Assembly (NCBI RefSeq): GCF_018873765.1
Contig: NC_057923.1
Coordinates: 58,026,593 to 58,090,592 of the forward strand
DNA length: 64,000 bases
Reading direction: 5' to 3'
Origin: Telopea speciosissima
Taxonomy: Eukaryota > Streptophyta > Magnoliopsida > Proteales > Proteaceae
The position numbers and the translations under genes are program-made. Below are positions 1-64,000 of the stretch, piece after piece (positions within the stretch are counted from its first letter, which is position 1; each line of letters starts with the position of its first letter). The notes under the pieces are model-generated. The model was not told the DNA's origin, did no database searches, and was given only the letters and a program-made list of their open reading frames with translations.

Positions 1-1375
1 GATTTTGTCGCCTCCATTGAAAGAGCTTCGATGATTTTAGACAAGAGTAGACCGAGACCACCGACATTCACTATTCACTTATTGAGACAATTGGAGAAAG
101 AATTGGTTTTATAGGAATAGCAGACGTAGGCCCATAGCACAGCCTGCGATCAGGCACATAGGGGTAGGGCGTAATGATCACCCTGCCCCTTATATAGGCT
201 GCCAATGTGTCTGGGTGCAGGTTGCGCTGCAGTACATAGAACATTCTCCCTAAAAAAAAGATAAATGACACCTCGAGTACCCAACGTATTAGAGTACCTC
301 ACGTCTAGTAATATGTCCATTGAGGTACCTTGTTTTGTTATGATCTCAATTTTACCTCTCCCATCCATTCTTTGCCCCTGCTACTTAACCTTGCAAATCG
401 GCCCCCACCCCTAATCCCAGTCGCATACTTCTCCCTACCCCCACCCTACCTCTGTCGCCACCCATCCATTTGTTCCTTCCCCAACTTCCCAACCCTGCGG
501 TACAGAGCACTTGATCCACCTCTGCAACTCATAATTATAAGCCTAGTCAGATCGAATTCCAGATCTGGCCGTGTAGAGAAACTCGGTCCATCAAACTAAA
601 CTTAAGAGTTGAGTATTGTCAACCCTAAGGGTGTTGATGGGTTCGGTTTTAATTTTTCTATTTGGTTCAAGATACAACATGTGGAAACCAAAACCCAATA
701 TGAACTATTTTTCATAACAAAATTGAATTGACTCGGTTTGGTTTGACTCGATTTGTATTCGTTTGGACCCTATGTCAAGTGTTTGAACCAACATTTCACA
801 TTTTCACCAACAAAAAAAGCCCTTTTCTTTGTTAAGGCCATAATCCACCAATTTTTTTTCTTTCTAATAGTAAGGAAAAAAAAGTAGAATTTATTTTTCA
901 AAGTAATTAAAACATTAAGAAAAAAAAATTAATTTGGTTTAACAATGAGTAATTCGATTTAGACCACATAAGAGCACATAAAATTACCGTCTTACCCATA
1001 ATGAAATAAAAAATGTTATTCATATTGATGTTTTTACACGTGCTCTCTTTGCCCCCGGTTGGAGTTGGACAACTTTTGCTTTTTTAGATAAGAGGCATGT
1101 TTAGGGGGCATCCAACCGTTGGATTATGCCCCACAAGTCCCTATCCCTAGGCATGCATCGCCCTGGGCGCTGAGCTCCCTCGAGAGGAGCCGGATCCATC
1201 AGGCAGTGTGATGCGAGCCCAAATAAATATCTCGCTTCCCAACATTGGACACCGAATATCCCTCTCCCGTCTTGTTGATGCTCTCTCCAAACTCTAAAGT
1301 CAAAAGTTGAAAACCCAAAACCATCGCTAGCCAAAACCCTTGGAAACCCAATATTTCGGATAATTTTTCTGTTGG
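1..1375. other. Intergenic sequence upstream of SQD1
   Basis: I see no gene here. The first 600 bases hold only short pyrimidine-rich open frames without family resemblance. From about 605 to 1000 the DNA is AT-rich; it opens with a phrase (AGGGTGTTGATGGGTTCGG) of the kind found at the ends of small hAT-type elements, but I could not find a matching other end. Around 1101-1205 there is a GC-rich stretch (CCGTTGGA, CTAGGCATGCAT, CCCTGGGCGC) that shares words with the foldback repeats near 28540 and 33640. Confidence 0.5.
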
Positions 1376-1383
1376 TATAAATT
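1376..1383 (+). promoter_or_regulatory. Candidate TATA box of SQD1
   Basis: TATAAATT lies here, about 140 bases before a good splice donor (GGTATG at 1522-1527). Transcription starting near 1410 would give a first non-coding exon of about 110 bases. The placement is inferred from spacing only. Confidence 0.4.
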
Positions 1384-1884
1384 TTGATGGGACTTATTTA
1401 TTGATTGTTCACTAGCCCTTTTAATTTCTTCCACCGCAGAGTGTTTAGCTTCGGAGCTCAAAATTGGAATCGATCTGATCGAATTCTATCATTTATAGTC
1501 GTACGAAGCTAGATTTTGATTGGTATGCCTTTGGTTTCGTGATCTTTTCAATTTCTCAATTTCTAAGTAATTTTGTTCTTGAACTCATTTGTATTGGATA
1601 ACAAACTATTCTGGTTGTTTGAGCTTTTCAGAAATTTCTGTTGTGTTTTCACTTATTTAGCTGTTTTGTTTAATGGGCAATTTAGTGTGGAGATCTGTTG
1701 TTCTGCTGATTGAAATTCGGATATGTTATTTGATTCAAAGTTTCGTTTCCGTGATAAACCCTTTTACCCGTCTCCTATTACTGTTTTTTTTAGATTGTTT
1801 TTTGTTCTTCGATCGACTGTTAAGTTGTTTTTATTTTACTTGTTTATTGTCTGCTGAGTTCAGAGAATTTTATGGAGGCAGCAT

Positions 1885-2005
1885 TTAGTATGCATTCTAA
1901 GTCGATTTCGCATTCTTGGGTGATACAAATAGGTGTTTTTATCGCCTGAGAATGCGAAATCAACCAAGTTTGCATTCCAAGAACGCACACAAAACACAGC
2001 CCAAA
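1885..2005. repeat. Small foldback (MITE-like) repeat
   Basis: GATTTCGCATTC at 1904-1915 is matched by its perfect reverse complement GAATGCGAAATC at 1950-1961, and the element ends in an AAACACAGCC phrase. Similar GCATTC...AAACACAGC phrases occur near 26085-26115 (an intron of the GT90 gene) and 27905-27950, so this looks like a dispersed miniature DNA-transposon family. Exact ends and target duplication were not resolved. Confidence 0.5.
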
Positions 2006-2245
2006 TTACACCTGTTCCACAATGCCACTCTTTGTTCAGTGTTCCATTAGTTTATTTTGAGTTGGTGTGAGAGTTGGTAGTTCATGTTAACTGTGTTTGG
2101 GGTTGTTGTTCCCCAATGCTCTTGGGAGCTGCCAGTCATCAAATGGAGATGCACTTAACTGATAGAAGGCAACAATTTTTGCTTTTGATTTGTGGCAGTT
2201 AGCCTATTTCCTGTCATTTCTTTAAAGAAGGCCTTAAACATTTTA

Positions 2246-2520
2246 ATTTGATCCTTGGTTCTTACTCAACCTAAGCCTTTTCCCAACTACATGGGATCTG
2301 CTACACCGATCCTGTTTTGGCATTCCACCCTGTTGAAAGCCAACTTACAACGTGGTCAACCCAAACCTATTTATATCCTTTCAGAACACTTCTTCCCAAG
2401 TAATTTTAGGTCTACCATTTGGTCTTTTCAGCTCCACTAGTCTGCATTACTCGTACTTATTGCCACATTCAAAGGCCTCTGTTGCAAATGCCCATACACA
2501 TCAAATATCTCTTCTTAAAG
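2246..2520. mobile_element. RTE-type LINE relic (non-coding remnant)
   Basis: The phrase AAGCCTTTTCCCAACTACATGGGATC followed by CCCAAGTAATTTTAGGTCTACC resembles a very common plant repeat derived from the 3' part of RTE-clade LINEs, read in reverse. A second diverged copy lies near 45640-45880. The assignment is from memory of the family wording, so it is tentative. The stretch is cut from a similar tract at 2645-3335 by a SINE. Confidence 0.4.
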
Positions 2521-2524
2521 TGAA

Positions 2525-2645
2525 CAAGTGCCTAGCACACTTGGTAGCATGTGGTGTTCGGAAGCCCATTGCTACCAGGAGGTCTTGGGTTCAAGCCTCC
2601 TGGTTCACATCTCCCCTCCCCCATATATATATATATATATATATT
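2525..2645 (+). mobile_element. tRNA-derived SINE, copy 1
   Basis: The head carries a tRNA-like A box (TAGCACACTTGG near 2533) and a B box (GGGTTCAAGCC near 2587), the internal RNA polymerase III promoter of tRNA-derived SINEs. It runs into CTCCCCTCCCCC and an (AT)n tract at about 2622-2643. A second copy of the same family, on the opposite strand, sits near 46018-46120 with the same TAGCACA, GAGGTCTTGGGTTC and CCCTCCCCCATA blocks. Folding does not give a normal tRNA, so this is not a tRNA gene. Confidence 0.6.
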
Positions 2646-3335
2646 GCTTGTAGTTTTTCCACTCATCCTTCTCAAAACCTTCATCTTATCTACACTTCTT
2701 TAATCAGATTGCTTTATTTCAAGCAATCCTTATTTTCCAAACTTTTCAATACCTATAAATTTCTCCATATTGTACACCTTACTTCTGTTCTGTTGCCATT
2801 CTAAGCAAAAGTTGTACCAAATTTTTTTGGCTTTTGGGCATCTGTCGCTATATTTCTGTCAACGTGATGTTCCTCACTTTTCTAGGACTCTTCTTTTCTT
2901 CATAACCTTGACACTATTTGATAGGCTTTGCCGCTTTGGTATGTGTTTGTGTTGTAGTTTTTCCACTCATCCATCTCAACACCTTCATCTTATTTACACT
3001 TCTTTAATCAGATTGCTTTATTTCAAGCTATCCTTATTTTCCAAACTTTTTTCCACTCATCTATCTCAACACCTTCATCTTATCTACACTTCTTTAATCA
3101 GATTGCTTTATTTCAAGCAATCCTTATTTTCCAAACTTTTCAATACCTATAAATTTCTCTATATTGTACACCTTACTTCTGTTCCGTTGCCATTCTAAGC
3201 AAAAGTTGTACCAAATTTTTTTGGCTTTTGGGCATCTGTCGCTATATTTCTGTCAACGTGATGTTCCTCACTTTTCTAGGACTCTTCTCTCCTTCATAAC
3301 CTTGACACTATTTGATAGGCTTTGCCGCTTAGGTG
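2645..3335 (+). repeat. Nested direct duplication inside the SQD1 5'UTR intron
   Basis: A block of about 290 bases starting GTAGTTTTTCCACTCATCC (about 2650-2940) is repeated at about 2952-3332. The second copy itself contains a further partial duplication of its first 95 bases (2953-3048, then 3049 onward). The copies are about 95% alike, so the duplications are fairly recent. The block resembles the RTE-derived relic next to it (CTCATC.CAACACCTTCATC wording). It creates a 142-residue open frame at 2770-3198 that I regard as chance. Confidence 0.65.
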
Positions 3336-3657
3336 TCTCTTAGAAATTTCTGCTATAGTTGCTCGAACTCTATCGATGCTTTTGCACCGGCAGTCCCAAG
3401 TTCATATACTGGAGCATTGGGAGTCACAGGTTGGCATTAAAGCCAAAAATTTTGGCATGGATTGTGAAAGTTTGCCATATGTTGAACCTGGATTTGTGTA
3501 GCCAATCTCAAATAGTTGGGACTTGGGATAAAGCTTAGTGAGTTGAGTGGGGATAGCTATAGTTTTCAACATCTATTAAAACTCTGTAGTTTTTATCGGC
3601 ATTAAAATCATATAAGTTCGTTTTGCAGGTATTTACATCAACTTTTGGCTGGAGTGA

Positions 3658-5697
<2,040 letters not shown>

Positions 5698-6161
5698 TTG
5701 GGTAGCCATTAGCATAGGATTCAGTCAATATGAGAAAGTTGACGACAGCCTTGTTGTTTTATTCTAATATAAACATGTATTACCTGTGACATTTTTGGGG
5801 TCTGTTGTTTGGTGAAATTCTCACTCCAGTCAGCCTGGTGAGTCAACTTGCCTGAATTAGTTGGATTTTTATTCTCTGCCATTTAAATAACAGATTGAAG
5901 TTCGTCAGTAACTAATGTTTGGATGGAAATTTTTCTTTTCTTTTTTCTTTTTAAATGAGAATGCCTGGATAAAACTTGATTCCACTTGAACTACACACAG
6001 TTTCCCAATTGTCTGCAACTTGAATTTTCTCAACTGTTTGCTATATTGAATAATTGGACAAAAATCATAAGGGATTACTACGTTATCTGGGCCTGTCAGG
6101 TCATATTGTCTGAAGATGTTCCCTCACGGATTGGAAAGGAAGATGCCATTAACAGGAAGAA
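5698..6161. other. Shared 3' flank of SQD1 and CCaMK
   Basis: These 464 bases separate the two convergent stop codons and must hold both 3' UTRs and polyadenylation regions. It is AT-rich with no open frame of note. The transcripts may overlap here, but nothing in the sequence proves it. Confidence 0.6.
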
Positions 6162-9100
6162 TTAGGTTGGTCGCAGGGAGTGGAGGACTACATCTTGAAG
6201 GGAGCTATCTCTCTTCATGGCGGCTTTGAACTCTTCAAAGGTGACCTTTCCATCAGTGTTGGCATCCATTCTTTCAAATATCTCATCTAGTGTGCCAGGT
6301 TCTGTGATATCTCCTGGAAGGCAGTCCTCTGGCAATGCCTGCCCAGTTTGATATGTCCTGTTAAGATCAATGGAAAGCAAAAAGGGGATGGATTCAAAGG
6401 TAAGTGAAAGGGGAGAGATGATACCCTGAGCATGGATGCCACTTCGTCTTTGGTGATCGATCCAGACCTGTCCGCATCATACATCTAACAGCCAGAAAAA
6501 AGCATAGGAGTTCAGTTTTAGTTCCAGAAGAATTCATCTTTGAAATCGGATACTGTAACAAAAGGGTTAAAAAGGGAGGGAAAAAAAAGTGGAAGAAGCA
6601 TAACTAGTTTAGACTTTTGAACGAAAGAAATCTCAGAATCATGATAGGGAGGACCCTATCTTTGCATCATTCATGTGTACAGATGCAGGGAAACATGGAA
6701 CCAGCCAAGCTATGTTGTTTGTGGAAAGTTTACCCAATTTGATGATGGTAAGTAGGTTACTGTCCTATTTAGATTTTCTTTATACTGGATCATTTCATAA
6801 ATATTTTCTTTTAAAAAGAATGTGAATTCTACTACACTACAACCAAAGCTAGAAGTAATCAAGGCGTTTCATTGAGGAAAAACAAGTGCATTTAAAACTT
6901 GCTAATGAGATAAAATTAAGATGAAGCATCTCCTGATTATATAATTTTGTGAGGAACAATAAAATATTGCTATAATAGGAACAAAACTAAGTGTAATTTA
7001 GTTATAATAGTGAACCAAGTCAAATTTGCTTTTAGAAATAGACGAATATCTATATAAAATATATTGAATTTTGTTCCTTTTTACTTTTCCTTTGTTTTAT
7101 GTTTTTTGGTTGCGGTTGGGGGCAAATATCAAACATGAATACAAGTTCCTAGATTATTATCAAAATTGAAATATTTAGTTTCAGAATTGAATTCTAACCT
7201 ACTGATCTTGTTTTGTAAATTTGGTGACCATTGAAGTGCTAACAGTTGTTTCAAACATTATAGCATAACATTGTGTGTGTGATGACAGGATCTCCTAACA
7301 AAATTTTAAAAAAGAAAAAAAATATAAAAAGGGAAAAAGAAAGAGAGAAAAGGCTGTGGTCATCTGATCAGATTGATTTCCAGTTGCCAATGGATGTCTT
7401 CATTTTCATGTAATCTGAAGCTATGGAAAATACTTTGAACACAATATGATTAAAACAATTATAATCCTTCAACTCTATTCAATTTATTTCCAAAAGAAAT
7501 TTTATGGAGAAGACATGTAAGGTCACCTGAAAACAAAGGTGAAGAGCATCATCTCCTTGTGAATGTCTAAGAGTTGAGAACCCACATAGTATCTCTCTCA
7601 TGTCCACGGTCCCATCTTGGTTATTGTCAAATAGGTCAAAGATACGGCGAGCAAGAGGAAGCAGTGAGGACATATTCATTGCTTTTAGCACCTCTTCAAA
7701 CTCAGATAATGTGGCGATAACACACTCTTTCCGTCTGCATTTTGGAGAACTTATTCACTCTTAGAGATTCAAATACTGCTGAACTAATGTTAATTACAAA
7801 TCCTTTATTTTTTTGAATTCACAAAAGTTACATGAACAATTTCAATATGATAACTCAGCCATGATTTGTGCCCTAGATCCAGTACTGCAACACTTTCAAA
7901 TTGTATGTTGATCTGGACTGACTTCACCAGTACAGATCATGTTGGCTGTCAAGTGGTTTATTCACTGTACTAAATGATAGGTAATAGTGTACTTATATTG
8001 GTGCCATCTCACTGAGAAATAAAGACTTGGATTTTTGAAAACTGCTTAAACTGTTTGAATGTTGTCAAAGTAATCAACTTCCAATAATGTTTACAGGTTA
8101 GTTCCTCACCATTGATCATCTTCTTTTTTGTTAGGGGTTGGTGGGGGTGCAAAGAATGCATTTGTACAGATTGCTCCCATACAATTTGCTAGCTTCTGGT
8201 CTTTTATAATACACCAAAAGCTAATAATAATGATAAACAACTGAAATTGAAAGATCCTAGCATTCTACATTCTCTGTATTCAATCATGCTGAAGTCAAAT
8301 TCTTGATATTTCATCCATAAAGGTCTCTCTCTTTTGGTCTTGATATAATTTTAAACAACTATACCAATCACCAGATATACTGGCAGCCGAACTCTTCGGG
8401 TGCAGTTTGAACATACAATAATCAAATTACTTTTGTGTCCCAGCTGGGAGGAAGAAAGGGTATTGCCATAGTCAAGCAAATTGACTTCTTGTCAATGGCT
8501 CTCTAGACATATTTAGGGGTGTTCTTCTCCATTGCTATGCCTAGTGAAAATAACACTTAACTATTTGCCATATGGTAGTACATGGGTTTATTCATGTAAT
8601 AGAGGACCACAAACATCTCATTAGTATAATTTCAGCTTAAAATGAGTAAAGAAATTTGCTAAAATAAAAGACCCATTTGTATTTTATATTCATCTCCATT
8701 TGATCGCATTTTGGTAATTTTACTAAAACTTTGAATCAAAGTTTGAGATACTCTTCCTGCTTACTTTGGACTAAAATTCGGCTATTGAGATGTATAGGAG
8801 GAGGTCCTTCATCATATGGACTAACCCATGTACTGCCAAGTGACAAATATTGAAACATTATACTTCACTAGGCATAGTGATGCAGAGGAACTAAATTTAG
8901 ATCTTCAAATTTTCACAATCAGGGTCATCTAATCAACAAGGAGCTTGTCAAAGGAGATAGGTCTTGAGTGAATGTGGACACTCACATATTCTTGAAATGC
9001 ATCCTCAACTTCTCAAGTTCCTCTGGTGTAAGATAATGAGACTCTAAAAGATTTCTTAGCCTCTTTGTTCGCAACATTACCGTGCTACTCAACAGGCTCG

Positions 9101-10987
9101 CTATCCCAGCTGCTCGAAATTTACGTCGGCCATTGAAAGAATGTAATCGAGAAACGATTTCGGCATCCATGAGCTCCTGCTTTGCTGAATCCCCTATGAC
9201 CCAAGGATGCAAAAGAATCTGTTTACAGATTGAATGGGCATCATCAGTAAATTATTAAAGTCAGTTTGTGGAAAGGAATGAGAAAATCAAAACAGGGTGA
9301 TCAATCTGGAGATTTTCATCTGTTCAGTCGCAATATGACTTTTGTACTTCTTTATCCATCCTAGTTTCTTGAATTTTTTATCCAAACTGATGCAGATAAG
9401 TTACCTAAAGGGTTTATTTTATTGTAAATAAGCCTGGGCTGGGTTGGGTTATGTATGTGTGTAATCGCACAACAATATTGAAGAACTTCAAACTTTGAAC
9501 TCATAAAACTGTATCTGAGCCAGCCAATGGCTCTTATAAGCTATATATAGCTAACTTAACTTAGAATTCTAATTTAACGACGAAAAACAAATCAAATTGC
9601 TAAGAAACAAAAATAAGAAGCAAACTAATAAAGGAATCCTTCTCAACAAGGTGAAAGAATTCAAAGTCCATTAAACATCTTAAAAATAAAAAGAATTAAC
9701 TACGCCTAATCCTATATGCCTACCTTTTACCCATTTTTTAGGTCCATTAAAGTGACTCATTACAATAAAAACACATGGAATCAAAGCCTCAACACATACA
9801 TAACCCAACCCAAGACTTATTTCCAATAAAACAAACCCTTTGGATGACTTAACTGCATCACAAACATTGCCAACTTCATCCAGAAAGTGATCATATCATA
9901 CCTCTTGAGCAGTTGGTCTTTTTTGAGGATCAACAGTCAGAAGGCGGGATATCAATTGTTTTGCTGATGGAGAAATGGTTTTCCAAGTAGGGTCTTTGAA
10001 GCTGAAATCTCCCTGTGAAGAGATCAATTGAATAAACTACAAGGGAGATATCATGAAAAGGGAAATTAAACTTGGGACTATGGTAGAGTGACAATTCTGC
10101 ACACAACCGAAAGCAAAAGGAAAAGGACTTACAGCCAATATGAGTTGCTGTTTTTGCCGAAATGATGTAGCTTGGAAAGGTGGATCACTGAAATATTGAA
10201 AGAAGAATCATTGAGATTCAAGAAAAAAAATGTTTCAAACCAAGTCCAGAAAGAGTTGCTGACATACATACCCAGAGAGAAGTATATACAGAATCACTCC
10301 CAAAGACCACATATCAGTTGCACATGTTACTTTTCCCTGAGATAAGGTCTCAGGTGAAACATAATCAATTGAACCAAACAACCCAACTATTGGTTCAGTG
10401 AATTCCTCCACAGAACTCACTCCAAAGTCCATAATTTTCAAAGGTGAATTCTCACTATTGTTCAAGAAAAGGCAGTTTTCTGGCTTCAAGTCATGGTGGA
10501 CGATATTGGCACGATGAAGGGCACTTAATCCATTGGCAATTTGTCGAACCATTGCTGCAGCTTCTGCTTCTGAATACTTCTCTTGATCCACTATTCGATC
10601 GAAAAGCTCACCCCCAGAGCACAGCTCTAGTACAAGGTGGACACCATTTAGGTCTTCATAGAGATCATAGAGGTCAATCACATTTGGATGGGGTGTCACA
10701 TCTTCTACTATCTTCCTCATAACTGTAATCTCATTAATCAGCAAGGCATCTGAAACTGGTAAATTCGTCTTCCCTTTTTTAGTTTCTTTTGAGGCTGTGT
10801 TGCTCTCCTCCCTCAGACTTTCTGGTTTTTGCACAAAACTTCCGAACCTCTTGAGAGTTTTGATAGCTACCTGGGATTTGCGTCCATTGGACTTGCAAAT
10901 TCCTCTCCTCACAACTGAAAATCCCCCTCCACCAAGAACGTCCTTGACATAATAATCGTCCGATACTTCCCTTGTTTTTGACCTCAT
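6162..10987 (-). CDS. CCaMK: Calcium- and calmodulin-dependent protein kinase CCaMK
   Basis: CCaMK (DMI3 in Medicago) decodes nuclear calcium spiking and phosphorylates CYCLOPS/IPD3 in the common symbiosis pathway. Seven exons in transcript order, 10272-10987, 10133-10187, 9902-10012, 8986-9218, 7527-7734, 6425-6484, 6162-6338, join in phase to 519 residues (Medicago protein: 523). The kinase domain has a Gly loop LGGGGFSVV at 18-26, VAIK Lys43, DFG 187-189 and SPE 211-213. A Thr at about 266 (PTW) matches by position the regulatory autophosphorylated Thr of legume CCaMK. The calmodulin-binding helix is at about 322-350 (FNGRRKFRAAGIAS). Three EF-hand loops lie at 408-419, 444-455 and 486-497, each with the expected acidic residues. 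One oddity: the catalytic loop reads HHDLKPEN where the family has HRDLKPEN (His165). Otherwise the gene looks intact. Confidence 0.95.
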
Positions 10988-12335
10988 GATTTACCCAAAA
11001 TCTGATAACAAAGATCACCAGAGTTCTTGATATTTCTTTACTTGTTCACGCCGAAACAAAGAGCTGTATTCTTAAAATTAGAACCTGATAGTAGTTCAAA
11101 AACAGAATCAGAACTACAATGCAAGAACCTCGCCCATGATTCATTTTGGAAATCATCCAAATTACATTATGCCAAGAAAGAAAAAAAAAAGTAACAAAAC
11201 AGGACACTAATTAGGAGAAACCCAATCCTTCACAGAACACAGTAGCTGAAAGCTGGAGATCTGAAAACATTAACATCAATGTGTTATAGGGTAAACCAAA
11301 TGATAATTTGTGACAATGTCACTAAATAACAAATATATCACAGGTATCACCATTGATTATAACAATTCAATAACCAAATGAAGAACAATGTTACAAAGAT
11401 AACACAAAAAGCTTTAAGAACACATCCAATTTCCAACTGTTTCAAGGAAATTTTTTTTTTGGGGGGTGGGGGGGGGGAGGGGGGTTGGGAAACCACGGTT
11501 AATCACCAAAAACCATTTAGAAACCCAAGAGAGACCAACCTTAATTAAATATCATCATCATCAGAAGAAGAAGGACGAGAAACAGGACTGGTTATTGCAT
11601 AGGTTAAGGTGATAAAAGGAAAGAAACCCATCTTACAGGTTAGTGACAGGAAGGGATTGGAAGTTGACGTTGATTGATTTCATTCCTTGATCAGTTTCAG
11701 CCATTAAATTACAGCCTTAAAATAAAATGGAATGCAGGTGGAATGATGTGCAAGGAAATGAGGGAAGAAAACTGGTCGGCTTGGAGCCGAAGAAGAGATA
11801 AGAGAGAATCCCCTAACCTTAGCACTTCCATGAAGATCTCTTCTGTTTCTGTAATCCTTTCAGAGACAGACAGAGAGGGGGGAGAGAGGAAGACAGAGAG
11901 CCGTTAAAAGATGAAGAGTTTGTTATGAGGATATTTTTGTAATTGAGAGAATGGTTGATGGGCCTAATGGCCAATGGATCCTCAAAAGACCTATGACTGG
12001 AGGTCCATAAAGCTCCATGAGCCCACTGGACCCAGCGATTGTCCTCCACATCCAAAAATAAAATGAGCCCACTTGTGAACTTGGTTTTCTTTCAATTAGT
12101 TAATTCCCTTCATGAGACCTATTCTTTTTTTTTTTTGTTGGTAAATGCAAATTTATTAGAAATACACCAAGAGCTCATGGATGCCAAACAAGGCCTTCCT
12201 TGCCAAGGAGTCAGCTATGCTGTTTAACTCAACATGGGTGAGATTTCTACCTTTCAGGGGGTCATTTCTCCCCATCTTATATTTGGGTATAGGAGCTACG
12301 CTCCTAAACAATGTACTTTTTCTTGTATTTTAATA
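10988..12335. other. CCaMK promoter and 5' flank
   Basis: No other gene is seen. A splice acceptor (TATCAG|ATTTTGGG on the - strand, near 11003) lies 16 bases before the CCaMK start codon, and a donor-like AAG|GTTAGG occurs near 11815, so a 5'UTR intron is possible but unproven. A GA-rich tract at 11863-11901 may lie in the leader. At 11450-11487 there is a run of T followed by G-rich sequence. Confidence 0.4.
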
Positions 12336-12496
12336 GGGAGAAAGAACATTGTCTGCCACTATAACATACGCTAGAACCTCCTGTGTTTATCTCTCTCCTC
12401 CTATAATAAGGACAAATATGTCATAGGAGAGAGGAGAGAGATAGACCTAGGGAGACACTACCGTAAGCAACACAACATGACAACATTCTTTCTCCC
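12336..12496. mobile_element. Foldback MITE
   Basis: GGGAGAAAGAACATTGTC at 12336-12353 is matched by GACAACATTCTTTCTCCC at 12479-12496, its near-perfect reverse complement. The interior is also palindromic (TATCTCTCTCCTCCTAT against ATAGGAGAGAGGAGAGAGATA). It is 161 bp long with no coding capacity, typical of a miniature inverted-repeat element. The flanks do not show a clear target duplication. Confidence 0.65.
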
Positions 12497-12630
12497 ATTT
12501 AAATATATATAATGATGTGGTGCCTAATATAAGAAATAGGGTGGATGTAATAAATTCCCAATTATAATTGGGTTACATCAAGGATCAATTTTAAACCATT
12601 ATTTGTTGCCATTTATCATAAATGAATTAA

Positions 12631-14180
12631 AGAAAATTTACACATATCATCCCTCAGGTTTGACGAAAGGATATTTTCACCCCCCAAGTTTTGGAAAATT
12701 CTGCATACCTCCTGAGGTTTGCAAATGGTAACAAATAAGCCTATTCCGTTAGTTCATGACTAATACTGTTAAAAATTAGACTTAAACCGATGGAATTACC
12801 CTTTTAAAAAGAACCCAAAAAAACATAAAAAAACAAAACCTGCAACTCATCTACCCCAAAATCGATTGGGGAAGTTGAGTTGCAACCTGCTAAACCTCTT
12901 TTATTTTATTTGTCTTCTGTTTCTTCATTGTTTCTTTCTTCCCTCCCCTGTTCCTCCTTCCTCGGGTTTCTTGTTGTGGAGTGTGGGTTTGGTTATTCTG
13001 TATGATGTTCCTTTTTAATTGGGTTATGGGGTTTCTCTGGAATTTTGGTTAGGGTTCTTATTCGATTTGATGGATTGGAGCTGGATTTGGGTTCATTTTG
13101 GCCAATTATGTACTCTATTTGGGATTATTACATATCGATTCTGCTGTATCATCGTGGTGGATGTCTTATTGACTTGATTGGGTTCTAGGGTTTCACAGCG
13201 CAGGATTTTTATCATTTTCTGCTGTGTCAATTCTTTAATTACTTGAATCTCTTCTGCTTCTGCCGATCAAAAAGAAAAAATTGGAAATGGTTTCAAATTA
13301 GTTGCAGATTTTAAGTACAATTCTTGTGATCATTTGTCGATGTTCTTGTATTTGACCATCATGTAATCTTCTGACGAATTCTCTGTATCTTTGTAGACGG
13401 TTGTTCCACTCAACACATGGATCCTCATCTCCAATTTCAAAATTGCTTACAATCTCCTTCGCCGGCCGGATGGCACTTTCAACCGCCACCTCGCCGAGTT
13501 TCTAGACCGTAAAGTCCCTGCAAACACCACCCCTGTTGACGGAGTCTTCTCTTTCGACGTCGTAATCGACAAAGCCACCAGTCTCGTCACCCGGGTTTAA
13601 CGACCAGCACCAACCGATGCAGCTCAGCCGGGCATTATGGAACTCGAAAAGCCCCTTACACTGATGTCGTCCCTGTCATAATCTTCTCCCATGGAGGAAG
13701 CTTCGCTCACTCCTCCGCCAACAGTGCCACCTACGACACTCTTTGCAGGCGACTCGTCGGCATCTGTGATGCGGTAGTGGTCTCCGTAAACTACCGCCGT
13801 AAAACCTGTACCCTTGTGCTTATGATGATGGATGGGCAGCTCTCAAGTGGGTAAGCTCCAGGCCATGGCTATGGAGCGGGAAGGACTCTAAGGTTCACGT
13901 GTCCTTGTATGGAGATTGCTCTGGAGGTAACATGGTTCATAATGTCGTGATTACAGGTGGGTTTTTTGGGAAGATGAGTTGCAGGTGTTTTTTTTTTTTG
14001 GTTTTTTTAAGGGCAATTCTGTCAGTTCAAGTCTAATTTTTAACAGTGTTAGTCATGAACTGGCGGAATTGGCTTATTTGTTACCGTTTGCAAACTTTAG
14101 GGGGATACGCAGAATTTCCAAAAACTGGGGGTGAAGATATCCTTTTGTCAAACCTCAGGGGTGGTATGTGTAAATTTCCC
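12631..14180. mobile_element. Pack-MULE-like transposon carrying a GID1 fragment
   Basis: The ends are long terminal inverted repeats, about 12631-12860 and 13966-14180, roughly 85-90% alike, both starting with a variant of (A/G)GAAATTTACACAT. The element is flanked by a perfect 9-bp target duplication ATGAATTAA (12622-12630 and 14181-14189), the length made by Mutator-like transposases. It is 1550 bp long and has no transposase gene, so it is non-autonomous. The interior holds a piece of a GID1 gibberellin receptor gene. The left arm also ends in its own imperfect hairpin near 12841-12884 (TGCAACTCATCTACCCC ... GAAGTTGAGTTGCA). This is a Pack-MULE by structure: host gene DNA captured between MULE ends. 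Confidence 0.9.
13397..13955 (+). pseudogene. GID1: Captured GID1 (gibberellin receptor) gene fragment
   Basis: Translation from 13397 gives TVVPLNTWILISNFK, RRPDGTFNRHLAEFLDRKVP and PVDGVFSFDVVID, the start of the second exon of plant GID1 receptors. Further pieces in shifted frames match VPVIIFSHGGSFAHSSANS (the HGG of the hormone-sensitive-lipase fold) and SGGNMVHNV. The sequence begins directly after TTTGTAG, the intron-exon border known in GID1 genes, and the 5' flank looks like the GID1 intron, so capture was from genomic DNA, not from mRNA. The fragment covers about the N-terminal half of the receptor (344 residues in Arabidopsis). An early stop after VTRV, a missing stretch after NYRR and further frame changes show it does not encode a receptor. 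Confidence 0.88.
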
Positions 14181-14218
14181 ATGAATTAACCAAAGACATT
14201 TAAGATTAAGTCCCTTAG

Positions 14219-15000
14219 TATATGTTTTTTGCTGATAATATTATTTTGGTGGACAAGACAAAAGTTGTGATTACCGTCCGGTTAAAATTATGGCGATCAA
14301 CATTGGAATAAAAAAGATTTAAGACAAGTGGAACAAAAAACAAAGTATATGGTCTACACATAACTTTAGTACAATAGGACAGAGTAAGATTGATTTCTCC
14401 ATAAAGATGCGAAGTACCAATGGCTAGACGGTAAGACCCTATGCATAGTGAGAACCAATCATGAGGTAATGAAAATTGATGATAGGGAGATGCCGCAAAG
14501 TGATTATTTAGGTATATGAGATTAATCATAAATAAATGACGATGTTATACAGCGTATTAAAATAGGACAATCATGCAACCCACTATGATGTATGGTGCGG
14601 ACTGTTAGGTAATTAAGAAGCATCATGTAGATAAATTCAGTGTAGCGGAGATGAGAATGCTGAGATGAATGTCTGGCAAAACTAAGAATGATAAAGGTAA
14701 AGAATATCATATTGGAGCTGATTTAAGAGTAGCTCTATCAACATGATAGGGTATGAGAAAACCGTTTGAGGTGGCATGGTCATGTTCAACGGAGACCTTT
14801 GGATGCTCCAACACTAAGGAGTGTTTTGATTTAGATTCCAATAACTAAAAAATCCTAGACAGATCTAACACGACCCTAAGAGAAATAGTGAGGAAAGACA
14901 TGCATAGTTTACAGCCTTGTATTAATTATAACCTCGAATAGAGCTGATTGGAGAGAAAAGATCCATGTAGCTGATTGGATAAGACCTAATTGAATTAGAG
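14219..15000 (+). mobile_element. RTE-clade LINE relic: reverse transcriptase C-terminal part
   Basis: The + strand reads, with many breaks, the tail of a plant RTE-type reverse transcriptase: MFFADNIILVDKTK (the FADD catalytic box with its second Asp changed to Asn), then KKHHVDKFSVAEMRMLR-MSGKT, then RWHGHVQRRPLDAPT-like and finally a TIREIVRKD ... WREKIHVAD-like tail. Only the last third of the element is present (5' truncated, as usual for LINEs) and it has multiple stops, so it is dead. It starts about 30 bases beyond the right target duplication of the GID1-carrying MULE. Confidence 0.75.
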
Positions 15001-16122
15001 TAATACAAAATTTTCCAAGCTTTGCAAGTGAAGTACTAAACAATAATAGTTTGGAGCAAAAGGATGCTCTAACAAATAAGGATATAAATGTAGAAATTAT
15101 ACACTAACCAACCCATTCAGCAACTGAAAAGCAAAATTTGTGGCTTGAAGCATTAGGTTTCCTCCACAGAACAGGAAGGGTAAGTGTGGATTGGAAAAGA
15201 AGGATGATTAAGAAGCACATCAAGAATTGCTTGAAATTCCCAATCCCAACTCCAAAAGCCCCTTATTCTCCTCAAAGCACTACAGTGACATCTGATCCCA
15301 GAATGAAGAACGGCCCAGGAAATATGTTGGTTCTGTAAAAATTGCAAAGGGCAATTGAAAATCTGCAAATAATTTCCTTACAGGCCATAATAATCATTAA
15401 GAACATAGCACAACAGGGAGAAACTGTTATAGCAGCAACCAAGGTTTTATTCCCTATTCATCTTATCTCTTAATCAGTTTGAACTAAACTGCTCTTGGAT
15501 GAACAGCAACTGGTGAGAAATGCCAAGTCACATTTAGGGATAAGAATAAGGAAAAAAACAAAGAAAACCTGGTAGTCTATAGACATGCAGAAATTCAATA
15601 AGGAATTCATTTTTTAAAATTTTGTATTGTGATTCAGTAAAATAATTTTGGTTAGAACTATTTCCTCTTGTTTTTTAGTAATTTCCGAAAATATTTTCTG
15701 TTGAAATAAATGGAGCCTTAACTTAGTGTGTGTGTTTTACCATAATTAATATAATTAATTAAGACTAACAACTAATAGGTGTACATATTTCTACTTGTCA
15801 ACCAGTAGAGGATCATAAGCAACCTTCTACCTCAATTACAAAGGATAGAGACATCAATAATTATTCTCCAATTATATATTCTTTTATGAATTCATAATAC
15901 TATACCATAGATCTTGTTCAGCAGAAACAGAGAACTTGTGTGCAACAAAATTTCTCCATGATAGGGAATAGTTCTGGCATTCTTCAGAGGAATGATGTGT
16001 TCAAGATTTGTGCGCCTCTGTGTGTGAGATGATCTCTTACAGAGATTACTCTTGCAACTAAATTCTTTCTCTCACTGCATTCAGTTTACACGAAAGAATA
16101 TAAACTTGACCACGTGGCTATA
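15001..16122. other. Intergenic sequence 3' of the GalT-like gene
   Basis: AT-rich with no convincing gene. A 66-residue frame at 15138-15338 resembles nothing I know. The last 200 bases should contain the 3'UTR of the - strand gene ending at 16123. Confidence 0.5.
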
Positions 16123-18804
16123 TCAGTCCACATTTACTTCTCTCAGAACTTTTGCAGCATCCTCGGGAAAAACAGGATTTATGTGACACCCAGTTGCCAT
16201 CTCAAAACCTGCTATAGTGGTTAGTTGGGGCACAATCTGTAGGAACCAGTGGGAGTATGAAACTTGAGAGACTGCAGCCTGAAGTGGAGAAGTGTGAATC
16301 ATGAAGTTGAATGGTGGGTCGTTCAACTGACGTGATAGCTTCAACAGCATGAGCTTCAACAGGCCCCCAAGATCTACTGCCTGTCAATAACATTGCATTG
16401 AGCGGGGCATAGTCTAAAAAATATGCACAAAACATAAACTTAAATGTGTGTATGGTCTCACACTAAGGCTATAATTGACTGTACCATTTATTACTGAAAT
16501 TGAAGTAACAGTTTACAGTTGACAGTTCTAAAATCGTTCAAAAAAAAAAAGTTTTAAAATCTTGATATATGCATAAATCTCTACTTTAGTCATCAGAGTT
16601 TGTAACTTATGAGCATCCACCGACTTCTTTTACATGCATACAGAACTCAATCTTGCTTCCGTCTATTAGTAGGCATTTTCTTTTTTCCCCTCCCACCCAA
16701 AGGCCCTGACGGCCTTGATACAATTCTTATACAATAAAAAGTGTCGAACAATGACCAAGTTACAAGAGAAAGCGTGCTTCTTGGCATCATTGAATTTTTT
16801 GGCTAGGCGTCCCTCTTGACTTAAGACACAGTTTATACTCAAGTGTTTAGTCTATCTACACTGGGTTTCTCTCAAGTGTCATAGGTCGAGTCTATGCAAT
16901 TGAGGAGTTGCTTTGTGATTGTAGACATAAGACACACCTCCACAGGGTGATCCGTCCTTTCTCCTCTGCCATGTTTCATAGCTGCCGGGTGAGGGGTTGA
17001 TGGATGGATCTGTTTCCAGATGATGTGTCTCGGTAGTAGGTCCAAAAAGGATGCATATCACATGAGGTGAAGGTGAAACTCGATCCCAAATCTGGGCATC
17101 AGCAGGCCAAAGACTTTACCAGCAGAAGTTGCCCGCACGTTCTATTATATTAGGTACTCTGTGACCACTTAGCTACACCAGTAATCTGCTTAATCCATCC
17201 CCTCCCCTCCCCTTCCCCCTCAACCCCACCCACTCCACGAAAACACATATTGTACTATTAAACCTGGGAAAATGTCCAAACTGAGTTTTACTGTGATGAA
17301 CTGTAGCACGGTAACACTTTTAACATTGCCATGAATTACAGAATTTCTTAGGGGTGAGGATGTGAGTGAATCAATAATTTTGATAGTATTAGAATAAATG
17401 GATGAAGCCCACATGGATCAAAAAGATGTATGAACAGTTTGTTGTTTACCTTCTCATTATCTAGTTCATGGAAATGAGACAAATGATCCTTTGGAATGAT
17501 CCAGATCTCAAAAGCAAATGAAGCTGCAAATGGAACCACCGAAATGAAGTGGGTTGACTGTTTGATTAAAAGTTCCTCAGGTTGAATCTCACAGAGGCTA
17601 CATTTTCCTGTCCTATCAAAATACTCCTTCATACTGTCTAGCCGGACAGAAACAGAGGGAGGAATGATGGGAAGAGCAATGATCTGACTGTGTGAATGAC
17701 TAAGAGATGCTCCAGCTGATGCACCATGATTCTTGAACACCTGAAAATCATAAAACCCATATCAACAAAAAGCACGACTCCATCTACCAAAGAGGGCGGA
17801 GATTAAAGATTTAACCAGCACAGAGAGGAAGTCGGGGGGGGGGGGGGGAATACACAATGAAGCTGAAAGATTATGCCAAGCAACTGCTCTTTTTCTTTTT
17901 TTTTTTCTTTTGTCTTTTACGTTGCCTGAATTCCATAAAAAATGGGGAGGAATAAGAAAGTCAAGAGGCAACAGTTACTCCTTTTAAAACAAATTAGGGC
18001 ACGGGAGGAAAGAAATTAAATTCATATAGAGAGAAGTAATGCCCAAGAAAGTGAACCAGTTAACAGCAGAACATTCCCAGAAAATGGTAAACGAAATTAA
18101 ATAATAAACACCAAATCAAATAACTTTATTTAGCTGAATCAACGAGGAAAACACTAGAACAATTATATAAGAGATCCCCAAACCACAGATATAAATGAGG
18201 ACAAGAAGAAAATTTTGCAGAGTGAGAACCAAGGATGTTATTTGTGTATTGAACAAATTGTTAGTTCAATTAAGCCTTATCTCAGTTTTAATAATGACAA
18301 ATTCAGTAAGTTCAAACAAAGGACATTTACCTGAGCATATTGTATTGATTCGTGGCACTCAAGCTGTTTAATCCTCTCCTTGTAAGCAAGAAGAACCTCA
18401 CCAACTTCTGTGCCAGAGAGATCAGACAATTGAATGGCGTGGGTGGGAGTTTCAATGACCACGTCATGAAATCCAAATCCACTTAAAGTGCACTGGTTTT
18501 GGGCATTGGGTTTAGGGTTTTGAAGCAGTTGCTGTTGTCTTTCATCCCTGCTGAGTGCTGGATAGAGGTTTTCAATGACTCTGATCTTCCAATCAGATGT
18601 CGAGTCTCTAGGGATCCGAAAGATCTCTGGTGCACACTCATGTTCATTACCGGCACAAAAAGGGCACTTCGATGCATTATGGTTAGGATTAGCAGGGGAT
18701 TTGGATTTGAAGTCAGATGGTCTTTTGGCTCTGGCAGGAGAGAAGACGACCCAACAGTTAAACACTGTATCCTTCCTGATTTCAGGATTTCGACTTGACG
18801 CCAT
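16123..18804 (-). CDS. GalT-like nucleotidyltransferase (ADP-glucose phosphorylase)
   Basis: This belongs to the galactose-1-phosphate uridylyltransferase branch of the HIT superfamily. The closest plant relative I recall is Arabidopsis At5g18200 (351 residues), shown to be an ADP-glucose phosphorylase. Three exons, 18331-18804, 17450-17740 and 16123-16380, join in phase to 340 residues. Visible features: the family N-terminus EIRKDTVFNCWVVFSPARAKRPSDF (abridged: EIRKD, WVVFSP, RAKRP), a Cys47-Pro-Phe-Cys50 zinc pair, a second CSLC pair in exon 2, and the active-site HSHSQ at 173-177, whose second His carries the nucleotidyl intermediate in this family. The C-terminal exon contains SYSHWFLQIVPQ and GFEMATGCHINP. 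The ATG at 18804 precedes the conserved start. It looks intact. The - strand start of exon 2 is GTG after an AG acceptor, so it is a splice border and not a start codon. Confidence 0.92.
17060..17200 (-). repeat. Possible SINE-like insertion in intron 2 of the GalT-like gene
   Basis: On the - strand, GTGTAGCTAAGTGGTC resembles a tRNA A box and TTTGGGATCGAGTTTC a weak B box. The right spacing and the position within an intron suggest a decayed SINE, but the B box is poor and no tail or target duplication was found. Confidence 0.25.
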
Positions 18805-20444
18805 TTACTCCTTGACTCACGTAGCAGGTTCAACTTTCACTTCACATGTCACAACAGAATTAAAACCAATGGTTCACTAATCATAGCACCGCAAAAAATC
18901 AGAGGTGTCATTTTAGTTATTTCATAATAAACAAAAAAATAAAACAAAATAAAAGTTTTTAGATGCTTGAATTCTTAGAGACATTAAATAAATAAATCTA
19001 TTTATTTACTTATTTTTTAAAAACTTATTAGATACACTAACCAGAAAACCATCGTCTCACCATATTGTTTGATGTATGAAGAGCAGGAGAGTAGCATTCT
19101 TGCGCTGATATGGCAACCAGATAAATTGTAGTGGCAAGGTTTTAAAACGGATCTTGCTTAAGTGGGTATAATGAAAATAAGAGCTAAACTAAAATTAAGA
19201 TAATTAATTTTCTTCAAAATTCAGTTTCTTCAAAAATTTAAACCCTAATTGCTGATTTTAGCAGCAGTAGATGTAAATACACATTAGGTAGCAATGGATG
19301 AGCCATCACACTAAAACATAAATCATACAAAGATCAAAAATTTTCTGAATGACCCTAACTTATTTAATCACAAATAAATCTCATAGAGGTAAATGTGCCT
19401 CCTATTTTAACACTGAAGATCAAAGAAGGTCAATCAAAAGACAGTCTAAATGCACATTTGATTTCTAATTTCACCATTTCTTTCTTGAGTAGCTAAATAT
19501 GATAAAACTTGTTAAAGGAAATAAAGAAATAATAATTGATAAATTCTATCTAAATTATAATTTTCCCAATAGCCACAATGACTCTTATGACATTTTAAGG
19601 GCATGCTCCTTTTACATTAGATGAGTTAAATACCACAAATTAACTCATTATCCTGTTAGAGTGAAGCTGGAGAATTTTTAAAAGCAATCAAAGTCCATCC
19701 CTATCACAATCTCTCGTTTGGAGATTTTAAGTTTGATTTAAAATGATTTCCCAAATCAAAAGTCAGGGTAAAACAAAAATTAAGATTTTCTCCTCTCAGA
19801 TGTCATAAAACTCCACAGGACACAAAGCGACAATCAAGAGATAGATAGATGAGTAATCGATTTGGGAAAAACTTAAAAAAGAGCGAGCAAAACCACATCA
19901 ACCTAACTTTTTTTTTTTTTGTTAAGCATACATAAAGTGAAAAAGAAGAAGAATCTTTATACGAGAAGAAAGAATGGTTAAATACTAACCTCTAAATTAA
20001 ATTAAATGGGGCTCAACCAGAATAGAGATCGTTCATCTTCTTCCCTAATTTCTCTACAGTGACTCTTATAGTCTTATACGCTTTGGGATTGGAGCTGTGC
20101 CGAGAGAGAGAGAGAGAACGAAGTGTTCAGATTATAGAGGAAAATAAAAGAAGAGGCGGCTGTGAGTCATAAAAATGGAAGGAATATTCGACTTGGAAGT
20201 TGGAATTCAGAGATCGCCAAAACAAAAGATTGATTGGTGAGAAAATAATAACAGAGAAAAATGCAAAGTGGAAATGAATTGATCGACGGCCACTGGACGC
20301 AGAATCGATTCTTCGCTTAAAAGTTCAAAAACAAAGAAGGTAGTGAAATTTATTTGGGCAAGAGATCGCTGCTTCACTGTGTTTGTGTAGCCCTTCCACC
20401 AGCGTGGGGGCCAGTAAGAGTACGCAGGGCATCAACATGCATGA
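18805..20444. other. 5' flank of the GalT-like gene
   Basis: No gene recognised. The sequence is very AT-rich. A GA run (about 20104-20116) and CT-rich DNA before it may be the promoter or leader of the - strand gene, but the distance to its start codon is large. From about 20380 there is a phrase (TGTGTAGCCCTTCCACCAGCG) that recurs in diverged form near 23236. Confidence 0.4.
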
Positions 20445-20453
20445 TATTTTTTA

Positions 20454-22073
20454 GAGTAAATTACTCCCCCTCCCCTCGATTATGCTCTAATGACAAACCC
20501 CTCCCCTGGGTTTTGGGTAATGACTCTCCCCTCCCCTGCATTCCTTAGATTCTATCAAGTGTACCCATTCCGTTAAAAAGGGCTGTTAAGTGTTATAGAA
20601 AGACTATATTACCCTCTGACCCCCTTCTTCTTCTTCCTCCTGCAACTCTGTCTGCAACTTTGTCCCCAATCGGTTGATTCAAAAATAGAAGATATAAAAT
20701 CAATTTTCATTATAAATTGATCATCCCTACCCATTTAAAAGGAACACTACCGATCCATAACTCATCGTCTCTCCTCTTCCTACTTTCAGATGTCCATTGA
20801 GGATTTTATGTTATCAGTCTCTGTTTCTTGTCAAATCTTTACTAATCTCAACAAATCCTATCTAATTCGAACAAACCCAGATTAGATTCTTTATAGGGTC
20901 TTTTTTTTTCTTATTTATTCCTCAATTGCAGATCACTCTGTAGTCTTTATAGATGGAATTCTCTTTCATAGGGCAGCATAGAAGAATTCCAGAACCACAG
21001 GGTTAGGAATTAGAACCAGATTAGAGAAAGTTGATAGTCGGAACAAATCTGGTTGGGGCTGAACCTGGTCGATACGGTCTAATTAACAGGGATAATATGA
21101 GAGTAAAATTTGATTACAATGCAGTGGCTGATTTGAGACATATTGAGGTTTCCTGTTGGAGTTAGGAAACTTGAAAACCCAGATGGAAAACAGAAATTGG
21201 TAGCAGTGATTTAAGGGCTCAAAACAATGATCTAGTGATTAAACAATAATATGTGCAATTAAAGAAATGACTGAAACCAGATTCAGAAAAATCAGAATTG
21301 AAGAAGTAGCCTTGAAGTAGACTTGTGGAATATCAAACAGAAACCTGAAGATTATACAGAAACGGAATCCTTAATTAAAGAGGCAATTCAATAGCTGGTT
21401 GCGAAGGAAGAGAGAGAGAGAGTTATGATATTGGAGTAACATAAAGTAGGGCTTAGCTTCCAGTTGTGATTGGAGTGACTTAAACTATCTTCCTCACTTC
21501 ACCTCATCACCGTGACCCACTCCCTTTCCAAGACTCCCAAAAATGAAACCCATCTTCCTCACTTCACTTCACCTCCACTCAGACGATCTTAATCGTTTCT
21601 TCTTTCTTATCTTTTCTGGGTCTCTTCTGTTTGTCCAAATTCACCATAATTCTTCTTCGTTGGGAACACCCAGATCAAGAATGTGGTGGTTTATTTCTCC
21701 GGTGACCTTTCCGAGGAGATACGTCAGATTCGGGAAGCCATTGAAGGTCTGGATGTTGGCATTCTCATTAACAACGTCGACGTTTCCTAACCCTATGCAA
21801 GGTTCTTTCATGGTGGCGGCGGCGTTTCCTAGAGATGTTTTTAGGGTTTTGATATGGTTAGAGGGAATTATTGGAATATCACAAATATATGGGCATTTTG
21901 GGGTTTTATTGAATATATTTAAGATGATGTCATCACTTAACAGTCCTTTTTAACGGAATGGGTACGGTTGATAGAATCTTGGGAATGCAGGGGAGGGGAG
22001 AGTCATTACTCAAAACCCAGGGGAGGGGTTTGTCATTAGAGCATAATCGAGGGGAGGGGGGAGTAATTTACTC
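20454..22073. mobile_element. Pack-MULE-like transposon carrying a KCR fragment
   Basis: Terminal inverted repeats of about 140 bp (20454-20598 and 21934-22073), more than 90% alike, both start GAGTAAATTACTCCCCC. A perfect 9-bp target duplication TATTTTTTA flanks it (20445-20453 and 22074-22082). The element is 1620 bp long, lacks a transposase and is a non-autonomous Mutator-like element. Its ends share no sequence with the GID1-carrying element, so it is a different family. Near the right arm it holds a piece of a ketoacyl-CoA reductase gene. The rest of the interior (20640-21650) is not recognised and could be further captured DNA. Confidence 0.9.
21668..21822 (+). pseudogene. KCR1: Captured 3-ketoacyl-CoA reductase (KCR) fragment
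   Basis: Translation from 21668 gives [18 protein letters not shown], then [16 protein letters not shown], then after one stop PYARFFH. This is the segment following the Rossmann core of the plant very-long-chain 3-oxoacyl-CoA reductase (Arabidopsis KCR1: DFSGD..., [22 protein letters not shown]). About 51 codons are left; the family protein has about 318 residues. The usual Tyr codon of SYPYA reads TAA, so the piece cannot serve as part of an enzyme. No intron border was clear, so the capture route is not decided. Confidence 0.82.
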
Positions 22074-22082
22074 TATTTTTTA

Positions 22083-24621
22083 TTTTAAGAGGGGTTGGGT
22101 GGCAATTTCGTGAATTTTTATTACCTACGATTCCCCTGTCCTGTACGGTTCCTTAGTGCCTCTAATAAAAGGGGGTAGACCCCACCTGGGTAGTGTGTTT
22201 GGTCAGGGGGTGGAATGGTCATTTCATCTCCCTATGAGAGGAACTGCACAATCGTACCAGTTAGCGAACCTCAGGGGATAAAGGTCCCAATTTCGTGGCC
22301 GCTTGATAACCTTACCAGAAACAATTTCTGGTGTTTTTCCATTCTGAGAAAAGGAAGAACACCCAAAAACCGCTTGATAACGAAGTGTTTTTTGTAACTT
22401 TTTTTAAACATAAATCAAAATTTACGCTCCCTAGAAGACTTTTGACAGAACATGTCCAACATGTTCTGTCGTTTCTTAACATAAATTTGCAAACTTGTTC
22501 CAAATAAAAGTCTCAAAATCCAAAACCATGGAGATGGCCTTCTTGTTGCCGGTATGAATTATGAAATACCCTGGAGAGAATATCGAATGAAGAGCTCTGC
22601 AACTGCAAGTTCGTCCTGGAAGCTCCGGCCATCGTTTATCCTCTCTCTCTACAATCTGGTTGTTGCGATCTGAGTTGAAACTCTGGGTTTGTCTCTCAGG
22701 AGGCCTTTTCCTAAGTTATTTTTGGGAAAGACATTGTTGCCTGAGCCTCTAGAGTTTGCACGAGCACTGACCAATGGAAGCGCAAGTGCAAGCATCAGCC
22801 TAGGCGTGGCCCGTGTGGCTCCAGTACTTTTATGCGCTTTTGTGTGTAGGTGCAAGAGCCACACGGGCCACGCGACTTGGTAGTGTTCTTTTCCCTTTTA
22901 TTTTTAAGGAGAAAGTTCTCCGTCGGGAGAGTGTACTGCCATGCCCAAACACAAGGGGGGCAAAATGACCGTCCTGCCCACATTAAAGGTGGATATGTCT
23001 GTCCAATTGATGCTTCGTTGCGCACTCTCATTGGCCCCCGTGCATGCACAGGGGCCATGCTCCCCCACAGAGAACTCTTGTCCTGTTTTTAATTTTTTTT
23101 TTTTTAGAGATCCATTGCTAGTGTAGGGGAGGAATCTATACGCACACCAATGAGTGTCCTATGATATCCACATTTTCAGAATAGGTGAGAAAAAATAAAA
23201 AATAATAGATGGGGAATCGCTGTCAGGCTGTGTAGTCCCTCCACCATCGTGGAGGCCAACGACAACAGATGTTGGCACATCAACAAGGGTAGGATTTTAG
23301 AATTTCATTGGGGGAGAAGGGTGTCGTCATTTTGACTCCCCTTTGTGTATGGGCACAAGTGCCACACAGCCAAGCATGGACCTTTTTTCCTAAAATATAT
23401 GTGTGAGGAAACTGCATATATCTGCCTCCCCCCTCCCCCCCAAACATAATAGGTGCTAGCGTATGCTACGTAATCGGACAAGGTTCTTTACTCTACCCGT
23501 ATAATAGGGGGGAGGGAAGGTAAGGGAGACTTGTAGGAAGGGCTTTAACGCTCCACATTCCACAGACAAATGGTTCCTACATATCCATTGTGGGATATTA
23601 TGGGTCCCAAATGCCACTATAATTGCCACGTGGTAGCTTGATGAGTCTCAAATTCAGTGAACATCTTGTCCATGTCATCAACCTAGTCATGTGTCAAATT
23701 CTAGACCAATATAATGTATCCACATGTCATATTGCAATCCATTAAAAATTGCTTAAAGAAATAAGACTATTTGAATAACAAGGACCATTGAAAAAAGGAG
23801 AGAGAGGGCTTTCTCTCCAGTGAATGGAAAGATCTAATGAGAGAAACGAGAAGAGTCAGAGTCATCCAGCAAGTTCCACACCCTCACACTCCTTTCTTCC
23901 CTCTCTCATTTCTCTCATTGGATCTCTCCAGTCACTGGAGAGGATCTTTACACAGGATATTAAACCCTTTTCCATGGTGGGCTACAAGGTTGAGATGTCC
24001 AATAGTTAGAATGACATACCTTCTTATCCATCCTAATATGATATATTCACCAGTAAACTTGTCAAGTGAATTAAGGCCAGATCTTCTTACCAGTACCACT
24101 GAAAATTTGTAAAAATAATCTTAATTTTGAAGAAAGCTTCCCACCCTAGTAAGATAAACTCACCATTCAAGAAGATCTTCCGCTAAAGGGTTTTTAAAAA
24201 TAATTTGAAAGTGATGTATCATTATGTCATTATCAAAATGCGTCATTGTTATGCACATATTTCAAGTACATTTGTAAAATGATAATATTTGTCCTCATTG
24301 GAAAAAAGTTGTATGTAATGTTAAAGGGGTAAAAAAAATAAGAAAATCCCTAACAGGTATGAAGTCTAGCTAATCAATGGCAAACAGATTCTTTGGATTG
24401 CAGGTCCAGAGATACACCTGCATCTCACATTTACAGATCTATATACCCATGAGATTTCAAGGGCTGTGCCCTAATTGATACACCTAATCACCATTATGAA
24501 TGGAGAACCATGGACTGACTGACCCTGTTTCTGCCTTGGTGTTCTTGAGAGAGTCATTAACAGCCCTTAATTACTTGAATTCCTTTATATGATAATGAAC
24601 ATAAAAGAATAAGCTAGAGAG
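22083..24621. other. Intergenic repeats between the KCR-carrying MULE and the GT90 gene
   Basis: No gene recognised. The stretch holds a perfect 18-bp inverted repeat (22804-22821 with 22856-22873), a phrase near 23236 (TGTGTAGTCCCTCCACCATCGTGGAGGCC, shortened: TGTGTAGTCCCTCCACC) related to 20385, and pyrimidine-rich DNA. Open frames of 60-100 residues lie on both strands opposite each other over the GC-rich part and look like chance. Confidence 0.5.
22804..22873. repeat. Perfect 18-bp inverted repeat (hairpin)
   Basis: GCGTGGCCCGTGTGGCTC at 22804-22821 is the exact reverse complement of 22856-22873, with a 34-base loop. There is no T-run after it and no gene beside it, so it is not a terminator. 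It is probably the core of a decayed foldback element; related GTGGCAC/GCCACAC words occur near 23350. Confidence 0.6.
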
Positions 24622-26998
24622 CTACTGACTCTGATTTTCCCAATATTTTCTTTTCCATGTCTCCACTTCATGCATGGAATCTTCCTTTTCCTTAAGAATT
24701 CCTTGAAGTGCTGAAGGATCAAAGGGAGGAGGCATGGTGCAGGGTTTCTTATTTGAAGGTTCTTTCACCATGGATTCCAACAAAAACTCCTTCTTTAGTC
24801 CATCTGCAGGGCAAGCCAATGCCTCCAAACAAATCTCATTGGCACCTTCAGGTACTGTGGGTTTATATTTCAAGAGATTACCATACTCATTCAGCAGGTG
24901 AAACATGTAGTCATACACATAATCCATCTTCATATCCTCTAGTATGAACTTACTTGCTGCCTTACCAATGGCCTGAGCCTGCTAAAATCCATGGAAGCTA
25001 ATTAATAATTGTAGCTCAAAAAACAAACACAATCTGAATTATATTAGAGAGCTGCATCAAGGATATGTGGTTAATTGACCTCTTCTGTGTGATGGTTTCC
25101 CCAATCGACGGCATACTTAATAGACCTGCACTTATCACCGTCATCCCTCACCGGCCAATAATGATGCATAGGTATCAAAGCTCTTGTGATGAAGTCATAG
25201 TATTTAGGGTTCACAAGCAATGTGACTGAATCACAAGCTAGAATGTATTTCATACTAACAGACCATGCTATTCCTTCAATGTAGATCTTGTACCTAGTAG
25301 TGTAAATTATATTTTTGCAGAAGAAAACTTATTTCAGTCAGTCTTGTAGTAATCAACTTAACAAAATGTATGGGTAAGGTTTGAAAGAAACATATGGGTT
25401 CATTTGATCCCACTTCTCACCTGTGAGTGCACTGATTTGCTAGTTTTGATTGCTTGAAACCTTGTTTGCTTTCTTGGACCCAATCCTGCAAGTACTGTAC
25501 CTATTAGTACTGTAGTTCCAATGAAGGCTCGGTTGCTTTGATACCACTGATATGAACTTGGGAGAACTAAACCCATAAACCAGCAAGGTGAAGGAACCCA
25601 AGACCATATCAGTCCACACCAAATCACTTCTGTAAATTGAAGAAGATGGTAATTAAGTATCACCTGGACATAGAGGCGAGCGTTCCATTCTTGTTTATCT
25701 GTGACATTGCATTTCAAGAGCTCTCGCCTGTTCTTGGACATGTTTGGATTCCCTTTCCAATAGGCATAAGGTTCCCTTTCAGTCCAGTTAGTTCTTCCAT
25801 TGCCTTCCCTTAACTCTTCCAACAAAGAATCCCATGGCTTTACGTTTATCTCTGGCCTGCATCCACACCCAAACAGTTTTAATAGTACGATGACTGAGCA
25901 GAATCAACACTCACAAGAGAGACTATGTATGTAATCAAACAGAAGTTCAGAAATGATGGGCTATTTAGATCTTTATCAAATCAATCATATGACAGACAAT
26001 GTATGGAATTTTCCTTAACCATCCAAAAATCTTAACCAAATTTGACTTGTTCTTCTCTTTTTTCTCATTTCAAAATGGTGTTCTAGACCCTGAATCTATT
26101 CAGAGAATGCATACCAAACACAGCATTAATTCTAAAAATAAAGCTCAAAGAAAGCAAGGAAGCTTGTGATACATACCAACCCCAGAAGGACCAATCAGGG
26201 AAAACAATATCAAATGACATATCATCCCCACAGTAATGAAATATGGCTGGTGGGATCTTGGCTTTGGATCCATGGTAAATTCCTGATGTGATCACAGCTT
26301 TATCAGCACAGTTAAACATTATATCCAAGTCTGGCAGCTTTCCTGGGTATTTCCTCAACAGTTGTAGAATCCCCCAAATGGTATACAGGTCTCTGGACTG
26401 AGATGGGGGCACATCCTTATATTTCTTCAAGTAGACTCTCCCATTTAGAACAACAAGCCTGAAAAATGCTTTATCTCTAATCCCCTCTACTGTCTCCCTT
26501 GATATTCCTGTATCTTTCCATGGCTTTAAATTTTCATGGATCCAACGAAAATACTCTGGGCATACTTGAGACTCTGAATCATCATTGTCTTCTGTTTTCG
26601 ATGTCATCATCACCGAAGAACTTGCTGAACATATCTGTGTTAGGTTTGCAGTTGAGCAGTCCAGTGTGTTTTTTACTCTGTTTGTGTTTGAACTCCTTGA
26701 AAGTGGTGGAGTTCTATAATAATTACTTGTGTAATTTAGTATTGTTTCCAGCTTTAAGCCTCTTATGATGGACTGCAAAGACAATTCAGATAAACCATAT
26801 AAGAGAATTGCTCTAACCATAAGATGAGTGCCAAAATTAGTAGTACAGAGGTTTTTGTAACTATGGTAGTGTGTTTAGGTAGTTGGATATACTTACAGCT
26901 TCAATCCAGAAGGAAGAAATGAAGGCAGTAACAAAGAGGAGGAGAAAGGAGAAATAGAAGACCATTGTTCTTGTGGCCAACATGTTGTTCTTGTTCAT
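24622..26998 (-). CDS. GT90 (CAP10/DUF821) O-glucosyltransferase-like protein
   Basis: This is a plant member of glycosyltransferase family 90, the family of animal Rumi/POGLUT O-glucosyltransferases; the plant donor and acceptor are mostly unknown. Six exons in order, 26897-26998, 26177-26772, 25664-25856, 25421-25485, 25080-25293, 24622-24978, join in phase to 508 residues. Residues 13-30 form a hydrophobic signal anchor (type II Golgi/ER membrane protein). The CAP10 domain starts with CPEYFRWIHENLKPW at 105 and shows FRLVVLNGRVYL, GILQLLRKYPGKLPDLDI, FPDWSFWGWPEINVKPW, EPYAYWKGNP, CNVTDKQEWNARLY, IEGIAWSVS-KYILACDS and HHYWPVRD in family order. The C-terminal tail after ALACPADG is Lys/Glu-rich. 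It appears intact. The first exon was found from its ATG and the GCT|GTAAGT donor. Confidence 0.93.
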
Positions 26999-28530
26999 TG
27001 CTAACCATGAATTGAAGAAAAAGAATGAAGAAATTGGATCAGTACTATCTTTGGAGAGAAATTAAGTTAGAGATCAAGAACTAAAGACTGAAAATAGAGG
27101 AAGAAGAAGAAGAAGACCAGATTGGAGATCCTATCTAGGATCTCTCTCAAGAATTATTTTACATTTCATGTTCTGATTCCTTGAAAATGTAGATATTGAA
27201 GGAGTATATACCACGGAAGTCATATATAAACTTATTTAAATATCAAGTCAAAAAGAGGCCATAGCTTGCAGGATAGTGAAGGCTGTCTCCAAAATTAAGG
27301 ATCTCTGCATCTGGATAATGTGGTTATCAATTTGAATGCGTTGGGAGGTGGTGCAGGACTGATAAGTCGAGAGTTTTAGGTCATGTTCAACCAAACAAAA
27401 AAAGGCCAAAGATTTCATACACGGCCGTGCAAGCGTCGTGTCCCCTCTCACAAAGAGTTAGAAAAGTCATAAACCCTCCACTCATATTTAATGCCTCGAA
27501 ACTCCTACCCTCTCACATGCACGGCTTACACAGCCGTATATGAAAACTATCCCCCAAAAAAATAATAATTAATGTGTTTATTTACCAAAAAAAAGTATTA
27601 TTACTGTGCTTTTGAAGTTTTAAAAACATTTTGGATTTCATTTCTCTATGTTTACTTTCAGCAAAAAAGGAGGACTAATTAATTTGCCTTCATGTTATAT
27701 CTATGATTTTCCTATTAATTTGGATCTAAATAATAGATGATCAAGGTTTAGAAAATAAGTAATTGGATCCAAATAGGTATTGGAATTGGCCTGGATCAGC
27801 TCCGAAATTATTTTTTTTGTTTGTATGTATTCTCATAATAGATTTTGGTTCTAGAACGCATTCTAAGACCCAATTTTTCTTTATTTTCTTGTTTCAATGT
27901 GTTCTGAATCTAAAATCTATTCTGAGAATGCATATCAAACACAGCCTTAATGTACTAACCGTAGTTTTCACGTAAGGATTGGACAAACTAGATCTGCCAG
28001 AATCAGGATCGTTCTTGAAACACCGTAACTGATTGTTATGTACTTAATGGGGCTCGATCTAGTGTATGAGTACTAGATTAGGTCAGCCTAGAGTGGGATA
28101 GGTTAAATGATCAAGTACCTAACATTTGGTACTTATCTTCCTACCTGCCTTATTGGCAAGTAATGACCAAAGTAAGAAAAATTATCTTCCTACCTTATTG
28201 GCCAGTAATGACTAATGAGACTCAGAAAGTCAGAGAATCACTGGTGGTATTTCTTGCTTACGGACCAAACAGGACCTTTAAATATAAAATCTTATTTCTA
28301 TACTTAATTGTCAATTGGTAATCATGTTTCATCCTTAAGAGGAGAAAAGAGTGGAATATGACGGAAGAAGTTAAAATGTGGAGTTGAAGTTGCGATTTTA
28401 TAAGTGAGTGCCTTCTTCTGTTAAATTGTTTTTCTCGCCCTTCTTGGGAATCACTAATGTTCCCAATTTTTTTTGCCGTTGTGGGAATTCATTAACTAAA
28501 GCTTGAAAAGTAAGATTGGAAGAGAATTTA

Positions 28531-28640
28531 GCTCGTTTCCGTTGGGTTGTGCCGCACACATTTTTAGACGTGCGCCAAGATATATATGGCACAGCACAAC
28601 CGTTGAATGTCCCCTGGGCTCTGGGCTCCCTGGAGACGAT
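28531..28640. repeat. GC-rich foldback, relative of the 33640 repeat
   Basis: GTTGTGCCGCACACAT and TGGCACAGCACAAC form an inverted repeat around an AT-rich loop, followed by CCGTTGAATGTCCCC and CTCCCTGGAGACGATCCTGATC. The same words occur in the same order at 33690-33795 and in the tandem copies that follow it, so these belong to one dispersed family. Confidence 0.55.
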
Positions 28641-28808
28641 CCTGATCGCATGATTCTATGGACGGATCAGATTGGCTAACACCAATCTCGATACCTGGCC
28701 TGTATTGGTGGAATGGTAAAACAATAAAAGAACCTGACTTTTTAAAAAATCAGGTGCAAATCGTTGGATACAGGCCAATTTGTGCATGTTTGTATCGGAA
28801 TGATATCA

Positions 28809-28918
28809 GTTTATGGGATGTTTGATACCTGATCCGATACTGTGCACTAAATTCATGATTTTGGTTTATGGAATGTTTGATACCTGATCCGATACTGTTT
28901 CCTAAATTCATGATTTTG
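28809..28918. repeat. Tandem duplication, 55-bp unit, two copies
   Basis: The unit starts GTTTATGG(G/A)ATGTTTGATAC and ends CATGATTTTG, at 28809-28863 and 28864-28918, differing at only a few positions. It is non-coding and probably local slippage or unequal exchange inside a decayed repeat. Confidence 0.7.
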
Positions 28919-31181
28919 AAACCTGATTGATGTATCCAATTACCCGCTCATGGCGGATGAAAGTGGACCTAAAAACTTGGAATCAGCTTGTTCGTGCCCA
29001 AATTTAACATAATTCAATCCAACACAGTACATATAGAATCAAGGTTAATCATAATTGGTTCCGATAAATTCTGAACCAAAATGGCTGTTCTCACCAATCT
29101 TCCCAATTTTCTATCCGATCTTGAAAACTCTAGCTGTGAAACGAGACTTATCTAGATTCTAGAGGGAGAGAGAGATCAACCCAACCACAACCTTAGGAAC
29201 AGGTTTGCCCGATCATGACTAGGGAGTATCTGAATGATACCTCTATAGATATGTTTAGAATTTTATACCTACATTTAATTGCCCTTTTTTGGTCCCCAAA
29301 AACATTTAATTCGATTTTTTCATAATGATTTTTAATTTTTAAAAAATATTTGTTATCACTATTAAATTACTTTTGAGGATAAAACAAGAAACAAAAAAAA
29401 TAAGATTAAAAAACTATTGACACCTTACCTTAGGGATGTTAATAAGAAAATGCCATCTGCAATGGACCAAGTTAGAGTATGGATGGCAGCTATTGCTCTT
29501 CATTCATCCGCCTCTCAATAGCTGCTACCGTCTCCTCCAGAGTGGTGTAGGGATAACACCACTGCTTACGTCTTCACCGGTTAGGTGAGTCTTAGGTCTC
29601 TGCTTTCTATCTCCAAGATTAAAAAAATGGGAATTTTTTTTCCCTTGGGGAAAATCGTTATAATGAGATTTCTAATATAAAAGTGTCGGATCTTTGACCT
29701 GCTTGCATTTGAGTTTGATTGAGCTGCTGGCACTCTGTATGAATGTTTTCGTGGCCACCCAATGCTTGCAAGTTAGTGAATTCACGATAGCAATATTGGC
29801 ACCCGTATTTTCTTCAACCGTCTCTGGAGGGAAAACCCTGGATTCCGGCGGCTCTGATTTTTTTTGGCCTGAGTTTACCTCTTCTTCTGAGACGTTGAAG
29901 CCAAATCACTTTTGATGTTCGAGTGGCACTATTTGGCTGTGTCTGGTAATCAACTTCAGCCACTATTGAAAAAGAAAGAAAAAAATTTTAAAACAAAAAT
30001 GCACACTTCTGCAGCTGTGTAGCGAGCAAGGGTGAAACGAATGCAATGCATAGGGCCAAAGAAGCAGCATGTGAATGATAGGTTCCCTTGTCTAGAAGGT
30101 CATCAGCCAAAAACGCAGCAGCAGCAGCAGCATGTGATTGATGGGTTCTCCTGTTTAGAAAGTACTCAGTTAAACGGAAAAGAGAGCATGAAAGAAGATT
30201 GAGATCCTGCTTATTTTAATCTTGGTGGTATTTCAGGGCCTTGTTTACCAGCAACTATCAGTGCCTACTGCAGCTGAAATAAGAGTTTAATGGCTGTAGG
30301 GGAGAAGTAATTAGTTTCCCCAATTCCACCTCTTTTTTTATTTTCTTAACTGCATGGATAACAAAATGCATGCTTGTAACGGGTCACAAAACAGCATTTC
30401 CTCGTCAAAAAATGCATTCTGCAATTTGAGAGTGGGAACTAGCAATTTGGAACAAGAATGTATGGCAAATGCAACCCACAACACAGGAGGAGAAAATGAT
30501 CCAAAACCTGTTTGGATATTTTGGGGATCGAAATGATGCGGTACAGCCAATCCATATATGGGCATACAGCAACAGATACCGGTTATAGTACTGTGCATAA
30601 AAACCCTGGTCTAAGTGCCAAAACAGGATTACCAGTGCCTATAAATAGATTCGCCATCTCCATCAAGGGGAAAGGCATAAACAATTATTTTGAAGTTCTA
30701 CTCTTCATTAAATTGTCCTACCCTCGAGTGAACATTTGAACCAATAATTTTCAGCCTTTTTTTTCTTACTCATGAAAAACAAGCATAATAAGTACCGTGA
30801 AGCAATTGGTTGGACATTGAAGAGTCTATATTACTTTCCTAAAACATCAACTACGGAATCAAAGCGAGACCCACATGGAAACATATCTACCCAAGCTTGT
30901 GAACATCCAAAACAACAAATTAAACTCCAAGCTCATTCCAATATCAGATGGCCCAGATTTTAGAGCTTCATCTAAGTAGCTCAATAAAAATAGCACAACA
31001 GAAAATAAAGAGGATGTCTTAACTTGATTTTCTATCTCTGAAACATGTCTTTGCAATAGCTAAGACCCATCAAAATTTGACTTCCCAAAACTAGAAAGGG
31101 GAAATAAAAAACCTGATACTAAAACAGACCAAATATGTGAACATAAGAAAGGAGTTACACGCTACTCCCCTAGGATTCTCC

Positions 31182-33431
31182 TCACTGATCACCAGGTATG
31201 CTCTTGATAATATCAGAATCCCCTGAAAAAATGAACATTACCACATCAGAACAGTTCAAGATTCAAATAAACAAGGCACGTAGTGTAGCCAGAAAACTTA
31301 CCTGGGTCAATAATACTGAGGCAGCAGACACGGAAGTATTTTCCGCAAGCAGTACCCAGATCAACGTTGTCTTGAGAAAAAAATGGACCATGAGTTAAGA
31401 GACAGCAAAACTTGATGCATAGAAATATCGAATGCTACAGCCATGGTTAAGAAGAGGCTTCATGAGGAAAAGTGAACCAAATCTTTAGAATGTTTCTCCA
31501 ACCTAGTTTTGGGTGATGGGAAAGAGACAGAATGAAATATAGGCAACAAGATGAGGCAAAAAATGGACCAAAGTTTAGAATGTTCTTTCCCAACTAGTTT
31601 TGGTTGATGCGGTAAAGAAGTTAAGGATGTAATGCAGTTGACAAGAAGACGAAAAAATGAACATTTTCCAACTAATTTTGTATCAACTACTAAAGAGGTT
31701 AGAATGCAATGTGGGTAACAAGTATGCAAATATCAATGACAACATAAGCTGTGTTAAATAGAAACTGGGGATCAAATAAATAACCACAGCCAAACATACA
31801 ATAAATAAGTGTTCGCAATGATCATCAAAATTTTTATCATTTCCAAAGATGAGGGCCAATCCAAATGTTGCAGCCTCAATGATTTCAAAGTATGAAACGA
31901 TGGTATAAGATGTTTCCACCAGGCAGCCCCTCTTAAGTGCCCTGAACTCATCAATGAATATGCAGCTATTCTGCTTCCCAAAACATACATCCTCGGGGAA
32001 AACCCTTAAGAGTTTGAAAGAATCAAAAGCAAACATGATCTACTAGATTACTGGTATAGGAAACATACTTCCATTAAAGTGATGCACTCCAACTTTCGAC
32101 AACATTGCGTAGTACTCTATCTCTGATTTTCTAAGAGGAGGGCAGTTATTTGCAATGATGATTAGCTTCCCTGCAGAGAACAAATATAAACAGTTGATGT
32201 AGTTATAGCAAAGACCTAGTAACATGAGAAAAACAGTGAAAAAACACACAATGTATGTTTTTCGACAATTAAAAATGGACCGGAAAATTACAAGTAGTCA
32301 CCAGTTCACCGTGTACTGGTATCCTAATAACAAGGGGCGTAGAAGTACTTTGATAACAATGTCATTGAAAATATTATTACTATTTCACTTTATTATTATA
32401 CACAACTATTGATATAGCCATCATGTCCTAAGAACTGTATAAACTGGTTGAATTTCCATTTCATAGAAGAGTCTAAATACCATTGAAGACAGATTTTGAC
32501 AATATTATATGTTTTCGCCTTTAAGCAACAATACACGGTAAATATATGAAACAATAGAACACGTTACAAGCATTTGACTACACCCAATATGCTATGGCTC
32601 CAGACAATACAGTGCAATCCAAAGTCCAAACCAGCAAGAAATACATAGGCTCCATTCAAGAACCACGGTTGGGTGAAAATTAGCAAATACATATCCAGAC
32701 CAGAAAAAACGTAATTAAGTGTACACAGTCACCATTTTGTGTTTATCAGGAACATATATCCTCTTGAATACCACAAAGGTAATATTTACATCGACACTAA
32801 GTTCTTTTTCCTCAAATTGAAACAAACTACTTATAATTAGGCATTTCCAATTGCAAAAAATCTGAAGCGAGAACCATAATGCTAAGCAACAAATCCATGA
32901 CAGTCTTCAACAAATCAGATTAGCAAAGACTAAAACCAAATGATGTTAGTGAAACCAACCTTTGGAGCTCCTTAGAGATTTGAGAACGGTCTTATATCCA
33001 AGGGTGTACTTCCCGCTCTTCATAACGAGAGCGAGCCGATTGTTGATGCTCTCATGAGTCTTCTTCTGCAAGAGAAAATAAGATAATAAAAAAAAATGTA
33101 AAATCCCAAAAGATATACAAATGGGAACAACGAACCATGAATTGAAAATTAAGGAAACAAATGCACTTCGTAGAAAACCTCGAAATGCAACAGATCCATA
33201 AGAAATCGAAGCTATGAGCAGGAGATCAATCGATACTTGCATTGTTAGAACAGCAAAAGCTGTAGAAACAATAGCCTAATCAAGTGCAATCAATTTTTTT
33301 AGCAAAGTGATAAAATTTATTCAATCGCATGGAACAACCGAGTAAAAAAACAGGAACAGAAATCAATAATAGAAAGGCGAGGAGAGATTCATAAGAAAGA
33401 GAGAGATTACAGTCTTCTTCGCGGTGACCAT
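31182..33431 (-). CDS. RPL30: 60S ribosomal protein L30 (eL30)
   Basis: eL30 is a component of the large cytosolic ribosomal subunit of the L7Ae/L30e RNA-binding fold. Five exons in order, 33411-33431, 32960-33065, 32069-32170, 31302-31370, 31182-31222, join in phase to 112 residues, the same length as other plant eL30 proteins. The chain reads [71 protein letters not shown] and ends [12 protein letters not shown], nearly identical to the family throughout. The tiny first exon (7 codons) is typical of plant ribosomal protein genes. Exon 3 ends AATGGAA|GTATGT, which gives the conserved NGNNVDLG. The promoter carries TATA, telo-box and site II motifs. It appears intact. Confidence 0.96.
31480..31690. 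repeat. Imperfect triplicated motif downstream of eL30 exon 4
   Basis: Three loosely similar units of about 70-90 bases, each around a CCAACTAGTTTTGGTTGATG-like core (about 31497, 31588 and 31668), lie in the eL30 intron 3. They are diverged and non-coding. Confidence 0.45.
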
Positions 33432-33458
33432 GGTTGCCGCTCCAACAAAACGATTGCG

Positions 33459-33494
33459 AAACCCTACTCTTCAATGGCGGCCGAGAAACCCTAA
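33459..33494 (-). promoter_or_regulatory. Two telo-boxes in the eL30 leader/promoter
   Basis: AAACCCTA occurs at 33459-33466 and AAACCCTAA at 33486-33494 (written on the + strand; the gene reads the other way). Telo-boxes close to the transcription start are a hallmark of plant ribosomal protein and translation-factor genes and help to coordinate their expression in dividing cells. They lie 28-63 bases upstream of the start codon. Confidence 0.75.
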
Positions 33495-33510
33495 GCCTCG
33501 CAGCAGACCT

Positions 33511-33518
33511 TATTTATA
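33511..33518 (-). promoter_or_regulatory. TATA box of eL30
   Basis: The - strand reads TATAAATA here, 80 bases upstream of the start codon. This puts the expected transcription start near 33480, at the telo-boxes, which fits the usual layout of plant ribosomal protein promoters. Confidence 0.6.
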
Positions 33519-33596
33519 ATAGATCACCGGGTCATCGACCAAATTTACGGACCCAATCGCCCTTCTGCATCCAAAGTACCCACATAAAACTAGTCA

Positions 33597-33602
33597 GGCC
33601 CA
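33597..33602 (-). promoter_or_regulatory. Site II element of eL30
   Basis: The - strand reads TGGGCC, the TCP-bound site II motif that commonly accompanies telo-boxes in plant ribosomal protein promoters. It lies about 80 bases upstream of the TATA box, at the usual distance. Confidence 0.5.
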
Positions 33603-33635
33603 GCTGAGCTCGGAGCCTTGGACGAATTTAGCTTG

Positions 33636-33790
33636 TCTCCAGGGAGCCCAGCACGCCCAGGGTGCTGCTAGCCGTTGAGCTGTGCCGCACACATCTCTAG
33701 GCATGCATCAAGATGTGTGCGAAACAGCTCAGCCGCTGGATGTCCCCTGGCAGCACCCTGGGCACACGTCTCCCTGGAGACGATCCTGAT
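33636..33790. repeat. GC-rich foldback element at the eL30 promoter
   Basis: GTCTCCAGGGAG ... CCCAGGGTGCTGC ... GAGCTGTGCCGCACACATCT (33636-33695) is answered by the reverse complement AGATGTGTGCGAAACAGCTC ... GCAGCACCCTGGGC ... CTCCCTGGAGAC (33711-33783), with CTAGGCATGCATCA as loop. It is about 150 bp long, GC-rich and imperfect, and looks like a MITE or hairpin element. Its right arm is also the start of the 353-bp tandem repeats that follow. Confidence 0.65.
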
Positions 33791-34769
33791 CCATCTCGGC
33801 CTGACAAATCTCAACCCTGACCCAGCCCATCCAATCTCAGCTCTATTATTTACAAGTGGGTCAAATGAACCATATTATTTACAAAATTAGCAAACTGTTA
33901 TTGTCACAAAGGTTTGTTATTTTTTCAAATTATTATAAGTTATTTATTCTACTACTACGTAGAGATGATATGTCCATTCCAACCGTTGGATAGAAAGGAC
34001 ATCATCTAGTTTAGATACGTATTAAATTTTAGTATTTATTTCAATCAAATATTTATATTGACAAGATGTGTGCGGCACAGCTCAGTCGCTGGATGTCCCT
34101 TGGCAGCACCCTGGGCGCACGCCTCCCTGCAGACAATCTTGATCCACCTCAGCCGGACAAATCTCAACCCTGACCCAGCCCATCCAATCTCAGCTCTGTT
34201 ATTTACAAGTGGGTCAAATGAACCATATTATTTACAAATTTAGCAAATTGTTATTGTCACAAAGGTCTGTTATTTTTTCAAATTATTATAAGTTATTTAT
34301 TCTACTAGTATGTAGAGATGATATGTCCATTCCAACCGTTGGATAGAAAGGACATCATCTAGTTTAGATACGTATTAAATTTTAGGATTTATTTCAATCA
34401 AATATTTATATTGACAAGATGTGTGTGGCACAGCTCAGCCACTGGATGTCCCCTGACAGCACCCTGGGCACACTCCTCCCTGGAGACGATCCTGATTCAC
34501 CTCGGCCGAACAAATCTCAACCCTAACCCAACCCATCCAATCTTAGCTCTGTTATTTACAAGTGGGTCAAATGAACCATATTATTTACACATTTAGTGAA
34601 TTGTTATTGTCACAAAGGTCTATTATTATTTCAAATTATTGTAAGTTATTTATTCTACTACTACGTAAAGATGATATGTCCATTCCAACCGTTGGATAGA
34701 AAGGACATCATCTAGTTTAGATACGTCTTAAATTTTAGTATTTATTTCAATCAAATATTTATATTGACA
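33711..34769. repeat. Three tandem copies of a 353-bp unit
   Basis: Unit borders are 33711-34063, 34064-34416 and 34417-34769, each starting AGATGTGTG and ending ATTTATATTGACA. The copies are about 95% alike with only point differences, and the unit length is the same in all three. Each unit contains a right arm of the foldback (CAGCTCAG..GCTGGATGTCC), a middle TTATTTACAAGTGGGTCAAATG, and a small inverted repeat AGATGATATGTCC ... GGACATCATCT. Each copy also gives the same 60-odd-residue open frame, which follows from repetition and not from coding. The array lies directly upstream of the eL30 promoter. Confidence 0.92.
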
Positions 34770-37703
34770 AACATCCCGTGTATATCATGCAAGTGTATTT
34801 TTTTTTAATTTTTTGGTAAGACATGCAAGTGTACTTCTCAGCTCTAAATGAGTACAGACGGTTTAGATTAAAAAATATAAAAAAATGGATGACTTCGATT
34901 TGTCTTGTGATTTTTAGAAACACCGCGTTCAATTGTTACAAATAAATGTTCCCATTACAAAATACTGAAAATAGTGTCAATTCACTTCACTTTTTTGTTA
35001 AAACTATTTAAAACTACTAGCTTTGATCCAAGCCCACCATCATTAGATACTGATATTCTATAATCTTCAATAATTTGTTTTTTAAAAAATCTATAGGGGT
35101 GTAAACCGGTCCGATTCTAGTCAATCAGTCCAGTTCTTTAATAGTTTCGGCTCAATCGGGCCAATTAGCTCATCGTTTCCAAACTTTAGAACTAGAACCA
35201 TTTACTAATGAGTGAGTCAATTCCAGTTTCTAATCGGTTCCAAACACTATTCTAGTGTTCAAAATTCAAAAAATCTTTACTTAAGCATACAGATAACAAA
35301 ATATCTTTTGCTGAGTAGTCAAATAATTGAATATTCATTCAGAAGCATATATATAATAAAATATCTTAAATCAATGTAAAGAAGAAATGTTTGTTTTAAT
35401 TTAGAAATACGGTGGGTTAAAAGCATACGTTGGTATAGAGAATATATGTAGAAGATAGGTCAAAATGATGGGTGATAGTTAAATCATGATCTCTACGAGT
35501 TGGATATGAGATATTGTATTTTGCAACTGTAGTTCATTTTGATATTAGAACTCATATTTGCAGAAATTCATTTTCGCATAGAAGCAGTTGGTGATGCAAT
35601 GAGGAAAGAGGGTGAATGTGGACCAATTCACATGTCAACTCAATGTATCAACAACACTCCATAACCTATTAGATCTCCCTAGCAAATGTTGCTATTCCAT
35701 CTGAAGCTTCAATAAAAACAAATTCCAAATCCAAGGTTTTTGCACAATGTATACCGGATCTATGATTCCGATTCCAACAGTTCTAAATTGGTCTATCGGT
35801 TCTGGAATCGTTAGGAGAATCACTTTAGAATCTGCCCAAACCAATAAACTAATCGATTCCAAACAATAGATCTATAACCCAACGTAAGTTAACCGATGCG
35901 TTGGTACTAGTTCCTAGAGTGTTGGTTCTCTCCTAAATTAACATCCTTAATGTTCTATGCTTTCTAAGATAGTTTTCATTTTCAAAATTGTCAGTTGGAA
36001 TCATTTTTAAGTGGAAGGAAGAGGAAAGGAGATTGAAGACAAAATGGACGACTTAGATTCTCTACAAGACATATAAATGGAATGAAAGGATGAGGTGTTG
36101 ATGTTGTATCTTTCTTCTCTCTTTAGATTTAAATTTTCCATGGGAGAGGGAGCTAGCTAACATCAGGGAAGGTCAGTTTTGAACCGGTTCGATTCATCCG
36201 GGAGAATATAGAATGTGTTCATGTCTCTGCAGCCTCAAAGCAAAAAAGCAAGACAAGCAAGGGTTTTAGTTTATCTATTCAATCCAGAGTCCTGAATAGG
36301 ATAAGAACAAGGGGGTTGGGGGGTCCGCTGTGTTGCGGATTGCTACCATGTCCAATGGCCACTGGCTCACGTCCTTCTAAATAAATAAAGTTTATTTTAT
36401 ATGAGAGGGAAGTCGTACGTTTCACTCACCTTAAAGCATCATACGAAGTAGGCAAGGTTACATTAGTACAGTCAGCAAAGAAGGAAAGGAATAGTTAGAA
36501 AATGAAAATCGTAAAGCCTAGTTTTTCTTCCTCGATGGTCTGACCCTCCATTTAAGCTCAATTGTTCAGCAAAGCGAATAAGATCTGTTTAGTTTGAAAT
36601 TCCTTGATCGAAATATGACTGATGAACCGAGGGAAGGGAAGTTGCACCCAAAAACAAAAAACAAGGTAGGATGAGTTGGAAATCTCTTCTTAGATAAAGT
36701 GTCAACTAAAAGTATGGTTGGTCTTTTTAATGGAAAGAAGAGGGTAGGCTTAGGAGTGCTTAAGAGCAAACCACACTTCACTGACCTAGAGAGCTTTTCA
36801 CTGTTCCCACCCACAGAAACTTTTGCTTAATAATTAGGGCAAGAGATCTCGACTTGGTCGTGTGGTCTCTACACAAACATCTGGACCAATGGATAAGCAT
36901 GCCTAGGTATCTACCCAAAGTACAGAGACGTCATCTTATGGTACCTTGTAAGAAGGTATAGAAAACACCACCAAATATAAATTTTTTTCCCTAATAATTC
37001 TTTTAGGGGGAAGAGATTCAAACACTGCAAGCATATATTGGCATGTCTCTCAGGAAACATCTCACGGGGAGAAGGCCCACATGGTCGGATATGAAAGAGA
37101 GTGTAAAAAATTGTGAAAATACGTATGCTATACCAATTGTGTGTCAACCCTTTTTTCCCTCATCAAATTTTCTTTCTTCACCATATATAAATAGTAGCAT
37201 ATCTCATCATATGTAAGACCTCTCCCCTTGTTTTTTCCAAGGGGTCTTCTTGCCTTCAAACAGAATTTACTTCTCCGATAATTTTCAAATCATGATAAAT
37301 TTATATTGGAGTATTGGACAGATCCTTAAACCTCTAAAGCTAAAAGAAGTTAGGGCAAACATTGACGTGAAGCAATGACTAAGAATTTAAATTCCATTCC
37401 TCTAGGATGTGAAAGAACCTGGAACAGTTAATGGGAGTACCCATAGACCAGAAGCTAGAAACATTTGATCTCTGTCATCTTCAAGCGATGGATAGAACAT
37501 TTTGTCCAACAGATCTAAGAATTTACAAAAGAGCAACTTCAATCAAGCAGCCTGCAGCATGCCAAGCAGCAGAACTTTTGTCACCACAAAAGCACTTCTG
37601 TAACACAGCTTACATCTCCTGCCCTCCACTTCTCATGAAACATACTCTTCTAGCTTTGTGAAGTAGCAAAATACAATAGCAGGATGAAACAAAAGAAAAT
37701 TTC
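34770..37703. other. Intergenic region between the 353-bp array and the membrane protein gene
   Basis: No gene recognised. At 35095-35955 the DNA begins TAGGGGTGTAAACCGGTCCGATTC and ends near CCTAAATTAACATCCTTAATG with ATCGGTTC/GATTCC words throughout, which suggests a decayed non-autonomous hAT-type element, but ends and target duplication are not clear. The rest is AT-rich single-copy-looking DNA. The last part should contain the 3'UTR of the gene ending at 37704. Confidence 0.4.
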
Positions 37704-40700
37704 TCATAAGCCAATAATCTTCCTATGCGACTGGTGTCCAAAAGAATCCCCATCACCATCATGGTCATGATGGTGAAAGATGAGCGTCAAAATTCCCACC
37801 AGGCACAACACAGAACCTACAAGAAGCTTGTCATATCGTTCCACCCAATGGAACTTGAGCTGGCTGGCACCGTAGAACGAGAGAGCAACAAGTGAGGTCA
37901 TCACTGTTATGGTGCTGCAAATTAACGGCGAAGTTGTTAAGTTAGATGAACATAACAAATATTTCTACATGTATAATGTAGTACATTAAGAAGAAAAATC
38001 AAATGCTTTTGCCATCCCAAACAGTGTAGAGAAGAATATTCTCAGGACTTTTGAATTTATCCGAGTGTACAGTTTGCCACTACAAAAATTTGTAAACCAT
38101 ATGAACTTGATTTCAGAATAATGATGCACACACTTCCCTGTCAAACTGGTCAAGTACTGATATTCTGAGAATAATGAAATCATAATATAGAACACAAAGA
38201 AGCAATCTCACTTATCACATTTCCAACCATTTTAGTTGGCGAATCACTTTCATCACTGATTTTATTCAGTTTGTCCTGCGAGCTGTGAGACCATCAAGTC
38301 TTCCTTGCCGTGTTCACTTGAGTACTAGAATAATTTCCAGTATTAGTTCTAATTTCATAAAAACTAGGCAGTCACTCTTGAAACAGATAGAATTTGGAAA
38401 GACAAAAATGAGTCAAATACAACCAAGGCATGAAGGTCAAAACAAGTCTCAATGTCTCAAAAACTAGGCTGTCCAAGAATTATAGATGCTCATTTAGATA
38501 ATAATGTTAGGTAATGTACAGAAATATATTATTTTCAGCTAATCCATATTGTATATACGAATCGAATCTATGTGATTTCTAAACACACCTAATCCATGGC
38601 CTACAATGCATTACCAATACAGAGTAAGAAACTGTATGAACATGCCAGAGTATCAGGTTTAAATCATTCAATGTATAGGTTGCATCAGATGGCACATCAG
38701 CAAGTCTAGGAATCCATAAAAAAAAAAATGCAGAAACATCAGCAAATTATTGTGCAAGCACCACAGACCTGAAAAGAAGCACTATGATAGCAAGCACCAT
38801 CATGGATGATGAGTTTCCGACAGCAAGAAACACTGGAAGTGTAGTTGCACAGGGTGAAAGAGCAGGAACAAGGACAAGTCCAGCAACAGCCATTTTTTCC
38901 ATGGGGTGGTTGTGCGCATGACTGTGACCACCCTTACCCAGCAGAAACAAAAGAATGTAGCTGCCCCCAAGAACTATGAGTAGCAGTGAAGCAAGTTTAT
39001 GCACCGTTTCCTCACCAGCAATGGTGTTTGCCATGGTTATTGCTGTTATGCCAAGGAGCGCAGTTGAGATTACATGCAAAACTGCTCCAAATGCAGCTGC
39101 CAAATTTAAGGCAAGTTAGTAAGTACATTATTGGAAAACAACCAGTACATTCTGAGGGACTAGCTATCAGAGGAAAAAAGTATGCAACAGCTAGAACTCA
39201 AACTAATAGAATCCCTACTGGGAATTTGAACTTGAATACAGCTTCAAACTCAACAAAGATGATGTCATGGTTTCACCATTAAATAACATGCGAAGCTGCT
39301 CCACATGCAGCAGCTAAGTATAAGTGGGTAAATATATGATTGGCAATAACCATCACTCTCTCTCTCTCTCTCCCAACCCCCAATAAAAAAAAACACACCA
39401 ATTTGAGTGGGACCACTCACCCAAGTATTTCATGTCTTTCAAAATGGAAATTTTTTGGGATTTGGGAAATATTCTTTTGTTAGGATAAAATCATTAAAAC
39501 TAAGTCAAAGTTAGAAAACAAAAGTTTGGTTTTCCAGTGAGATAGAAGATGTTAATATAGACAAGTCCCCAGTAGTAATTTGACCTAGCTAAAAAAAAAT
39601 GTTATGTGCATCATGCATGATGTAAGTGAAACTATAATACTCATTGTCAGCAATGCATGATACTCAGATATCCATAACAAGTTATTAACAGCTAAGATCA
39701 CAAAGTACAAGTAAACCCAAATGACACGTGTACAAATAATAAAAATATAACATGGGAAATCACTTGCAAAATAACTGGGGTCATCACCACCGCAACTAGG
39801 GTGGATATTGTACTGCTATTGATTACATCTCTGTTAATCTGTTAATATAAATATTTTCTGAATACCAAACAAATCATAATTCATCTTTGCTTCTCTGTCA
39901 GCATCCAAAGGTAATTTCTGTGTGCTTTATATTTACTACTTTTTTCCTCAATAGTTTTAGAATGCATTTCCCTAAATATAGCGCAGATACATAACATGAG
40001 TAATTGAGGACAGACCAGTCTGACTCAGAAGTTGGAGGATAACTGTCTGGTTTAAATGGTTGGATTTTTATACCAGATCATAATCATGCCCACACAGTGA
40101 CTGGTCTCTGGGGTGCTGTCTCTGATAGGGCTAGACTCACTAAAACAAGAAGTAGCTACACCCCACCCACAAGCAGGACTGTAGGGTATAAATTCCAGCA
40201 ACAAAAGGGGATCGATGGCCAAGGAACCAAGGCCTAGATCAAGCCCAAGTTCTGGTCGACTGTGGAGATAAGGTAGAGGAACAATACTCCCAAGTTTGAT
40301 GGGGGATCCAAGGGTTAGATTGATTGTTATAATAGGAAGAACAGAAAAGAAAGTAGGTATCATATTTATCAACAACCAATGCTTACAAACTGCTGGACAG
40401 ACCAATACCAATCTAGAATCAAAGGTAGGGATTGATGGCTGAATAAATCTCTCGAAATATGTCATCAACTGATGGTTAGATGGATATTGAAAGATAGGAA
40501 CAAAGGCATGAAATTAGTAAGTTGGGACAGATTTAGTAACTAACGAATTTGGAGCAGAACTAACCATTAGATGGGTTAAACTTCTGGTCAATAGAAGTCC
40601 TCCAACAATAGAACTCTTCAAAACACCACAAGAATCTGCTGGAAAGATTGGAATATATGAGGGAAAGAAAACTGCTGCAATGAAACTTCAAGGAAAGGTG

Positions 40701-43700
40701 CTGCAGGGTATGGGCGAGTGGAGAATGGACTGTTATTGATCTCTAATCACCACCAACAGCACTTTACTCCAATGGTACCAGCAGGCAATAACACAACTTC
40801 AGAAGGGTCTCGGACAGCTTCACAGAGGCTAGGGTTGCAGAAAAATAAAGTAAAAACAAATGGGAAGGAGAAGGGGATATGACCAAGGCCTCTCACTTAT
40901 GGCCTTGGTCAGCATCTCATTAATTAGCAAGGCATCTCACAGCAAACAAGAGCACGAGGCCAATACTCATTCATTATCAAAATTGTGGGAAAGGCTCTAA
41001 GGCCCCTTACAGTACAAAGAGGAGTGTACTACCTCTAGAAAGGAAAGCAAATAAAATAGAAAATACTAAAATAGGCCACACATGTAGTAGTGGTGCCTTG
41101 TTCATCAAGGAAATAGAACTAATAAAAGTAGAAACTAAAGATACTACTAAGTATCATCAAGGAAATAGAACTAATAAAAGTAGAAACTAAAGATAATACT
41201 AAGCAACCAAAACAGAAACCAAGTAGAAACCAACGATACTGCTAAGTAACCAAAATAGAAACTAAGGCTAACTATTTAGAAGTACTACAAAACAAACCCA
41301 CGATTCTGGTTTTGAGTGAACCAGCAAACACCCAAACCTTGGGCTTCGTCTGGCCTGAACCAAAAGTCCAGTTAAAGAACCATGGCCTAAGTATGGGCCT
41401 GGTTCTTCTTACTCTTGCAGATGCACTGTTTGTAGTGCAGCTTGTTACATCAGTCTCCCTCCCCTCCCCCCCCCCTCCCCTTCAATTGGCCATTAATCCA
41501 TTAACTAATCACTTCAGCTTAGTTGCTTTTCCATCCCTCTGACAGCCCTATTGGCAGCAATCGATTCTCAATTTCAATAGGATGTACAGTTCAACCTCGT
41601 GAATTTTCTTACATGAAAGGGTTCCTAAGAGGAACTGCAGCAAGCAAAGAGTCACAACACCATGGAAATGCTTTATCTCCTGTTTATTCGAAATATCTGT
41701 TTAGGAAAAAAAATTTGCATCTTTGATGGTGAAGGTTTAAAGGTTCAATTGTCAAATCAGTTTAAGAACCAAAACAGCTAATGCAGTTGTTCAAGACATT
41801 AGTTCATTGAGGCAATCTCCACATTACCTGTTGAAGCAAATGCAGGAATTTCCAGCATGTTACATACTCAATGGTCAGAATGGGATTGATATGAAAAATT
41901 CAAATATTTCAGCTAGAATCAGTTTAACAATCTGATTAAAAATGCTATCAGACATAATCTCCATTGTGTTTTACGGCTTGAATAATTCATGAAATCCTCA
42001 ATATCCTTTCAAACAAGGCAAAACGATTACAGGTGTCATATCTACTGTAAAATCAGAGCATAACGATGAAAAATCTTGAAGAAATCATAAGAAACTGATC
42101 CCCTCTCTTAGTCAGTTCGTTGAATGTGAGGAATCTTGGTGATGGAAGCGCTTAATATTTACAATGTTTCCACTTTCCTTGAAAAGTAACTTTGATTTGT
42201 ATTCTTGAAGCTCAATATCATTGAATGTTCAATCCTTCATTGGCTATCAGATTTTGATGCTCTGAAATGAGAACCTGTGTAAGCTTTTACAGCCTCCAGA
42301 TTCCTGCTTGGCCGGACCTTACTGTACAGCCCACATGGCCCAAATTTATTTGGGCAGGAAGGTAGGTACAGGGAACCCTGTTCACATGTCATGTTTTCAG
42401 CCCTAATGGAGTCGATATGGCAAAATAAGGCTTTCAAAGTCCATTAAAAAGTAAAATTAGTATGAAAATGGTTGAAACAAATGGACAGTGGAAAAAGGAA
42501 GAGAAAAATGTCAATAGATGGGGAGAAGGTGGTTAAATTTGGCTCTAAACTTTGAAAAGTGACCCACCAGACCACACCTATTTATCTAATGGTTGGAATT
42601 GGCACACCGGTTTTCCATGTGGCAAAAACAAGGTGAGCCGTATAGGAAGCCCTTCCTATGTGGACCATGCAAAGAACCTTTTGGCAATTTTCACATACAA
42701 CTTTTAATCTTTTTTGTGCATGTATGGATGTCTTCTTTTCCTTGCCTAGAGGCTGGAATTGTTCTTTCTTAGAGGAAATTTCATTTGTACCTGTGTCTCT
42801 GGAGTTCATAAAATTATTAGTAAGGTCTCGTTAAATCCTCGTCATTTTAGGGCCAGAAACTTTATTTGTGAAAGGTTATTAAATTATAAAAGTAGCTAGT
42901 GCAAGGAGGCAGTGTTCTTCCCAAGGAAGAATGCCTGAGAGGGTTCAAATACAATGATGTTACACAATTTATAGACTGAAATACATGTTTTGGAACTCAT
43001 ACATTAGTTCAGTACAAAACCAACCCTTATAACTGGATGGCTATTTTCATTAACTTTCAACTCCCAAGCAAATTTTTCCTACCATCAGACTTTGACTCTC
43101 TACAATTGACAATTTAAACAGTCTGAATGCCGGGTCCAACAGTCACTGCAAACAATGAAAATAGCCTTCTTTATACTGTTTCTGCTAAAACCAGAAAGTT
43201 TGAGCCCCAACCACTGTATGTTAATGTTTTGCAGAAATATCAGGCAAGGTTCGAAGTTTTGGTTTCAACCAAAACCTGGTAAGTTTCGGCTGCAGGTTTT
43301 GACTGCTGGTTTCGAGGCTCAAATTGCCAAATTAGGTCTCAAAACTTATGGGAAACCCTATTTTAGGGCCACCAAACAGAGTGAAACCCTTAAAATGTAA
43401 ACAAACACACCCAAAATGATAGTTTGGATTCGGACCTTAGGTTGGTAGTGTACGTTGTTGTATACTTTCTCTAATGTACTATTGTACACAAAATTAGTAC
43501 TAGAACACACATAATTCAATCAAAACAACTAAAATATGCATTAGGAATGAATAAAAATAAATTAGAAACCATTTCACAATTATAAAATGTTATACATGGT
43601 CATTACAAAGATATTGATTTTCCCAAAAATCACAAAAAGTGAGGTTTTCTAAGAAGTTCTCCTCTTTGCAATCGAAACTGTCGAAACTAGCGAAACGATA

Positions 43701-46700
43701 CCGAAACCCAAAACATGGTCGAAATTTTGCCAAAACTGTGAAATTTCAACTTAAACTTGGTAAGAATAAATAAACATAAATTAGAAACCATTTCATAATT
43801 ATAAAACGTTATACATGGTCATTACAAAGATAAGGAAGTGATTTTCCCAAAAAACACAAAAAGCAAGGTTTTCTAGGAAGTTCCCCTCTTTGGAGTCGAA
43901 ACTAGCGAAACAATACCGAAACCCAAAACATGGTCGAAATTTTGATTGAACCGATGCAATTTATAAAAAGGGTTTGACAGCAATGATATGAAACCGAAAC
44001 ATAGTCAAAATTTTGCCAAACTGTGAAATTTTGACCAAAACTTGGTAAGACCCAGGTATCGAACTTGATTTCATTTCAACCTCTGTCGAAACTGAAAATT
44101 TTCGTGAAAATTTCAGTCATTTCAACGGAAATTTTGGTTCTAGGAAAGGAAATATTCCATAAATGTTACATGTCCTCCTTGATTCATACTCAATACACAT
44201 AACCAATCCAAAAGTTAAACAAGATAAATTTTACATTTCCTCCTTGTTTCGTACTCAATACACACAAGCAATCCAAAAGTTAAACAAGATTTGTATATTT
44301 TCTAAAATAAAAGGTAAAAAAAATTCTATAATATATAGACATCATAGTTAAGGAATTCATAAAATATTATTTTCAATACCTACAATAAGTAAAATTGGTG
44401 AAAGACAAGGAAATCTCCATAATAGTGATACCAGGAATAAGATAGAGAAACATAGGATGAAGAGGAATGATGCAATGTCATTTAAGGTTTCAGAATTTGA
44501 AAGTAACGATAAAATTACAAAGACCATGCAAGACAACTCATAATTGACCAAACTTCGTCCAAGAGGCTTAATTGGTCGAAGGAAAGCTGCAGTTATTAAA
44601 AAATAGATTATCTGCAATAAGGTGGTGGAGGTTTGCAGGTCTGCAAATCTGCAACTCTGAAACAGCGAAAAAAACCTTGTATCAAGTGATGATAAGGGCT
44701 CAAATGAAGGCGAATCAAAAGTTACAATGAAAAAGCAGAATATTGAAAACAGAACGTTGGACAGCGAAGAGAGAACTGAAAACAGAATACAAAAACTTAG
44801 TGCACAATCAAGGATTATGTGATGGAAATCCGCAATAGATCAGAATATAATGTACACTACTTAAATTCAAAAGAAAACTTGAATAAAAAAGGACCAGTCA
44901 GCATTTCTCACAGAGTTGAAGACCAACAACTGAAGTGGTTGAATAATTAAAATGGAGGAGAAGAAAATGACAAGATGATCAGTAGGTATCCACCTAGATA
45001 GTGAGGAAATTTATCCTCCATCATGAATCCACAAGGGCTGGACAGACACAAACACACACACTGTTGCTGAGCAAAAAACTCAATTGTTTTGCATGAATAG
45101 CGGACCAGATTACATGTCAAATTATAGATTTAAATTATTAATACTCCTCCCTACTAGATAATCAATTCCCATTAGGAACAAGCAACACTGCATTAGAAAT
45201 TCAAAGGACTCTAAAAGAGACTCATATCTCCAAATAAATAGACTGAAAAAAACTACAACTACAAATCCTATTTGAATTAGGATTGCATAAAATAAAACTA
45301 AATAGATTAAATAACAACTACATAATTCACAAATCAACTAGGACTGACCCAAACTCAATTAGGGAAAAGAAACCCAAAAGGAGTGGGCCATGAGTGGAAC
45401 CATTAACCTATTGGCTAGATGAACTGTGTCACCGAATGGACAGAGAGATTGCCAAGACCTTTTCCTGGGCTACCTAAGCCCATGACCTACATCACAAATA
45501 ATAGAACAATTCTCCAGACATTGAAATTTTTTCAGAGAACTGATAGATTCCATGTCTTTATGATATGGACCAACTGTAACTTTGAATTGTAATAATTTAT
45601 GCTCCTAACTTTTCCATTGCATATCCTCAAATTTGAATTCAATCAAAATAAGCCTTTTCCCAACTAGTTAGGGTCCACCAAGGGGGTACTGTTCCATCAT
45701 TTTATTCTATTTACGATCATATCTTCATATGTTCCCACCAGCAAGCATTCATGTCTTTTGTAACCATCTCAAGCCAAGTCATTTCCAGCCTTCCTCATCC
45801 TTTCATCATCTTCAACTTGCAACACATAATTGGTTTGCTATTTGGTCTTCATTGCACATGCAACAGGATCCCTGGTTAGAGAATTAGCCTCAAAAGAAAT
45901 GCATTTCAGGCAACAAGGGTGGCCAGAGTTCCTGGAGTAATCATCAGCAGCATTATCTTGAGAATTGAGATTCACAGTTTCTAAGTCTTTTCCTTTTTGG
46001 TAGGTTCCCATTCTAGCCTATTCTATGGGGGAGGGAAGATTAGAACCTGAAGGTTCGAACCCAAGACCTCCAGGTAGGATGGGTTTTTTACACACCACAC
46101 CTACCCCCTGTGCTAGGCAGTGGTTCTCAGTTTCCAGTCTTTTATTGGAATTTTCCATTCTGACTTCTTTGCAGAGATGGAATATAACAATGGTTCATAG
46201 GGAACTCCCTATTATTGCAGTTTTGATGCCAACAGCCAGGAGTTTATAGTGTCAATTTTGTAATTTAATCTAATTTAGTAATATTCTATATAACCAGTTG
46301 TTTGTACCCACTTAAGAGATGAAATTATCATTTAGCAGCTCCTTACAGTGTCTCAATCTCCTCAGGTTGACCATGGATTGGGCCAATCATATGAGGAAAA
46401 GGGCTACCTTGTCTAACTCCTGATCATTCAGGCTGTGGCAGACTCTGACTACAAGTGATCACTACACCTATCTTCACATAACAGCCCCTGACTAAAGCCT
46501 CCTTACTGAAAATAATTCTGTGTGATGATAGAACCAACAATTTAAATAACTGCTCACAGATCTCTTTACAGAACCAACCCAATGAACCTTTCCAGCTTTG
46601 AAATTTAGTAACCGAGACTACGACCTATAAGAGGTTTCACTTCCAAACTCCCCCTCCCTTCAGAAGGACTACACTATATGGATTTGGTTCCATAAAAACA

Positions 46701-47125
46701 CCATCCAATTAAATCTAGAGAGAGAAAGAGATTCCAAACTAGCTTTTCTCTCAAACTTGCAAAGTTCAAAATAGGCTGGAAAATGATGTTACCCGCAAAT
46801 AGTTCCCAATATAGATCTCGAAAAGTGGGGAATCGCTAAATCAAGCATTCAAACTTGTCTAAAGCACGGATCTCGACTGTACATCAGAATATAAGGGTTT
46901 TACACTAAGAAGAGTATGATAATCAGACATAGATAGACTGAAAGAAAGACGGGATCTCAACAAGAAGAAGAACTTACTAACAAGAAGAGTCCTTGAAAGT
47001 GTCCAATTCTGTGCGCGACCAACGATCGAGAATGGCAGCCAATGCGTAGGGATAAAGGAATGAAGAAGAGAAACAGTGGCGATTCCTCCAATGGTAGACA
47101 GATCCTCGGCACTGAAACTCTCCAT
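37704..47125 (-). CDS. Uncharacterised His-rich multi-pass membrane protein
   Basis: Three exons, 46978-47125, 38769-39096 and 37704-37914, join in phase (CTTGTTA|GTAAG ... GGCAG|CTGCATTT; TTTTCAG|GTCTG ... TTGCAG|CACCATAAC) to 228 residues. I know this as a conserved but functionally unnamed plant protein. It starts MESFSAEDLSTIGGIATVS and has about six hydrophobic segments. Two His/Asp-rich loops stand out: GKGGHSHAHNHP after the third segment and FHHHDHDGDGDSFGHQSH at the C-terminus. A conserved HSFIPTHWLPF near residue 21 and the LVPALSPCATTLP segment are reminiscent of nickel/cobalt (NicO/UreH-like) or other metal transporters, but I see no diagnostic motif, so metal transport is a guess. 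The start codon at 47125 is the ATG after TTTGGAA. The first intron is 7881 bp and repeat-rich. Confidence 0.85.
41103..41206. repeat. Tandem duplication, 52-bp unit
   Basis: CATCAAGGAAATAGAAC starts each unit at 41103 and 41155; the copies differ at only a few positions. A shorter, diverged third piece (AACCAAAACAGAAACC region) follows. The tract is non-coding. Confidence 0.7.
43220..44150. repeat. Diverged TTTCGG/GAAACC repeat with an internal 219-bp duplication
   Basis: The region is full of GAAACC, TCGAAA and AAATTTT words and its two edges are roughly inverted (GTTCGAAGTTTTGGTTTC near 43238 against GAAATTTTGGTTCTAGG near 44130). Inside, a block starting near 43545 (ATTAGAAACCATTTCA) is repeated 219 bases later near 43764 with few changes. 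It looks like an old non-autonomous element with an internal tandem duplication. No coding potential was seen. Confidence 0.5.
44166..44290. repeat. Tandem duplication, 65-bp unit
   Basis: TTACAT(G/T)TCCTCCTTG starts units at 44166 and 44231, each running through CAATCCAAAAGTTAAACAAG. The copies are about 88% alike and non-coding. Confidence 0.7.
45640..45880. mobile_element. RTE-type LINE relic (non-coding remnant), second copy
   Basis: AAGCCTTTTCCCAACTAGTTAGGGTCC followed by CAAGCCAAGTCATTTCCAG is a diverged copy of the repeat at 2270-2420. It is short and unable to code. The family call rests on resemblance to a common plant RTE-derived repeat. Confidence 0.4.
46018..46120 (-). mobile_element. 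tRNA-derived SINE, copy 2
   Basis: On the - strand this shows CTGCCTAGCACAGGGGGTAG (A-box region), GAGGTCTTGGGTTCGAACC (B box, a better match to the tRNA consensus than copy 1) and CCCTCCCCCATAG near its end. The blocks and their order match the SINE at 2525-2645, so both are one family. It sits in the long intron of the membrane protein gene. Confidence 0.6.
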
Positions 47126-49279
47126 TTCCAAATTCTAATCTAAAGAACCGAAGAACAGAGACTCTTTTTAATGAATAGCTAGTTTTCGAAATTTGGTAAA
47201 ACAAGGAAAAGAATGGAATGGTTTACAGAAAAAAGAGGTCCAAAAAGATCTGAAATTTTTCTCAATTTCTTCGTTCACGGGAACTGAAATTATTTCTTAC
47301 ATTACATGGCATTAGGTTTTGTGTCACTGTGTCAGGTGGTCTGGTGGCTCCAAATTTGTGGCGCTTTGATCCACATCATCATCTGTTGGATTTGCGAATT
47401 TTTCAAATGAAAAATAAAAATTTTAAAAAAAATGTAAAATACTTTCCCGAAGAAATTTTTTTTTTAACTTTACAGTACCTGGGTACGGAATTTGTCACAG
47501 ACTTTGTCTGTCCTCATAGATAAAATGTGTTTTACTTGATTGAGTTGATTCGAAGGGCAGATCAAGTAATTTCACATTTACAGTTATTTTTTCCGCTTTT
47601 GGTTTCATTTTTCATTTTTATTTTCATTTTCATTTTGCTCTATTTAAGAAAAAAATCATTACTAAAAACCATTTTGATAAAAAATTAAAATCTATTTGGA
47701 TTCTAATATTTATGTCTTTCACTCTGATTACAACGTATACATATATTGCAAGAGAACGCTAACGGGTCTTGTAACCCCTACACCAACACGATAGCCAATA
47801 TAAATGCACATAGAAACTTGATCTGGGAAAATTTATCACCCCTAGTAGGGGGGGGTGCTGTGCGCATGGTGCGGTGCAGCACCGCCCATGTGTGCACAAT
47901 GGACTTTGATTTGGATGCATTTAACCGGGGGCTGAATGATCTTTTTTATGGAAAATTGAACATCTCGTCATCTCACCATTTTCAACTCTTACACTTCATA
48001 ATTTTATAGAGGGCCGATTCTTAAGACTGAGTTTTCCTCTATCCACAATGAATGGTATTTCATTCACTGCCGGTGTCAGATGGGGTAGGAGAGGACATCG
48101 CGAGGATGCTCTGAAAAAATACTAAAATCCTATCGTAGGATTGTAGGTGAATCGTCCTCTATGATACGGTTAGAAACCCCATCGTAACTACTAATAAAAT
48201 ACACTTTCAATTTAGTTGCAACTGATTTTGATGAAGTGAACTGCTGCGCAAAATTACCAGCCATTGTGAACGCATCAGGGAGTAATTGGCATCAACTGTC
48301 ACTGGATATTTTGCATCAGAGAGAGCGGAAGAAAGTGTTTACGTCTTAATTGCTAATGGATAGAATTGTTTTCCCTTGCAGAGAACAGAACTCACTTTTA
48401 GCAAAATTTAATTAGATTATGGTACATCAAAGCAAGAGTAGTCCACAAAATGGAAGTAATCAAAGAATACAAGAATTTCTTATATGTTAGAATTTAGTAA
48501 CCAACTTATTCATAGTTATCTGGGAAATAAGTTAGTGTAGGTTCCTATTGTTGGAACCAATGAAAAAAAATGTTTGGGGGGAGGGGGAGGGGATTAACAC
48601 TAGGTTTAAGGTGTTAGCATGTGAGCGCAGCAACAAAAACTCGAGTGGTTTGGCAAACTGATCGTCCAGCTCCATCAACATCACGGGTCCATCCGGCACC
48701 ATCAACATCATAGGTCCATATCAACTTCATGAATGAGCCTCAGCTGACCATCAAGGCAATGACAAGGGTTCTACAAAAAATTAGAAATCCCAATGAGTCG
48801 CGAAAAAATGCAAATTCAAGTACCAAACCACTAAATATTAGCTGTCTCTTATAGGGCCATCTTCAGATTCCTCTACTGATTCCATATTTGACTATAAGAA
48901 GCTTTAGTTGAATTTCTGTTCCTTACCAACATATTAAAGACTACTAAACATGCTTCATGTAAAACACAAAAGGTTCTCTCCATCTGCATAAGATTGTACT
49001 TAGGAAAAGTAATTTCGAGCACCAATTTTGTGAGCTGGTCTAGGTAGAGGAGAACAAGAAACAAGATAGAAACCAGAAGGCAGTAATCATAATCCCCAAC
49101 CCCCATGAACAAATGGTACAAGACTAAGGTTTTTCAATAAGCCATCCAAGCAAAGCAAGTGACTTGCTTGACAACATAAATTAAGAACTTCCAAAAACAA
49201 CATAGAGTAGAAAATCAGAGTTGAAAGAGAGAAAGCTGCAAACCTGTATATTACTAGAGACCCATGGGTTTAAGCAGAA

Positions 49280-49312
<33 letters not shown>

Positions 49313-49346
49313 CACCTACGATACTCTTGCAATACTTAGACGTCAG
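47126..49346. other. Intergenic region between the membrane protein and PQ-loop genes
   Basis: No gene recognised. The first few hundred bases should hold the promoter of the - strand membrane protein gene. Near 47848-47890 there is a GC-rich patch (GGTGCTGTGCGC...GGTGCGGTGCAGCACC). A repeated GGTCCAT..CACCATCAACATCA phrase occurs near 48670-48730. A 27-base (GA)n tract lies at 49285-49312 just past the end of the PQ-loop coding sequence. Confidence 0.45.
49285..49312. repeat. (GA)n microsatellite
   Basis: Uninterrupted GA repeats lie 35 bases past the PQ-loop stop codon, probably in the 3'UTR of that gene (read as TC on its strand). Confidence 0.85.
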
Positions 49347-52300
49347 CTAAGCCTCACTGAGTTCTCCTTGCCTACTCTTGAGGGTGCTGGGTTTCCGGTA
49401 ATGAAAATAGATGAACTGAAGAAGTATCTTAATAACATGTCAAGATTCTATTTTCTACAAGTTCATAATAATTTCTCTGAGGTTAATAAAATGGTACTTC
49501 AAATTCAAGAAGAGCAATAAAATTCCAGCAACAATCCTAACAGGAATCAGAATCTTGTAATAGACTAAAGTTATTTCTTCAAAAACTAATTTTCAATCAT
49601 AATAATAAACCTTCAAGAAGAACAAGGAACACTTTCCTAACAATAACTAAGTCTAAAAGTTAATTAGGAAATACAGACACAAAACAAGAATTTATGCACT
49701 ACATGGAAGGACAAAAAAGATCTGTAAAAAGATATGACAATTGTTCAATAGAAGTTTCTCCACAATCAGTAGGCACCAAGGAGAAACTGGCTTCCACCAC
49801 AGGACCTATTTACTAATAATAATAAAGGGAAAGGAGTTCATCGATTGAAGTATTTCAGTATGAGGTACAACAGGGAATGTCGTCTAATACCCTGCTCCTT
49901 TTGTAGACAGGCATTCAGCCCCCACCCCCACCCCCCACACCCCCCCCCCCCCAAAAAAAAAAAAAACAAAAATTAGATCATTTTGGCATGATATATAAAG
50001 AAAAAGGATACAAAAAAATCCAGAAGCACACATCCTGCAGCATCCACCAGCCACGGCATATTCGGTCTGATTTTCGACCATCTCAAGCTGCTCACAAGTA
50101 TGCTACATAACAGTTGAATAAAAAAAATTAACATTATCATATATTTAAGCCTTAAGAACTAGAATCAAACTAATCTAAGACCCATAAACCCAAAAAGTGA
50201 ACCAACATTTCCTCACCAAGATATTTTGTATTACTAACAGAGAGACCAATCAAATGATACTAAAAACATAAGCATGAGGTCACAATTCCATAATATCTAC
50301 CAAGCAATAGGCATCAACAAACAAGAACATTATGATAAAACAGTCACCTTGCCACATATGTTGCATTTCCAAGTAAAGCAAAGACGAACATTAATGGATT
50401 CAGCCCCTACACATAATAGAACAATGGAGATTAGACATGCGCCATATGGTCAAGCTCTTAGGATCCCATTCTACCCAAATACCTAAAGGAGCATTTCAAG
50501 TAACCATGAGTGAAATTTGATGTTTATTGAGGCTAAGAAATGATGCACGGACCTAAACAAGTGTGGGATTTCACATTAATACCAAGGGTGACATTTTAAT
50601 TTGGGAAAAGGATGCAGCAAAGACATATAGATCATAGTTGTCACGGCGTCACGGCGATCCAAGTCGGTCAAGGGGTGTCATGTCGATATATCGACATGTC
50701 GCCCGCCATGGCATTGCCATGGCGAGCATGTCAACCATGTTTTATTTTTTATTTTCTCTATTTTTAATGTCATTTAGTATGATATAATATATATCCTATA
50801 ACATCAAAAATCAACATGAAAGTGTACTACTGTTAAAGATATACCAGAATACCAACCGTAGGGGCATTCTGGTCTTTTTCTGTTTTATTTTTCTGTTTAT
50901 TATATTTTATGTAATCCTAGATTCCTAGTCATATCTCGGCTAGGACTAGGGCTTTTCTTTTTTATTGTTTTTCCCTCAGCCTAGTTCTATTTTTGGGATT
51001 CCTAGTTGTATTAGGAATTCCTAATAGGATTAGGACTGAGGCAGCATTCATTCCTATTTGTACATTGATTTAGTGTTATTCAATTAATATAAATAAAGGG
51101 CCTGGGTGATCTATTTCGATCACTCAAGCATTCTCTCAGTTTTCTCTTCTAATATGGTATCAGAGCAGATATTTTCAATCTAGCCTGGTTCCTAACCCCC
51201 TTCCTTCCTTCCATTGTTCTCTTCTTAACCTTTTTTCACTCGATCTCCTGATCCTTCTCCTACCACTCGATCTTCTTCACTTTTTTTCTGTTTTTCTTCC
51301 TCAGTTAGGGCAGATCTAATGAGGTGATCTGTAAGATAGATGCTGTCCTAATCTTTTCACCTCAACAATTGATGATTTAACAGGTTTTTTGGTTCGATAG
51401 CTGCTGCCCACATCTCTGCAATTTTTTTGGAGTTCTCCCTATTGAAGATCAGTCTTCCCTTGACAATTGAAGCTGCTTTTCTTCTTGAGATCCACCTCTG
51501 CAGGTTTTTTGGACAGGTGCTGTCTCGATTTTTTTTCTTCCCCAGCATTGCAGGCTCTCACCATATCAAGTTACTTTAGGGTTTTGCTGAAAAACCCTAC
51601 CAATCTTCGATCTGGTTTCTCTCTGTTCTCTGTGTGGGCTATTTTTTTTGAGGATCTTCATCAACTTTTAGTGCTGATTCTGCAGACTTCTATCACTGCT
51701 TTGAAGACCCCTAACTCCCAATCGATTTTCCCTTCTAGGGTTTTCCTCTAAAACCTTGCTTATCGATTCTGGAGTTAGGGCTGCTTGTTTCTGCCTTCTA
51801 ATCCCTGTAGTTTGCTGCCAACTATCAAGTTTTATTTCAGTTTTGCAGCCACTATTTTTTTCTAAATTATGGGAGACTCAGAAGTGACCACAGCCAACTC
51901 TGGAGGTGATTCTCAGCCGCGGACAGAATTCCTCCCCTATGCTACTTCTATTAAACTTGATGGAACAAATTATCTTATATGGGCCAGGTCTCTCTCCTTG
52001 ACTGTGGCTGGTAGGGGACTCAGTGGGCATCTTAATGGTACATCCAAACAGCCTACTGAAGAGGGCACTGCCAAGACCCGATGGGCTGCCAATGATGCTA
52101 TGGTTATGTCTTTTATCTTGAACTCCATGCCACAAGATCTTTCCAGCCAGTATCTTCTTCATGACACAGCTGCACAAATATGGGCTGCTGCTAAGGGCAC
52201 TTATGGCCAATTGGGGAATGATGCACAGGTGTATGACATTCGCAAGACACTCCATTCTACTACCCAAAAGGAGCTGTCCGTGACTAAGTACTATGCTGTC

Positions 52301-55300
52301 CTCAAAGGTTTGTGGCAACAATTAGATCACTATGCCCCCTTTCAGCCCACTACAGCTGCTGATGTTACTGCTTATTCAGCCTACGTGGATAAGTTTCGTG
52401 TTTATGACTTCCTGGCTGGTCTTAATTCTGATTATGATCCCATACGTGTGCAAGTCCTTGGTAGGGTGCCTTTCCCTACATTGGAGCAAGCCTTCTCTTA
52501 TGTTCTCAATGAAGAAACACGTCGAGCTGCAATGATGTTGGGTACCTCTGTTGAAAGATCAGCCCTACAGGCTGCTGGTTCTAAAGGCACTTCATCTGAC
52601 TCTACTGCCACTGCCACTGCTACTGCTGCTGCCCCTCCAAAGGAGCCTGTCAAGTGTGAACATTGCCATAAACTATATCACACTAAGGCTCAGTGCTGGA
52701 AATTACATGGAAAGCCGGCTGATTTTGAGGCTAAACGTGGCCGTGATAAACCTAAAAACAAAGCCAATCACACTGAAAGTGTAGCTCCGGCACCCACTGC
52801 TGACAATAGTTTCTCCCAGGAGGAGTTCCAGGCTCTCCGGCGTATGTTACAGTCTTCCACTACATCTGTTCCTGCCGGCTACTCCACACCATCAGGTTCC
52901 CACTTTGCCCGCTCAGGTATTCCTTTTGTTGGTCACTATGCATCGGTTGTCTCCGCTCCTTGGATTATAGACTCCGGTGCCACTGATCACATAACAGGTT
53001 CTTCTAACCTTTTTCATCAATATTCCCCTTCTTCTGGCAAAGATAAAGTTCGGGTGGCTGATGGTTCCCTCTCCTTTGTTTCCGGCAAGGGGTCCATTAG
53101 CTGCTCCCCTTCACTTACTCTATCCTCTATTTTGCACATTCCAAAATTTACTACTAATCTTCTCTCTATTAGTAGTATTACCAAGAACTTGAATTGCAAA
53201 GTGACTTTTTTCCTACTCATTGTGTCTTTCAAGAACTGGACTCGGGGAGGACGATTGGATCGGGTAGGCTGCATGGTGGATTGTATCTCCTTGATGATGG
53301 ACCACAACAAGCTTTACCATCTCAATTTTGTCGGGCGATGAAAGAAATAACTGATTAGCCCTTCTACTGTAGGCATTATATTTTTTTTGCTTCCGAAAAA
53401 GAATTAAGAAAGACTCATGGTAACAATTCGAGCCGATGAAATTAGTAATATTATTCGTGAACGTATTGAGCAATATAGTAGAGAAGTAAAGATTGTGAAT
53501 ACTAGCCATCTTCTTTTTCTTCTGAATTGCACCAATGGCATTCTAGGTTAGGACACCCCTCCTTGGGCACTTTATCTCTTTTGTTTCCCACTTTGTTTAA
53601 AGATTGTAATAAGGAAGAATTTTTTTGTGAGCCTTGTGTCTTGGCCAAACAGACACGTTCCATTTATCCTATATCTAATAAACGCAGTTCTTCCCTATTT
53701 CACTTAGTTCATACTGATGTGTGGGGACCTAGTCGCAAGGCCTCTATTCATGGCCAACGATGGTTTGTTACATTTATTGACTGTCATTCCCATTTCACCT
53801 GGGTATACCTCATGCATAACAAGAGTGAAGTCTTCTCCTATTTTCAGCATTTCCATAAAATGATCCAAACCCAGTTTAATGCCTCTCTAAAAATTTTGAG
53901 AAGCGATAATGGGACAGAATATATGGAAGGTCCGTTCCAAAGATACCTTTCTGCCCATGGCATCTTACACCAAACCAGTTGGGTTGATACCCCAGCCCAA
54001 AATGGTGTGGCTGAAAGGAAAAATCGCCATCTCTTGGAAGTGGCTCGGGCCTTAATGTTTGCCCGTAATGTTCCCTCCTTTTATTGGGGAGATGCTATCC
54101 TTACTGCAACCTATTTGATTAATAGGTTGCCGACTCGGGTTCTTGCTTCCAAGTCCCCTATTGAGCTTTTACATGGCTCTTCCTTTTATATTGTTCGCCC
54201 TAAGGTGTTTGGGTGTGTCTGTTATGCTAGGGATACTAGATCTCCTGGCAAACTAGAGCCCGTAGTCTCCACTGCATATTTTTATGTTACTCTGCCACTC
54301 AAAAAGGGTACAAGTGTTATTATCCTCCTGCCCGCCGTACCATGGTCAGTATGGATGTTATCTTTCACGAAACTCTCTCGTATTATTCGTCCCCACCTCT
54401 TCAGGGGGAGAGTTCTAGTGAAGATGTGTTGACGGTAGACCCCCCTCTTAGGCATGTTTATGAGGAGTCTACTCCTGCTGTCCCTGCTATTCCTAGTATG
54501 CCTACCCCTACCCTTCCACCCATGTCAAGGGGAGCTATTCCTACACAGGGGGAGGTTCCCCATTCCCCTTCAGGGGGAGATGGTCTTGAACAAGGGGAGG
54601 TTTCCACAATTCCTGCTCAAGGGGAGGTCACCCCAGTCCAAAGAACCATTGGTGAATTTCAGCAAAGGACTGATGCGACAAATTTGAAGGTTTTTTCAAG
54701 GAATAAGACCAGAACTAGGGAGCTTCAATCCACTGTGACACCTGTTCCCGTCCAATTGCCAACTCCGGCTCCTGAACCTACTTCTCCACTTGGTAATACT
54801 TCTTATTTGGATCTCCCCATTGCTGTTCGCAAAGGTGTGAGAACTTGTACTCAACATCCTTTATCTCATGTTGTTTCTTATGAATCTTTGTCTCCATCCT
54901 TTCGTGCATTTGTTTCCTCGCTTTCTTCTGTTCGTATTCCTCAAAATTGGCAGGAAGCCATTACAAATGGAAAGTGGAAGGCAGCTATGATGGAAGAAAT
55001 GGACGCCTTGAAAAAAAATAAAACATGGGAGCTTGTGACTCTTCCACCAGGGAAGCGAACTGTTAGATGCAAGTGGGTGTTTGTAGTGAAGCAGAAGGTG
55101 GATGAAACTGTGGATAGGTATAAGGCACGCCTCGTGGCCAAAGAATTTACTCAGACATATGGGATAGACTACCAGGAGACCTTTGCTCCTGTCGCTAAGC
55201 TGAATACTGTCCGAGTACTATTGTCTTGTGCAGTTAACCTTGGATGGGACTTACAACAGCTTGATGTGAAGAATGTCTTCCTTAATGGGGAACTCGATGA

Positions 55301-58300
55301 AGAGGTTTACATGGACATTCCACCAGGTTTTTCTTCTGACAGCAATCGAGGAAAGGTATACAGATTGAAACGTGCTCTCTATGGGTTGAAACAATCTCCT
55401 CGAGCATGGTTTGGCGGGTTGAAACAATCTCCTCGAGCATGGTTTGGCGGGTTTCACAAAGCAATGGTTTCTGTAGGTTACAAGCAGAGTAATGCAGATC
55501 ACACTCTCTTTATCAAGAGAGTAGGCGAAAAACTCACTATCTTGATAGTCTACATTGATGATATTGTGGTCACTGGCAATGATGGTGTTGAGATCAGGAA
55601 GTTGAAGACATTTCTTGGTCAAGAGTTTGAAATTAAGGATCTAGGAAAATTAAGGCATTTTCTTGGGATGGAAGTTGCCAGATCTTCAAAAGGCATCTTT
55701 CTTTCCCAACGAAAATATGTCCTAGACCTACTGACTGAAACTGGTTTGTTAGGATGCAGTCCTTCAGATACTCCTATGGATGCAAATGTTCGTCTCAAGG
55801 AAAAGGAGGGTGATCCAATTGATAAAGGTCGATATCAAAGACTAGTGGGAAAGTTGATTTATCTCTCTCATACTCGTCCCGATATTGCTATTGCTGTTAG
55901 TCTTGTCAGTCAGTTTATGCATGATCCCTACACTTCACACATGGAGGCTGTTCTTAGGATTCTTCACTACTTGAAGTCCGCTCCTGGAAAAGGAATTCTC
56001 TTAGCTCCACATGGTCACCTACGCATTGAGGCGTATACTGATGCTGATTGGGCAAGATCCCTGGATCGGAAGTCTATTTCTGGTTACTGTTCTTTTGTGG
56101 GTGGTAATCTTGTCACCTGGCGTAGCAAGAAGCAAAATGTGGTGGCCCGTTCTAGTGCTGAGGCAGAGTTTCGTGCTATGGCACAAGGTATTTGTGAGCT
56201 ACTTTGGTTAAAAGGTTTGCTACAAGATCTTAGCGTTGCTATTCGCCTTCCTATAATGTTATATTGCGATAACAAGGCTGCCATTAGCATTGCACATAAT
56301 CCGGTACAGCATGATCGCACGAAGCATGTTGAGGTGGATCGGCATTTTATCGAGGAAAAGTTAGAGGAAGGCCTTATTTGTGTTCCTTATGTGAAGTCTA
56401 CTGATCAGCTTGCTGATATGTTCACCAAGGGACTGCCTGGACGGGTCTTTCATCCTAGCCTAGTCAAGTTGGGCGTGCTTGATATCTTTGCTCCAACTTG
56501 GGGGGGAGTGTTAAAGATATACCAGAATACCAACCGTAGGGGTATTCTGGTCTTTTTCTGTTTATTATATTTTATGTAATCCTAGATTCCTAGTCATATC
56601 TCGGCTAGGACTAGTAGGGCTTTTCTTTTTTATTGTTTTTCCCTCAGCCTAGTTCTATTTTTTGGATTCCTAGTTGTATTAGGAATTCCTAATAGGATTA
56701 GGACTGAGGCAGCATTCATTCCTATTTGTACTTTGATTTAGTGTTATTCAATTAATATAAATAAAGGGCCTGGGTGATCTATTTCGATCACTCAAGCATT
56801 CTCTTAGTTTTCTCTTCTAATAACTACTAATTCACTATGGTTTAATTCATGAAAGTGTAATATCTATTAGTGTATATGAAAGTATGAAAACATAAATTAG
56901 CCTATCAAATAATTGAAAGCAATAGTCTTGACTGTGTGCAGGACAAGAAGAAGAAAAAAAAATACACCTTCTCTGTCTATGTGGAACTGTGGAAGCATGC
57001 AACTGCAAGGCAAGAAGTAGAAACAAAAAACCGAGAGGTTGTGTGCAAGCCTGCAAGGCTGCAATTGCAAGGCAACAAGAAGAAAAAAGGAAGAAAAAAA
57101 AAACTGAGAGGTCTGCGACTGTAAGCAAGCCTGCAACTGCAAGGCAAGAAGAAGAAAAAAGAAAAAAAAACCGAGAGTACTATGGTCTATGGCTGTAACT
57201 GGAATAAATCCCTCCCCTCTGTCTCTTGACTATCTCCCTGTGACTGTAGTCACTGTACAAGCAGTTGCGTAGAAGGAAAAAAAAAAAAAAACCGAGAGGC
57301 CCCCGTCTCTCTCGACTATCTCCCTGTCTCTGTGACTGTACAAGCAGTTGCGAAGAAGAAAAGAGAAAAAAAAAAAAAAAAAAAAAAAAACCGAGAGGAC
57401 TACTAAGTACTAACTGAAATAAATCCCCCCCTTCTGTCTCTTGACTCTCTCCCTGTCTCTGTGTGTAACTGCGTATGTGTGGCTGTGCAAGGCAAGAAGA
57501 CACAAAAAAAAAAAAAAAAAAAACGATACTAATAGTGCTGGCTGTAATCACTAATCATTACCGGAGGCTGGGAGGAGATTAGGAGAAGAACTGAAGAAGA
57601 AGAAGAGGACTGCCTGGGAGGAGAAGAACTGAACTCAAAGATCGAGTTGCCGGAGGACTGGGAGGAGGAAGAAGAACCAAAATTAAAAAAATAATAATAA
57701 AAAATTACTTACCTGGAGTCCTGGAGGTTGCCGGAGGTGGTTGCAACTTCGAACTTCGAAGGAGTGAAGACCTATGTCGCCGAGAATTGCAGGAAGCCTG
57801 GCCGGAATCTCGACCTCTTCTCACGAACTGTTCCTCTGTCTCGAGTCTCGACTCTCTCCTCTCGACTCTCGTCTCGAACAATTTTGGCATTGCGATTTCT
57901 ATTTCCCCCCCCAATTAGGGTAATTAGGGTAATATGTTTGATGTTTTTAATTTTTTTATGTTAATGTGTATTGTAGGTGTATATTTTTAAGTTACACCTC
58001 CAATAGACATTAACGAAAAAGCATCTAAGCTATTAAATGGTTTTTTTTTTTTTTAAATTTAAGTCTAACTTTACATTCAAATGTACAAATATCGACCGAC
58101 ATGCCCATATATCGTGGTATGGCGTCCATGGCGACGCCATGGACGTCATATCGGACGATATTTTTACATTCACCATGGCGTACTTCGATATGTGCCTTTC
58201 CCCAGAGCCATGGCGACGCCATGACAACTATGATATAGATAGAGAAGGCAGGTTGGGACCCTTGATTTATGCCACATGGCATGCCAATTGAGCAAATTGG

Positions 58301-59364
58301 GAATGCAATGAGGATGCCATATATTGATCACGTGTTAAATTTGGAGCTGCAAACCAGTTGCAAGGCCCACCAAGTATTCTCTGGCAATTGAAAATTTTCA
58401 TCTATGTTTTAACAATCCAAAACCATCAAAGATTATTAGTTTTGAACCATTTTTCTTTACTTTAGTTTTGACACATGGCAGGTTCCATCTAGACCCCATA
58501 CTTGGCATATGAGCATGGGAGGGTGGGGACCTACCTCACTAAAATTTGGGCCCCAACCAACCTGCCATTTGCCAAATGTTGCTAACATTCTGCGAGCATG
58601 CAACTGGAGGCAGTTTGGACAGTACCATCTTTGCACTCCCTTTTAATCTTGGTGCGCATGACAATAGAAATTTATAAAAATAAGGAAATAAAATGACAGA
58701 ATGTAAGAAAACTATGCTTGTCCAGAAAAAACTCTTCAATGAACATGAAGCACCTAAAACATAGAAGACAAGCAGGTTTACCTCAACATTGCCTCTCCTA
58801 ATCTGCAAAACCGATTTAAAACAGATCTATGTTAGTTTGAATCACATACAATTAAATGGCAGTGTGAAGTATAACTCAAATAAAACCAGCATAGTCTGAA
58901 AAAGGCCCTCAAAAAACAAGGGTTATGAAAGCAACATTTTTGAACTACATCATTCCAAAATACTTCATACATTCTCATACATAACAGATCCAATCCACCT
59001 CCACCACCTCCTCTCTCTCTCTCTCGTTTATTTCCCATCTTCTTTTTTTTTGGGGGGTGGGGATTCTTTTCCTAACATAGACGTCAAAACTTGTAATTGC
59101 TAACGTAATAAATAGAAACATAACAATCATCCCATCAAACCATGATAAACTTTATTACATGTTCACAAAATCATGGCAAACTTTTGGAAGATGGGAAAAT
59201 TGAATGACAAGAAAAAATTATAAAAACGCAAATTAGAATCTCACATTTAAGAAAATCTGAGGAACCCGTCCACCCATGTATATAGCTGCCATTGCCCAAC
59301 CAAGAAAGGATCCAATGCCACTGTGTTCTTCAACTTCATTAACCAATAATAATCCACCACCATT
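49347..59364 (-). CDS. PQ-loop repeat membrane transporter, C-terminal part
   Basis: This is a PQ-loop family protein (relatives: yeast Ypq1-3 and animal PQLC2, vacuolar/lysosomal basic amino acid carriers; plant homologues are little studied). Five exons join in phase: 59245-59364, 58782-58802, 50348-50406, 50012-50102, 49347-49427, giving the last 123 residues. They read [77 protein letters not shown] and [13 protein letters not shown], then stop after SEA. The second PQ motif is GRVPQ and three membrane segments are visible. The 5' exons, encoding about two thirds of the protein, are not in the window. Exon 2 of these is only 21 bp. The 8375-bp intron between 58782 and 50406 contains a DNA transposon with a copia element inside. 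All visible splice sites are canonical, so the gene may still be functional. Confidence 0.88.
49917..49967. repeat. C-rich and A-rich low-complexity tract
   Basis: CCCCCACCCCC-type sequence runs into a C run and then an A run inside the last intron of the PQ-loop gene. On the transcribed strand this is poly-T then G-rich. Confidence 0.8.
50831..56822 (+). mobile_element. Ty1/copia LTR retrotransposon (fossil), nested in the DNA transposon
   Basis: The 5' LTR is 50831-51154 and the 3' LTR 56509-56822, flanked by a 5-bp target duplication ACTAC (50826-50830 and 56823-56827). A primer-binding site TGGTATCAGAGC (initiator tRNA-Met) follows the 5' LTR and a purine tract precedes the 3' LTR. The interior shows copia order: gag with a CX2CX4HX4C zinc knuckle, protease with DSGATDH, integrase (HSRLGHP, DVWGPS), reverse transcriptase with YIDDIVV, and RNase H. 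The LTRs differ by about four substitutions plus two small indels (roughly 1.3%), which at usual plant rates means about half to one million years. The coding part is broken, with a few breaks, and carries a tract of plastid DNA. It is treated as a fossil copy. Confidence 0.95.
53330..53504 (+). other. Plastid DNA tract (atpF-atpA junction) inside the copia element
   Basis: The + strand carries ATGGTAACAATTCGAGCC at 53417, translating to [13 protein letters not shown] and [16 protein letters not shown], the N-terminus of the chloroplast ATP synthase alpha subunit (atpA). The AT-rich lead-in before it looks like the atpF-atpA spacer, and the last codons before that (MKEITD, stop) fit the end of the gene upstream. 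The tract is about 175 bp long and replaces no recognisable family sequence of its own; related copia sequence resumes on both sides. It is a nuclear plastid-derived insertion (NUPT) and, because it sits inside a young element, must be younger than that element's family master or the element itself. Confidence 0.85.
58233..58781. other. Remaining native intron of the PQ-loop gene
   Basis: About 540 bases of AT-rich intron lie between the DNA transposon and the 21-bp exon at 58782. With the stretch at 50407-50624 this gives an ancestral intron of roughly 770 bp before the insertions. Confidence 0.65.
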
Positions 59365-59682
59365 CTGGAAAATCCAATCCAAAGAAAATCAAATGAACTA
59401 TCCATGCCTACACTGGAAGGTACTGGAAGAAAGGGGGAGGGGGCAAAAGCTCAAAAAAGCCAAAGTTAGAAAGATTATTCCAACTAAGTAGGAAGTGTAT
59501 AGAAACTTCAAGATCACAAAAAAAAACCATCAACTTTAATTGTGGTTTTATCTCACGCATGACCAATTTGAGGAAAACCACTTCTTCCCATTCATAATTA
59601 GATTCTTCCGCAATTTCATCAATCCCGTTTGTTTGATTGATGAGGAATTTTACAGCAAAACAACGCTTGACCAAAATGAAAC
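59365..59682. other. Intron sequence upstream of the first visible PQ-loop exon
   Basis: The acceptor TTTTCCAG|AATGG lies at 59364/59365 on the - strand. I found no further PQ-loop exon between here and the copia LTR at 59683, so the intron seems to continue into or past that element. Confidence 0.6.
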
Positions 59683-62600
59683 TGTTGAGATAGGCTACGT
59701 TACCCACTTGAGGTAACCTAGTCCTAGTTGCTTTCATTACTTATTTTATTTTAATTAGTTTTTTTATTGTTTTATTCCTGTTTGTCCCCCCTATACGATT
59801 TCTATTTGGGATTCCTAGTTATAGTGGGAATTCCTAGTAGGAATAGGATTGGGGGGGGATTCATATCTATGCTGTAACTTGTTTTTATTATAAATAAGAG
59901 GCTGGGATGATCGATCAGATCAACTAAGCATTGTTTCCAAGGCTGTTTACATGGTATCAAAGCCTAATCTGATCTAGGAACAGCTACTCTCGATTTCTGG
60001 TTCTCTCCTCTCTCTTATTTCTCAGTTTTTCCTTTTTTTCTGATCTTCCCCTTTCTCGGTTTCTGGTTTTTTTTCTTTTTTCTTTCTCTCCATCACTCTC
60101 GGCCTTTTTTCCCCATCAGGGTAGCAACTATGAGGTGATATAGTGCAAATTCAGTTGCTGCCCTCAATGTCACCTCATTAAAGATCGAAGAACAAGAGGT
60201 GTGACCTATTTCTGCCGGCAGGTTTTTTCCAACCTTGGAGATCGAGCTATTTTTCAACTGGAGTTTGATTTCTGCACTTATGGAGATTGGTTCCTGCTAT
60301 TATTGGTCTGCACCAGCCCTTGTTTGAAGACTGCAGCATTGGTTTAGATCCAATTCTGCATTTTTTCTGCATCTTTTTCCTGCAATTTGGGTTTCTGCAA
60401 TCAGATTATATTCATAAATTTGTCAAAAATTTAGGACTTTTTATTGGCTCATTAGAAAGAGCTAATTTTTGGAAGTTCTTTTCCCTGCTATTAGAGGGAA
60501 ACTCGACCTCAGTTTCAGCCTATTCTGCAAGCTGAAAATTCTGCAATTTCAAAACCCATTATTCACACTCGAATCAGGCTTTTTGAAGATCTGATTTTTT
60601 TCTCTGCTTGGCTGAATCATGGATGACTCAGAGATGACTACTGCTACTTCTGGAGGAGATCAAACCAGGTCTGATTTTCTCCCTTATGCTGCTGCCATCA
60701 AGCTTGATGGTACAAATTACTTAATTTGGGCCAGATCATTATCCCTAACAGTGGCTGGAAGGGGACTCACTGGCCATCTTACTGGCACCACCAAACAACC
60801 TACTGAAGAAGGGGCTGCTCGCACTAAATGGGCTGCCAATGATGCAATGGTAATGTCCTTTGTTCTAAACTCTATGACCACTGACCTCTCTAGTCAGTAT
60901 CTTCTCCTTGACACTGCTACACAGATATGGACAGCTGTCAAGGGCACTTATGGTCGTTCAGGTAGTGGTGCTCACAGGTTTATGAAATTAGGAAGACACT
61001 CCAAAACACTACTCAGAAGGAGATGTCTGTCACCAAATACTATGCTGCCCTCAAATGTTTATGGCAACAATTGGATCACTATGCTCGGTTTCAGCCTACT
61101 ACTACCACTGATATTACTGCCTACCACACCTATGTAGACCAATTCCGTGTCTATGATTTCCTGGCTGGCCTCAATGATGACTATGACCCTATTCGGGTGC
61201 AAGTCCTTGGACAGGTTCCTTTCCCTACTCTAGAGGAGACTTTTTCTTATGTTCACAGTGAAGAGACACGAAGGGCTGCCATGATGATTACTCCCAAAGT
61301 TGAGAGATCAGCCTTATAGACTGCTGGTTCCACTCCTGTTACTTCTGCTGACAGTGTTGTTACTTCTACTACTACCAGCAAAGAGCCTGTTAAGTGTGAG
61401 CATTGTCACAAACCATATCACACTAAGGCTCAGTGTTGGAAATTACATGGGAAGCCAGCTGATTTTGAGGCTAAACGTGGTTGTGCTAAGTCTAAAAACA
61501 AAGCCAATCACACTGAAAGTGTAGCTCCAACTCCCACTGCTGACATCGGTTTCTCCCAGGAAGAACTCCAAGCTCTACGTCGTATGCTGAACACATCTGC
61601 TGCCTCTACTACGTCTGCTGCCAATTTAGGTTCCTTCTTTGCCCGTGCAGGTATTTCCTCTGCTGGTCATTGTGCATCAGTAGCATCCACTCCATGGATT
61701 ATAGATTCTGGTGCTACTTATCACATGACAGGTTCTTCCAGTCTTTTTAATACATATTCTCCTGCTTCTGGTAAGGATAAAGTCAAAATTGCTGATGGGT
61801 CTCTCTCCTCCATCTCAGGGAAATGATCCATTGGTTGTTCTCCTTCCCTTACACTATCATCTGTGTTGCATATTCCCAAATTTACAACTAACCTTCTTCC
61901 CATTAGCAGTATCACTAAATCCCTGAATTGTAAAGTGACTTTTTTTCCCACTCACTGTGTCTTTCAGGAACTGGACTCGGGGAAGACGATTGGATCGGGT
62001 AAAGTGCATGGTGGATTGTACCTACTTGATGGCAATCCTAAACATACTCAGACTTTACCTTCGGCATCTTTCTCCTCTGACTTACATAAATGGCACCCTA
62101 GACTAGGCCATCCCCCTTTAGGTACTTTATCAAATTTATTTCCTGCATTAGATAAAGACTATAATAAGGAAAACTTTTTTTGTGAGCCTTGTGTCTTGGC
62201 TAAACAGACACGTTCAACTTATCCTATTTCTAATAAAAGATCCTCGTCCTTATTCCATATTGTTCATACTGATGTGTGGGGGCCTAGTAGGAAAGCTTCC
62301 CTGACTGGCCATCGGTGGTATGTCACTTTCATTGACTGCTATTCTAGGTTCACTTGGGTATACCTTATGCACACAAAAAGTGAAGTTTTTTTATGTTTTC
62401 AGCACTTTCATCAAATGATTAAGACCCAATTTAATGCCACTCTTCAAATTTTAAGGAGTGACAATGGAAAAGAGTATATGGAAGGTCAGTTCCAACATTA
62501 CCTTGCTGCGCATGGAATCCTCCATCAGACCAGCTGTGTCGATACTCTAGCCCAAAATGGTGTCGCTGAGAGAAAAAACCACCACCTCTTGGAGGTGGCT

Positions 62601-64000
62601 AGGGCTCTTATGTTTGCCCGCAATGTCCCTTCCCTTTATTGGGGGGATGCTGTCCTTACTGCAGCCTATTTAATTAATAGGCTGCCCAGTCGGGTTCTTC
62701 TCTCGAAAGCCCCTATTGAGCTATTATTTGGCTCTTTTTTTTTTATAGTCCCACCTAAGGTATTTGGCTTCGTTTGTTATGCTAGGGATAAAAGGTCCCC
62801 TGGTAAACTTGACCCACGTAGCCTCCGCTGCATTTTCTTGGGATACTCTGCTACCCAAAAGGGGTACAAATGTTACTACCCTCCATCACGCAGGACTTTT
62901 GTCAGCATGGATGTTGTCTTTCATGAAAATGTTCCATATTCTGTGTCCCCACCTCTTCAAGGGGAGAGTGTTAGTGAAGATGTGCTGACTATTGACTCTC
63001 CACCTCCACTTCAGTCTGTTTACCATGAGTCTGAACCAGTTCGGCCTGCCCCTGGTACCCCCTGAGTCAGGGGGAGAGGTTCCTATACAGGGAGAGACCG
63101 TTTCTATTCAGGGGGAGCAAGCTACCCCGGTCCAGACTCCTGCCCAGAGGACTATTAGTGAATTTCAGAGGAGGATTGATGCCAGTAATATGAAGACCCA
63201 TGCAAGGAAACATAAGCAAGTTCAATCAACTGTTGCTCCAATACCCATCCAATTGCCGAACCCGGATCCAGAACCTGTCTCTCTACCTGGTAATGTTCCT
63301 GATTTACCTATTGCTCTTCGCAAATGTGTCAGATCTTGCACTCAGCATCCCATATCTCATGTTGTTTCTTATGATTCCCTTTCCCCATCCTTTCGTGCCT
63401 TTGTTTCCTCTCTTTCTTTTGTTCGTATTCCTAACAATTGGCAGGAAGCTTTATCAGCAGAAAGTGGAAGGCAGCTATGATGGAAGAAATGGAAGCCCTG
63501 AAAAAAAATAACACATGGGAGCTTGTGGTTCTTCCACCTGGGAAGAAAACCGTTGGATGCAAATGGGTGTTTGTGGTGAAACAGAAGGTGGATGGCACTG
63601 TGGATAGGTATAAGGTACGACTCGTGGCCAAAGGGTTTACTCAAACATACGGCATTGATTACCAGGAAACTTTTGCACCTGTTGCCAAGTTAAATACTGT
63701 TCGTGTGTTATTATCTTGTGCAGTTAACCTTGGATGGGATTTGCAGCAGCTAGATGTAAAAAATGTCTTCCTTAATGGGACACTGGATGAGGAGGTGTAT
63801 ATGGACATTCCACCAGGGTTCTCTTGTGACAGAAACCAAGGAAAAGTATGTAAACTGAAGCGTGCACTTTATGGGCTGAAGCAGTCACCTCGAGCATGGT
63901 TTGGGCGGTTCCACAAGGCCATGATTTCTGTGGACTATAAGTAGAGTAATGCTGATCACACACTCTTTATAAAGAGGGTTGGTGAAAAACTCACTATTCA
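59683..64000 (+). mobile_element. Second Ty1/copia LTR retrotransposon (fossil), cut by the window end
   Basis: A 5' LTR of 269 bp (59683-59951, TG...CA) is followed by a primer-binding site TGGTATCAAAGCC. From 60619 the interior is clearly related to the element at 50831: gag ([20 protein letters not shown]), zinc knuckle, protease, integrase ([10 protein letters not shown]) and reverse transcriptase up to the window end. The LTRs of the two are different in length and mostly in sequence but share a GGGATTCCTAGTT ... GGAATTCCTA core, so they are sister families. The coding part is broken, with several breaks, more than in the first element, which suggests it is older or longer inactive. The 3' LTR is outside the window, so age cannot be read. 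It lies upstream of a PQ-loop exon, probably in the next intron. Confidence 0.92.

Follow-up and report, generated by a model that had tools for sequence, protein, structure and literature searches.

A Mutator-like element with pieces of a receptor-kinase gene and a GID1 gene, very probably acquired in two captures

About half of a GID1 gene lies between inverted repeats on chromosome C8, which raises the question of how it came to be there and whether it has had any role since. We analyzed a window of 64,000 nucleotides (the whole stretch of DNA under study, C8:58026593-58090592) against the genome, 823 Mb in 1,287 contigs. Positions 12631-14180 of the window are a 1,550-bp Mutator-type element. 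The element and its borders comprise the following features.

12499-12630 (+): left part of the interrupted host repeat, a reverse-transcriptase fragment with the frame KFPIIIGLHQGS visible
12622-12630 (unstranded): left target-site duplication ATGAATTAA, also present as a single copy at the empty site L078
12631-12861 (+): left terminal inverted repeat, with inverted arms to 13963-14177 and ends found family-wide
12841-12884 (unstranded; arms 12841-12859 and 12866-12884): sub-terminal palindrome at the inner edge of the terminal repeat
12881-12963 (+): captured sequence of an LRR receptor-kinase gene (C3:69.09 Mb), taken from immediately before its start codon; the left edge is uncertain by a few bases
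12964-13396 (+): captured GID1 intron sequence, from alignment with the gene L005, ending in the 3' splice site TTTGTAG
13397-13954 (+): captured first part of GID1 exon 2, with a stop, frameshifts, and deletions
13963-14180 (-): right terminal inverted repeat (inverted arms)
14181-14189 (unstranded): right target-site duplication ATGAATTAA, a perfect 9-bp match to the left one
14190-14380 (+): right part of the interrupted host repeat, from joined-flank matches

The terminal inverted repeats (TIRs), described as long in the first-pass annotation, resolve into four pairs of inverted arms: 12634-12684/14127-14177 (51 nt, 90% alike), 12682-12712/14101-14131 (31 nt, 81%), 12708-12823/13989-14104 (116 nt, 83%), and 12817-12861/13963-14007 (45 nt, 87%). 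They extend over ~220-230 bp, which places them among the long TIRs of MULEs. The perfect 9-bp target-site duplication (TSD) reported earlier is likewise present on both sides. The motif of the sub-terminal palindrome is also visible in two other elements, L044 and L046. Arm by arm, the two TIRs are 81-90% identical, and we count this against the explanation favored below. A Pfam scan of 10 of the 16 frames of at least 50 codons that overlap the element found no transposase; two frames matched Abhydrolase_3 (GID1) and eight matched nothing. The Abhydrolase_3 signal of the exon piece is divided between two separate frames (34.9 and 36.5 bits). Read from its sequence, the window copy can no longer serve as coding sequence and most likely has no role at the protein level.

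Target sites lacking the element were sought by joining its two flanks into a query of length 600, with the best 40 of 2,168 candidates scored. This yielded 41 matches: two were the window's own halves, one was a short piece, and 38 crossed the joint. Matches to other copies of the repeat covered about 169-491 of the 600, and none of the five joint-crossing copies that were aligned (out of 38) had a gap at the joint. One of these empty sites (L078) has a single ATGAATTAA, another (L079) has ATGAATTGA at the target position, and the remaining three (L077, L080, and L081) have diverged versions of ATGAATTAA. The host repeat codes for reverse transcriptase (RVT_1, 35.3 bits on copy L078; cut-off 29.6). 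These empty sites, in paralogous repeats, support insertion of the element into a copy of the repeat. The alternative, that two unrelated inverted repeats flank a GID1 pseudogene or segmental duplicate by chance with no mobile element involved, draws on the 10-19% difference between the TIRs of the window copy. It is contradicted by the perfect TSD, by identical internal joins in four copies on four chromosomes, and by the large family of ends described below; the empty sites already refute it, and its probability is negligible. The observation of an inserted element is, on these alignments, confirmed and not due to chance.

A protein-kinase gene at 10235-10990 (-; Pkinase, 158.8 bits) has its 5' end facing the element, which sits about 1.6 kb upstream of it. 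One frame was scanned with Pfam in each of three further genes: an epimerase-family gene at 3658-5697 (+), which looks like SQD1; a galactose-1-phosphate uridylyltransferase-like gene at 17348-18804 (-); and a glycosyltransferase family 90 gene at 25400-26874 (-). Two related copia-type retrotransposon coding regions occupy 51866-56579 and 60616-63944 (+), and the one of their frames that was scanned has gag and Pol_BBD domains.

Across the whole genome, a 25-base core of the ends was located at 501 forward and 485 reverse sites (986 in all, at most two mismatches), while the same search with the reversed core returned none on either strand. Among the 100 of these 986 sites that were listed, spanning C1 to part of C3, 26 adjacent pairs converge within 12 kb and no pairs have other orientations. 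The spacing is 1.2-2.8 kb in 24 pairs, 198 bp in one, and 9.9 kb in one. TSDs were scored with either end allowed to shift by up to four positions, and distinct elements were tallied by hand. Both ends fell within the fetched stretch for 20 distinct elements, and on this basis 18 of these have 9-bp flanks with no more than one mismatch. The flanks are exact in 13 and T-runs in three (two of them exact). The other two elements of the 20, L011 and L014, have no 9-bp flanking copies even with the shift. The first-pass annotation had allowed that the ends might be absent elsewhere as a mobile family, which would tell against it; the 986 core sites and the TSD-flanked relatives are the opposite outcome.

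The 9.9-kb pair, on C2, delimits a relative of ~10 kb (L074) that is the best found. Its ends are 88 and 90% like those of the window element over 170 bp, and it is flanked on both sides by the TSD TAAAATAAA. A 505-aa frame of L074 matches DBD_Tnp_Mut at 62.1 bits, against a cut-off of 25, and the MULE domain is present as two fragments that score 26.3 and 21.9 bits and so miss its cut-off of 27.6. On this domain and end evidence, L074 is a degenerate MuDR-type relative that shares its ends with the window element. A relative of this type, with the same ends, would have supplied transposase in trans. A separate search for the MULE domain scored 150 of 827 candidates, of which 48 lie on C1-C3; L074 was not among the 150, and the 48 are all more than 29 kb away from any listed core site. 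With 150 scored MULE matches of 827 set against 100 listed core sites, a clearly intact autonomous partner was not found. The MULE-domain match at C8:21036120 was rejected as a partner; it is near family ends but outside them, and no further end turned up in L069.

The GID1 exon piece matched 10 places (nine candidates, all scored): the window itself, four at 95-96%, one at 85%, and four weaker ones at 71-74%. Three of the matches at 95-96% are elements (L002, L003, and L004), and the fourth is an intact GID1 gene, L005 (C7:30089504-30093066). This is the parental locus that the first-pass annotation had proposed to look for, and the three elements are the further copies with the same ends. 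L005 consists of exon 1 (MAGGSEVNINEAK), then GT, an intron, and a 331-codon exon 2; it matches Abhydrolase_3 at 193.5 bits, and among solved structures exon 2 residues 1-331 are closest to GID1A (E 2.9e-183). A second GID1 gene (L006, on C4) has the same layout with an open 332-codon exon 2. The window piece resembles L005 at 95% and L006 at 85%.

The captured stretch corresponds approximately to L005 positions 1056-2086; its intron share is 445 bp and its exon-2 share about 586 bp, or 195 of 344 codons. GID1-derived DNA in the window copy runs from 12964 to near 13954, with 433 bp on the intron side. Against L005, 404 aligned intron positions have 11 differences and 560 aligned exon positions have 19; L002, L003, and L004 each align over 445 intron positions. 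The earlier description of a Mutator-like element holding about half of a GID1 gene is thus supported, with the C7 gene as donor, and its exon start at 13397 is correct, as the exon directly follows ...TTTGTAG. The claim that the fragment begins at the intron-exon border does not stand, since the captured DNA starts inside the intron. Retention of intron sequence indicates capture at the DNA level, as the first-pass annotation had held. RNA-mediated capture by retroposition, for which nothing was found in favor, is refuted by the intron kept in all four copies and can be given practically no weight.

The four GID1-carrying elements are on four chromosomes, C8 (window), C1, C4, and C6. They form one clade (support 97.2/99), within which only L002 and L003 are grouped with any support (92.3/82), and they differ pairwise by 1.1-2.7% in the intron part. 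At 18 positions, all four differ from L005. Independent captures of GID1 were dropped in view of this single supported clade and its 18 common differences, and we infer from the shared sequence that the four elements descend from one capture. That the element moved afterwards is shown by its presence on four chromosomes and by the distinct, clear TSDs of two copies (AAAATAAAA for L002, ATGAATTAA for the window). L003 and L004 sit in T-runs, and the T-rich flanks of the C6 and C4 copies make their TSDs uninformative; the left side of L003 is split by another insertion, and the C4 copy is without its outermost bases at one end. A block of ~130 bp kept in L002, L003, and L004 is absent from the window copy at 12963/12964, where it was lost later. 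A sequence at C3:70.74 Mb (L051, 84% over about 120 bp) was considered as a third source and rejected, as it seems to be no more than diverged GID1 intron sequence.

The GID1-only description also needs correction in one respect, since 12881-12963 comes from a second gene. Window positions 12878-12963 are 97% identical to C3:69093037-69093122. The captured DNA starts 236 bp before the ATG of a C3 gene (L050) encoding an LRR protein. Among solved structures, the receptor kinase At4g26540 is nearest to it (E 7.9e-152), judged on the LRR part that fell within the fetched stretch. The sequence taken from upstream of the ATG is presumably transcribed leader. Two further elements, L044 (C10) and L046 (C11), share these ends and the left join and then continue into the N-terminal coding sequence of the kinase. 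They are flanked by the TSDs ATAAATAAA and AAAAAAGAA, respectively, and in each a frame of 205 codons containing the kinase's own ATG is open; L046 matches the kinase gene over 806 bp at 96%. About 150-170 bp of the kinase stretch is held by L002 and L004, and part of it, split by the insertion, by L003. Relative to the C3 gene, the elements have in common TTCCCTCCCC for TTCCTTCCCC (with a further change there in L004) and, where this is present, GCGTTTG for GCGTGTG. These common changes support common descent.

The switch from kinase to GID1 intron occurs at ...GAGAG/TTATGGG, where 2 bp (AG) are common to both donors. Because only a contiguous capture yields L044 and L046, the capture of the kinase probably came first, with GID1 later replacing its coding part, an order based on parsimony. 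The history that we propose begins with a family element that would have captured the upstream stretch and N-terminal coding sequence of the kinase gene from C3. A GID1 piece, whose source was the C7 locus or else a close allele or duplicate, would then have replaced the kinase coding part. After this one GID1 capture, transposition and separate decay of each copy would account for the present elements. Both captures could have arisen by template switching during repair or replication of the element.

The same ends enclose other cargo. One frame was scanned from each of 10 elements, among 18; three exceeded the Pfam cut-off (GH17 at 47 bits in L024, a homeodomain at 62.5 in L059, and LRR_1 at 28.1 in L046), one fell below it (WEMBL, L060), and six were without any match. 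L059 is 97% identical to C1:4590003-4590687 over 690 of its 1,091 bases, in the internal part only, and L024 is 94% identical to C10:49742354-49743016 over 658 of 981. On these matches, this family of ends has captured more than one gene. Two neighboring parts of L024 match segments about 800 bp apart within C10:49742354-49743951, a spacing that could reflect a skipped intron, two captures, or an insertion in the gene. The gene-like frame of L066, which may resemble an ABC transporter, had no Pfam match. The captured part of the GID1 exon has a G+C content of 53.9%, compared to 44.1% for the rest of exon 2 and 38.7% for the window, whereas the kinase coding sequence has no such contrast (49.9% versus 50.1%). 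A preference of Pack-MULEs for high-GC sequence is reported in passages of PMC8277862.

Was L005 itself the donor? All four elements contain 28 intron bases that are absent from L005, and a similar stretch is found in the paralog L006; L005 probably lost them. In the tree, the stem of the elements (0.0129) is longer than the L005 branch (0.0056). Taken together, the missing 28 bases and the longer stem suggest that L005 may not be the exact donor. The exon changes were sorted by where they fall, with an expected replacement share of 0.73-0.76. Those common to all four copies on the element side are five silent and one replacement (p 0.004-0.007, kappa 1-3); two silent changes fall on the L005 side and one silent change is unplaced. 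Changes common to two elements are two silent and one replacement. Of the 22 private to single copies, 17 are replacements and five silent (p 0.64-0.76). The private changes look neutral, as expected without constraint, and the six element-side changes hint at constraint.

Either the elements or their source could have been under that constraint. The capture did not include exon 1 with the native GID1 start codon, and exon 2 is directly preceded by a TAG in frame; this makes constraint inside the element unlikely, and an allele or copy of the donor that we do not see is the better reading of the signal. An allele or duplicate of the C7 gene, absent from the assembly, would then be the source of the captured GID1, and the constraint on the shared changes would predate capture. 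The 28-bp stretch, the long stem, and the contrast between common and private changes all point this way. So does a similar trend in the kinase-bearing siblings L044 and L046, where three of nine common changes in codons 1-181 are replacements (p 0.008-0.018, unpolarised). These kinase changes were counted by hand, with codons after 181 (the capture end) and one silent three-state site excluded. However, only six exon changes could be placed, some placements may be wrong given an outgroup as distant as 12.5% (exon 2) and 24.6% (intron), and the 28-bp stretch could be a deletion from L005 after capture. Furthermore, the private kinase changes are also biased towards silent ones (five of 12 are replacements, p 0.012-0.026), which fits constraint after capture. 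We regard this donor as a serious candidate whose chances fall slightly short of even.

A captured GID1 segment that was, or is, a functional unit, as a truncated receptor or through small RNAs directed at GID1 genes, could also be envisaged. The exon-2 frame is open in two of the four copies (203 codons in L002, 202 in L004), the element-side changes are mostly silent, and the similarity of the window piece to both GID1 genes would be near enough for cross-pairing. In maize, donor genes are silenced through captured sequences, according to passages of a review (PMC13317346). Against a functional unit in the present elements, the frame is broken in the window (67 codons) and in L003 (167 codons), the native start is missing, and the private changes match the unconstrained expectation. 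Such a role seems improbable. A wider proposal is that the elements are fossils of a lost GID1 allele or copy and that L044 and L046 still encode a constrained, truncated receptor ectodomain; as a whole this is doubtful, if a little less so. Were it true, a single transposon family would have been passing on parts of two hormone-receptor genes, with coding constraint acting on one or both. A genuine constraint signal would mean that lost gene alleles can be preserved in captured fragments.

We conclude with high confidence that the element is a non-autonomous, TIR-bearing Mutator-like element (a Pack-MULE) that underwent two successive captures, of kinase and GID1 sequence. The Pack-MULE reading of the first-pass annotation agrees with the TIRs, the 9-bp TSD, identifiable donors (GID1 on C7 and the kinase on C3), retained introns, and mobility after capture. 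Among the papers accessible to our literature search, none linked Pack-MULEs with GID1 or transduplication with a gibberellin receptor, and Pack-MULE and Proteaceae came up together only in a paper on sacred lotus (PMC4053705).

Pack-MULEs of rice and other plants likewise have long TIRs, a 9-bp TSD, unlinked donor genes, retained introns, and several copies, and no transposase domain is found in the element. Fragments of more than one locus in a single rice Pack-MULE are described in passages of PMC8903248, and the C8 element is of the same composition. In kind the element is ordinary, multi-locus Pack elements being known from those passages, but the evidence for it is unusually complete. 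It differs in that a kinase-only state exists and both donor loci can be named in one genome, and in that the host is probably an early-diverging eudicot. One genome contains both donors, first-capture-only elements, chimeras, a relative of transposase type, and empty sites, so that the sequence of steps by which Pack-MULEs shuffle genes can be read, probably outside grasses.

Sacred lotus, an early-diverging eudicot, has elements of the same kind by description: 1,447 Pack-mutator-like elements, at least 10 of them expressed, are reported in the accessible text of PMC4053705. Pack-CACTA elements are plant TIR transposons that also capture gene fragments (passages of PMC8903248 and PMC13317346); in contrast, the same-ended relative of the C8 element is MuDR-type and its TSD is 9 bp. 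Animal Pack-TIRs, for which gap-filling and FoSTeST models exist, are similarly multi-copy, carry captured sequence, and have microhomology of a couple of bases at their joins (median 2 bp, in excerpts of PMC8277862); they differ in being animal elements, and the template-switch mechanism is here a proposal only.
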